Below the pieces are notes generated by a model. The model did no database searches. It saw only the letters and a list, made by a program, of their open reading frames with translations, and was not told the origin of the DNA. From Phormidesmis priestleyi ULC007 (lineage in GTDB: Bacteria > Cyanobacteriota > Cyanobacteriia > Leptolyngbyales > Leptolyngbyaceae): a stretch of DNA of 40,202 bases. Made by a program: the position numbers and the translations under genes. This document shows, one piece after another, positions 1-40,202 of the stretch. Within the stretch, counting starts at the first letter, position 1; each line of letters opens with the position of its first letter. The stretch lies in contig NZ_MPPI01000011.1 of NCBI RefSeq assembly GCF_001895925.1, positions 1 to 40,202 on the forward strand. The letters run 5' to 3'.

Positions 1-57
1 TTCAGCTAACGTGCGATCCTCTTCTGAAGTCAAAATGATCCGGAGGGGAGCAGGCAT
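1..57 (-). CDS. N-terminus of an IS630-like transposase / helix-turn-helix protein (runs off the left edge)
   Basis: The minus strand opens with ATG at 57-55 and stays open for 19 codons to the window edge, reading MPAPLRIILTSEEDRTLAE. From memory this resembles the N-terminus of cyanobacterial IS630-family transposases, whose helix-turn-helix region begins with a similar 'IxLTxEExxTLxELR' stretch before an Arg-rich segment. Only 19 residues are visible, so the family call rests on a short resemblance and the integrity of the gene cannot be judged. No good Shine-Dalgarno sequence precedes the ATG. An imperfect inverted repeat (AGGAGGGGTTAA at about 60-71, TTAACTTCACCCTCCT at about 98-113) lies just upstream and could be part of an element end. 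Confidence 0.5.
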   Translation of the reverse strand, partial: MPAPLRIILTSEEDRTLAE

Positions 58-150
58 AAGGAGGGGTTAATTAGAGGGTCTTCCTATCTTATATTTAACT
101 TCACCCTCCTACTTATATGATACCAGAATCAAATCTTCGTGGAGGTCACA

Positions 151-699
151 ATGAGCCAGATTCAAGAAATCCTAACACTGGCGATCGCCAGCACGCTACT
201 CGCTACATCAACAACGGTTGCTCAATATAACACTCCGAGTGATGACAGCACCTTAATGCCGGAGGTCACAACTACGAGTGGTTACGAGATGGAGGAGTCT
301 CTAAAGCAAAGTCAGGCAACCGTGAGCGATGACTCTTATTCGTTCACGATGACGTTACCACAAGCAGACAGCGGCTTTACAAAGCTGTCTCTTTCGCTAA
401 CTAAGCCCGATCGGGATAACACGATCGTGCCCATTCATCTCAACCTAAAAGGCACTACCGCTTTTGTAGGAACCTCGACGACGGGGGCAGCGATCGCAGT
501 CAAAGACGCATGGATTGATGAAACGGGCACTGTCTGGGTAGAGTTCAATTCGCCAGTGGCTGCCAAAACTACCCTGACTGTTGTGTTCAAAACGCAGAAG
601 CCTCTAGCGGTAGGACAGTATGTTTATAGTATTGCTGCTTACCCAAACACAAAACCTTCCGTTGCTGTTTTCGTTGATAGCGGCACCGTGAAAATTTAG
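151..699 (+). CDS. DUF2808 family secreted protein
   Basis: A 182-residue exported protein of the cyanobacterial DUF2808 family, whose function is not established. The N-terminal ~28 residues form a signal-like segment (hydrophobic LTLAIASTLLATSTTVAQ), followed by a mature part ending in a beta-rich domain. The family pattern is visible in the order 'SGFTKLSLSL... TAFVG... AVKDAWIDETGTVWVEFNSPV... TLTVVFKT... GQYVYSIAAYP'. The start is set at ATG 151 because GGAGG lies at 141-145, five bases upstream. A GTG at 139 in the same frame would place that site inside the gene. It stands alone, with gene-free DNA downstream. The domain call is fairly firm; the role (outer envelope or periplasm) is inferred from the signal peptide only. 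Confidence 0.82.
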   Translation: MSQIQEILTLAIASTLLATSTTVAQYNTPSDDSTLMPEVTTTSGYEMEESLKQSQATVSDDSYSFTMTLPQADSGFTKLSLSLTKPDRDNTIVPIHLNLKGTTAFVGTSTTGAAIAVKDAWIDETGTVWVEFNSPVAAKTTLTVVFKTQKPLAVGQYVYSIAAYPNTKPSVAVFVDSGTVKI

Positions 700-733
700 A
701 AGATCTCGATCGCTATCTGAATCTCTAGCTGAA

Positions 734-846
734 GTAGCCCTATATAGCAATCCTAAATGATTGTGGGATGGGCATCTTGCCCGTACAGGCTGGAAGCCTG
801 TCCCACTCTTACAACTGAAATAGGATTGCTATATTACCAGGGCTAC
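734..846. repeat. Palindromic intergenic repeat (nested hairpins, ~113 bp)
   Basis: The outer arms GTAGCCCTATATAGCAATCC (734-753) and GGATTGCTATATTACCAGGGCTAC (823-846) are inverted copies with a small bulge. Inside them lies a second palindrome, TGGGATGGGCATCTTGCCC facing GGCTGGAAGCCTGTCCCA (about 764-805). The inner sequence (…GCATCTTGCCCGTACAGGCTGGAAGCCTGTCCCAC…) is of a type I recognise as widespread between genes in cyanobacteria. It has no coding capacity and resembles a miniature mobile element or a large RNA-level hairpin. It starts 34 bp after the DUF2808 stop and could also act as a transcript end. Confidence 0.75.
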
Positions 847-1249
847 TTTACCCGCATGAATTTCCTTGCATGTAGCAGTTGACACTTGTAGCAACTTCAC
901 CTTCTCCAGTCGCGATTGAGACACAGTTGATGTGTTTTAGCAGAGTTTATAGATTTGACAAAAATGGCATGATCAAAACGGTTGTTTTATCACAGTAATT
1001 ATTTATACCAACCACTACAGATAATAAAACTATTTAGATTTACATAATCGCTAATAAGGGCTACCTAAAGACAGAGAAGCGATCGCGAGTAGAATCCGGT
1101 GTAGATTCAGATGCCTGTAGGACAATTTGCAATCCAAATGTGAACCGAGTCCGTAGTACTAACTGAAACCACGATCGATTCGATTGATGTTTTTAACGAT
1201 ACAGCCCTCGATCGGGGGTCAGGTTACTTCACCTTAAACAAACAAAACC
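847..1249. other. Gene-free stretch upstream of the CHRD gene
   Basis: About 400 bp with no convincing reading frame on either strand. It is AT-rich in its middle (about 950-1060) and more balanced near the following gene. It presumably carries the promoter of the CHRD gene at 1250, but I could not pick a -35/-10 pair with confidence. Confidence 0.5.
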
Positions 1250-1864
1250 ATGAACAAAGCAAAACGACTGCTTCGTAATCTTATTTTGAGCGCTATTACC
1301 TGTTTGGTCGCAGTTAACATTTCAATCTTTTCTCAACCCGTTCACAGCCAAGAGGCTTCAACACTCACCGCCTCACAAATCCCCGTGGGATCAGAAGCGC
1401 TACGCGAAGCTGAGAGCGTTTTGATGGCTCAAGGAATGGAGAGCAAACCCTTTACCCGCTATGTTGCGGTTCTCACTCAAAATGAGGTTGTTCCGACGAC
1501 TCCATCTAGTTATGCCTTTGGTGCGGCAGGAGCGGTGTTAGTCGGCGATCGCTTAATTGTTCGGGGTGACTTTAGTAATTTGTCGAGTCCTCTACGCGAC
1601 TATGCAACTGATCCGCTCAATCCGCCCAACCCCAATGTTACGTCTGGCGCGCACATTCACCGAGGCGAACCGACAGGGAATGGCCCATTTCAATATGCCC
1701 TACAAGTCAGTCCAGGCGAAAGCGGGCTTCAAGGTCGATTGATGGGAGAATACACGCTGACGAGTGAACAGCTACAAGCGCTGTCAAGTGGCAAGCTGTA
1801 CGTGGATATTCATACTAAACAGAATCGAGCGGGCGAACTGCGTGGCATTCTCAAACCGCTCTAA
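1250..1864 (+). CDS. CHRD domain-containing secreted protein
   Basis: A 204-residue exported protein with one CHRD domain, a beta-rich module first described in chordin that occurs in many bacterial extracellular proteins of unknown function. Residues 1-33 are a signal peptide (basic KAKRLLRN, hydrophobic core, cleavage near VHSQ). The CHRD signature covers about residues 68-204: 'YVAVLTQNEVVP', then 'AGAVLVGDRLIVRGDFSNL', 'SGAHIHRGEPTGNG', and the closing 'LYVDIHTKQNRAGELRGIL'. The conserved HIHRG and the final DIHT..N..GE.RG are present, so the domain looks intact. It is a single gene, located about 700 bp upstream of an ECF sigma factor. A regulatory link is possible but nothing in the sequence proves it. 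Confidence 0.88.
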   Translation: MNKAKRLLRNLILSAITCLVAVNISIFSQPVHSQEASTLTASQIPVGSEALREAESVLMAQGMESKPFTRYVAVLTQNEVVPTTPSSYAFGAAGAVLVGDRLIVRGDFSNLSSPLRDYATDPLNPPNPNVTSGAHIHRGEPTGNGPFQYALQVSPGESGLQGRLMGEYTLTSEQLQALSSGKLYVDIHTKQNRAGELRGILKPL

Positions 1865-1885
1865 CTGTCAGAGGGATGGGTTGGG

Positions 1886-1946
1886 GTAGGGGCAATCCCC
1901 CGTGGTCGCCCTCCGTCAGGGGTAGGCACGGGGGCGCTATCCCTAC
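1886..1946. repeat. GC-rich palindromic intergenic repeat
   Basis: GTAGGGGCAATCCCCCGTG (1886-1904) faces CACGGGGGCGCTATCCCTAC (1927-1946). The outer GTAGGG and inner CCCCGTG parts pair, leaving an internal bulge. The middle contains GTCGCCCTCCG. Fragments with 'GTAGGGGC…CCCCGTGGTCGCCC' are a common class of dispersed repeat in cyanobacterial genomes, as I recall. It begins 22 bp after the CHRD stop codon and may serve as a transcript end. Confidence 0.65.
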
Positions 1947-2571
1947 AGCCATTTTATCCCCTCATTCTGCAACGCCCAAACATTCTGCCGATTCGACCTT
2001 TAATGAGATGGTGCTTGCTATTGTTGTTAATTTCATAATACTTTTGGTTGGATTAGAGAGGCGTATCGGTTCTAGTGAAGTTGCCAAATCCGAATCGTTG
2101 GGTCTTTGCTGCCACCGACGAAATGCTGAGAATCAACCGCGATTAAACGAGTTGCAGAAGTTTGGTCTGAGACAATAGGTTGAACGGTTGCCATCGGAAG
2201 CCGCAAGAGTTGAAAACCGCCAAACTTAAGCCACTAGTTCTGTCAACAGTTCAGATTGCACGTTTAAGCGGTTCATATGATTGACCTCGTAAGAGTGTTT
2301 GTTGGGATTGGTTGGGGCATGACCTCCAACTGATTGACAGTTTGCCTGGTTCAACTGCTCATTTACCAGTCCAAAAACTGCTCACTCTTTGCTCACTTTT
2401 GGCTGTTTCTGTTCATACATCCGATCGCAGGTCGAACACGTACTTAAAGAGATAGGGAAGAATGATTGAATTCTCTCCTTAAAGAAGTAGATTGATTCAA
2501 GGCGCATTAATGGCACAATGAGGGCTGAATGATGATTTAAATAATTCGCTTGCAAAAGCCCGATATGCCTC
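1947..2571. other. Gene-free stretch upstream of the ECF sigma factor
   Basis: About 625 bp without a credible gene. Open frames here (for example plus-strand to 2178 and minus-strand 2382-2573) have no recognisable domain, no ribosome binding site and odd composition. Direct words such as 'CTGCTCA' recur near 2356-2396 (ACTGCTCATTT, ACTGCTCACTCTTTGCTCAC). The sigma-factor promoter presumably lies at the right end. Confidence 0.45.
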
Positions 2572-3159
2572 ATGCCTGAGCCATCCGACCACCCAGAACA
2601 ACCCGTTGCAAATCAGACAGATGCAGACCTATATCTGGCACTGAGAGGGGGGCAAACGGCTGCTCTTGGCATTCTTTACGATCGTCACGCTAGATTAGTT
2701 TATGGGCTAGCCCTCAAAACCCTCAGCAATGCTCAAGAGGCAGAAGATCTCACTCAAGATATCTTTCTGAACCTCGCCAGATCAACGTCTTATGACCCAC
2801 GACGAGGATCTCTCAGAACATTTCTAGGAATTTTGACTCGCTCTCGCGCCATTGACCGCATTCGATCGCGCAGCACTGCCTTGTCCCATTTGGAGCGATT
2901 GAGATCAGAGCACAACTCAGAAACCCCAGCTCAATCTCCCTTTGACCAGGTTTCTCAAACCGAACAATCTCAGGAGGTTAAAACAGCCCTTGCTCAGTTG
3001 TCAGAGAGCGAACAGCAACTGTTGCAAATGGCTTATTACGAGGGTCTTAGTCAGTCAGAAATTGCCGAGCGATTAAGTATGCCGTTAGGAACTGTCAAAA
3101 CGAGAACTCGGCGGAGTCTCATCAAATTGCGCCAGACCCTTACCGATTACATTGGATAA
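2572..3159 (+). CDS. ECF-type RNA polymerase sigma factor
   Basis: A 195-residue group-4 (extracytoplasmic function) sigma factor. Region 2 is at about residues 30-98 ('ALGILYDRHARLVYGLALKT', 'AEDLTQDIFLNL', then an Arg-rich DNA-contacting part 'RTFLGILTRSRAIDRIRSRS'). Region 4 is at about 136-190 ('LSESEQQLLQMAYYEGLSQ', helix-turn-helix 'SEIAERLSMPLGTVKTRTRR'). Regions 1 and 3 are absent, as expected for the class. The next gene starts two bases after its stop and encodes a membrane anti-sigma factor, so the pair is very likely co-translated and forms one regulatory module. An upstream in-frame extension is blocked by stops. The inducing signal is not visible from sequence. Confidence 0.93.
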   Translation: MPEPSDHPEQPVANQTDADLYLALRGGQTAALGILYDRHARLVYGLALKTLSNAQEAEDLTQDIFLNLARSTSYDPRRGSLRTFLGILTRSRAIDRIRSRSTALSHLERLRSEHNSETPAQSPFDQVSQTEQSQEVKTALAQLSESEQQLLQMAYYEGLSQSEIAERLSMPLGTVKTRTRRSLIKLRQTLTDYIG

Positions 3160-3161
3160 TT

Positions 3162-3932
3162 ATGTCTATAACTGGGTCGGTGTCTTCAGAACACTTACAG
3201 CTACTCATTGCCGGATATGTGTTGGGCGATCTCGACCCCAATGAAGCGGCAGAATTTGAGCAGCTTTTGCTAGATCACCCCGCGATCGCAGACGAGGTGA
3301 CTCAGATGCAAGCCGCGCTGGAACTGTCTGATGATCTGCCCGAAGTCGATCCTCCAACGCATTTGCGGTCAGTCATTCTCAATGCTCAAGCTCAACCAAC
3401 TCCTTTAGCCGCAGTTCCTGACCCGGCGGTTTCTAGAACCCGCAGAAACCCGTTTCCCTGGAGTAGAGCGCTAAATCTGGCGGCGGCAGTGCTGATTGTG
3501 GTGCTAGGAGTCAATAACTATCGTCTCCGACAAACGCTACAAGCCTCACAGACTGAAACTCAGCGATTGGCTGCTCTCAACTATTCGTTAAAAAGCACAG
3601 AACCAACTAATCCAGCTTCTGCCACTGTTGCCGTCAACCCCAATAACTTAGAAGCGGTTTTGACGGTCAAAGATTTGCCCCCGTTGCCTCCCGGCAAGGT
3701 CTATGTGTTGTGGACGCTGCTCAAGGAAGATGCTCCTTACACCACTGACGCTAAAGGAGCCATTTTGACCGAAGCTTTTAACGTCGATGCTCAAGGAGGC
3801 GTGGCTAAACCGATCGTCGTGCCTAGAGCTTTCCGGTCTGAAGCGTTGATTTCAAAAGTTGCGGTGACGATCGAAGATGCGACAGCGCCTCAAAAGCACC
3901 AGGGAAAACCCATCATGGTCACAAGTCTATAG
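3162..3932 (+). CDS. Anti-sigma factor, RskA-like (membrane)
   Basis: A 256-residue partner of the preceding sigma factor. An N-terminal cytoplasmic segment (1-75) has the usual anti-sigma helix pattern 'IAGYVLGDLDPNEAAEFEQL'. A single transmembrane helix lies at about residues 104-120 (LNLAAAVLIVVLGV). The C-terminal ~110 residues match the RskA C-terminal domain, with 'LPPLPPGKVYVLWTLL' and a final 'VAVTIEDATAPQKHQGKP' (typical SxEpxGG-like turn, here DATAPQKHQG). The family normally binds the cognate ECF sigma factor at the membrane and releases it upon proteolysis. No zinc-binding HxxxCxxC motif is seen, so it is not of the ZAS type. Two-base spacing from the sigma stop supports coupling. 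Confidence 0.87.
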   Translation: MSITGSVSSEHLQLLIAGYVLGDLDPNEAAEFEQLLLDHPAIADEVTQMQAALELSDDLPEVDPPTHLRSVILNAQAQPTPLAAVPDPAVSRTRRNPFPWSRALNLAAAVLIVVLGVNNYRLRQTLQASQTETQRLAALNYSLKSTEPTNPASATVAVNPNNLEAVLTVKDLPPLPPGKVYVLWTLLKEDAPYTTDAKGAILTEAFNVDAQGGVAKPIVVPRAFRSEALISKVAVTIEDATAPQKHQGKPIMVTSL

Positions 3933-4267
3933 TCTAAGAGGATGTTTGAAAAGTTGAAATAAACCCTGCACGTCTGAAGTCACGAAGCTGAGGCATTTAT
4001 GAATCTTTGCAAATGCAGTGAGCAATCAAGGAGCTCATAGAAACAAATCAAGAGAAAGTTTGGGATGTTGCCTTTAACTTTTATTGATGATGAGATGCTG
4101 TCGAAGCCTGACACGATCGCATTAATAGCATTTTCAGACTGCGCGATCAGGATGCGAGAAGTGCTGCGATCGCTCAAATAACAGCAGCTATAGGGACTCG
4201 ACTCGTGCAATCCTCCATTTAGCAGAGATGACTCAATTAAAATGTACTTATTAATACAACTTCTGGG
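3933..4267. other. Gene-free stretch between the anti-sigma and CsbD genes
   Basis: About 335 bp before a strong hairpin. The left end (AGAGGATGTTTGAAAAGTTG, 3936-3957) looks like sequence often seen at insertion-sequence edges in cyanobacteria. Minus-strand frame 4210-3980 is open for 76 codons but has no family resemblance. On the plus strand only short fragments such as 'AIKELIETNQEKVWDVAFNFY' can be read between stops. A decayed mobile element is possible but not shown. Confidence 0.35.
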
Positions 4268-4295
4268 GGAGCGCTTATTCTAAGCGCTCCTTTAT
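4268..4295 (+). terminator. Hairpin terminator upstream of the CsbD gene
   Basis: GGAGCGCTTA (4268-4277) and TAAGCGCTCC (4281-4290) form a perfect 10-bp stem with a 3-base loop (TTC), followed by TTTATTGTT. It has the shape of an intrinsic terminator reading rightward. No gene ends immediately upstream, so it may end an unannotated short RNA or the sigma/anti-sigma transcript. Confidence 0.7.
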
Positions 4296-4371
4296 TGTTA
4301 AAGGGTAAGCGGTGATTCGGATTACAGCTTACATAAAATAACAGACCAACTAAAGAATAAAGGAGCCTATC

Positions 4372-4560
4372 ATGAGCTTAGAAGATAAAGCTAAAGCAGC
4401 AGGCAAGAACATTGAAGGCAAAGCACAAGAAGCTTTAGGCAATGTAACGGGTGATGTTGGCGATCAAGCAGAAGGCAAAGCAAAGCAAGCTGAAGCATCT
4501 GCCCGCAACGCTAAAGAAGATGTGAAAGATGGTGTTAAGAACATCGTCGATAAGGCGTAA
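4372..4560 (+). CDS. CsbD family stress-response protein
   Basis: A 62-residue, highly charged, Lys/Ala/Glu/Gly-rich protein of the CsbD family, named after a general-stress gene of Bacillus subtilis whose molecular role is unknown. The pattern 'KAKAAGKNIEGKAQEALGNV' near the start and repeated 'G(D/E)xAEGKAKQAE' heptad-like units are typical. It is predicted to be helical or disordered and soluble. AAGGAG at 4360-4365 precedes the ATG by six bases. It lies between a hairpin terminator upstream and another directly after its stop, so it appears to be a monocistronic unit, probably stress-induced by analogy with the family. Confidence 0.9.
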   Translation: MSLEDKAKAAGKNIEGKAQEALGNVTGDVGDQAEGKAKQAEASARNAKEDVKDGVKNIVDKA

Positions 4561-4569
4561 TTAAATCTC

Positions 4570-4613
4570 AAATGGATTTGGATAATTCGATATTATCCAA
4601 ATCCATTTTGTTT
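4570..4613 (+). terminator. Terminator of the CsbD gene
   Basis: AAATGGATTTGGATAAT (4570-4586) and ATTATCCAAATCCATTT (4592-4608) make a perfect 17-bp stem with a 5-base loop, ten bases after the CsbD stop codon, followed by TGTTTAG. It overlaps an ATG at 4572 that would otherwise be a possible start for the next gene, which argues against that start. Confidence 0.8.
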
Positions 4614-4664
4614 AGAAAGAAACGTTTTCTAACTCACTTAAAAATAAACTTGGAGGCAATTCTA

Positions 4665-5105
4665 GTGAGTTTATCTCAGCATTTTCGTAGGGTTTTAATT
4701 GCTTTGTCACTAGTCCTATCTTTGACAATCACCGCTTGTGGTGGAACGGCTGTAACTGCCAAGACCACAAACCAACCGGGAATCAGCAACAATCAAAGCT
4801 ACGGACAAATCGAGCGCGGTACGACTCAACAAGGGCAAAACTTTGGCAATTGGGTGGTGCAAACGAGTCATGGATTAGTTCAAGATGCTTATGTTCGTGG
4901 CAGTGACAAACTAGGGGTTGTCATCTCTCCTCAAGTTCGTCCAACCGAAGTGCGAACATTGGCGAAGTCTTTAGTCCAAGGCTTTCGTAAGAATGCCCCC
5001 AATCGTGACTTGACTGTCTTGATGTATGCCCCTGACAAGCAGTTAGTTTTAACTGCAAAATATGACAACAGCACCAAGCAAATTCAGTATGGAACTAGCA
5101 GCTAA
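4665..5105 (+). CDS. Small lipoprotein of unknown function
   Basis: A 146-residue protein with a bacterial lipobox: after a basic start (SQHFRRVLIA) and a hydrophobic run comes 'LTITAC-GG', so cysteine at about residue 25 would be lipidated. The mature part has a low-complexity Gln/Asn/Gly linker and a compact domain ending 'NRDLTVLMYAPDKQLVLTAK', which I do not recognise beyond similar cyanobacterial hypothetical proteins. The start is placed at GTG 4665 because GGAGG at 4652-4656 sits eight bases upstream. The in-frame ATG at 4572 lies inside the CsbD terminator. It is followed after 49 bp by another unknown gene in the same direction, possibly an operon. Confidence 0.78.
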   Translation: MSLSQHFRRVLIALSLVLSLTITACGGTAVTAKTTNQPGISNNQSYGQIERGTTQQGQNFGNWVVQTSHGLVQDAYVRGSDKLGVVISPQVRPTEVRTLAKSLVQGFRKNAPNRDLTVLMYAPDKQLVLTAKYDNSTKQIQYGTSS

Positions 5106-5154
5106 ATCAACGCTACTAGCAATTGCTGAAAATTGACACAGGAGTTTATCAAAA

Positions 5155-5679
5155 ATGCCTAGCAGCGACGAATATAAGCGCCAGGTCATGCACGATTTGG
5201 CAAAGGGAGATAAAGAGTCTGCGGACGATATTATTCCCGATGATTCTGTAGAAAATTATCAGAATTTTGACGACTTTGCTCAACGATCGTCCAAAGAAGA
5301 ACGGCGGCAATTGTTTGGCAAATCGTTTCACCCCGATCGCATTCCTTCCAGCCAAATGGAACCCGAATTGCAAAAGGCGATCGCTCAAATCAAACCCAAC
5401 GAGCGGAATGATGTTGCCAAAGAATTCTTCAGCCAACTAAAAAAGAGAGGGTTGCACGATCGTGACTTAGAAAGGCAACTGGGACTCACCACTCACAACC
5501 CCGGTCACATGACTGCTGATGATGTCAGCAAGCTTGCAGCATTCACTTATCACAATCACCCCGATATCTTTCAAGAAGTGTTGGCAGACCAGCCTGCAAT
5601 GATGAAATTCTTAAGCAACCCGATGGTTGGGGCAGCTTTGGGCGCGATCGCCGCGAAATGGTTCGGCGGTCATAAATAG
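5155..5679 (+). CDS. Conserved hypothetical charged protein
   Basis: A 174-residue soluble protein rich in Asp, Glu, Lys, Arg and Gln. The N-terminal half is acidic ('ESADDIIPDDSVENYQNFDD'), the middle is a helical charged region, and the C-terminus ends in a small hydrophobic segment 'NPMVGAALGAIAAKWFGGHK' that could be an amphipathic or membrane-associating helix. No catalytic motif is seen and I do not recognise a named family. AGGAG precedes the ATG by about ten bases. It follows the lipoprotein gene by 49 bp and ends before a strong terminator, so lipoprotein plus this gene may form a two-gene unit next to CsbD. A stress role would be inference from that neighbour only. Confidence 0.75.
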   Translation: MPSSDEYKRQVMHDLAKGDKESADDIIPDDSVENYQNFDDFAQRSSKEERRQLFGKSFHPDRIPSSQMEPELQKAIAQIKPNERNDVAKEFFSQLKKRGLHDRDLERQLGLTTHNPGHMTADDVSKLAAFTYHNHPDIFQEVLADQPAMMKFLSNPMVGAALGAIAAKWFGGHK

Positions 5680-5702
5680 AGGTCAAGCATCAGGTTGATA
5701 TC

Positions 5703-5736
5703 AAAGAGATGAGGGTCTAAAGCTCTCATCTTTTTT
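5703..5736 (+). terminator. Intrinsic terminator after the unknown charged protein
   Basis: AGATGAG (5707-5713) pairs with CTCATCT (5725-5731). The stem is extendable by flanking A/T pairs, the loop is about 11 bases, and TTTTTTG follows at once. It lies 24 bp after the upstream stop codon. Confidence 0.72.
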
Positions 5737-5872
5737 GTTTAGCAAAGTTTTGAGAGCGTTCACAAACGAAATTATTGTGATGTCCTGACTTTGTAGCAGT
5801 ATCATGGGCATCATGAAATTTGCTGGGTTGATCGTTTAGAATCTTCAACCCTCAAAGCTGTGAGGAATGTTT

Positions 5873-6973
5873 GTGAGAAGGTTTAATCTGTCGTCTCTAA
5901 TATCTTTAGGAATCGCGGCAAGCTCGATCGGGTTGTTAAGCTTGCTCATACCAGGCAGATTTGCGATCGCAAGTCCTGGTTTCTCCAAAGCGATCGCTCA
6001 ATCAGCCCCTCAAAAACCGCCCACCTATGTGCCTGTTGCTCCGCCGCCTCTGGCTCCGCCGCTACCAACTCAGCGACAGCCCCAAGATGAGCGGATTGGA
6101 GAAGATTATCGAGTCAGTGCCCTTCAGCCTGATTATCAGGGTCATCTTTGGGTTGGCTCTTGGCAAGGGTTGGCAAAGATTAACCCCAACACTGGCAAGA
6201 TTCTGAGCCGAATTGCGATTCCTAACCGCACGATCGGAGCATTGGCTCAAGACAAAGTAGGACGAATTTGGGTTGGCACTTATGAAGGATTGCTGCGCGT
6301 CGATCCCCGCACCAACGAAGTGACTGCACAGAACTTTCTTCTACCGTCCAATCGCGTTTTGTCACTGCTGATTGATCAGCGAGGCTATCTCTGGGTCGGT
6401 ACAGACCAGGGTCTAGCGCTGATTAGCCCTGATCAAGGCTTGTTAATGACGACCCTCAAAAACTTGCCAGGGGTCAGTGCAAATGCGCTCAGTTTAGATG
6501 CAGACGGTCAACTTTGGGTCGGCACACTAGAGAGCTTAGTGCAGGTGGATACTTCTAGCGCTCTGGTCACTAATCAAATTTCAGAGATTCCGGGCGGAGT
6601 GGTGCAAGCCCTCACCCTCGATTCGAGAGGGTCTTTGTGGGTCGGCACCTTAGATGGCTTGCTAGAAGTCAACCCCAAAGCCGCACAGATTAAGCGATCG
6701 GTGACCCAACTCCAAGGGCGCAACATTCTCTCAGCCCGATTTGACAAAGTAGGTAGCATGTGGGTGGGCACCAATAATGGACTTTTTCGCCTCAACCCCT
6801 ACAATGGTGCGATCGTGGGGCAGGTGGGCAGTTTGCCGTCGAGTCAAATTCTGGCAGTTTCTCCTGACACTGGAAACAAGCTCTGGGTGGGCACTAGCGA
6901 TGGGTTAGCGTGGGTAAGCATGAGCAGCTATCAAAGTCAGCCTCATTTCACGTTCAGTCGGAGTAATCCTTGA
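5873..6973 (+). CDS. Secreted seven-repeat beta-propeller (two-component-regulator propeller type)
   Basis: About 366 residues. A signal peptide (RRFNLSSLISLGIAASS…) is followed by a Pro-rich linker (about residues 40-75: PPPLAPPLPTQR) and then seven Reg_prop repeats, each with the signature 'LWVGTxxGL': GHLWVGSWQGL, GRIWVGTYEGL, GYLWVGTDQGL, GQLWVGTLESL, GSLWVGTLDGL, GSMWVGTNNGL and KLWVGTSDGL. Seven repeats suit one complete propeller. Such propellers usually form the sensor part of hybrid histidine kinases; here there is no kinase or other domain, so it is a free-standing exported propeller. GTG 5873 is preferred to ATG 5867 because GAGG (5862-5865) is seven bases from the GTG but only one from the ATG. 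The ligand is unknown. Confidence 0.82.
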   Translation: MRRFNLSSLISLGIAASSIGLLSLLIPGRFAIASPGFSKAIAQSAPQKPPTYVPVAPPPLAPPLPTQRQPQDERIGEDYRVSALQPDYQGHLWVGSWQGLAKINPNTGKILSRIAIPNRTIGALAQDKVGRIWVGTYEGLLRVDPRTNEVTAQNFLLPSNRVLSLLIDQRGYLWVGTDQGLALISPDQGLLMTTLKNLPGVSANALSLDADGQLWVGTLESLVQVDTSSALVTNQISEIPGGVVQALTLDSRGSLWVGTLDGLLEVNPKAAQIKRSVTQLQGRNILSARFDKVGSMWVGTNNGLFRLNPYNGAIVGQVGSLPSSQILAVSPDTGNKLWVGTSDGLAWVSMSSYQSQPHFTFSRSNP

Positions 6974-7027
6974 ATGGCAGAAGATCAGTAGGATAGACTC
7001 ACGCCTTAGTTTACGTCTGTTAACGAT

Positions 7028-7807
7028 ATGCCAGTTACGCCACAGCAGTTAATTCAGTGGAAACAGCAGGGACGCACGATCGTGGCCCTCACCGCTTGGG
7101 ATTATGGGTTTGCCCAAATCTTAGACCAGTCGGGCGTTGATGTGATTTTAGTCGGCGATTCGCTGGCGATGGTGGCGTTAGGCTATGAAACCACGCTGCC
7201 AGTGACGCTCGACGAAATGCTGCATCATGCGAAAGCAGTACGTCGAGCGGTCAAGCAAGCGCTGCTCGTGGTGGATTTGCCTTTTCTGAGCTATCAAGAA
7301 AGCGTTCAGCAAGCCATTCACTCCGCAGGTCGAACCTTAAAAGAAGCGGGCGCACAAGCCGTCAAGCTAGAAGGCGGCTACCCTGCGATCGCCGAGACGG
7401 TGGCTCATTTAGTTCGCGCCGGAATTCCGGTGATGGGGCATATTGGGCTGACCCCACAATCGGTTCGGCAGTTAGGGTTTAAGCAGCAAGGCAAATCACC
7501 CGAAGAGGGAGAGCGCATTTTGTCAGAAGCGATCGCCCTCGAACAAGCCGGAGCCTTCTCGATCGTGGTTGAACACGTTCCGGCTGATCTGGCGTTGCAA
7601 ATCACTCAAAAGCTGACCATTCCCACGATCGGCATTGGTGCCGGAGTTCACTGTGACGGTCAAGTTCTAGTCACCACCGATGTTTTAGGGTTGGGCACCT
7701 GGAAACCGCCGTTCGCAAAATCTTACGTAAATCTGCACGAATTGATTACTCAAGCCGTTCAGAATTATTCAGGCGAGGTGCGATCGCGCGAATTTCCAGA
7801 ATCGTAA
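7028..7807 (+). CDS. panB: 3-methyl-2-oxobutanoate hydroxymethyltransferase (PanB)
   Basis: A 259-residue cytoplasmic enzyme that transfers a hydroxymethyl group from 5,10-methylene-tetrahydrofolate to 2-oxoisovalerate, giving ketopantoate for pantothenate and coenzyme A. Family motifs are all visible: '[19 protein letters not shown]', '[20 protein letters not shown]' (metal-binding Asp 44), 'VVDLPFLSY' (Asp 83), 'AVKLEGG' (Lys 113, Glu 115), 'GHIGLTPQS' and 'VVEHVP' with the catalytic Glu 182, then '[21 protein letters not shown]'. Length is normal. It sits 54 bp after the propeller gene and converges on a phosphatase gene with only 20 bp between stops. No panC/panD genes are in the window. 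Confidence 0.96.
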
Positions 7808-7827
7808 TTTCCAAATTCAACCCGTTC

Positions 7828-8412
7828 TTAGCTTTTTTTCTGCAAAATCCATTTCACGGCAGCCGTTAAGTCTGTGGCAATATAGTCGGGCTTGGTGTGA
7901 TGCTGATAATCACCGCTAAGAACGCGATCGCCATAACCCGTCTGCACCAAGATGCCTACACAGCCAGCGTTGTGTGCCATATCAACATCAGTCGCTTTGT
8001 CACCCACCATAAAGCTTTGAGAAAGGTCTAAATCGTGTTCCCAAGCCGCCGCCACCAGCATTCCAGTATTAGGCTTGCGCCACGTCGTCCAGCGCGTAAA
8101 TTCTGCTTGAGTGCCGCCTTCGGGTGGGCTGAGATGAGGACAGTAATAAAGCGCATCCAATCGTGCCCCCGCTTCAGCGTCGAGTAGACGACAAAGCCGT
8201 TGATGCAAAGCTCGTACATGAGCATCAGGATAATAGCCTCTGGCAGGCCCAGACTGGTTAGAGACGAGACAGCAAAATAACCCCGCATCATTGAGCTGCC
8301 GCACCGCTTGGGCAACTCCCGACATTAAATGCAGGTCTTCAACCTGGTGAATGTAACCAGCTTCTTGATTGAGAACGCCATCTCGATCGAGATACACGGC
8401 GGGTCTTGCCAT
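7828..8412 (-). CDS. HAD-IIIA phosphatase, GmhB-like (D-glycero-D-manno-heptose 1,7-bisphosphate 7-phosphatase family)
   Basis: A 194-residue HAD-superfamily phosphatase. Motif I is 'YLDRDGVLN' (catalytic Asp 9 and Asp 11), motif II 'LVSNQSG', and motifs III/IV 'WRKPNTGM' and 'FMVGDKATDVDMAHNAGC'. Overall order and length fit GmhB, which dephosphorylates heptose bisphosphate in surface-sugar biosynthesis. In classical GmhB a zinc ion is held by C-x-H and C-x-C; here C91-P-H93 is kept but the second pair is replaced ('RWTTWRKP'), so zinc binding is doubtful. ATG 8412 is chosen since the family begins just before the first strand; a longer open frame upstream overlaps the neighbouring gene. It lies four bases after the GT9 gene in one operon. 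Substrate may be another sugar phosphate. Confidence 0.82.
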   Translation of the reverse strand: MARPAVYLDRDGVLNQEAGYIHQVEDLHLMSGVAQAVRQLNDAGLFCCLVSNQSGPARGYYPDAHVRALHQRLCRLLDAEAGARLDALYYCPHLSPPEGGTQAEFTRWTTWRKPNTGMLVAAAWEHDLDLSQSFMVGDKATDVDMAHNAGCVGILVQTGYGDRVLSGDYQHHTKPDYIATDLTAAVKWILQKKS

Positions 8413-8416
8413 GACG

Positions 8417-9379
8417 CTAACCGCCCCAAACTTTCTGTAATATGGTTTGTGGCGAAATATCTGCCATTTCTCCAGTCGAGGACTTGATGCCGATCGCCCG
8501 TTCACTCTGGGGCAAAAGCTTTGCGGGATCGGTCGGGCCAAACAGCGCCAACGTGTAGGTTTGAGCCGCGATCGCCAGGTGCATGGGGGCACTATCTGTA
8601 CACAACATCAGACTGGCCCCGGCGATCATTGCCACTAGTTCACCGATGTTGCTAGGCGAAGTGACTTTAAGCTTTGGAGTCGATCGCAACAGATCTGCGA
8701 CAAAATCATCATCTTCGGGGCCTTTGACTAAAACCATCGGCAGGTCTGGCTGCTTTTTCTGAAAATCTCGGACGATCGTTCGCCAACTTTCGACCGGATA
8801 AATTTTGTCAATGCCCTTCAGCCGCGCAAGTTGACTCGACCCACCATGAATGATCACATAGCCGCCGTTTTGAATGCCTAGCCGTTTCCGTTCGATATCT
8901 GCCCATTGCAGATCTTTAGCTGGCACACTGACTGCTAATTCTGGACAGGGCGTATCAATGCCTAAACCCTTCAACAAATCGTGATACATGACTGCGGCAT
9001 ACTGATTTTGATTGAGCGGCACCGGATTAGTGAGAAACCAGTCTCTGCCGCCACTTTCATAGCCCACACGAGTCGGAATTCCACTCAGCCACAGCAAAAA
9101 ACCAACAGTTTGGCGTTGCCCTAAAGAAATGGCAATGTCATATTCGCGATCGCGCATCACGCCCAGTAGATTTGCAAAATCTGCCAGACTATTGCTGCCC
9201 TTAAAATCAAACAAAATTGTGTCGTGAACTGACTTAGAAACCCGATAGGCGCTTTGAGCGCGTGGCTCAACGACGACATCGATCTGAGCGTCAGGGTAAG
9301 CTTTTTTTAGATCATCTAGAGTTGGAAAGAATAGGATTTGGTCGCCAATTCCACCAGGAACAAGGGCAAGAATTCTCAT
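8417..9379 (-). CDS. Glycosyltransferase family 9 (heptosyltransferase-like)
   Basis: A 320-residue GT-B fold enzyme of family GT9, the ADP-heptose:LPS heptosyltransferase group. The start 'MRILALVPGGIGDQILFFPTL' contains the family's G-GD-(I/L) acceptor-side motif. The C-terminal domain shows 'VIIHGGSSQLARLKG', the 'PMVLVKGPEDD' strand, and the nucleotide-sugar signature 'LMLCTDSAPMHLAIAAQTYTLALFGPTDPAKLLP'. The family's conserved D-S-(A/G)-(P/M)-H-(L/M)-A motif is complete. Expected role is addition of a heptose or related sugar to a cell-surface glycan at the inner face of the membrane. It is transcribed together with the GmhB-like phosphatase that follows at four bases, and diverges from ispD across about 100 bp. 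Confidence 0.9.
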   Translation of the reverse strand: MRILALVPGGIGDQILFFPTLDDLKKAYPDAQIDVVVEPRAQSAYRVSKSVHDTILFDFKGSNSLADFANLLGVMRDREYDIAISLGQRQTVGFLLWLSGIPTRVGYESGGRDWFLTNPVPLNQNQYAAVMYHDLLKGLGIDTPCPELAVSVPAKDLQWADIERKRLGIQNGGYVIIHGGSSQLARLKGIDKIYPVESWRTIVRDFQKKQPDLPMVLVKGPEDDDFVADLLRSTPKLKVTSPSNIGELVAMIAGASLMLCTDSAPMHLAIAAQTYTLALFGPTDPAKLLPQSERAIGIKSSTGEMADISPQTILQKVWGG

Positions 9380-9485
9380 ATTGATCTCTTTACGGTTCTT
9401 AATACCATATTCGCTCTTATTTTAGGGGAAGATACACACAGTCAAACGGTTTTGAAGTTTAGATTTTGAGTTGAAAGGAAAATCT

Positions 9486-10202
9486 GTGTATCTACTCATA
9501 CCAGCCGCCGGGTCGGGTCGCCGAATGGACAGTGAATGGCTCCGTCAAGGCACCGCCCAGCGCAATAAGCTGCTGCTCAATCTGTTGGGCAAACCACTCC
9601 TCGCCTGGACGCTGTTAGCAGCAGAGGCTTCGAGCCACATTAGCTGGATCGGCATCATCGGGCAGCCGATCGATTGGGATGATTTCACCACGATCGTCAC
9701 CCAACTCTCTTTCACAAAGCCCATTCACTTAATCGAGGGTGGCTCGACGCGGCAAGAATCGGTCTACAACGGGTTGCAAGCTCTTCCCCCTGATGCCAAA
9801 CACGTCTTGATTCACGACGGCGCGAGATGTTTGGCAACCCCAGAATTATTCGATCGCTGCGCCCAAGCTGTTTTGACCTGTGCAGGGTTGATTGCGGCGA
9901 TTCCGGTCAAAGACACGATTAAAGTTGTTGATCAGGAGAAGCTGATTAAAAGCACGCCCGATCGCAGCCAGCTTTGGGCAGCCCAAACGCCTCAAGGCTT
10001 CTCGGTGCCGCTGCTCAAAAAGTGTCACCAAGAAGGGCGACGGCAAGGCTGGGAGGTCACAGACGATGCGGCGCTGTTTGAGCAATGCCATCTTCCGGTG
10101 CTGATCGTGGAGGGCGAAGAGACGAATCTGAAAGTAACGACTCCGGTTGATTTGGCGATCGCAGAGTTTATTCTCACGCAACGGCTAAATCGTGCCGTAT
10201 AA
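9486..10202 (+). CDS. ispD: 2-C-methyl-D-erythritol 4-phosphate cytidylyltransferase (IspD)
   Basis: A 238-residue enzyme of the MEP pathway that couples CTP to methylerythritol phosphate, an early step to isoprenoids (carotenoids, phytol, quinones). The N-terminal nucleotide-binding loop is 'LLIPAAGSGRRM'. Other motifs are 'NKLLLNLLGKPLLAWTL', 'GGSTRQESVYNGLQAL', 'HDGARCL', 'IPVKDTIK', 'QTPQGF', 'DDAALFE' and 'GEETNLKVTTPVDLAIA'. Between the loop and the conserved Lys the sequence carries about ten extra residues (DSEWLRQGTAQR), as is common in cyanobacteria. GTG 9486 is preferred over the upstream TTG 9471 because AGGA at 9476-9479 lies six bases before it and because the enzyme usually starts only a few residues before the loop. 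It converges on the TPR gene, 8 bp apart. Confidence 0.95.
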   Translation: MYLLIPAAGSGRRMDSEWLRQGTAQRNKLLLNLLGKPLLAWTLLAAEASSHISWIGIIGQPIDWDDFTTIVTQLSFTKPIHLIEGGSTRQESVYNGLQALPPDAKHVLIHDGARCLATPELFDRCAQAVLTCAGLIAAIPVKDTIKVVDQEKLIKSTPDRSQLWAAQTPQGFSVPLLKKCHQEGRRQGWEVTDDAALFEQCHLPVLIVEGEETNLKVTTPVDLAIAEFILTQRLNRAV

Positions 10203-10210
10203 ACATCGCA

Positions 10211-11326
10211 TCACCTCAACTCTTTCAACGTAGCCTCAGCTTTCTTAGCCTCTTCTGAGTTGTTTTGCTGTTGATACAAATTTTGGGCTTCTCTCAGGGC
10301 TGCGATCGCTTCCTCTTTACGATCGCGAGCTTTTAGGGCGATCCCCAACTGATAATGAGCGCGGGCATTCTGAGGATCTAGCTGCACCGCCTCTCGATAA
10401 GCGATGATCGCTCGGATGAATTCTCGCTGCTCGATCGCCAAATCTCCTAGCGCTAACTGGGCTTCGATCGATTGAGGATTGACGTTGACTGCCCGTTGAT
10501 AGGCAGTTAGCGCCCCCGCAGAGTCGCCCACTTCTTGCAAAACTTTGCCCATTTGTAAATGCAGCTTGCTGTTGCTAGGGTCGAGTCTAACCGCACGATT
10601 AAAAGCTGCTAGAGCCGCGCGGCGATCGCCTTGACTGAGCCAGCCAACCCCCAAGTTAACTTGAATGCGGCTACTGCGAGGGTTCAGTTCTGCGGCGCGT
10701 TGAAGGGAAGTAATTCCTTCTCCGATCTGGTCTTTTTGCAACAGCATCAAGCCGAGCATCTCATAAGCTTCTGCATTTTTAGGCGCGATCGCGGTGACTT
10801 TTCGATAGGTGGCTAATGCCTGATCATATTGACCCTGCCGCGACAAGACAGCGCCCAAACCGAGATAGGCATTTAAGTTTTTAGCATCCAGCTTAGTTGC
10901 GCGCTGATAAGCGACGACTGCGGCTTTGTCATTTCCTGCACTCGCCAGACTAAACCCTAAAGCATATTCAAAATCAGAATTGCTAGGATCGAGGACGATC
11001 GCTTGCTGATAGGCGATAATCGCTTCTTGAAAGTTGCCCGTCTGCGCCTGAATGTAGCCAATTCCAGAATAGATGCGAGGGTTTTTTTCATCTAACGCGG
11101 CGGCTTGTTGAAACATAGGCAGCGCTCCTGCCCAGTTTTTGGCATCAACTAACTCACGCCCCTTTTGCAGCAAGTCATCTAGCTCTTGCTTAGTCTGATC
11201 ACCGGGCTGAAGATCGGTCGCCTGAGCAAAAACAATCTGGGGCGATAAGGTGAAGGTGGCTCCGATTAAGAGGCAGATCAGCGTCGATCGCCAACGGAGA
11301 TTAGGTCTTTTAAGACTACAGATCAT
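10211..11326 (-). CDS. Secreted tetratricopeptide-repeat protein
   Basis: About 371 residues. A signal peptide (KRPNLRWRSTLICLLIGATF…QIVFAQA) is followed by about nine tandem TPR units, each 34 residues with the pattern 'A…LG…L…G…Y..A…Y..A..LDP.N'. Examples are 'PRIYSGIGYIQAQTGNFQEA', 'AYLGLGAVLSRQGQYDQALA' and 'ARAHYQLGIALKARDRKEEA'. The C-terminus ends in a Gln/Asn/Glu-rich helix. TPR arrays are protein-protein interaction scaffolds; no enzymatic domain is attached. I place the start at ATG 11326, directly before the basic region of the signal peptide. A GTG 45 bases further upstream (11371) is also in frame, but adds residues that would spoil the signal. Location would be periplasm or thylakoid lumen. 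Confidence 0.85.
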   Translation of the reverse strand: MICSLKRPNLRWRSTLICLLIGATFTLSPQIVFAQATDLQPGDQTKQELDDLLQKGRELVDAKNWAGALPMFQQAAALDEKNPRIYSGIGYIQAQTGNFQEAIIAYQQAIVLDPSNSDFEYALGFSLASAGNDKAAVVAYQRATKLDAKNLNAYLGLGAVLSRQGQYDQALATYRKVTAIAPKNAEAYEMLGLMLLQKDQIGEGITSLQRAAELNPRSSRIQVNLGVGWLSQGDRRAALAAFNRAVRLDPSNSKLHLQMGKVLQEVGDSAGALTAYQRAVNVNPQSIEAQLALGDLAIEQREFIRAIIAYREAVQLDPQNARAHYQLGIALKARDRKEEAIAALREAQNLYQQQNNSEEAKKAEATLKELR

Positions 11327-11515
11327 GAGTTGTGGACGTGAAAGAATAGATTGGATTGAATGGCAAGTCACACCGCAGCTAAGATGAATTTAATGCCAAT
11401 CAACGCATAAAAACAATCCAAGCAGGTGATTATTCTTGCTGCTTAAACAAAAAGTAGATCGTTGCTCGATCGTGAGCGATGCTACTATCACTAAGTTTTC
11501 TTGAGCGGAAACCCC

Positions 11516-11845
11516 ATGATTGTCACTACAACTGATGTTATTCAAGGAACGACGATCGAGGCTTATTTAGGCATTGTCACGGCTGAGGTCGTCTATGGCA
11601 GCAACGCGCTCCGAGATTTCTTTGCCGGAATTCGAGACATCATCGGTGGGCGCACCGCAGGCTATGAGCGTGTGTTTGAGCAAGGGCAGCGAGAAGCGAT
11701 CGCCGAACTTGAACAACGTGCCCAGCGTCTTGGCGCAGATGCTGTGATTGGCGTTGAGATTGATACGGGAACGATCAACATCGATCAGTCAGGTGTCTTG
11801 CTTCTAATCACTGCCACCGGAACTGCTGTCAGGCTTCGTCAATAA
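11516..11845 (+). CDS. YbjQ / UPF0145 family protein
   Basis: A 109-residue soluble protein of the YbjQ (UPF0145, formerly DUF74) family. The characteristic elements are 'IVTTTDVIQG…IEAYLGIVTAEVVYGSN' at the N-terminus, 'GIRDIIGGRTAGYE' in the middle, then 'EAIAELEQRAQRLGADAVIGVEIDTGTI' and a C-terminal strand pair 'LLLITATGTAV'. Members form pentameric rings resembling small beta-barrels; a function in stress or metal handling has been suggested for some but is not settled. ATG 11516 matches the family start (M-I-V-T-T-T); a TTG 15 bases upstream is less likely. It diverges from the TPR gene and precedes a membrane-protein gene by about 165 bp. Confidence 0.9.
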   Translation: MIVTTTDVIQGTTIEAYLGIVTAEVVYGSNALRDFFAGIRDIIGGRTAGYERVFEQGQREAIAELEQRAQRLGADAVIGVEIDTGTINIDQSGVLLLITATGTAVRLRQ

Positions 11846-12010
11846 AGTTCATTCAAAAACGTTTTACCCCAAGTCCATCCCTCAATTCACTCTAACGATA
11901 GACTCCTATACTCATTCTGCTGGTAGAGATATCTCACCTGTAGAGGGCTTAGAGTAATGCTCAAGTGTAAATCCTTTGCAAAAAACTATCGACTTGGGGA
12001 GCTAATTAAC

Positions 12011-12664
12011 ATGGCGTATGCTAACAGACCTATCACTGATCAGACTATCGTTCAAACTTCGGGTGAATACCACGATCGAGTCCGTTGGGGCCCGATTCTC
12101 TCTGGACTCTTTGTCGCGCTGGCTTCTCAACTGATTTTGAGTGCTTTGGGCGCGGCGATCGGAGCGACGACGATCGCGAATTCTGGCGCTCCCAGATCAA
12201 ACCTGGGAGATGTTAGTCAAGCTGTCGGCTGGTGGGCGATCTTGAGCCTGTTGATTTCGCTATTTATCGGTAGCTGGGTGATGGCGCGGGCTTGCGGCCC
12301 AATGAACCGCAGCACAGCACTGCTGAATGGAGCAATTTTGTGGGCAACCACACTGGCTTTGAGCGCGTGGTTGCTAACCAGTGGCGTGACGGGTGCATTT
12401 GGTTTAGCTGCGTCTTCGGCCTCTAATGTTGCCGGGGCTGCGTTGCCACAAACTGGGGTTCCCAATGTGAATCCAACTGCAATTCCTAGCCCGACCGCTC
12501 AAGATACCCGCAACATTGCAGACGGAGCGGCGAAGGCTGGCTGGTCTTTTGTATTGGGTTCTTTGTTGGGCTTGGTTGCCTCTCTAATTGGCGCGGCAAC
12601 TGGCGCTCGCAGCCCTCGCGATGTCACGGTTTACGCAGAGCCAACGACGACGACCACTCGATAA
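12011..12664 (+). CDS. Four-helix membrane protein of unknown function
   Basis: A 217-residue integral membrane protein. Hydrophobic helices lie at about residues 27-50, 72-92, 106-126 and 177-197, rich in Ala, Gly, Ser and Leu. A soluble loop of about 45 residues (AGAALPQTGVPNVNPTAIPS…) separates helices three and four, and the C-terminal tail is Thr-rich (TTTTTR). The start 'HDRVRWGPILSGLFVALASQ' is a pattern I have seen in cyanobacterial membrane proteins loosely labelled PhnA-like, but no function follows from it. GGGGAG at 11996-12001 lies nine bases before ATG 12011, which decides against an in-frame ATG at 11957. A clear terminator follows at 12693. It appears monocistronic. Confidence 0.8.
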   Translation: MAYANRPITDQTIVQTSGEYHDRVRWGPILSGLFVALASQLILSALGAAIGATTIANSGAPRSNLGDVSQAVGWWAILSLLISLFIGSWVMARACGPMNRSTALLNGAILWATTLALSAWLLTSGVTGAFGLAASSASNVAGAALPQTGVPNVNPTAIPSPTAQDTRNIADGAAKAGWSFVLGSLLGLVASLIGAATGARSPRDVTVYAEPTTTTTR

Positions 12665-12692
12665 ACCTGAGCTAAACCTTCAGCGTCTTCTC

Positions 12693-12730
12693 TTCCCTTT
12701 GTCTAAACATTAGACTGAGGGAATTTTTTT
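12693..12730 (+). terminator. Intrinsic terminator of the membrane-protein gene
   Basis: TTCCCT-TT-GTCTAA (12693-12706) pairs with TTAGAC-TG-AGGGAA (12710-12723) around a 3-base loop, followed by seven T residues (12724-12730). Strong, rightward-reading. Confidence 0.88.
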
Positions 12731-12733
12731 GAC

Positions 12734-12765
12734 AAAAATAGGGACGCTGTTGATAACGTCCCTAT
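12734..12765 (-). terminator. Intrinsic terminator of the tRNA-Arg gene
   Basis: ATAGGGACG (12738-12746) and CGTCCCTAT (12757-12765) form a 9-bp stem with a 10-base loop. Read on the minus strand the hairpin is followed by TTTTTGTC. It starts nine bases beyond the tRNA 3' end, so it ends the tRNA transcript. It sits back-to-back with the rightward terminator at 12693. Confidence 0.82.
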
Positions 12766-12773
12766 CTTATGAA

Positions 12774-12847
12774 CGGGCTAGGAGGGATTCGAACCCCCGA
12801 CACCGTGGTCCGTAGCCACGTGCTCTAGTCCACTGAGCTACAAGCCC
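12774..12847 (-). tRNA. tRNA-Arg (anticodon ACG)
   Basis: The minus strand folds into a full cloverleaf: acceptor GGGCTTG/CTAGCCC, U8-A9, D arm GCTC…GAGC, anticodon stem CGTGG/CCACG with loop CTACGGA (anticodon ACG, wobble A expected to become inosine), variable GTGTC, T arm GGGGG-TTCGAAT-CCCTC and discriminator G (12774). CCA is not encoded. The acceptor stem has one T6/T67 mismatch; the rest pairs normally. It reads CGU, CGC and CGA arginine codons. It lies between the two terminators at 12693-12765 and the divergent moaC gene. Confidence 0.96.
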
Positions 12848-12877
12848 CCGTGTTGATAAGATCATCATACTATCACA

Positions 12878-13411
12878 ATGCACCCGATGACAAAGAATTC
12901 TTCAATTTCTTCTAAAAATTCTGCAAATTCTCTCAGTCATCTAGACGCAGATGGACAGGCACAGATGGTTGATGTCTCTGCCAAAGCGGTGACGGCTCGG
13001 CAGGCGATCGCCATCGGAAAAGTGCGAATGTCGCGAGAGACGCTGAACACGATCGCGGCTGGCAATGCGCCTAAAGGGGATGTGCTAGGCACTGCAAGAC
13101 TGGCCGGAATCATGGCAGCCAAACAAACCGCGCACCTGATTCCGCTTTGCCACCCCTTGCCTTTAACCAAAGTCAAAGTGGTGATCACTCTTGACGAAGA
13201 CTTGCCGGGCTATCAAATTCGCGCTGAGGTCAAGACAACGGCAGAAACCGGAGTCGAAATGGAGGCACTCACGGCTGTCTCGATCGCAGCTTTAACGCTT
13301 TATGACATGGCAAAGGCGCTAGAAAAATCAATTCAAATCGAACAAATTTATCTAGTCAGCAAAACGGGCGGCAAGTCAGGAGACTATCAAGCTGATACCG
13401 ACGCAAGTTAA
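12878..13411 (+). CDS. moaC: Cyclic pyranopterin monophosphate synthase (MoaC)
   Basis: A 177-residue enzyme that, after the radical-SAM step by MoaA, forms cyclic pyranopterin monophosphate in molybdenum cofactor synthesis. Signature parts are '[18 protein letters not shown]', '[20 protein letters not shown]' followed by PLPLTKV, '[20 protein letters not shown]' followed by [10 protein letters not shown] (catalytic Asp in LYDM), and C-terminal '[12 protein letters not shown]'. The N-terminus carries a Ser/Asn-rich extension of about 18 residues before the family start; ATG 12878 and ATG 12887 are both possible. It starts 30 bp from the divergent tRNA-Arg gene and its stop abuts that of the convergent rsmD gene with no spacer. 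Partner moa genes are not in the window. Confidence 0.95.
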
Positions 13412-13951
13412 TCAGGGTTCCGTCTGGTAAAACGTCAGGGCTGTACTTCCGTAGTGCTTTTGACGGCAGATCTCTAAACCTGCAATCTCATGCAGTTGAC
13501 CCGGACTGTGTTCGATCGCAAGTTCTCCATTAGCCGCTAATAAGTGATGGTGGACGATCGCAGTCAACACAGGCTGATATAACCCACTCGCATAAGGCGG
13601 ATCAAAATAGATGTGATCAAACTGCTGACCAGAAAGGTTTTCTAAACGTTCTAGCACTTCACCTTTCATGACTCGATAGGTTTGCTCTGGTTTAGCGACT
13701 TGTTGCCAATTTTGTTGAATTACGGCACAAGCATCTCTCGATCGCTCAATTCCTATCACTGTCTTTGCACCCCGACACAGGGCTTCTGCGCCCATTGAGC
13801 CACTTCCGGCACACAGATCAAGCCAGCGGCAATCGACGATCGTGCCTTGCCAAATGTTAAACATCGCTTGTCGCACTCGTGCAGCAGTCGGACGCGTTTC
13901 CTGTCCGGGAAGCGTTTTAATTAAACGATTGCCGTAAATTCGTAGACTCAT
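13412..13951 (-). CDS. rsmD: 16S rRNA (guanine(966)-N2)-methyltransferase (RsmD)
   Basis: A 179-residue SAM-dependent methyltransferase that modifies G966 of 16S rRNA in the 30S subunit. 'TRPTAARVRQAMFNIW' is the RsmD-specific N-terminal motif. SAM-binding motif I is 'WLDLCAGSGSMGAEALCRGA', motif II has the acidic residue in 'VIGIERS', and the catalytic motif IV is 'IYFDPPYASGLY'. Length is standard. It follows hisH by 13 bp on the same strand, so the two are likely co-transcribed, and it ends head-to-head with the moaC stop codon without overlap. Confidence 0.95.
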   Translation of the reverse strand: MSLRIYGNRLIKTLPGQETRPTAARVRQAMFNIWQGTIVDCRWLDLCAGSGSMGAEALCRGAKTVIGIERSRDACAVIQQNWQQVAKPEQTYRVMKGEVLERLENLSGQQFDHIYFDPPYASGLYQPVLTAIVHHHLLAANGELAIEHSPGQLHEIAGLEICRQKHYGSTALTFYQTEP

Positions 13952-13964
13952 GATTTCGTCGAGA

Positions 13965-14609
13965 CTACCTCGCGGCTAATTGCTGACGATCAAGGACTAA
14001 TTGCACGAAGTTAGAGAGAACTTTCAGTCCACCCGTCGAAGATTTTTCAGGGTGAAATTGCACCGCCATGAGGTTGTGGTCAGCGATCGCAGCCGTCACT
14101 GTTTGACTACCGTGGGTGATCGTCGCTGCACAGATTTGCGGATCACTGGGTTCTACATAATAAGAGTGAACAAAATACATCCAAGGATCGGCAGGAAGTT
14201 GATGCCAGAGAGCGCACTGGGTTTGCGTCAACTCCAATTGATTCCAACCCATGTGCGGAATCGTGATTCCAGGCTCATGACGAAATCGCTTCACCTGTCC
14301 AGGAATGATCCCTAGCCCAGGTTCGGTGCCTTCTTCACTCGCGTCAAACAAAATTTGCAATCCCAGACAGATGCCCAGAAAGGGTTTGCCACTCGCGATC
14401 GTTTTCCTGATCGGCTCTTCTAAATGCCGCGATCGCAGATGTTGCATAGCTGGATCAAATGCCCCGACCCCTGGCAGCACGATCGCATCTGCCTGCTCAA
14501 TCTCTCGTGGAGAATCGGTGATTTTGGTAGTCGCGCCTGCATTGGCTAACCCTTTGCAGGCAGAGTGCAGGTTTCCCATGTCGTAATCTATGACTGCAAT
14601 GACTGGCAT
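13965..14609 (-). CDS. hisH: Imidazole glycerol phosphate synthase, glutamine amidotransferase subunit (HisH)
   Basis: A 214-residue class I glutaminase that supplies ammonia to HisF for imidazole glycerol phosphate and AICAR formation in histidine synthesis. 'IAVIDYDMGNLHSACKGLAN' opens the protein; the oxyanion strand is 'IVLPGVGAF'; the nucleophile is Cys 81 in 'GKPFLGICLGLQILF'; the triad His 186 and Glu 188 lie in 'AVQFHPEKSS'; 'IPHMGWNQL' and 'YFVHSYYVE' are also conserved. The protein looks complete. hisF is not in the window, as usual in cyanobacteria where his genes are scattered. It heads a two-gene unit with rsmD. Confidence 0.96.
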   Translation of the reverse strand: MPVIAVIDYDMGNLHSACKGLANAGATTKITDSPREIEQADAIVLPGVGAFDPAMQHLRSRHLEEPIRKTIASGKPFLGICLGLQILFDASEEGTEPGLGIIPGQVKRFRHEPGITIPHMGWNQLELTQTQCALWHQLPADPWMYFVHSYYVEPSDPQICAATITHGSQTVTAAIADHNLMAVQFHPEKSSTGGLKVLSNFVQLVLDRQQLAAR

Positions 14610-14770
14610 TGTCTCAACCCTCGATCGCTTAACCTATTGAAGATTGTAGTCGGTTCATCGATCTAAACTCTACCGCTCCCGTATCCTAGTAAAGAGATAG
14701 AACGACCCTCAGGAATGAATCTCGGTAATCAGTCAAAATCTGCTCTTCTAGGCAAGCGCAAAATAGTATG

Positions 14771-14796
14771 ATGAAGTTGTCTTAAGAAAACTTCAT
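14771..14796. promoter_or_regulatory. Dyad element just upstream of the alpha/beta hydrolase gene
   Basis: ATGAAGTT (14771-14778) and AACTTCAT (14789-14796) form a perfect 8-bp inverted repeat with a 10-base spacer, ending 12 bp before the start codon. It may be a protein-binding operator or an RNA hairpin masking the start. No T-run follows, so it is not a terminator. Confidence 0.4.
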
Positions 14797-14808
14797 AGAA
14801 CCATCATC

Positions 14809-15696
14809 GTGACTGTACAACGCTTAACATCAGTTGCTCTTGAGAAGCAAACCTGGGAATGGCAAGGACACCAGATTCAATATACGTCGGTTGGCAGTGG
14901 GCAGCCTTTGGTGTTGATTCATGGCTTTGGAGCCTCGATCGGGCACTGGCGCAAAAATATTCCCGTCCTGGCGGCTGCCGGATATCAAGTCTTTGCCCTT
15001 GATTTGCTGGGCTTTGGCAACTCTGCAAAGCCTGCGATCGATTACACGCTAGAGCTTTGGGTGGAGATGATTCGCGACTTTTGGCTGGCGAAGATTCAGC
15101 AGCCTGCGGTTTTTGTCGGCAACTCGATCGGCGGTCTGATCTGTCTAATGATTCTTGCAGAACACCCTGAAATGGCGGCGGGTGGAGTTTTGCTCAACTC
15201 AGCAGGTGGACTCAACCATCGCCCCGACGAATTAAACTTGCCACTGCGGTTTGTGATGGGCAGCTTTGCAAAACTGGTGGGTTCTAAAGCGATCGGTGCC
15301 TGGCTGTTTAATCGAGTTCGCCAAAAAGCTCGAATTCGCGGCAGCCTCAAACAGGTCTACAAGAATCCCGAAGCCATCACCGACGAATTAGTCGATCTGC
15401 TGTATCTTCCCTCTTGTGATCCGGGTGCTCAGGCGGTGTTTGCGTCTGTTTTGACTGCCCCCGCTGGGCCCAGACCAACCGAACTGTTGCCCCGTATTCA
15501 AGCTCCGCTTCTGGTTCTATGGGGAGAAGCCGATCCGTGGACTCCGATCGCAGGGTCACAAATCTATCAACAGCTAACAGAAACTCACAATGTTCAGTTT
15601 GTGGGAATTCCTGACACGGGGCATTGTCCCCATGACGAGCGACCCGAAGTAGTTAATCCGCTGATTCTCAACTGGCTCAAGACGATCGCACACTAA
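14809..15696 (+). CDS. Alpha/beta-fold hydrolase
   Basis: A 295-residue alpha/beta hydrolase, probably cytoplasmic. The oxyanion region is 'LVLIHGFGASIGHWRKNIPV'. The nucleophile elbow is 'VFVGNSIGGL' with Ser 106; the acid is Asp 242 in 'LVLWGEADPWTP'; the base is His 272 in 'IPDTGHCPHDERPE'. The triad is complete. The fold group includes esterases, lipases, haloalkane dehalogenases and C-C hydrolases; nothing here selects a substrate, although very similar proteins are common in cyanobacteria and plastids. The start is a GTG without an obvious ribosome binding site, and an 8-bp dyad lies just upstream. It converges on a small unknown gene, with 12 bp between stops. Confidence 0.88.
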   Translation: MTVQRLTSVALEKQTWEWQGHQIQYTSVGSGQPLVLIHGFGASIGHWRKNIPVLAAAGYQVFALDLLGFGNSAKPAIDYTLELWVEMIRDFWLAKIQQPAVFVGNSIGGLICLMILAEHPEMAAGGVLLNSAGGLNHRPDELNLPLRFVMGSFAKLVGSKAIGAWLFNRVRQKARIRGSLKQVYKNPEAITDELVDLLYLPSCDPGAQAVFASVLTAPAGPRPTELLPRIQAPLLVLWGEADPWTPIAGSQIYQQLTETHNVQFVGIPDTGHCPHDERPEVVNPLILNWLKTIAH

Positions 15697-15708
15697 CTTA
15701 AATCACGC

Positions 15709-15963
15709 TCAACGGTCTACGATCGCTGAGGCTGTTTGAGTGGGAGCGATCGCATAGGCTTGTGCAGTAGGCACCAACGTCCAACCCGCTTGTCTGAGTC
15801 GTTGATAAGTTGTCCAGCCTTTAGAAGCTCCAGGGATGGTCAAATCAGGAACTCGATAGTGAGATGCGGTGTAGGGCAACCAGGGTCTGTTTGGGTGTTC
15901 TCTTAAATGCAACACTTTATTTCCACCGCCCAATCCAGCCAGCCAGCACATTTGTCCATTCAT
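15709..15963 (-). CDS. Small conserved hypothetical protein
   Basis: An 84-residue protein rich in Trp, Tyr, Leu, Arg and Pro with no signal peptide or membrane helix: 'MNGQMCWLAGLGGGNKVLHL', then 'WLPYTASHYRVPDLTIPGAS' and 'WTTYQRLRQAGWTLVPTAQ'. I do not recognise a named family. The start at ATG 15963 is supported by AAGGA eight bases upstream on this strand; an ATG 27 bases earlier is in frame but lacks such a site. Its composition matches the surrounding genes, and the good ribosome binding site argues that it is real. Confidence 0.6.
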   Translation of the reverse strand: MNGQMCWLAGLGGGNKVLHLREHPNRPWLPYTASHYRVPDLTIPGASKGWTTYQRLRQAGWTLVPTAQAYAIAPTQTASAIVDR

Positions 15964-16567
15964 AAATCTTTTCCTTAAAGTACTAAACACGTTTTGCTGA
16001 ACCCTGGTTACTCAGCTTGTGATTATTTTTGACCCAGAGGGTTAGACGAGTTTTAGAGGTGTAACCAGACTGTTATCCAAACTTCATCGGTTTATGGTCT
16101 GATTACGCTTAGGTTATGTAAATCTTTGTTAAAGCGAATTGATAAAAAGACAGACTTATGCACACCAGCCAATTACTCTAAAGTTACATAGAAGATTCAC
16201 TCTATAGCAGGATGTTTAAGCGGAATCTACTGAGTAAAAGAGGCATCTGCGAGTCAGATTGGAAATTTGTTGGGTCAATATACTGAAAAGCTCGGATGCG
16301 ATCTTTAGAGAATTTAAGTATTAATTGACTGTTAATCAAATATCGATCGAGCGCTGGGGTCAAAAAAAGCTGTTCTTCCATGAAGGTAGCGATCGAAGGC
16401 TTCATGTTCTAAGATTCAAATTTTTCACTACAACCTCAGTTCTACGCAAATCGCGATCAGTCTCAAGATCAAGTAATTAATAGCCGCGATCCCAAAAAGT
16501 TCATCTGTTTTTGAGCCTTGATTTCATGCCTGAGTCGCAACTTCACAACACCCTGTTCTAACTTCTT
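15964..16567. other. Gene-free AT-rich stretch upstream of the DICT kinase gene
   Basis: About 600 bp, AT-rich, without a convincing gene. A minus-strand frame at 16405-16202 (67 codons) has no ribosome binding site and no family resemblance. The region must hold promoters for the leftward small gene and the rightward kinase gene, but no unambiguous promoter could be chosen. Confidence 0.45.
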
Positions 16568-18061
16568 ATGACTTTATTAGTCGCCCCAGAAATTTCTCTC
16601 TATGAATTAGCGGCTGACTCTGGGCAAACTCCCTTTGTCCAAGTTAGTCCCGCTACCTTCAAGTCGATGGTGAGTAACCTGATCGATTTATTGATTGAGC
16701 AGCAAACTTTGGCTGCGGTTTGGTCAAAGATGCCGCGTGGCCAAGCTTGGCAAACTGTACTCGATCGCTATTGCAGGCTTTCTGACCTTCCTCAAGCAGT
16801 TTATTTGTTGAAAAATCAGCGAGAGGAAATCTTTGACGACAGCATTCAGTCATTTGAACAGGGCGATCGTAATCTCGCAAATCACCCACTCATCACTTCA
16901 ATCTCGCTGGCTCCTGAAAGTCAGCTTAGACGTGAGTATTTTTTGCTGATTTGGTCAGAGCAGTTTTGCTGCTTGCTGATGGCTCACCGTTTTAAATCTC
17001 CTCAAGCGACGATCGAGCCTCCAGTTTTAGAAAGTGGGCCAGAAGATTCTCCTGACAAAAAGCAATCATTGAGCGTTCTGTTCTCGTTAGATCAGGCAAT
17101 GATTCGACAGTTTCTCAGTCAATTAAATCGAGAATTGCCGCTTCTAGACGCTTCTAGATGTGAGATTCGGGCACCTTGGGAGATGTTGATCGATCGAGTT
17201 CAACCCTTGCCTTTAGATGCAAAGTTGATGGGGCGGATTTTCACAAAACAAATTCAGCGTCAAGAAGAACTCTGGCAGCGATCGACCACTTACCGCAAAC
17301 AAGCCGAACTCGCATCGCTGCTGCAAAGGCAAAATGAGGAGCTATTGACGGCAATTCGGTTAAAAGATGAGTTTCTCAACAACGTGGGACAAGAGTTGAG
17401 AACGCCTTTGACTAACATGAAAACTGCCATCACTTTGCTCAACTCGCCCAATCTCAAGCCACCTCAAAAGCAGCGATATATGGATCTGCTGGTGAAAGAG
17501 TGCGATCGCCAAAGCACTCTGATTACGAGTCTGCTCGATCTGGTGAACCTCGATCAAAGGGCAGAACACACCACGATCCAATCGCTACAGTTGAGCGATG
17601 TCGTGCCGGGAGTCGTTAGCACCTATCAACCCCTGGCAGAAGAAAAAGGGGTGAAATTGGCTTACATCGTGCCCGAAGGCTTGCCACCTGTCGCATGTCT
17701 GAGTATGTGGCTCAAGCAAATTGTGATTAACCTGCTGCACAACGCGGTTAAATTTACGCCTAAGGATGGGCAGGTTTGGGTGCGGGCAAAACAGCAGGGC
17801 GACTATGTGCAGCTTGAGTTTCGCGATACGGGAATTGGAATTGCGCCCAGTGAAATTCCTAAAATATTTGATCGCTTCTATCGAGTGCGTCAAGCGATCG
17901 AACAAGAGACAGGGGGATCGGGTTTGGGGTTGACGATCGTTCAGCAACTTTTGCTGCACTGTGGCGGTTCCATCTCGGTGAAAAGCCGAATCGGTGAGGG
18001 TTCTACCTTCAATGTTTTGTTGCCAATCTATCAAAAACCAATAGAGCAAGAGGAGATCTAA
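16568..18061 (+). CDS. DICT-domain sensor histidine kinase with a substituted H-box
   Basis: A 497-residue soluble kinase-like protein. The N-terminal ~190 residues fit the DICT sensory domain found in cyanobacterial kinases and cyclases, which may bind a ligand or light-related cofactor. After a coiled-coil (about 225-262) comes the dimerisation region and an ATP-binding domain with N-box Asn 392 ('INLLHNAVKFTP'), G1 'RDTGIGIAPSEIPKIFDRFY' (Asp 420) and G2 'GGSGLGLTIVQQLL' (449-462). The H-box reads 'FLNNVGQELRTPLTNMK': the phospho-accepting His is Gln 275 (codon CAA at 17390-17392). ATP binding should be intact but autophosphorylation at the normal site cannot occur. It may act as a pseudokinase, a heterodimer partner, or through another residue. 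No response regulator gene is adjacent. Confidence 0.85.
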   Translation: MTLLVAPEISLYELAADSGQTPFVQVSPATFKSMVSNLIDLLIEQQTLAAVWSKMPRGQAWQTVLDRYCRLSDLPQAVYLLKNQREEIFDDSIQSFEQGDRNLANHPLITSISLAPESQLRREYFLLIWSEQFCCLLMAHRFKSPQATIEPPVLESGPEDSPDKKQSLSVLFSLDQAMIRQFLSQLNRELPLLDASRCEIRAPWEMLIDRVQPLPLDAKLMGRIFTKQIQRQEELWQRSTTYRKQAELASLLQRQNEELLTAIRLKDEFLNNVGQELRTPLTNMKTAITLLNSPNLKPPQKQRYMDLLVKECDRQSTLITSLLDLVNLDQRAEHTTIQSLQLSDVVPGVVSTYQPLAEEKGVKLAYIVPEGLPPVACLSMWLKQIVINLLHNAVKFTPKDGQVWVRAKQQGDYVQLEFRDTGIGIAPSEIPKIFDRFYRVRQAIEQETGGSGLGLTIVQQLLLHCGGSISVKSRIGEGSTFNVLLPIYQKPIEQEEI

Positions 18062-18135
18062 AGAGTTTTGAATTGAGTCTGTCTGCTGAGATCAGTGAGA
18101 CTATTGAAGTGTGAACTTCATGACTCATCATCTTT

Positions 18136-18612
18136 ATGTCTATCTCGATCACCCTTCACGCCGATCAGATTAATAGGTTAGACCTGTCTCCAGCGATCGC
18201 GGCAATCAATCCCCTGCTGTTGGAGATTCTTGCTTATGAGCAGCAGCTTCAGTTTACGATCGATTACCCGCTCGAACCCGATGACCCCAGAGAGCTATCT
18301 GAGATTCCAGAGGTGCGTTTGTGGTTTATCCGCTTGGATGCGCTGTATCCCTGGCTGCCGTTTTTAGTTGATTGGAAAGCTGGAGAACTGGGACGATATA
18401 CAGCAATGCTGGTGCCGCATCAGTTCCACCCCAAAGAGGGAATTCAGTACAACCCAGAGGCGCTAGAAATTTTTGTGATGAGTAAGACGTTTGTGCTGAT
18501 GAATTGGCTCAAGCAGCAGGGCATTGAGAGTCGATCGCGCCTCAAAGCGATGACACAAATGTTGGGCTATGAGTTAGACGACGCATTTTTTGATTTACTG
18601 GTCGAGAATTGA
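18136..18612 (+). CDS. crr6: CRR6 family NdhI maturation factor (DUF1817)
   Basis: A 158-residue soluble protein of the CRR6/DUF1817 family. In plants and in Synechocystis the family helps assemble the NdhI subunit into the NDH-1 complex, which drives cyclic electron flow and respiration. The central block 'DPRELSEIPEVRLWFIRLDA' followed by 'YPWLPFLVDWKAGELGRYTAMLVPHQF' and 'EGIQYNPEALEIFVMSKTFVL' is the family hallmark, as is the C-terminal 'MLGYELDDAFFDLL'. The length is typical. It follows the kinase gene by 74 bp and precedes a secreted-protein gene by 41 bp on the same strand. Confidence 0.87.
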   Translation: MSISITLHADQINRLDLSPAIAAINPLLLEILAYEQQLQFTIDYPLEPDDPRELSEIPEVRLWFIRLDALYPWLPFLVDWKAGELGRYTAMLVPHQFHPKEGIQYNPEALEIFVMSKTFVLMNWLKQQGIESRSRLKAMTQMLGYELDDAFFDLLVEN

Positions 18613-18653
18613 TCGCTGATTCTGAATCGTAAACTCTACTTGGAATAGGTGCC

Positions 18654-19076
18654 ATGACTTCTAAATTTTGGACGATCGCGCTGACAACAACTTTTCTGCT
18701 GGTCAGCCCAATCGCCAGCCTCAACGCCCGAACCTGCAAAAATAATTGTCCTGCCCCAGTTCTTCAATTTACGCCAGGTCAGCGCATCGTCGTGCAAGTT
18801 GTCAACCGCACCGAAAATCGAGTTGAAGTCGAAAAGGTGTTGGGCACGAACCCGATCTCAGTCGCACCAGGTCAGCAAATCGAATTTGAGCGCGGCGGCA
18901 GCACCGATCCTAATTTCTCGGTCGTGTTTTGGGATGTCACAGCATTGGCAATGAAATCGTCGCTTTCTAAGCCCAACCCCAACACATTACGAATCGAACT
19001 CAAATCAGAGCGCAAATATCCTCCGGGCGATCGCTCGGTCTACATCCGCAACGATGGCCGAGTCGATGTTTTTTAA
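18654..19076 (+). CDS. Small exported protein of unknown function
   Basis: A 140-residue protein with a signal peptide (MTSKFWTIALTTTFLLVSPI, cleavage near SLNA). The mature part holds two early cysteines ('TCKNNCPAP') that could form a disulfide, then a beta-rich domain: 'PGQRIVVQVVNRTENRVEVE', 'SVAPGQQIEFERGG', 'FSVVFWDVT', 'LRIELKSE' and a C-terminal 'RSVYIRNDGRVDVF'. I recognise it only as the kind of conserved hypothetical protein found in cyanobacteria. It sits 41 bp after crr6 and 60 bp before recJ in the same direction. Confidence 0.75.
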   Translation: MTSKFWTIALTTTFLLVSPIASLNARTCKNNCPAPVLQFTPGQRIVVQVVNRTENRVEVEKVLGTNPISVAPGQQIEFERGGSTDPNFSVVFWDVTALAMKSSLSKPNPNTLRIELKSERKYPPGDRSVYIRNDGRVDVF

Positions 19077-19136
19077 AGAGTCAAGAGAAAGTTTTATGAT
19101 TTGCGCTTTTATGTCGGTAAGATGGGCTGAGTCTTT

Positions 19137-21182
19137 TTGGATCGATCGCCTGTGTTAGAGCTACCTGTTTCTCGATCGAGTCTGTCTCCCCGTGCTGCAA
19201 TTCCTGACCAACGTTGGAATATTTTTCCCAGTCAGGCAGAACGAGCGGAGCAGCTTGCTCAAACAACGAGCTTGTCTCCCTTGTTAACTCAGGTGTTGCT
19301 CAATCGAAAAATCCAGACACCCGAACAGATCAAGGTTTACTTAGATCCCGACTCTCAAGATTTACCGTCACCCTTAGAAGACTTTCCAGATCTGCCCATC
19401 AGCTTAGAGTTGCTGATCAACGCCATCAATCAACGCCAGCGCATCGCGATTTGTGGAGACTATGACGCAGACGGTATGACTAGCACGGCTCTGCTGCTGA
19501 GAGCGTTGCGGTCTTTGGGTGCGCGAGTCGATTATGCAATCCCCAGCCGGATGAGTGAGGGATATGGCATTAACGAACGGATCGTTGAAGACTTCCATGA
19601 AGAAGGAGTTTCACTCATTCTCACCGTCGATAACGGCATTATGGCGCACAAGCCGATCGCCAGAGCAAGAGAGTTAGGGTTAGCTGTGATCATCACCGAT
19701 CACCACGATTTGCCGCCTATTTTGCCCGATGCCAACGCGATTCTCAACCCCAAGCTGATTGCCGAAACGTCGCCTTATCGCAGCATGGCGGGCGTGGGTG
19801 TCGCTTATGTTTTGGCGCTATCGCTGGCACAGAGTTTTGACCAAACGCGAGAACTTCGAGATGTTTTATTAGAACTCTTTACGCTGGGCACGATCGCCGA
19901 TCTCGCACCACTTCTGGGCGTAAATCGTCGCTGGGTGAAACGGGGCTTACAACTGTTGCCGAAGTCCAAACTATCAGGCGTTCAGGCGCTCATTCAAGTC
20001 GCAGGATTGAGCGGTGAGAAAAATCTGAAGCCAGAAGCGATCGGCTTTCGCTTAGGACCACGCATCAATGCAGTGGGTCGTTTAGCAGATCCCCAAATTG
20101 TGATCGAACTGCTGATTACTGACGATGATGGGGTCGCTTTAGAACAGGCGATGAAGTGTGAGCAGATTAACAAACAGCGTCAGCAACTCTGCGAACAGAT
20201 TGAGCGAGAAGCGATCGAAGCTTACGAACAAGGCTCACTAGATGCAAAGGACGATCGGGTGCTGCTGCTCGTGCAACCGGGCTGGCATCATGGCGTGATT
20301 GGCATCGTGGCATCTCGGTTAGTCGAGCGCTATGGCGTTCCTGTGTTTATCGGTACTTACGAAGACGAGGCTCAACAACACATTCGAGGATCAGCTCGCA
20401 GCATTCCAGAGTTTAATGTCTTCGAGGCGCTGGAATTCTGTAAAGATCTGATGCTCAAATGTGGGGGGCACAAAGCAGCAGGCGGGTTTTCGTTTGAGGC
20501 GAGTCAATTGGATGCGATTCGATCGCGCCTCCGCACCTTTGCCCATCAATCCTTAAAACCAGAACACCTCAAGCCGCTCGTCACCGTTGACACTCAGGCA
20601 AATCTCAATCAAATTGACTTAAGCTTCTATGCTCAAATTGATGCCCTTCACCCCTGCGGCATGGAGAACCCCGACCCCGTATTTTGGACTCCGAATGTGC
20701 GGATTAGTGACCAAAAAATGATTGGCAAAGGACACCTCAAATTAATGGTGTGTCAAGAAGATTTGGCAGCCGATGAATTTGCAGCAGGTCAAAAACTGCA
20801 AGCGATCGCGTGGCGTTGGGGCGAATATTATCCCTTACCCAAGCATTTGGATATTGCCTACCGAGTTAGAACCAACGAGTGGAATGGAGATATTTCGGTT
20901 CAGCTAGAAATCATTGGAGTCAGGCTGCCTTCTCAGTCGGCAAATTCTGGCGTTGAATTTTCTCACAGTCAGCGCAATTACACCTGCGTGATTTTAGAGC
21001 GAGACGGCATCAAAGAACTCAGAATTCGCAACTTTAAAGGCGAGGTTCTAGCCATTCAAAAAGGGCAAAAAACGGGGACTTTAGGGAAGACTCCGCAGAC
21101 GACGAAAGAGGTAGACGTTTCTCAACCGCAGTTCTATCACTTGATCAAAGCAGCGATGCAAGTCTTAGGAGTGGGCGAGTAA
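19137..21182 (+). CDS. recJ: Single-stranded-DNA-specific exonuclease RecJ
   Basis: About 681 residues. RecJ degrades single-stranded DNA 5' to 3' in mismatch repair and recombination. DHH-family motifs are present: 'ICGDYDADGMTSTALL', 'LILTVDNGI' and 'VIITDHHDLPP' (DHH), then 'NPKLI' and 'MAGVGVAYVL'. The DHHA1 domain carries 'GWHHGVIGIVASRLVERYGV', 'RGSARSIPEFNVFEAL' and 'CGGHKAAGGFSF'. The OB-fold region follows (about 470-590), and there is a C-terminal extension of about 80 residues with no motif. The gene begins with TTG 19137 or, less upstream, GTG 19152; neither has a clear ribosome binding site. The stop is followed by a hairpin whose T-run serves the opposite strand. Confidence 0.94.
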   Translation: MDRSPVLELPVSRSSLSPRAAIPDQRWNIFPSQAERAEQLAQTTSLSPLLTQVLLNRKIQTPEQIKVYLDPDSQDLPSPLEDFPDLPISLELLINAINQRQRIAICGDYDADGMTSTALLLRALRSLGARVDYAIPSRMSEGYGINERIVEDFHEEGVSLILTVDNGIMAHKPIARARELGLAVIITDHHDLPPILPDANAILNPKLIAETSPYRSMAGVGVAYVLALSLAQSFDQTRELRDVLLELFTLGTIADLAPLLGVNRRWVKRGLQLLPKSKLSGVQALIQVAGLSGEKNLKPEAIGFRLGPRINAVGRLADPQIVIELLITDDDGVALEQAMKCEQINKQRQQLCEQIEREAIEAYEQGSLDAKDDRVLLLVQPGWHHGVIGIVASRLVERYGVPVFIGTYEDEAQQHIRGSARSIPEFNVFEALEFCKDLMLKCGGHKAAGGFSFEASQLDAIRSRLRTFAHQSLKPEHLKPLVTVDTQANLNQIDLSFYAQIDALHPCGMENPDPVFWTPNVRISDQKMIGKGHLKLMVCQEDLAADEFAAGQKLQAIAWRWGEYYPLPKHLDIAYRVRTNEWNGDISVQLEIIGVRLPSQSANSGVEFSHSQRNYTCVILERDGIKELRIRNFKGEVLAIQKGQKTGTLGKTPQTTKEVDVSQPQFYHLIKAAMQVLGVGE

Positions 21183-21190
21183 TTCACATG

Positions 21191-21217
21191 AAAAAGCCCG
21201 ATCGTGACGATCGGGCT
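21191..21217 (-). terminator. Intrinsic terminator of psb30 (minus strand)
   Basis: AGCCCGATCGT (21195-21205) and ACGATCGGGCT (21207-21217) form a nearly continuous palindrome. Read leftward the hairpin is followed by TTTTT (21195-21191). It is about 95 bp beyond the psb30 stop and only 13 bp from the convergent recJ stop. Confidence 0.75.
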
Positions 21218-21312
21218 GTGGAGCTACTCTCTCTTAAACTTTATAAAACTTTGTCAAGCTAGCTGAATACCCTCAGCTACGGCTACTGACCTAAACCACC
21301 TTTAGGAAACTT

Positions 21313-21432
21313 TTAAAGATTGCCGTTCCGCAAAGCGAGCAAGAAAATCACAGCGGGCCCTGCAATCACGATCGCTGCAAGCATTGACAACTGAGCAATC
21401 GCCTCAAAATTGATATTGCTTAGAAACTCCAT
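21313..21432 (-). CDS. psb30: Photosystem II subunit Psb30 (Ycf12)
   Basis: A 39-residue single-helix thylakoid protein. Read from ATG 21432-21430, it gives MEFLSNINFEAIAQLSMLAA then a second half 'IVIAGPAVIFLLALRNGNL' ending at the TAA 21315-21313. The signature 'IAQL…L…V..GP.VIFLLA.R.GNL' is that of Psb30/Ycf12, a peripheral subunit near PsbJ and PsbK that stabilises photosystem II. The stretch GGGAGGGGAA before the ATG is an excellent ribosome binding site. A minus-strand terminator lies at 21217-21191. It is monocistronic and convergent with recJ. Confidence 0.92.
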   Translation of the reverse strand: MEFLSNINFEAIAQLSMLAAIVIAGPAVIFLLALRNGNL

Positions 21433-21636
21433 TTCCCCTCCCAACAAGCCTGATAACGTCTGAACCGAAACCGCAACCGCTAATATCTTATCGGTACGAT
21501 CGCACCTTTCTTAAAGAACTTTACAAAACTATAAAAGACTTAAACTGCGTCAGCTAACCATTATGTTTTGTTAAAGTGGATCATTCGCGCTTGTTCAGTC
21601 TCTCATATTCTTGATCGGCTTCAGCGCCACCAAAAA

Positions 21637-21685
21637 CCGCTATCCCCCTACGACCCGCTTCGCTGAGGTCGTAGGGGGATAGCGG
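21637..21685. repeat. Left-end hairpin of the TnpB element (19-bp perfect stem)
   Basis: CCGCTATCCCCCTACGACC (21637-21655) and GGTCGTAGGGGGATAGCGG (21667-21685) pair without mismatch around the loop CGCTTCGCTGA. The complement of the loop region, TCAGCGAAGCG, nearly equals the right-end loop TCAGCGTAAGCG. It lies 65 bp upstream of the tnpB start and might also block read-through transcription into the gene. Confidence 0.8.
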
Positions 21686-21714
21686 GGCAAATGCAGTGAA
21701 ACGGAATTTGCCAA

Positions 21715-21743
21715 TTGTCTTTGCCTCCCACAAGTGGTATTAT
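21715..21743 (+). promoter_or_regulatory. Promoter of tnpB (predicted leaderless transcript)
   Basis: TTGTCT (21715-21720) and TATTAT (21738-21743) are separated by exactly 17 bp, a good sigma-70-type pair. Transcription would begin around 21750, at the ATG (21751), so the mRNA would have almost no 5' leader. No ribosome binding site precedes the ATG. Confidence 0.6.
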
Positions 21744-21750
21744 TGTACTC

Positions 21751-22938
21751 ATGAAACAAGTCCTGACAATCGTTGTAAAGCTTCAACCTACCCCTGAGCA
21801 AGTGTCTAAAATGGATGCTTCGCTCCAGGCGTTTGCGAATGCTTGCAACTATGTCAACGACAATACCGATCCTAAAATCACCAACAAGATTGCACTGCAA
21901 GCCCTGACCTACCAGACCATCAAAGCCGAGTTCGACTTGGTGGCAAACATGGCAGTCAGGGCGTGCGCTCGTGTCGGTGCAAATCGCAAAACGGCAAAGC
22001 TTAAAGGCAAGCCAGTTAAAAAGTTTGCACCAACCAGCATGGACTGTGACAAAGACTTGTTCACCTTCAGGGAGAAGGATTGGGAAGTCAGCCTCGCCAC
22101 CGTCCAGGGCAGAGAACGAGTCAGACTGAATGCTGGCAACTATCAGAGAGGGAAGCTCAAGGGCTGCAAGCCAACCTCGGCTCAACTGTGCAAGCATCGT
22201 GACGGCAAGTTCTATCTGCACATTCAACTCAAGGATGAAGCGCCAGAGCCAATTCAATCGCGCAATGTGATTGGCGTTGACTTTGGACGCAGAGACATTG
22301 CCGTTACGTCTGAAGGAGAAAAGTGGGACGGTCAGGACATCCAGCAAGTTCGAGATAAATTCTCCAAAGTCAGAGCATCGCTGCAAGCAAAAGCCTCGAA
22401 AGGCACAAGGTCTACTCGCCGTCGGGCGAGACAGATCTTGCAACGGCTGTCGGGCAGAGAGCGACGCTATCAGCAATGGTTGAACCATCGAATCAGCAAA
22501 GCAATTGTGCAGCAAGCCAAAGCGCTTGAAGCGGTGATTGCGGTAGAGGATTTGACAGGCATTCGAGAACGCACCAACGAACTGCGGCGCAACAAGACTG
22601 AGCGCAGACGTTCTAATAGTTGGGCGTTCTATCAGTTGCGCCTGTTCATTGCTTACAAAGCAATTCAGGCAGGCGTGGAGATGGTCGCGGTGAATCCGGC
22701 TTATACCAGTCAAACCTGTCACCAATGCCTGCACATTCACCCCGTTAAAGGCAAGTCTTATCGTAGTGGTAAGCGCTTTCAGTGTGGTCATTGCGAGTGG
22801 TCTGGGGATGCTGATTTGAATGGGTCAAGGATGATCAAGATTTTGGGGCTGTCTGTAAACCAGCCTAGAGGTTCGGAGCTTGCTTGTTCTTTGAACAGTC
22901 ACGCTTCAGGGCTACTAAAAGCTCCCCGTTCAGCGTAA
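21751..22938 (+). CDS. tnpB: RNA-guided endonuclease TnpB (IS200/IS605 family)
   Basis: A 395-residue TnpB. In studied relatives it is a small RuvC-type nuclease guided by an RNA from the element's right end, which cuts sites left empty after transposition and so retains the element. RuvC motifs look complete: Asp 177 in 'NVIGVDFGRRDIAV', Glu 266 in 'VIAVEDLTGIRE', and Asp in 'SGDADLNGSRMI' (353-355). A four-cysteine zinc ribbon is present (C323, C326, C345, C348). The N-terminal ~160 residues match the nucleic-acid-binding part. The chosen ATG starts at the family's usual 'MKQVLTIVVKL'; a longer frame starts inside the promoter. Because nothing is broken the protein may be active. The 3' end of the gene probably overlaps the guide RNA. 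Confidence 0.93.
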   Translation: MKQVLTIVVKLQPTPEQVSKMDASLQAFANACNYVNDNTDPKITNKIALQALTYQTIKAEFDLVANMAVRACARVGANRKTAKLKGKPVKKFAPTSMDCDKDLFTFREKDWEVSLATVQGRERVRLNAGNYQRGKLKGCKPTSAQLCKHRDGKFYLHIQLKDEAPEPIQSRNVIGVDFGRRDIAVTSEGEKWDGQDIQQVRDKFSKVRASLQAKASKGTRSTRRRARQILQRLSGRERRYQQWLNHRISKAIVQQAKALEAVIAVEDLTGIRERTNELRRNKTERRRSNSWAFYQLRLFIAYKAIQAGVEMVAVNPAYTSQTCHQCLHIHPVKGKSYRSGKRFQCGHCEWSGDADLNGSRMIKILGLSVNQPRGSELACSLNSHASGLLKAPRSA

Positions 22939-22949
22939 GCGACGGGGAG
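22922..22949 (+). repeat. Right-end hairpin of the TnpB element / putative guide-RNA 3' scaffold
   Basis: CTCCCCGT (22922-22929) pairs with ACGGGGAG (22942-22949) around TCAGCGTAAGCG. The stem overlaps the tnpB stop codon (22936-22938 lies in the loop). In known TnpB systems the guide RNA ends near such a hairpin and takes its guide from DNA just past the right end, so sequence after about 22956 would be the guide. That RNA is inferred, not seen. Confidence 0.65.
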
Positions 22950-22991
22950 TAGTTTACTCTGAGATCAAGATTTTTTCCCTCTCTAAAACCT

Positions 22992-23342
22992 ATGGCAACC
23001 TGGCTTTGTGTAAAACAGTGTGGTGCTTGCTGTCACCTCGACCCAACCGATCGCCCCGATTTAGAAGACTACCTCTCTGCCGCAGAACTTGAGCTTTACC
23101 TCAGCATGGTTGGCGACGATGGCTGGTGTGTAAATTTTGACCAAGACAGCCGAGAGTGCCGCATTTATGAGAAGCGCCCACGCTTTTGCCGGGTGGAAAC
23201 CAAAACTTTTGAAGAAATGTTTGGGGTTGAGCCAGCAGAACTTAATGATTTTGCGATCGACTGCTGCCGTGAGCAGATCGAAGGGGTTTATGGCGATCGC
23301 AGTTTAGAAATGCTGCGCTTCGATCAAGCGGTTGGCATCTAA
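22992..23342 (+). CDS. YkgJ family cysteine-cluster protein (putative metal-chelating)
   Basis: A 116-residue cytoplasmic protein of the YkgJ/CxxCxxCC family, annotated as a zinc- or iron-chelating domain. The expected cysteine pattern is seen: 'CVKQCGACCHLDP' near residues 6-18, then 'WCVNFDQDSRECRIYEKRP' with 'RFCRVE', and a final 'DCCREQI'. About eight cysteines are available to hold a metal cluster. Molecular function in bacteria is not settled. It begins 53 bp after tnpB and lies 64 bp before the Gdt1 pair on the same strand. A link to metal transport (Gdt1 proteins carry manganese or calcium) is an attractive inference from this neighbourhood. Confidence 0.88.
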   Translation: MATWLCVKQCGACCHLDPTDRPDLEDYLSAAELELYLSMVGDDGWCVNFDQDSRECRIYEKRPRFCRVETKTFEEMFGVEPAELNDFAIDCCREQIEGVYGDRSLEMLRFDQAVGI

Positions 23343-23406
23343 AAAACATTGCCAATCGCAGCAAAGTCTAAGATAATGAAAGAAATGTGAAAAGCAGTGT
23401 CCCTTC

Positions 23407-23811
23407 ATGCCACTACCCGAACTTTCTGTATCCGGTCTGCCTGACTCTTCATTAATCGAGTCTGACTTCTCTGATCAGTCTATGGTGCTTGAGATCGAAA
23501 CTCCGTTGAGCGCTGCCCAAGCCCCAACCTGGGACTTTTGGAAAGTGTTTGGCTCCACTTTCGTCACGATCTTCTTGGCAGAACTGGGAGACAAAACTCA
23601 AGTCGCAACGCTGCTGATGAGCGCTCAATCTCAAAATCCCTGGGTGGTGTTTGCGGGTGCGGCATCTGCTTTAGTCGCAACAAGTTTGGTCGGTGTATTA
23701 GTCGGTCGCTGGCTGTCTACCCGTCTTTCACTCAAAACCCTTGAGCGCGCCACAGGAATGCTCTTACTCGTTATTTCAGCCCTGCTGGTTTGGGATGTTG
23801 CACGAATGTAG
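23407..23811 (+). CDS. TMEM165/GDT1 family (UPF0016) transporter, half-size subunit 1
   Basis: A 134-residue membrane protein with one copy of the family signature E-x-G-D-(K/R)-(T/S): 'FLAELGDKTQVATLLMSAQS'. It has a ~40-residue non-conserved N-terminal tail, then three hydrophobic helices (about 50-68, 75-98 and 112-132). GDT1 proteins exchange Mn2+ or Ca2+ for protons; the cyanobacterial homologue protects against manganese excess. Full-size members carry the motif twice; here it is split between this gene and the next (15 bp apart), which presumably form a heterodimer or higher assembly. Cellular place is the plasma or thylakoid membrane. Confidence 0.9.
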   Translation: MPLPELSVSGLPDSSLIESDFSDQSMVLEIETPLSAAQAPTWDFWKVFGSTFVTIFLAELGDKTQVATLLMSAQSQNPWVVFAGAASALVATSLVGVLVGRWLSTRLSLKTLERATGMLLLVISALLVWDVARM

Positions 23812-23826
23812 TCAGGAGTCACAGCG

Positions 23827-24123
23827 ATGGATTGGCATCTTTTAGGGTTGAGTTTTATTACCGTTTTTTTGGCAGAGTTGGGAGATAAAAGCCAGCTTGC
23901 CGCGATCGCCCTGAGTGGCGCAAACGCTAAATTTCCGAGAGCGGTTTTTTTAGGCACGATCGCTGCCCTAATTTTGGCAAGCTTTTTGGGTGTGATTGTG
24001 GGTGAAGGCACCGCTCAAATATTGCCTGCTCAATATGCCAAAGCGATCGCCGCCGCAGGGTTTGCAATCATGGCAGTTCGGCTACTCTGGTTTAGCGCTG
24101 AAGAATCAGAATCGATCGAGTAA
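23827..24123 (+). CDS. TMEM165/GDT1 family (UPF0016) transporter, half-size subunit 2
   Basis: A 98-residue membrane protein with the second signature 'FLAELGDKSQLAAIALSGAN' and three predicted helices (about 5-22, 35-58 and 72-92). It mirrors the preceding gene and lacks its N-terminal tail. AGGAG lies about eight bases before the ATG, within the 15-bp intergenic gap, so both are translated from one message in roughly equal amount. Together they supply the two acidic motifs of a full GDT1 cation/proton exchanger. It converges on gabD, 72 bp between stops. Confidence 0.9.
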   Translation: MDWHLLGLSFITVFLAELGDKSQLAAIALSGANAKFPRAVFLGTIAALILASFLGVIVGEGTAQILPAQYAKAIAAAGFAIMAVRLLWFSAEESESIE

Positions 24124-24195
24124 AAGCCGCCGATTTTCTGCATTTGAGGCGATAGAAAATAGGTGTAGATTCAAAATTATTCATTTTGCACCGTC

Positions 24196-25563
24196 CTATT
24201 TTTCCCAAATTGTTTTGATGTTGACAAACTCATGAATTCCTTCTTTGCCTAGTTCGCGCCCATAGCCCGATCGCTTGATGCCGCCAAACGGCAACCGCAC
24301 GTCAGATTTGACCATGCCGTTGATAAAAACTGACCCCGCTTCGATTTCTTCAATGAAGCGATCGCGCTCTTGTTGATTGGTCGTCCAAGCACTCGCACCC
24401 AAGCCAAACGGGGAATCATTAGCGCGTCGAATCGCGGCATCTATGTCAGGAACTCGAAACAGTAGCGCCACAGGCCCAAAGAATTCTTCGTGTTCTGCTA
24501 GACAGCCAGCCGGAATCTCACTCAAAATTGTTGGCGGATAAAAGTTACCTGGACGATCGGATAAAGGTTCACCGCCGATCAAGACTTTTGCGCCTTGCTG
24601 AACGCTCATTTTGACTTGCTGATCTAAATCTTTAAGAATTCCAGGGGTGGCGAGCGGCCCAATATCGGTGTCTGGCAAGAGAGGGTCGCCAATTTTTAGC
24701 GCACGATATTTTTCGACCAAGCGATCGATAAATTCATCAGCGATCGCGTCTGCCAGAATAAACCGTTTGGCAGCAATGCAAGACTGTCCATTATTAATCA
24801 TCCGCGCGGTCACTGCCGTTGAGATAGCTGTCTCCAAATCTGCACTAGGCATGACAATAAACGGATCGCTGCCACCCAGTTCTAAAACGACTTTTTTAAG
24901 GTGCTTTCCTGCCGTCGAAGCTAAACTGATGCCCGCAGGTTCGCTGCCTGTCAGAGTTGCGGCTTTTACTCGATCGTCTGCCACGATCGCCGCTACTTGG
25001 TCGGCTCCGATCAACAGCGTTTGAAACGTCCCCGTTGGGAAGCCAGCCCGATGCAGAATCTCTTCGATCGCGAGAGCAGACTGGGGCACATTTGAGGCGT
25101 GTTTAAGCAAGCCAACATTTCCTGCCATCAGCGCTGGAGCCGCAAATCGAAACACCTGCCAAAGTGGAAAGTTCCACGGCATGACTGCCAAAATGATTCC
25201 GAGCGGCTGATAGCGAATAAAACTATGACTCGCATCGGTTTGAACAGAAACATCGGCTAAAAGCTGAGGGGCATTTTCAGCATAATAACGACAGACCGAC
25301 GCACATTTTTCGACCTCGGCGATCGCAGCTTTGAGCGGCTTTCCCATTTCTAGCGTCATGGTTTTGCCAAAGCGATCGCGCTCTGCTTCTAAAATCTCAG
25401 CCGCCCGATTCAGCCAACTCGCTTTTTGCTGCATTGGCACCGTTCGATAGTTAAGAAACGTTTGCTGCGCGAGATCGAGCTTGGCTTCAAGATCGCGATC
25501 GCTCAACGGTTCAAACGTTTTCAAAACGTCTCCATTAGCTGGATTTGTAGTGGCGATTCCCAT
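24196..25563 (-). CDS. gabD: Succinate-semialdehyde dehydrogenase (GabD-like aldehyde dehydrogenase)
   Basis: A 455-residue aldehyde dehydrogenase. It is closest by eye to the short NAD(P)-dependent succinate-semialdehyde dehydrogenases, which in cyanobacteria complete the TCA cycle together with 2-oxoglutarate decarboxylase or act in GABA breakdown. Landmarks are 'ILAVMPWNFPLWQVFRFAAP', 'LLKHASNVPQSA', 'TLTGSEPAG', 'VVLELGGSDPF' (general base Glu 228), 'INNGQSCIAAKRF' (nucleophile Cys 262), 'EEFFGPVALLF' and 'LPFGGIKRSGYGRELGKEGI'. AGGAG lies seven bases before the ATG. It is preceded by a DUF2294 gene 31 bp upstream, probably in one operon. Substrate preference is inferred. Confidence 0.9.
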   Translation of the reverse strand: MGIATTNPANGDVLKTFEPLSDRDLEAKLDLAQQTFLNYRTVPMQQKASWLNRAAEILEAERDRFGKTMTLEMGKPLKAAIAEVEKCASVCRYYAENAPQLLADVSVQTDASHSFIRYQPLGIILAVMPWNFPLWQVFRFAAPALMAGNVGLLKHASNVPQSALAIEEILHRAGFPTGTFQTLLIGADQVAAIVADDRVKAATLTGSEPAGISLASTAGKHLKKVVLELGGSDPFIVMPSADLETAISTAVTARMINNGQSCIAAKRFILADAIADEFIDRLVEKYRALKIGDPLLPDTDIGPLATPGILKDLDQQVKMSVQQGAKVLIGGEPLSDRPGNFYPPTILSEIPAGCLAEHEEFFGPVALLFRVPDIDAAIRRANDSPFGLGASAWTTNQQERDRFIEEIEAGSVFINGMVKSDVRLPFGGIKRSGYGRELGKEGIHEFVNIKTIWEK

Positions 25564-25594
25564 AACGACGCTCCTGACGATCTTGAACTAGTAA

Positions 25595-26014
25595 TTATTC
25601 TGTATCTTCTGCACTTGCATCACTCCTAAGTTTGCGAGTCGCTTGAGGCTCACGAAACTGGGGCGTATCGGCTAAAACCGCGATCGTACCCATCCGCCCG
25701 GTTTTAAGGGTGGCATCCGTTAAAACATCAACGACTTCAATTCCAATCACTTCTCGAATCAACTCTGTCAGTTGAGGATTGAAAGCTTTGTCGAGATCGT
25801 CTCGCACTTGTTCTGCCAAATCTTCTTGACCACTTGCAACCAAAACTTGCTCAGTTTTAGTAATAGAATCTTCTAAAACAATAACAACTTTACCATCAAA
25901 AATTTGACACTGAACTCGACTTGGCTGCTGCCCAAGCTGAGTGCGATAGAGGGCTTGAATGCGCTGAGAAAGAGTACGTTCTAGCTGTCCACGGGTTTGG
26001 GTTTCAGAATTCAT
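25595..26014 (-). CDS. DUF2294 domain-containing protein
   Basis: A 139-residue soluble protein of the DUF2294 family, of unknown function. Family features are 'LERTLSQRIQALYRTQLGQQ', the beta strands 'VQCQIFDGKVVIVLEDSITK' and 'EQVLVASGQ', then 'LTELIREVIGIEVVDVLTDA' and the end 'RMGTIAVLAD'. A charged, probably disordered tail follows (about 120-139). It precedes gabD by 31 bp on the same strand. No ribosome binding site is obvious. Confidence 0.82.
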   Translation of the reverse strand: MNSETQTRGQLERTLSQRIQALYRTQLGQQPSRVQCQIFDGKVVIVLEDSITKTEQVLVASGQEDLAEQVRDDLDKAFNPQLTELIREVIGIEVVDVLTDATLKTGRMGTIAVLADTPQFREPQATRKLRSDASAEDTE

Positions 26015-26221
26015 AGTACATTAATCTGAAAATACAGGGTTTTAATAACTAGATAGAAGTTGCTAACTTAGTGCTGTTATTATCGCGATTGCTGAATTTA
26101 GAACAATCCATCTGAGGGCGGGTTTGAAGTCACCAAAGATTAACCAATAAGCTCTACTTTGGACTCAGAAGTCCCTAGTTTGAGTTGAGAGCGTAACTCT
26201 AAATTGGGAGTGATTTAATGT

Positions 26222-26401
26222 TTATCTCGTCTCAATGAGTCCATTGACGATCGCTAGCACGAGGGTTAACAAAATTAATGTCCACAAAACAAATCCAGGG
26301 ATAAAGGTGAGTAGCCCTACTCCTCTCAGAAGCCAAACCAGAGCCGTTAGCCCAATGACTCCCAAAAAGACAACAACCCTTGAGTTAGATGACTTGCTCA
26401 T
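26222..26401 (-). CDS. Small two-helix membrane protein
   Basis: A 59-residue frame read from ATG 26401-26399 to TAA 26224-26222. After a short polar start (MSKSSNSR) it has a hydrophobic helix 'VVVFLGVIGLTALVWLL' (9-25), a Gly/Pro turn (RGVGLLTFIPG) and a second helix 'VLWTLILLTLVLAIVNGLI' (38-56), ending ETR. The clean helix-turn-helix hydrophobic plan, the full HIP1-like core in the last codons, and the absence of any gene on the other strand support it being real. There is no ribosome binding site, which weakens the case. It resembles small membrane proteins found in many cyanobacteria but I cannot name a family. It lies 207 bp upstream of the DUF2294 gene. Confidence 0.62.
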   Translation of the reverse strand: MSKSSNSRVVVFLGVIGLTALVWLLRGVGLLTFIPGFVLWTLILLTLVLAIVNGLIETR

Positions 26402-26630
26402 AGTTTTTCACGCAATAATGCTTGTGTTTCTTGTCTCCTCACCTTTAGCAAATTTCTCTGAATCTTCATCAGAAAACAGCAGATTTTTATGGCAAGGCAT
26501 CAATTATATTGATAACTTAACGTTGGTAGGAGCGCGATCGACGACTCGTTACAATTTTTGTCGTCTACTCTGCCGCACTTATAAAATTGCCTAAATCGCC
26601 CCGTTGACCTTGCTTGAGGAGTGCTAGACC

Positions 26631-27233
26631 ATGATGACTGCATCGACAAAACCCAACCTACTTCAGGAATCTACCGAAATTTCGTTCACCATTCCAGAGA
26701 TTCGTGCTGCTCAACGCGACTCGTTGCTAAACGGTGAAATTCTACTCAAAACTCGCTCTTACACCGCTTGGGGAGGAGCCGTTACTGCCCAAATGTACCT
26801 CCCTGTCTCTCCTGCCCAAGTCTGGCAGCAGTTGACCGATTATCCTCGCTGGACGCTGTTTTTTCCTGACATCACCCGTAGCGAAGTCGTGCATAACGGA
26901 ATCAGTGGCTCTAGTACAGTGCTGAAGCGGCAGGTTAAACGCATTTATCAAAAAGCCAGCAAAGCGTTCTTGTTTCTGACGGCGCAGGTTGAGATTCATC
27001 TTAAAGTTTTAGAAACTCAACATCAGCGCATTCAGTTCTATCTTGAGTCGGGAAGTTTTCGCGATTTCAGCGCTGACTTGCAGTTACAAGCGTGTGGAGA
27101 TGGCACGATTCTCACTTACTCGGTTCAGGCGACTCCGACGATTCCGATTCCGGGAGTGTTGATTGAGCAAGCCATTCAATTTGATTTGCCAACTAATCTT
27201 AAGCAGATGCGGCGAGTCATTTGTGGAAAGTGA
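26631..27233 (+). CDS. SRPBCC superfamily protein (START/Coq10-like lipid-binding fold)
   Basis: A 200-residue protein with a helix-grip (SRPBCC) domain at about residues 40-195. 'MYLPVSPAQVWQQLTDYPRW' followed by TLFFPDI is the classical start of the fold; later strands include 'FLFLTAQVEIHLKVLE', 'RIQFYLESGSFRDF' and the closing amphipathic helix 'LIEQAIQFDLPTNLKQMRR'. Such proteins bind lipids, quinones or other hydrophobic ligands. The N-terminal 40 residues are variable. The substrate is unknown. GAGGAG lies upstream of the ATG. It precedes a PPC-domain gene by 17 bp and may share its transcript. Confidence 0.83.
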   Translation: MMTASTKPNLLQESTEISFTIPEIRAAQRDSLLNGEILLKTRSYTAWGGAVTAQMYLPVSPAQVWQQLTDYPRWTLFFPDITRSEVVHNGISGSSTVLKRQVKRIYQKASKAFLFLTAQVEIHLKVLETQHQRIQFYLESGSFRDFSADLQLQACGDGTILTYSVQATPTIPIPGVLIEQAIQFDLPTNLKQMRRVICGK

Positions 27234-27250
27234 TCAGAGCGATCGTCCTC

Positions 27251-27661
27251 ATGAAAGTCTTTGCTTTGCGACTGAAGCCCGATCAAGATTTGCGCCAAAG
27301 TTTGAAAGAGTTTGCGCTTTCAAATAATATTCAGGCGGGGTTTGTTTTGTCGGCGATCGGCAGTCTTAAACAAGCCGCAATTCGATTTGCTGACCAACCA
27401 AAGAGTCAGATTTTGCCAGGAAAATTTGAAATTCTCTCGCTCAATGGCACCTTATCAGTGAATGGGCTGCACTTGCATATTACGATCGCCGATTCAGTCG
27501 GGAACACGATCGGCGGGCACCTCGACAACGACAGCATTGTCTACACCACTGCTGAAATTGTGATCGGAGCCAGTGAAGATTTGATCTTTTTACGATCGTC
27601 CGATCCCCAAACTGGGTTTCTAGAACTCGAAATTCAAGCGGTTAAGCAGCGCGTCGAATAG
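27251..27661 (+). CDS. PPC domain-containing (DUF296) protein
   Basis: A 136-residue protein consisting of a single PPC/DUF296 domain. In plants this domain lies next to AT-hooks in nuclear proteins, and in bacteria it is found alone as a trimer. Typical parts are 'FALRLKPDQDLRQSLKEFAL', 'GFVLSAIGSLKQAAIRFAD', 'FEILSLNGTL', 'HLHITIADSVGNTIGGHL' and 'TTAEIVIG'. The H-x-H pair and G-G-H loop suggest a metal or ligand site. ATG 27251 is preferred to an upstream in-frame ATG (27221), since the domain begins right at 'MKVFALRL'. It overlaps the end of the convergent methyltransferase gene by 20 bp. Confidence 0.86.
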   Translation: MKVFALRLKPDQDLRQSLKEFALSNNIQAGFVLSAIGSLKQAAIRFADQPKSQILPGKFEILSLNGTLSVNGLHLHITIADSVGNTIGGHLDNDSIVYTTAEIVIGASEDLIFLRSSDPQTGFLELEIQAVKQRVE

Positions 27662-28397
27662 CCCGAAATCTCGACCGAGTGTAATCAGCAATCCATCCTT
27701 GACCTTCTTGGAAAAGAGTCGGACGCAGGCGATCGCGAACTTCCTCAACACAAGCCTCCCAATTGTCTGGAGGAAGCGCACAAAGAAATGGTTGGGCAAA
27801 GGTTTCGAGCCACCCAGAGATATCACCCGGAAGCGGCGTTGGACGAGAAAAGAGGACGATCGAATCCACTTCAAAGCCCTGATCTTCTAAAAGAACGCGA
27901 TACTCATCTGCTGTTGGGAAAAACCAGGGATCGTATTCTTGCGGGTTGATGCTGCGATTTTGAAGGGCTGTGTGAAGTGCGTTGCGGATCGTTGCCACAT
28001 TGCCAAACCCACCCATTTCAGCAACAAATCGACCGTTTGGTTTGAGCGATCGATAGACTTTAGCGATCGCTGTTGGTTGATCTTTAACCCAATGCAGAAC
28101 GGCATTGCTAAAGACCGCATCGAACTCCTCAACGAAGGGAAGATTTTCAGCAGTGCAGACTTCAGCTTCGAGTCCGCGCTGACGGGTCGCCTGCACTTGT
28201 TCAGCGCTGGCATCCACTCCCAGGACAAGCCCACCTGCGGCAACCAGTTTTTCTGTCAGCGCTCCGTCTCCACATCCGAGATCAAGAATTCTCTCGCCAG
28301 GAACCAATTGCAGTAAATCGAGCAGCGGTTCGCCAAGGTCAGAGACGAAACGCGCGTTCTTGGCATAACTTTCTGGATTCCAGGTTTGTTGAGTCAT
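27642..28397 (-). CDS. Class I SAM-dependent methyltransferase (Tam-like)
   Basis: A 251-residue methyltransferase. Motif I is 'ERILDLGCGDGALTEKL', the acidic residue after strand 2 is in 'LGVDASAEQV', the post-motif 'AENLPFVEEFDAVFSNAVLH' and WV are typical of the trans-aconitate/SAM methyltransferase group, and 'LKPNGRFVAEMGG' closes the core. The remainder (about 140-250) is a helical cap with 'YRVLLEDQGFEVDS'. The substrate is not evident. It is transcribed leftwards, and its 3' end overlaps the PPC gene by 20 bp. A 75-bp tandem duplication starts 13 bp upstream of its ATG. Confidence 0.87.
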   Translation of the reverse strand: MTQQTWNPESYAKNARFVSDLGEPLLDLLQLVPGERILDLGCGDGALTEKLVAAGGLVLGVDASAEQVQATRQRGLEAEVCTAENLPFVEEFDAVFSNAVLHWVKDQPTAIAKVYRSLKPNGRFVAEMGGFGNVATIRNALHTALQNRSINPQEYDPWFFPTADEYRVLLEDQGFEVDSIVLFSRPTPLPGDISGWLETFAQPFLCALPPDNWEACVEEVRDRLRPTLFQEGQGWIADYTRSRFRAIRRAA

Positions 28398-28409
28398 GAT
28401 CCGATTGGT

Positions 28410-28560
28410 TGTTTAGGCACAGTTGAGCGACGACAAATAGCACTGATACGAAGCGCTAAGACTTTACTCACCCACTCTGACCAATGTTTAGGCACAGTTG
28501 AGCGACGACAAATAGCACTGATACGAAGCGCTAAGACTTTACTCACCCACTCTGACCAAT
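28410..28560. repeat. Two-copy 75-bp tandem repeat
   Basis: A 75-bp unit beginning TGTTTAGGCACAGTTGAGCG and ending …CCACTCTGACCAA occurs twice without a mismatch (28410-28484 and 28485-28559). A third fragment, TAGGCACAGT, follows at about 28564. The unit is absent from the rest of the window. Since 75 is divisible by three the frames through it stay open, but the resulting peptide (CLGTVERRQIALIRSAKTLL…) is not a recognisable protein. It lies between the methyltransferase start and the end of the nuclease gene, a likely sign of recombination or insertion here. Confidence 0.95.
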
Positions 28561-28595
28561 TGCTAGGCACAGTGACCGCTCAAATCCGCAGCTTC

Positions 28596-30281
28596 CTATA
28601 CTCGCAGAGCGTTTTTTCTTCCTAGCTTACCTTTTTTCTTCATATACTCAGCATTTATGATACTCGACTCACTCTTGGTCAGCCAAGCACAATTATCTGG
28701 AAAGAATCCTTCATCCTTATCTATCCTAGAGAACGCCATGCTCTCTTCGGGGGGATTTCCAACATCTCGTAAGAATTGTTTGAAGTCGCGCCATGAATCA
28801 TAAATTTCTAATCTAGGAATATATTCTTTAGACTTAGGGTTGAGTGCGCCATGGATAATCCTACTCCATGCTTTGTAAGCCTTTGTTTTAGTTAGGCTCT
28901 CACCGGGTTTTGCAATTGTCTTAACGTTCACCCGACACTGACTTATTCTCTTCTTTGCCGCAGAGAGACTTATATTCCGAGTCTCAGAAAGATATATCGC
29001 TGCTTTTTCTACACTTTCAAAGCGGATATCGTCAATACAAGTAACTTTTTTGTTTGAGCCACCGCTTACGCCACCAGTAGAAATATTATACCCATTAGGA
29101 ATCAAGGTTCCAAGCTTTTTAATCCACTCCCTTTCTTTCTTTTCCAAGTCTTTTTTGGAAGTACCTCGGTCTATTTGTCGTATTTCAAAAGCATCTGAAC
29201 CATTTTCTCGGAGCGCGTAATGTAATGATTCATTTCCCTTGATATATCCAGCGAAAGCTTGTTCAACATGATATTTCCATCGACGCTCTAGAGTCTGAAT
29301 CGTCAATCCAACATATTGTTTACCGGATTTCTTATGTGTAACTAAATAGATAATACCTTCAGCATAGCCTGGGTTAGGAATACGATCAAAAGCTTCTTCA
29401 GGTGGTATGCCCGCTCTGATCCACCGAGCTATGGTGCGCCTGCTAGCTAGTGGATTTAAACACCTTATTGCTTCCTTAAGATTGGGATACTTAACTCCAA
29501 ATACTATGATCTCGCCAACTTTTCGTGAACCGCGAACATATTCTTTATCAAATATCTTTTCTTCAGATAATCCGGCTTCACGCCTTTTAAGAGATCTCCA
29601 ATAATTCACACCTAATTCCTTACATTTATTCTTGAAAGTAGTTTCGCGTTGACTATCACGGGAACAACTTGGACAATTAGTACCTCTCAAGTGGTTGCTT
29701 GGAGTTTGCCAAAACTCCCCATGTTTTGGACAGAATATTCTTCCTTTTTTGTCTACAGTTAGATACTTAAATTGACTGTAGTCATATTTATTGCCATGAA
29801 CATTTCTAGCTCGTTCAACAAACAAATTATTCAAATCTTCTTTTGATTTAACTTCACCTCTTTCCTGCTGAGAGCCAGCTAACGTAATCGATAAGCATTC
29901 GGGACATCCCGTATGTCCACCTATATGATTTCTAGGTTCTTGCAAAAAGATTATGTTATGCTCTCTACACAAAATGCTTACTTGTTCGCCGCTTTTAGGA
30001 AGCTCGATAAAAAGTGAATAGTCATATCGATTTCCGAAGTGCTTCTGCGATCGGTGGACCAACTCCTCCTTCAATATTTTTTGAGATTCAAAATAGCACT
30101 TACGACATCCAACTCCATTTTTATGATGTCCAGGAGAAATTTCAAACTCACCATGAATAGGGCATATTACCCTTATTTTTAAAGGCGAGTTGACATATTC
30201 TACCGATGAGTAATCGTAGTAATCCCCATGAGCTTGATGAAACTCTGCAATTAACTGCTGTTGTGTCTTTTTGCTGGGCAT
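28596..30281 (-). CDS. Composite nuclease: three Cys/His ribbons, GIY-YIG domain and HNH-associated C-terminal motif
   Basis: A 561-residue protein. Residues 10-206 hold three similar units, each 'hGxxYDYSxhxY…hxCPxHGxh…NHxxGxxCPxC' with four metal ligands: C40/H43/C59/C62, C105/H108/C126/C129 and C184/H187/C203/C206 (like DUF723 repeats of homing-type proteins). Residues ~255-300 look like a helix-turn-helix DNA-binding module. A GIY-YIG nuclease spans 309-402: 'GIIYLVTHKKSGKQYVGLT', Arg 333/334, Glu 383/385 and Asn 399 in 'GYNISTGG'. Residues 465-545 match the end common in phage HNH-type proteins (W..F..FL.D.G.PP..S..RID.D.G..P.NCAWLT). The gene is visibly AT-richer than its neighbours and holds no full GCGATCGC site, so it was probably acquired. 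Function is likely DNA cleavage as a free-standing homing-type or mobile nuclease. Confidence 0.8.
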   Translation of the reverse strand: MPSKKTQQQLIAEFHQAHGDYYDYSSVEYVNSPLKIRVICPIHGEFEISPGHHKNGVGCRKCYFESQKILKEELVHRSQKHFGNRYDYSLFIELPKSGEQVSILCREHNIIFLQEPRNHIGGHTGCPECLSITLAGSQQERGEVKSKEDLNNLFVERARNVHGNKYDYSQFKYLTVDKKGRIFCPKHGEFWQTPSNHLRGTNCPSCSRDSQRETTFKNKCKELGVNYWRSLKRREAGLSEEKIFDKEYVRGSRKVGEIIVFGVKYPNLKEAIRCLNPLASRRTIARWIRAGIPPEEAFDRIPNPGYAEGIIYLVTHKKSGKQYVGLTIQTLERRWKYHVEQAFAGYIKGNESLHYALRENGSDAFEIRQIDRGTSKKDLEKKEREWIKKLGTLIPNGYNISTGGVSGGSNKKVTCIDDIRFESVEKAAIYLSETRNISLSAAKKRISQCRVNVKTIAKPGESLTKTKAYKAWSRIIHGALNPKSKEYIPRLEIYDSWRDFKQFLRDVGNPPEESMAFSRIDKDEGFFPDNCAWLTKSESSIINAEYMKKKGKLGRKNALRV

Positions 30282-30357
30282 TTAGAAAATCATTCAGCTA
30301 CTACGTTCATACAAAAAAGCTCAAAAATCGGTATAACTCATAACCTGAGCAGTACAA

Positions 30358-30729
30358 CTATTGATCGAATGGGGCGATCGCTCCCTTCTCTTGATTAATC
30401 CGATCGCGCCAAATTTGATTCTGTTCGATCGTCAAAACAATTTTCTTATAAAACTCATCATCTAGTTCAAGCGTCAAATAGTTTTCGTCATGTGTGGCAT
30501 ACCAAAACTCGCGCCCGTGACTCGTATAATAAGTACCCGCCTTAATCACACCCGGAAGAAAAGTGCCTGGTAATCGGACATCTTTCCAATCAGTTTCGGG
30601 CTTTGAAATTGTTGCTTGACGAATATGATTGAGAGGAATTTCGAGCGTTTGATTAAAGAAAAATGCTAAGATTCTTTCCCAGGGATTGAGATCAATTCGT
30701 AAGCGATCGCGTTCAATTGATAACTCCAT
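30358..30729 (-). CDS. Small protein of unknown function, PH-like fold suspected
   Basis: A 123-residue soluble protein. It starts with a strand-rich part 'ELSIERDRLRIDLNPWERIL' and 'FFFNQTLEIPLNHIRQATI', then 'GTFLPGVIKAGTYYTSHGRE' and 'FWYATHDENYLTLELDDEFY', and ends with a helix. This order (strands, 'I.L.HI..A', 'P…AGTYY…G..FWY') is what bacterial PH-like domains show, but I cannot confirm it. ATG 30729 is chosen because GGAGG at 30739-30735 is five bases upstream; a GTG at 30735 overlaps that site. The start lies two bases after the stop of mnmH, so the gene appears translationally coupled to it. No function is claimed. Confidence 0.7.
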   Translation of the reverse strand: MELSIERDRLRIDLNPWERILAFFFNQTLEIPLNHIRQATISKPETDWKDVRLPGTFLPGVIKAGTYYTSHGREFWYATHDENYLTLELDDEFYKKIVLTIEQNQIWRDRINQEKGAIAPFDQ

Positions 30730-30731
30730 AG

Positions 30732-31799
30732 TCACCTCCGGTTTATCACTAATTCTTGTGCAAATTGAGATTGATTTCCGACAAAAATCTCTCTAGACTT
30801 TTCAATCAGTCGATCGACACTTTCGGCAATAGAAATCCCAGAAACATCGACTGGATAAATAGAAACCTCTCGCTTTTTCAAATCAAATAAATAGCTTTTA
30901 TCGTAATAGTTCAAAACGAGATCAATTGCAGGCGCTAAGTCACCTTGACGAATATGAGCGATCGCCGCTTGTGCATTTTGTCCGCCCAGCTTTCTACTAA
31001 TTCGCTCAGTTGCGGCAATTAGTTCTTCAGGGTCAGCCGAACCGTAGACTTCTAGCAAAATGCCGATGCGCTCAGAGCGCGAGCGCTCAACCTGCACGAC
31101 AGGCGACTCAACCATTCGCAAAAAAATCTCATCCGGCACACGACACAATCCGACGCGATGGCTTTCGGCTTCGATCCACACGGGGCGATCGCGATCGAGC
31201 GTCACCCACTGCATCGCAAGTAGATTTTCATAGTGCTCATTGGTCGGCTGTGGAGGTAGCCCCAGACTTCCATAACTGCTGCCGCGATGATTTGCCAGAT
31301 GCTCTAAGTCGAGAATTTGCTCTCCTCGATCCGCTAAAGCATTCAACAGAATCGTTTTTCCGGTGCCCGTCATGCCGCCGAGAGTGACGATCGCTTGCGG
31401 CGTTGCTAAGGTCGATCGCGCCCAACGCCGAAACGCTTTATAGCCCCCTTCTAGCAAAAAGACTTCCAGCCCCGCCGTTTCGAGCAGCCACGCTAGACTG
31501 CTGCTTCGCATTCCGCCGCGCCAGCAGTGGAGTCGAACTCGACGCTCGTCAGCCAGTTTTTTAGCCGTCTGCACCAATTGGGTGAGTTTTGGGCCGACGA
31601 GCGTTAAGCCAAGCTCGATCGCGACTTCCTTACCTTGCTGCTTATAACAAGTTCCAACTTGTGCCCGTTCGTCGTCGCTGAATAGTGGAAAACTAGTCGC
31701 TCCGGGGATGTGTCCATGTGCATATTCAGCCGGACTGCGGGCATCTAAGATAATTCCAGAAGCGTCGAAAAATTCGTCGGGAGACAGGGTTTGCGGCAT
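30732..31799 (-). CDS. mnmH: tRNA 2-selenouridine synthase (MnmH / SelU)
   Basis: A 355-residue enzyme that converts the 2-thiouridine at the wobble position of tRNAs for Lys, Glu and Gln to 2-selenouridine via a geranylated intermediate. The N-terminal half is a rhodanese domain with active-site Cys 92 in 'RLHCWRGGMRSSSLAWLL'. The C-terminal half is a P-loop NTPase-like domain with 'LGGMTGTGKTILLNAL' (P-loop about 142-149), 'ILDLEHLANHRGSSYG' and 'WIEAESHRVG'. All features look intact. The enzyme needs selenophosphate from SelD, which is not in the window; without it the protein could act as a tRNA geranyltransferase. A small unknown gene follows two bases after its stop. Confidence 0.93.
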   Translation of the reverse strand: MPQTLSPDEFFDASGIILDARSPAEYAHGHIPGATSFPLFSDDERAQVGTCYKQQGKEVAIELGLTLVGPKLTQLVQTAKKLADERRVRLHCWRGGMRSSSLAWLLETAGLEVFLLEGGYKAFRRWARSTLATPQAIVTLGGMTGTGKTILLNALADRGEQILDLEHLANHRGSSYGSLGLPPQPTNEHYENLLAMQWVTLDRDRPVWIEAESHRVGLCRVPDEIFLRMVESPVVQVERSRSERIGILLEVYGSADPEELIAATERISRKLGGQNAQAAIAHIRQGDLAPAIDLVLNYYDKSYLFDLKKREVSIYPVDVSGISIAESVDRLIEKSREIFVGNQSQFAQELVINRR

Positions 31800-31834
31800 G
31801 AAGACAGTTAAAGCAGCCAGGGTTGATCATCAAC

Positions 31835-31863
31835 AAAAAGAGGGCAGGACTTTGCCCACCCTC
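31835..31863 (-). terminator. Terminator of clpB
   Basis: On the minus strand GAGGGTGGGCA, a short loop and TGCCCTC form an imperfect hairpin (31863-31840), followed by TTTTTG. It begins ten bases after the clpB stop codon and separates clpB from mnmH. Confidence 0.62.
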
Positions 31864-31872
31864 AACCATACA

Positions 31873-34497
<2,625 letters not shown>

Positions 34498-34579
34498 CGT
34501 GTCCCCCTCTGACCTTAGAGTTTTATCTTGTATATCGCTATTGTATAGACGTGAACAATTTTAGAAGGTCGGTGTTCAC

Positions 34580-34611
34580 ACCTCTTTAGATGGGTATTGC
34601 CGAAAAGAGGT
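34580..34611. promoter_or_regulatory. Dyad in the clpB / DUF6888 divergent region
   Basis: ACCTCTTT (34580-34587) and AAAGAGGT (34604-34611) are perfect inverted repeats 16 bases apart, between clpB (starts 34497, leftward) and the small gene at 34642. It could be an operator or a leader hairpin of the rightward transcript. It is not the CIRCE element (no TTAGCACTC). Confidence 0.35.
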
Positions 34612-34641
34612 ACGAAAGATGAGCCTTGGAGGAAGTGATGA

Positions 34642-34830
34642 ATGCCAACCAACGCACAATTGAGAAGCCTGTATCGAATCAGCTACCGACTAACCTACAT
34701 CATGTTTCAGCCAATTCATCTCGTTTGTATCGATCGACGGACTCAGAATCTCTTTGTTCTGTCAGGTCATCATGAAGGAATCGAATTTGAAGTCACTCCA
34801 GACGGGCAGGTAGTCAATGAGCCAAATTGA
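34642..34830 (+). CDS. Small protein resembling DUF6888
   Basis: A 62-residue protein. The sequence 'LRSLYRISYRLTYIMFQPIH' leads to 'LVCIDRRTQNLFVLSGHHEG' and 'EFEVTPDGQVV'; this is close in plan to proteins called DUF6888 in cyanobacteria (Y..SYRLTY.MFQPI…I..DERT…LFIL.G…I…PDG), as far as I recall. GGAGGA eight bases before ATG 34642 supports this start. Its last codons overlap the next gene by 14 bp, which points to translational coupling. The family has no known function; the two-gene layout of small overlapping genes is similar to toxin-antitoxin modules, but that is only a suggestion. Confidence 0.72.
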   Translation: MPTNAQLRSLYRISYRLTYIMFQPIHLVCIDRRTQNLFVLSGHHEGIEFEVTPDGQVVNEPN

Positions 34831-35020
34831 TTATGCAGCAATGACCGATCAGCAGTTAAAGCAGTATTTTTTAGAACATCGTAACGATAAAGCCGCACTG
34901 CAAGCTTACTTAGATCGTCGTAATCAACGCTCAAAAGTTGTGATTACAACCATAGATGATCCTGATTTTGATCAAAAGATTCAGGCGGCGATTGAACAAC
35001 AGATCAGCAAGAGCTTATAG
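34817..35020 (+). CDS. Small protein resembling DUF6887
   Basis: A 67-residue acidic, Gln-rich protein. It starts 'MSQIDYAAMTDQQLKQYFLE' and continues 'HRNDKAALQAYLDRRNQRS', then 'VITTIDDPDFDQKIQAAIEQ' and QISKSL. The pattern 'YxxMTxxELxxYxLxHRxDxxAxxxYxDR' is what I associate with DUF6887, the usual downstream partner of DUF6888 in cyanobacteria. It overlaps the previous gene by 14 bp in a different frame. The protein is likely helical and could bind its partner. No catalytic residues are evident. The pair is followed by a repeat-bearing 115-bp gap and the convergent squalene/phytoene synthase-like gene. Confidence 0.72.
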   Translation: MSQIDYAAMTDQQLKQYFLEHRNDKAALQAYLDRRNQRSKVVITTIDDPDFDQKIQAAIEQQISKSL

Positions 35021-35029
35021 AAGTGGGAG

Positions 35030-35084
35030 AGTTCGGGAACCCTCAAAATCCACATGGTTCACCTGTGTTTGTAGTTCGGGAACC
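35030..35084. repeat. Short direct repeat AGTTCGGGAACC (two copies)
   Basis: AGTTCGGGAACC occurs at 35030-35041 and again at 35073-35084, start-to-start 43 bp. Each copy contains the interrupted palindrome GTTC-GG-GAAC. They lie in the gap after the DUF6887-like gene. This might be a pair of protein-binding sites or a small local duplication; there is no further evidence. Confidence 0.5.
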
Positions 35085-35135
35085 ACAGACCAAGTGCAGG
35101 AGAAGGATTACATGCCCTTCCCCTGGGCAAACTCT

Positions 35136-35963
35136 CTAACTCGTCACCTGTTGAACAAGATCGATCACTTGACTGCGACTGAGCTTCTCAGATCCGTGCA
35201 GCATCGCATCTAACGTGGCATGACCCAGCGTCAGAATAATCTGACAAAAATCAGAAGCAGGGCTTCCCAAGGGCAACGAAGCCGTATAAGCATCGGCTAA
35301 CTGAATGTTGCGACGAGCGTAGTTTTGCAGATCGTCACTTGTCCAGCCAGAGGGATAGAAATCAACGCCACGAGTCAGATCTTCGCCGTGATTGCGGAGA
35401 ATGTTAACCGCTTGCAAGCCGCGACCAAATCCGATCGCTTCAGTGCGATCGGTCTGAGTGCCGTCATACCAGCCCCACAGATCTGAAAGCAGCAGACCGA
35501 CAGAACCCGCCACACTGAAGGTATAGCGATCGAGATCTGTCTCGGTCTGAACCGTCCAGTTGCAGTCTGCCCAATGCGCCATGCGGTCTGACATCGCTGC
35601 GGTCGATTCCCAGATGCGGGGCGCAATATCGGCAGGGGCAAGCGTTGCCCATTCGCCAATTCTCAGCGAGACTTCGGGTAGCTGCTCGGCATATTCGCCA
35701 AACGCTGAGTCAAAATCACCATCTTTAAACCCAATTACGCCTGACTGCAAAATCAGACTAATTTCTCTCAAAATCTTGGCTTTGATGGAATTCTCTAGAT
35801 CCGGGTCATCTTCGATTTCGTCGATCGCTCGCATACACAGATAAGCAGACGCAACTGCTTCTTGTAGACCTGATGGCAACCGACTGATGGGAATATAAAA
35901 CGTCCGACTCGTCTCTTTAAGAATCTCTAATGCGTCTTTACGTAGGTTCATGCTTGTGTTCAC
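35136..35963 (-). CDS. Squalene/phytoene synthase family protein (variant second Asp motif)
   Basis: A 275-residue member of the trans-isoprenoid head-to-head synthase family, acting on prenyl diphosphates at the membrane surface. The first Asp-rich motif is intact ('YLCMRAIDEIEDDPD', residues 48-55). 'RYTFSVAGSVGLLLSDLW' matches the conserved Y..xVAG region. The second motif, normally 'NILRDxxED', here reads 'NILRNHGED' (186-195) with Asn 191 in place of the leading Asp, followed by 'LTRGVDFYPSGW'. I believe this variant occurs in other cyanobacterial and green bacterial relatives, so it may mark a separate subfamily whose product is not certain. It is a single gene, divergent from the EVE gene across 120 bp. 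Confidence 0.85.
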   Translation of the reverse strand: MNTSMNLRKDALEILKETSRTFYIPISRLPSGLQEAVASAYLCMRAIDEIEDDPDLENSIKAKILREISLILQSGVIGFKDGDFDSAFGEYAEQLPEVSLRIGEWATLAPADIAPRIWESTAAMSDRMAHWADCNWTVQTETDLDRYTFSVAGSVGLLLSDLWGWYDGTQTDRTEAIGFGRGLQAVNILRNHGEDLTRGVDFYPSGWTSDDLQNYARRNIQLADAYTASLPLGSPASDFCQIILTLGHATLDAMLHGSEKLSRSQVIDLVQQVTS

Positions 35964-36083
35964 TCCTCTCCGAAACCTTTATAGCAGGTTGTGATTTAAA
36001 AAGGCGTTTTCCTCTGATAAACCCCGTTTTCTGGGTGCGTCTTCGGCTAGACTGCTAAGTCGCCTTAGCAGAAAGTTTTTGCC

Positions 36084-36542
36084 ATGAATTACTGGTTGAT
36101 GAAATCTGAACCTGATGTCTATGGGATCGCTGATCTGAGACGCGATCGTCAAACGATTTGGGATGGGGTGCGAAACTATCAGGCGCGAAATTTTCTGCGG
36201 TCAATGCAGCCAGGTGATCTAGCCTTTTTTTATCACTCAAACGCCGCTCCTCTGGGCATTACTGGCGTGATGAGAATCGTTGAATCAGGCATCGCTGACC
36301 CAACGCAATTTGATTCCACTAGCAACTATTACGATGTCAAGTCTACAAAAGAGTCACCCCGATGGCAGACGGTCTGTGTTGAATTTGTCGAAGAATTGCC
36401 TCATTTAGTTTCCTTGGATACGTTACGATCGCAGTTCTCACCCGATGAGCTACTAGTCGTCAAACCAGGCAATCGCCTTTCGGTGATTCCGGTTGCCCCT
36501 GCGATCGCCCAGCGCATTCTCACCCTGGTTACTGCGACTTAA
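36084..36542 (+). CDS. EVE domain-containing protein
   Basis: A 152-residue protein formed by one EVE domain (PUA-like fold), thought to bind modified bases in DNA or RNA. The opening 'MNYWLMKSEPDVYGIADLRR' and then 'TIWDGVRNYQARNFLRSMQP' and 'GDLAFFYHSNAAPLGITGVM' form the classic EVE pattern, followed by 'DPTQFDSTSNYYD' and 'PRWQTVCVEFV'. The ligand pocket residues (W and N in WDGVRNYQARN) are preserved. Homologues are often near R-M systems or housekeeping genes; here it neighbours typA and the squalene/phytoene synthase-like gene. A role in base-modification sensing is inferred from the family only. Confidence 0.93.
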   Translation: MNYWLMKSEPDVYGIADLRRDRQTIWDGVRNYQARNFLRSMQPGDLAFFYHSNAAPLGITGVMRIVESGIADPTQFDSTSNYYDVKSTKESPRWQTVCVEFVEELPHLVSLDTLRSQFSPDELLVVKPGNRLSVIPVAPAIAQRILTLVTAT

Positions 36543-36688
36543 TATTGCGCCTTCAAGTCATTTATTTATGTAACCGCTAAGATAGAATTATTAAGGCTTC
36601 TTTACTATTTTCGACGCATGATGCCAAACCGTGATGGCGATCGAAGCCTCCTAACGCAAAATTTCTAACCCTTTTCACTGGAACTTCT

Positions 36689-38485
36689 ATGACTCTCCCG
36701 ATTCGCAACGTTGCTATCATTGCCCACGTTGACCACGGCAAAACAACGCTCGTGGATGCACTGCTCAAACAATCTGGGACGTTCCGAGAAGGAGAAACGG
36801 TTCCAGATTGCGTGATGGACTCGAACGATCTTGAACGAGAACGCGGCATTACTATTCTGTCTAAAAATACGGCGGTTCACTACAAAGAGACGCTGATCAA
36901 TATTGTCGATACACCGGGGCACGCTGACTTTGGGGGCGAAGTTGAGCGCGTGTTAGGCATGGTGGATGGGTGTCTGCTGATCGTCGATGCCAACGAAGGC
37001 CCGATGCCGCAGACGCGCTTTGTGCTGAAGAAAGCACTAGAGAAAGGGCTGCGCCCGATCGTATTCATCAACAAAATTGATCGGGTTCGCGCTAACCCTC
37101 ACGTTGCCGTTGATAAAGTATTAGATCTCTTTTTAGAACTGGGTGCTGACGATGATCAGTGCGAGTTCCCTTATCTGTTTGGTTCTGGCATGGCAGGGTT
37201 TGCTAAGGAAACCCTCGAAGAAGAGGCATCCGATATGCAGGCGCTCTTTAATGCGATTCTGCGCCACGTTCCGCCTCCGGTCGGCGATGCGTCAAAGCCA
37301 CTGCAACTGCAAGTCACGACTTTAGACTACTCTGATTATCTCGGTCGAATCGTGATCGGCAAGATTCATAACGGCACGATTCGCGTCGGTCAGCAAGCCG
37401 CGATCGTCACCGAAACAGGCGCGATCGTCAAATCTAAAATCTCGAAACTAATGGGTTTTGAAGGGCTGAAGCGCATTGACATCGAAGAAGCAACCGCTGG
37501 AAACCTCGTCGCGGTTGCCGGATTCGCAAATGCCAACATCGGCGAAACGATTACCGACCCGAACGATCCCCAGGCGTTGCCGCTAATCAAAGTTGACGAA
37601 CCGACCTTACGGATGAATTTCTCAGTCAACGATTCGCCGTTTGCAGGTCAAGAAGGTGATTTCGTCACATCAAGACAGTTGCGCGATCGGCTCTTCCGGG
37701 AGCTAGAAACCAACGTCGCTCTCCGCATCGAAGAAACCGACTCTCCTGACAAACTGGCGGTTTCGGGCCGGGGCGAACTGCACCTCGGCATTTTGATCGA
37801 AACCATGCGTCGTGAAGGCTATGAGTTTCAAGTTTCTCAGCCTCAAGTCATCTATCGCGAAGTCAGCGGTCAGCCCTGTGAGCCGTTTGAAACCCTTGTT
37901 TTAGACGTGCCTGAAGAAGCAGTTGGCGGCTGCATTGAGCGGTTGGGTCAGCGCAAGGGCGAAATGCAAGATATGCAGGTCGGCACCTCGGCTCGTACCC
38001 AGCTAGAGTTTGTGATTCCGGCACGGGGTCTGATTGGCTTCCGGGGTGAGTTTATGCGAATGACTCGCGGTGCAGGCATCATGAATCACAGCTTCCTAGA
38101 TTACCGTCCGATTAGCGGCGAGATTGAGATGCGACGCAATGGGGTGCTGATCTCCTTTGAAGAAGGCGTTGCCACGTTCTACGCGATGCAAAACGCCGAA
38201 GATCGCGGAGTCTTCTTTATCAGACCCGGTGTTAAAGTCTACCGGGGCATGGTTCTTGGCGAGCACAATCGTCAACAGGACTTAGAGTTAAACGTCTGCA
38301 AAGCGAAGCAGTTGACCAATCATCGGGCTTCGGGCGGTGAAGAACTAGTGCAGTTGAAAGAACCGATCGACATGAGCCTCGAAAGAGCGCTAGAGTACAT
38401 CGGTGGAGACGAGTTGCTAGAGGTCACGCCTAAGTCAATCCGCCTCCGCAAGGTGGCTAAGGCGAAAAAACTCGCGAAGAAGTAG
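36689..38485 (+). CDS. typA: Ribosome-associated translational GTPase TypA/BipA
   Basis: A 598-residue GTPase related to EF-G, which assists 50S assembly and stress responses. The G domain has G1 '[14 protein letters not shown]', the switch '[17 protein letters not shown]', G3 '[16 protein letters not shown]' and G4 'FINKIDR'. Later domains show '[20 protein letters not shown]' and '[20 protein letters not shown]', the family signature, and the TypA-specific C-terminal '[20 protein letters not shown]' tail with a basic end ([11 protein letters not shown]). It is complete. No partner gene is adjacent; a terminator follows at 38512. Its own promoter lies in the 146 bp behind the EVE gene. Confidence 0.97.
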
Positions 38486-38511
38486 AAATAGGGATTGTGT
38501 AAATCCCTAAT

Positions 38512-38543
38512 AAAAAGGGGCGTGTCAAGTACGCCCTTTTTTA
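38512..38543 (+). terminator. Intrinsic terminator of typA
   Basis: AAAAAGGGGCGT (38512-38523) pairs with ACGCCCTTTTTT (38531-38542) around GTCAAGT, giving an ~10-bp stem with a run of six T's. A weaker hairpin AGGGATT…AATCCCT (38490-38508) precedes it. Confidence 0.85.
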
Positions 38544-38604
38544 TTGCTCGAATATTTCGCTAATCTAAACTGATGTCAGCTCGATAGAAGCGGTTCGTCA
38601 CGAG

Positions 38605-38736
38605 CGTGAATTCGGGAGAGCCCCCCAAATCCCCCAAAATTGGGGGACTTCAAGCCAAAATCTCTGAGTCAAAGTCCCCCAGAATTGGGGGATTTAGGGG
38701 GCGCGACGGACTAGTAACGAAGTCGTCGAATTCACG
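38605..38736. repeat. 132-bp palindromic repeat between typA and pilT
   Basis: Outer arms CGTGAATTCG (38605-38614) and CGAATTCACG (38727-38736) enclose a second inverted pair: GCCCCCCAAATCCCCCAAAA (38620-38639) with TTGGGGGACTT, facing AAGTCCCCCAGAATTGGGGG (38672-38691) with ATTTAGGGGGC. Each inner arm is itself a small palindrome (CCCCCA…TTGGGGG). Sequences of the 'CCCCCTAAATCCCCCAATTTTGGGGGACTT' type are among the most common dispersed repeats in cyanobacteria, as I recall. The outer right arm ends precisely at the pilT stop codon. Confidence 0.85.
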
Positions 38737-40014
38737 TTAAACAGGGTTATATTCTCGCGCCGTTGGATCAAACTCACGATTAGAAGACCGTCCGGGATCA
38801 TAGCCCTCGTTGCGAACTCGGCGACGTAAATCTCCCGCATCAGGAGACGCTTTCACCGCGTCATCTGGGCTAATTCTACCCAACAAAATCAGTTCACAAA
38901 GTGCCTGGTTCATCACTTGCATTCCTTCATTCGTGTCAGTCTCCATCAACTGGAAGGCATCGGTTTCTTGACCTTTGAGCAAGTAGTCTTGCATCGCGGC
39001 AGTGTTAAGCAAAACTTCGTGAACAGCGGTGCGTCTGCCGTCGGTGGTCGGCAACAACTGCTGAGACACCACCGAGATCAGAGACTCTAAAATCTGAGTC
39101 CGCATCGCCTGCTGCTCATCAGGATTGTAGATATTGAGCAATCGATTAACGGTGCCGATCGCGCTCTTGGTGTGCAGCGTTCCTAAAACCAGGTGCCCTG
39201 TTTGAGCTGCTTTTAGTGCTGTATCGACGGTGATGCGATCGCGCATTTCCCCGATCAAAATCACATCGGGATCTTCCCGCAAGACTGCCCGTAGCGCCTC
39301 ATGAAATTCGTGAGTGTGTAGCCCCACCTCTCGCTGACTGATTAGACACTTGCCCGAAGCGTGGACATATTCAATCGGGTCTTCGATCGTCACAATATGG
39401 CGACTATCTGACTCATTCAATTCTCGAATCATCGCTGCGATCGAAGTAGATTTGCCCGACCCAGTAGGACCCGTTACCAAGATCAAACCCTGCGGATAGG
39501 TGACCAAATGCTTGAGTACCGGAGGCAACCCCAACCCATCGATCGACGGCACATCAAGCGGGATCAGACGCAGCACGATCGCGCCGCCCGTCAAGGTCTC
39601 AAAGCAGTTTACCCGACAGCGCAAAAAGCCTGGATAGTAGATGGCGGTGTCTAGCTCCTTTTTCTCAACAAACTGCTTTTTCTGTTGCTCACTCAGCATT
39701 TCAGTCAGATATTTTTCAAATAGTTCGGGTGACACTGCGACATGATCTGACAAACAGACAATTTGACCTCGAATTCGCAGACGGGGCGGCTCACCCACGC
39801 GAATGTGAATATCAGACGCTTGGCGAGCATGGGCATCTCTGACCATTTGCTCGATCATGAGCTGAGTGCCATCGGGTCTTGAGCGAGGAGCAGCCAGTTG
39901 AGCCAGGGGCGGCGGAGGTGGAAAAGCAGGATCAGCCTGGGGGCGAGCGGCAGGAGTGCCCTGCATGGGTGATTCCTTTTTAGCTTTCTCGTCTGATGGG
40001 TTGAAGTTAGTCAT
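38737..40014 (-). CDS. pilT: Type IV pilus retraction ATPase PilT (or PilT paralogue)
   Basis: A 425-residue secretion ATPase of the PilT/PilU group, powering pilus retraction for twitching motility and phototaxis. An N-terminal extension of about 50 residues is Pro/Ala-rich (FPPPPPLAQLAAPRS) and unlike the canonical start. It is followed by 'ASDIHIRVGEPPRLRIRG', Walker A 'GPTGSGKST' (182-190), Asp box 'TIEDPIEY' (209-216), Walker B with Glu 256 in 'DVILIGEMRD', and His box 'GHLVLGTLHT' (273-282). All catalytic motifs are present. The C-terminus (about 390-425) is Arg/Asn/Tyr-rich and also non-standard. Cyanobacteria have more than one PilT; which copy this is cannot be told. A palindromic repeat abuts its stop codon. 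Confidence 0.9.
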   Translation of the reverse strand: MTNFNPSDEKAKKESPMQGTPAARPQADPAFPPPPPLAQLAAPRSRPDGTQLMIEQMVRDAHARQASDIHIRVGEPPRLRIRGQIVCLSDHVAVSPELFEKYLTEMLSEQQKKQFVEKKELDTAIYYPGFLRCRVNCFETLTGGAIVLRLIPLDVPSIDGLGLPPVLKHLVTYPQGLILVTGPTGSGKSTSIAAMIRELNESDSRHIVTIEDPIEYVHASGKCLISQREVGLHTHEFHEALRAVLREDPDVILIGEMRDRITVDTALKAAQTGHLVLGTLHTKSAIGTVNRLLNIYNPDEQQAMRTQILESLISVVSQQLLPTTDGRRTAVHEVLLNTAAMQDYLLKGQETDAFQLMETDTNEGMQVMNQALCELILLGRISPDDAVKASPDAGDLRRRVRNEGYDPGRSSNREFDPTAREYNPV

Positions 40015-40202
40015 AATTAATCAGGCTGAGTCCGGTTGGTAAGCTCCCTGCTCAAGCTAGGTTGAGCGCATCAAAACGCTAGAGTTTGTGCAAAACTTTT
40101 CTAGTTTTTTTGAATGTATCTAAGATTCTATCGATCATAGATAGTATGGCTCAGGTTTTTTGCGATTTTTTCAACCCTTCTAAAAGATTAAGCTGAGTCG
40201 CA
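40015..40202. other. Upstream region of pilT (window end)
   Basis: AT-rich sequence leading off the window, with no gene. It carries the pilT promoter on the minus strand (for example TATCTATGATCGATAGAATC around 40124-40143), which I could not define firmly. Confidence 0.4.

Follow-up and report, generated by a model that had tools for sequence, protein, structure and literature searches.

The window, a stretch of 40,202 nucleotides from Phormidesmis priestleyi ULC007, holds on its minus strand an open reading frame (28596–30281) that starts with ATG and translates, without an internal stop, into a protein of 561 residues. From the reading frame, Pfam and PHROG matches and a predicted structure, we identified it as the whole gene of a free-standing, modular GIY-YIG endonuclease. 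Consistent with the composite nuclease of the original prediction, profile searches and structure prediction gave a GIY-YIG domain, zinc units and a tail from a family named HNH. A full-length AlphaFold2 model, built on a 20-row alignment, had a pLDDT of 80.0 and a pTM of 0.37, so that single domains can be read from it and their mutual arrangement cannot. Searched against its own genome, the nuclease gave a single match at E ≤ 0.001; solved structures searched by sequence gave no match to the 561-residue protein, the one hit having an E value of 0.42.

Three treble-clef zinc units open the protein, at residues 1–66 (30084–30281), 67–135 (29877–30083) and 147–206 (29664–29843), all on the minus strand, with CxxH and CxxC ligands at residues 40–62, 105–129 and 184–206, just as had been predicted. 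The model resolves the first at residues 7–66; Pfam DUF723 matches the second (residues 89–129, 22.8 bits, over the cut-off of 20.9) and DUF4379 the third (residues 184–208, 23.6 bits, just under the cut-off of 24.5). The N-terminal array, its first unit included, matches the phage endonuclease PHROGs 559 (3e-31) and 681 (4e-31). After the array come two helix-turn-helix-like segments on the minus strand, at residues 207–250 (29532–29663; model helices 204–223, 227–235 and 240–243) and 256–300 (29382–29516; helices 268–275, 281–289 and 294–299), and a third at residues 422–462 (28896–29018, minus strand; helices 424–434 and 439–447). Thus the predicted helix-turn-helix-like segment ahead of the GIY-YIG domain is there, but its placement only ahead of that domain does not hold. 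All three segments were read by eye from the model and the alignment, and none was named by profile searches. The same zinc array also occurs with another C-terminal part, weakly DUF559-like (E 0.027, below cut-off), in a Klebsiella phage (L059, 1300–2415), and with a part annotated GIY-YIG on a Cupriavidus plasmid, where VapBC genes lie upstream (L057, 1489–3063).

The GIY-YIG catalytic domain occupies residues 306–403 (29073–29366, minus strand) and is complete, as predicted. Pfam GIY-YIG (PF01541) matches residues 309–399 with 43.7 bits against a cut-off of 22.6 (E 3.4e-11), and PHROGs 314 and 7168 match this part as well. Residues Y312, Y323, R334, H338, E383 and N399 are all present and are invariant in five of five aligned members; we take their roles to be those of the I-TevI residues, with the two Y, the R, the E and the N as the catalytic set of the superfamily. 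VIA-align laid residues 306–407 on the catalytic domain of I-TevI from phage T4 (1mk0, 1ln0) with a Z of 14.0 over 96 aligned residues at 2.1 Å and 29% identity, the protein ranked next scoring 7.5, and Foldseek likewise ranked I-TevI first (E 6.3e-4). The PADLOC profile for UzuA matches residues 311–399 only (E 1.2e-6, 26.3 bits, profile positions 186–276 of 278), and because the match is confined to the GIY-YIG domain, identity with UzuA was rejected.

Next to the nuclease gene lies a methyltransferase gene (27642–28397; Pfam Methyltransf_11) whose codon use looks native and which contains two HIP1 octamers. A 75-bp repeat lies upstream of it, at 28410–28573, in two perfect tandem copies and a partial third. 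This adjoining repeat, cited earlier as a sign of recent acquisition, is real, but it forms one array in its own genome (of 38 other genomes, two gave short, weak matches) and stands between the nuclease and a native-like methyltransferase, and is therefore uninformative on mobility. The methyltransferase also matches PADLOC mad2 (3.1e-23, residues 25–147), over a quarter of the profile, which we take as a general methyltransferase match. A restriction-modification pair was rejected, given Methyltransf_11, the native-like codons and the failure to find a copy of the methyltransferase beside other members of the nuclease family in six loci (tblastn, E ≤ 0.01). A small conserved gene at 30358–30735, beside a SelU-like gene, has no Pfam match at 1e-5 and occurs in 14 of 39 family genomes, its own included.

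The composition of the nuclease gene is foreign, as the original prediction held. Among 94 ORFs of at least 150 residues, drawn from the window plus six further stretches of its genome, its GC3 of 0.321 is the lowest (mean 0.511, s.d. 0.048, the nuclease gene counted), its codon fit is likewise the lowest, and it contains no HIP1 octamer against 50 in the window. The gene was probably acquired from elsewhere. In G001, the sole congener among the genomes searched, an unstranded stretch (27638–30387) holding both the nuclease and the methyltransferase is absent at the same place: by blastn, G001 positions 1–1487 align to 26123–27637 and 1516–2935 to 30388–31810, and in gene order the genes at 27221 and 30358 lie directly side by side. 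The best methyltransferase of G001 is 51% identical and sited elsewhere. Because the difference includes the methyltransferase, it does not give a clean one-gene empty site, and, seen in one congener, it may reflect insertion or deletion, in one event or two. A transposon was rejected, terminal repeats of a clear kind being absent. An imperfect inverted pair does bracket the gene (28049–28070 with 30374–30395, 73% complementary); each of its arms contains a HIP1 octamer and one lies within the methyltransferase gene, and two further pairs each have one arm inside the nuclease gene. We take all of these pairs as chance. An intron-borne gene was likewise rejected, since positions 26000–33000 gave no Rfam match up to E 0.1 and the ORF sits between genes; TIGR01453 (NCBIfam, group I intron endonuclease) scores 48.5 bits, under its curated cut-off of 56.05. 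The predicted homing-type build without an intron is thus supported, and the gene is real and unusual.

The predicted variability among relatives was also observed. At E ≤ 1e-20, 2 of 388 genomes of the class (its own counted) carry the nuclease, and in a wider search in which 5 of 58 genomes had any match (its own included), only G000 and G004 have the full domain order. It was earlier proposed as an undescribed system; however, the same order occurs in Okeania (65% identity to the window protein), G004 (39%), a plasmid of Calothrix PCC 7716 (40%) and a plasmid of Tolypothrix PCC 7601 (39%), and, by 95% tblastn coverage, in PCC 7712 and NIES-3275. A further homologue, on Cupriavidus necator C39 p1 (L031, 5665–8852), is interrupted by a transposase gene, of the IS4 family according to the annotation of a near-identical stretch; its two pieces match the window protein at 48% and 55% identity, and we take this copy as a probable transfer between phyla. 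That region of p1 has no annotated gene in the table consulted. The Tolypothrix proteins of PCC 7601 (L032, 5995–7794) and PCC 7712 (L033, 5995–7569) are near-identical and differ at their C-termini, giving 597 and 522 residues from the ATG. Cereibacter has the GIY-YIG domain and the tail only. Searches of phages with home-made profiles gave 0 of 215 viral loci (80, 80 and 55, samples of larger sets) with an ORF that joins two of the three modules. Among 50,697 phage records, 780 match the 561-residue protein and 465 match residues 250–561, none covering 80% in either case, the best match to the latter (65% coverage, 25–28% identity) being named a homing endonuclease. PHROG 314, a homing endonuclease profile of 574 positions, is matched once across residues 309–540, through the GIY-YIG domain and beyond, with its remaining parts unmatched; there may therefore be phage proteins in which GIY-YIG is followed by a related C-terminal part.

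In Okeania SIO3I5 the nuclease gene is flanked by genes for an SDR and an aldo-keto reductase (both named by eye). Homology to congener G391 ends 16 bp past the stop codon of the SDR gene, and that to G394 picks up again 4 bp past the stop codon of the nuclease, so that the slot is filled by little beyond the nuclease gene. The corresponding slot of G391 (L070, 1858–3600) holds DarT-like and DarG-like genes, judged by eye in one contig, followed by 28 bp of the reductase start; inside the gene next to this pair there is a TnpB-like ORF. No Okeania congener was found with both flanks directly joined (in G391 the right flank is the 28-bp match before an interruption), and G389 and G390, the other congeners with the SDR gene, gave no reductase match in the stretches read. 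We compared all ORFs surrounding seven copies of the nuclease gene (window, Okeania, G004, Cupriavidus, two Tolypothrix and Calothrix) against one another at E ≤ 1e-5. The neighbours in common were those of the near-identical Tolypothrix pair, a relaxase (37%) of plasmids from Tolypothrix and Calothrix, and an SDR shared by Okeania and Cupriavidus (34%), which in Cupriavidus lies away from the nuclease. With nothing else in common, no partner gene is evident.

The C-terminal unit, 88 residues long (463–550; 28632–28895, minus strand), is assigned from its PHROG matches, a table of lost residues and the model as a degenerate, pseudo-nuclease member of an HNH-named family. The original prediction had likened it to the final half of phage HNH proteins. 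The likeness stands, as residues 462–543 match PHROG 3377, 'HNH endonuclease', at E 6.6e-16, and PHROGs 8790 and 374 match as well; the unit, however, is an entire domain that has lost a loop, rather than a final half. The domain is very common in phages, with at least 598 confirmed hits among the 600 stretches of a viral contig scan, and the best 80 of these confirmed hits (77 of the 80 ORFs distinct) formed our phage set. Their ORFs are 131–413 residues long and by eye mostly have a CxC treble-clef-like N-terminus, many also having a helix-turn-helix-like or AP2-like C-terminus. The fused tails share the order of elements and the scaffold residues of this phage family (PHROG 374/3377; treble clef, motif, then helix-turn-helix or AP2), the model of the window tail having its elements in the same order as the phage model, and differ from it in the residues considered below and in being repeated up to five times per protein. 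Two phage members were searched against Pfam: L078 had no match, and L113 matched AP2 only, below cut-off; in PHROGs, both match families that bear the name HNH endonuclease. Weak matches to Pfam PBDC1 (E 0.0055 and 0.015, below cut-off) lie in the tail regions of the G004 and Calothrix proteins.

The model of L078 had a pLDDT of 91.4. Foldseek found no PDB relative for it at E ≤ 0.001 and matched it to 173 viral models, several of them named HNH or homing endonuclease. Its top VIA match was R.PacI, an HNH restriction endonuclease (3ldy), over 81 residues at 3.0 Å, with model residues 81–175, the tail domain, taking part; the Z was 6.8, and since values under 8 may arise by chance and are within reach of unrelated folds, this match between models and structures makes kinship of the phage family with PacI suggestive only. 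The PacI motif DRSDSFEGYSPQN resembles the family motif (D/E)R.DNDG.Y.P.N, with DR...Y.P.N in common. The PacI sequence positions that we take to be the metal-holding Asp and Asn and the general-base Tyr are our own assignment. A passage in a review describes PacI as holding one metal with Asp and Asn and using a tyrosine as general base (PMC4081073). The window tail differs from PacI in lacking the matching acidic residue and in having F in place of the Y. Kinship by sequence was rejected (hhalign probability 4.8%), with no significant match, and PacI was not among the matches when profiles were searched against solved structures. The longer motif of the phage domain, YGGRGI...DR.DNDG.Y.P.NCRWAT (L077–L156), also recalls R.PacI.

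To view the tail residue by residue, we used one alignment of the 80 phage units with 11 of 13 aligned fused units; the two left out, unit 2 of G004 and unit 2 of Calothrix, also lack the YGGR loop. The patterns used in the phage search did not include the R at column 10, the YGG of the loop, the D/E, the R after it, the Q or the N. The column-10 R is found in 80 of 80 phage units and in none of the 11 fused units. The same holds for the Y (77/80) and R (79/80) of the YGGR loop, whose YGG is deleted in the fused units, for the D/E ahead of the next R (79/80) and for the Q (75/80), all of which are absent from 11 of 11. The N is present in 77 of 80 phage units and 1 of 11 fused units, and the R after the D/E in 80 of 80 and 5 of 11. 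Because the patterns did fix some columns (GI, C, W and Y.P.NC), invariance among the phage units is partly selected for the motif Y (80/80, against 7/11 fused units, with F in the other four, the window among them) and for the scaffold N and W of NCxW, kept in 80 of 80 and 11 of 11. On this comparison an active HNH tail was rejected, and the unit is probably a nuclease-family domain without an active site, kept as a DNA-gripping module.

Between the window and Okeania proteins, and in that pair only, the tail is the best conserved domain, with 74% identity and a dN of 0.16 against 68% and 0.24 for the GIY-YIG domain; zinc units 1, 2 and 3 are 70, 67 and 52% identical, the helix-turn-helix-like segments 59, 62 and 63%, and an 18-residue linker 72%. 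A decaying relic is therefore unlikely, and the tail appears still to be under selection. Synonymous differences in this pair are near saturation everywhere save in two parts, zinc unit 3 and helix-turn-helix-like segment 1 (dS ~1), which together with the low dN suggests long constraint. Since Okeania is the nearest relative found, near-saturation in most domains also gives no support to the recent acquisition that had been suggested. Against Cupriavidus the tail (57%) and GIY-YIG domain (56%) are close and helix-turn-helix-like segment 1 exceeds both (61%); against G004, Calothrix and Tolypothrix the tail (34–41%) is lower than the GIY-YIG domain (46–49%). Tail units also vary in number, with one per protein in the window, Okeania, Cupriavidus and Tolypothrix, four in G004 and five in the Calothrix plasmid protein. 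Units 1–4 of Calothrix pair best with units 1–4 of G004, at 68, 53, 71 and 76% identity, and units within Calothrix are alike at 33–52% only. The array is thus old, with divergence among its units.

Zinc arrays on GIY-YIG-type phage homing nucleases are in print, which further counts against an undescribed system. Passages of Barth et al. 2023 (PMC10448857) deal with T5orf172 homing genes of phages in which several zinc units of the CapR/DUF723 type are strung like beads, recombine with one another and vary in number; related zinc units thus stand in series beside a nuclease of the GIY-YIG superfamily. The differences are that the nuclease there is T5orf172, against the Pfam GIY-YIG domain here, and that an HNH-like tail goes unmentioned in those passages. 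By the same source, the nuclease of I-TevI is joined to DNA-binding beads, among them a zinc finger and a helix-turn-helix. I-TevI, encoded in an intron according to its PDB title, has a C-terminal binding domain, whereas the window protein is free-standing, has its binding units mostly N-terminal and adds a pseudo-HNH unit. A GIY-YIG survey of 2006 (PMC1564403) reports, in the part consulted, homing enzymes with a C-terminal NUMOD and some relatives with other domains, for example Synechocystis sll0664. Judged by titles and the openings of abstracts, we found no published description of the same fusion.

We therefore consider it probable that the gene encodes a free-standing, site-specific homing-type GIY-YIG endonuclease with the pseudo-HNH unit as a DNA-binding module. 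The I-TevI-like domain (306–403) would cut DNA, and the N-side beads, three treble-clef zinc units and two helix-turn-helix-like segments, would place the cutter, with one further helix-turn-helix-like segment and the pseudo-HNH unit as beads on the C-side. Each bead is presumed to bind DNA, the pseudo-HNH unit, drawn from a large phage nuclease family, having been retained to grip DNA rather than to cut it. The gene itself would spread through double-strand-break repair into alleles that lack it.

Another way to view the protein is as a nuclease that serves its replicon or host, in phage defence or plasmid competition, with modular recognition and without homing of its own. We judge this unlikely. 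In its favour, the cyanobacterial copies on plasmids have a ParB gene adjoining and relaxase genes near (Tolypothrix) or a mobilization gene near (Calothrix), the Okeania slot holds the DarT/DarG-like pair in a congener, the GIY-YIG part matches UzuA (E 1.2e-6), and long purifying selection would fit a host- or plasmid-serving role too. However, the UzuA match is limited to the GIY-YIG domain, the recurring neighbours are only the plasmid relaxase and the distant SDR pair, the closest structure is that of a homing enzyme, and the closest arrays belong to phage homing-type nucleases. That both the GIY-YIG domain and the tail cut, one on either side of the target, is very improbable: the tail is well conserved, matches families named HNH endonuclease and keeps the R in 5 and the Y in 7 of 11 fused units, but all 11 have lost the YGGR loop, the acidic residue and the Q, ten have lost the N, and four have F in place of the Y. 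We give scarcely any credence to a non-cutting DNA-binding regulator, such as an autorepressor left from a homing enzyme, since all five aligned members retain the GIY-YIG residues (Y, Y, R, H, E and N), despite the many binding modules and a passage on I-TevI doubling as a transcriptional repressor (PMC10448857).

On the homing-type reading that we prefer, the pseudo-HNH unit, kept and multiplied, is of greater interest than the pile-up of domains around it. A very common phage domain named HNH is brought to notice; two of its members have no Pfam match above cut-off, and no close relative turned up among solved structures. Among the window's nearest relatives, a nuclease domain without its active-site residues is kept at least as well as the adjoining nuclease of active type, and if the units read DNA, this would be a natural example of a nuclease recycled as a targeting part. 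It is conceivable, though we think it rather doubtful, that the inactivated nuclease has become a repeatable DNA-reading module, such that copy number (one, four or five) and divergence between copies set the length of target read by the GIY-YIG cutter. If true, this would constitute a new modular scheme of recognition alongside zinc fingers and TAL repeats.
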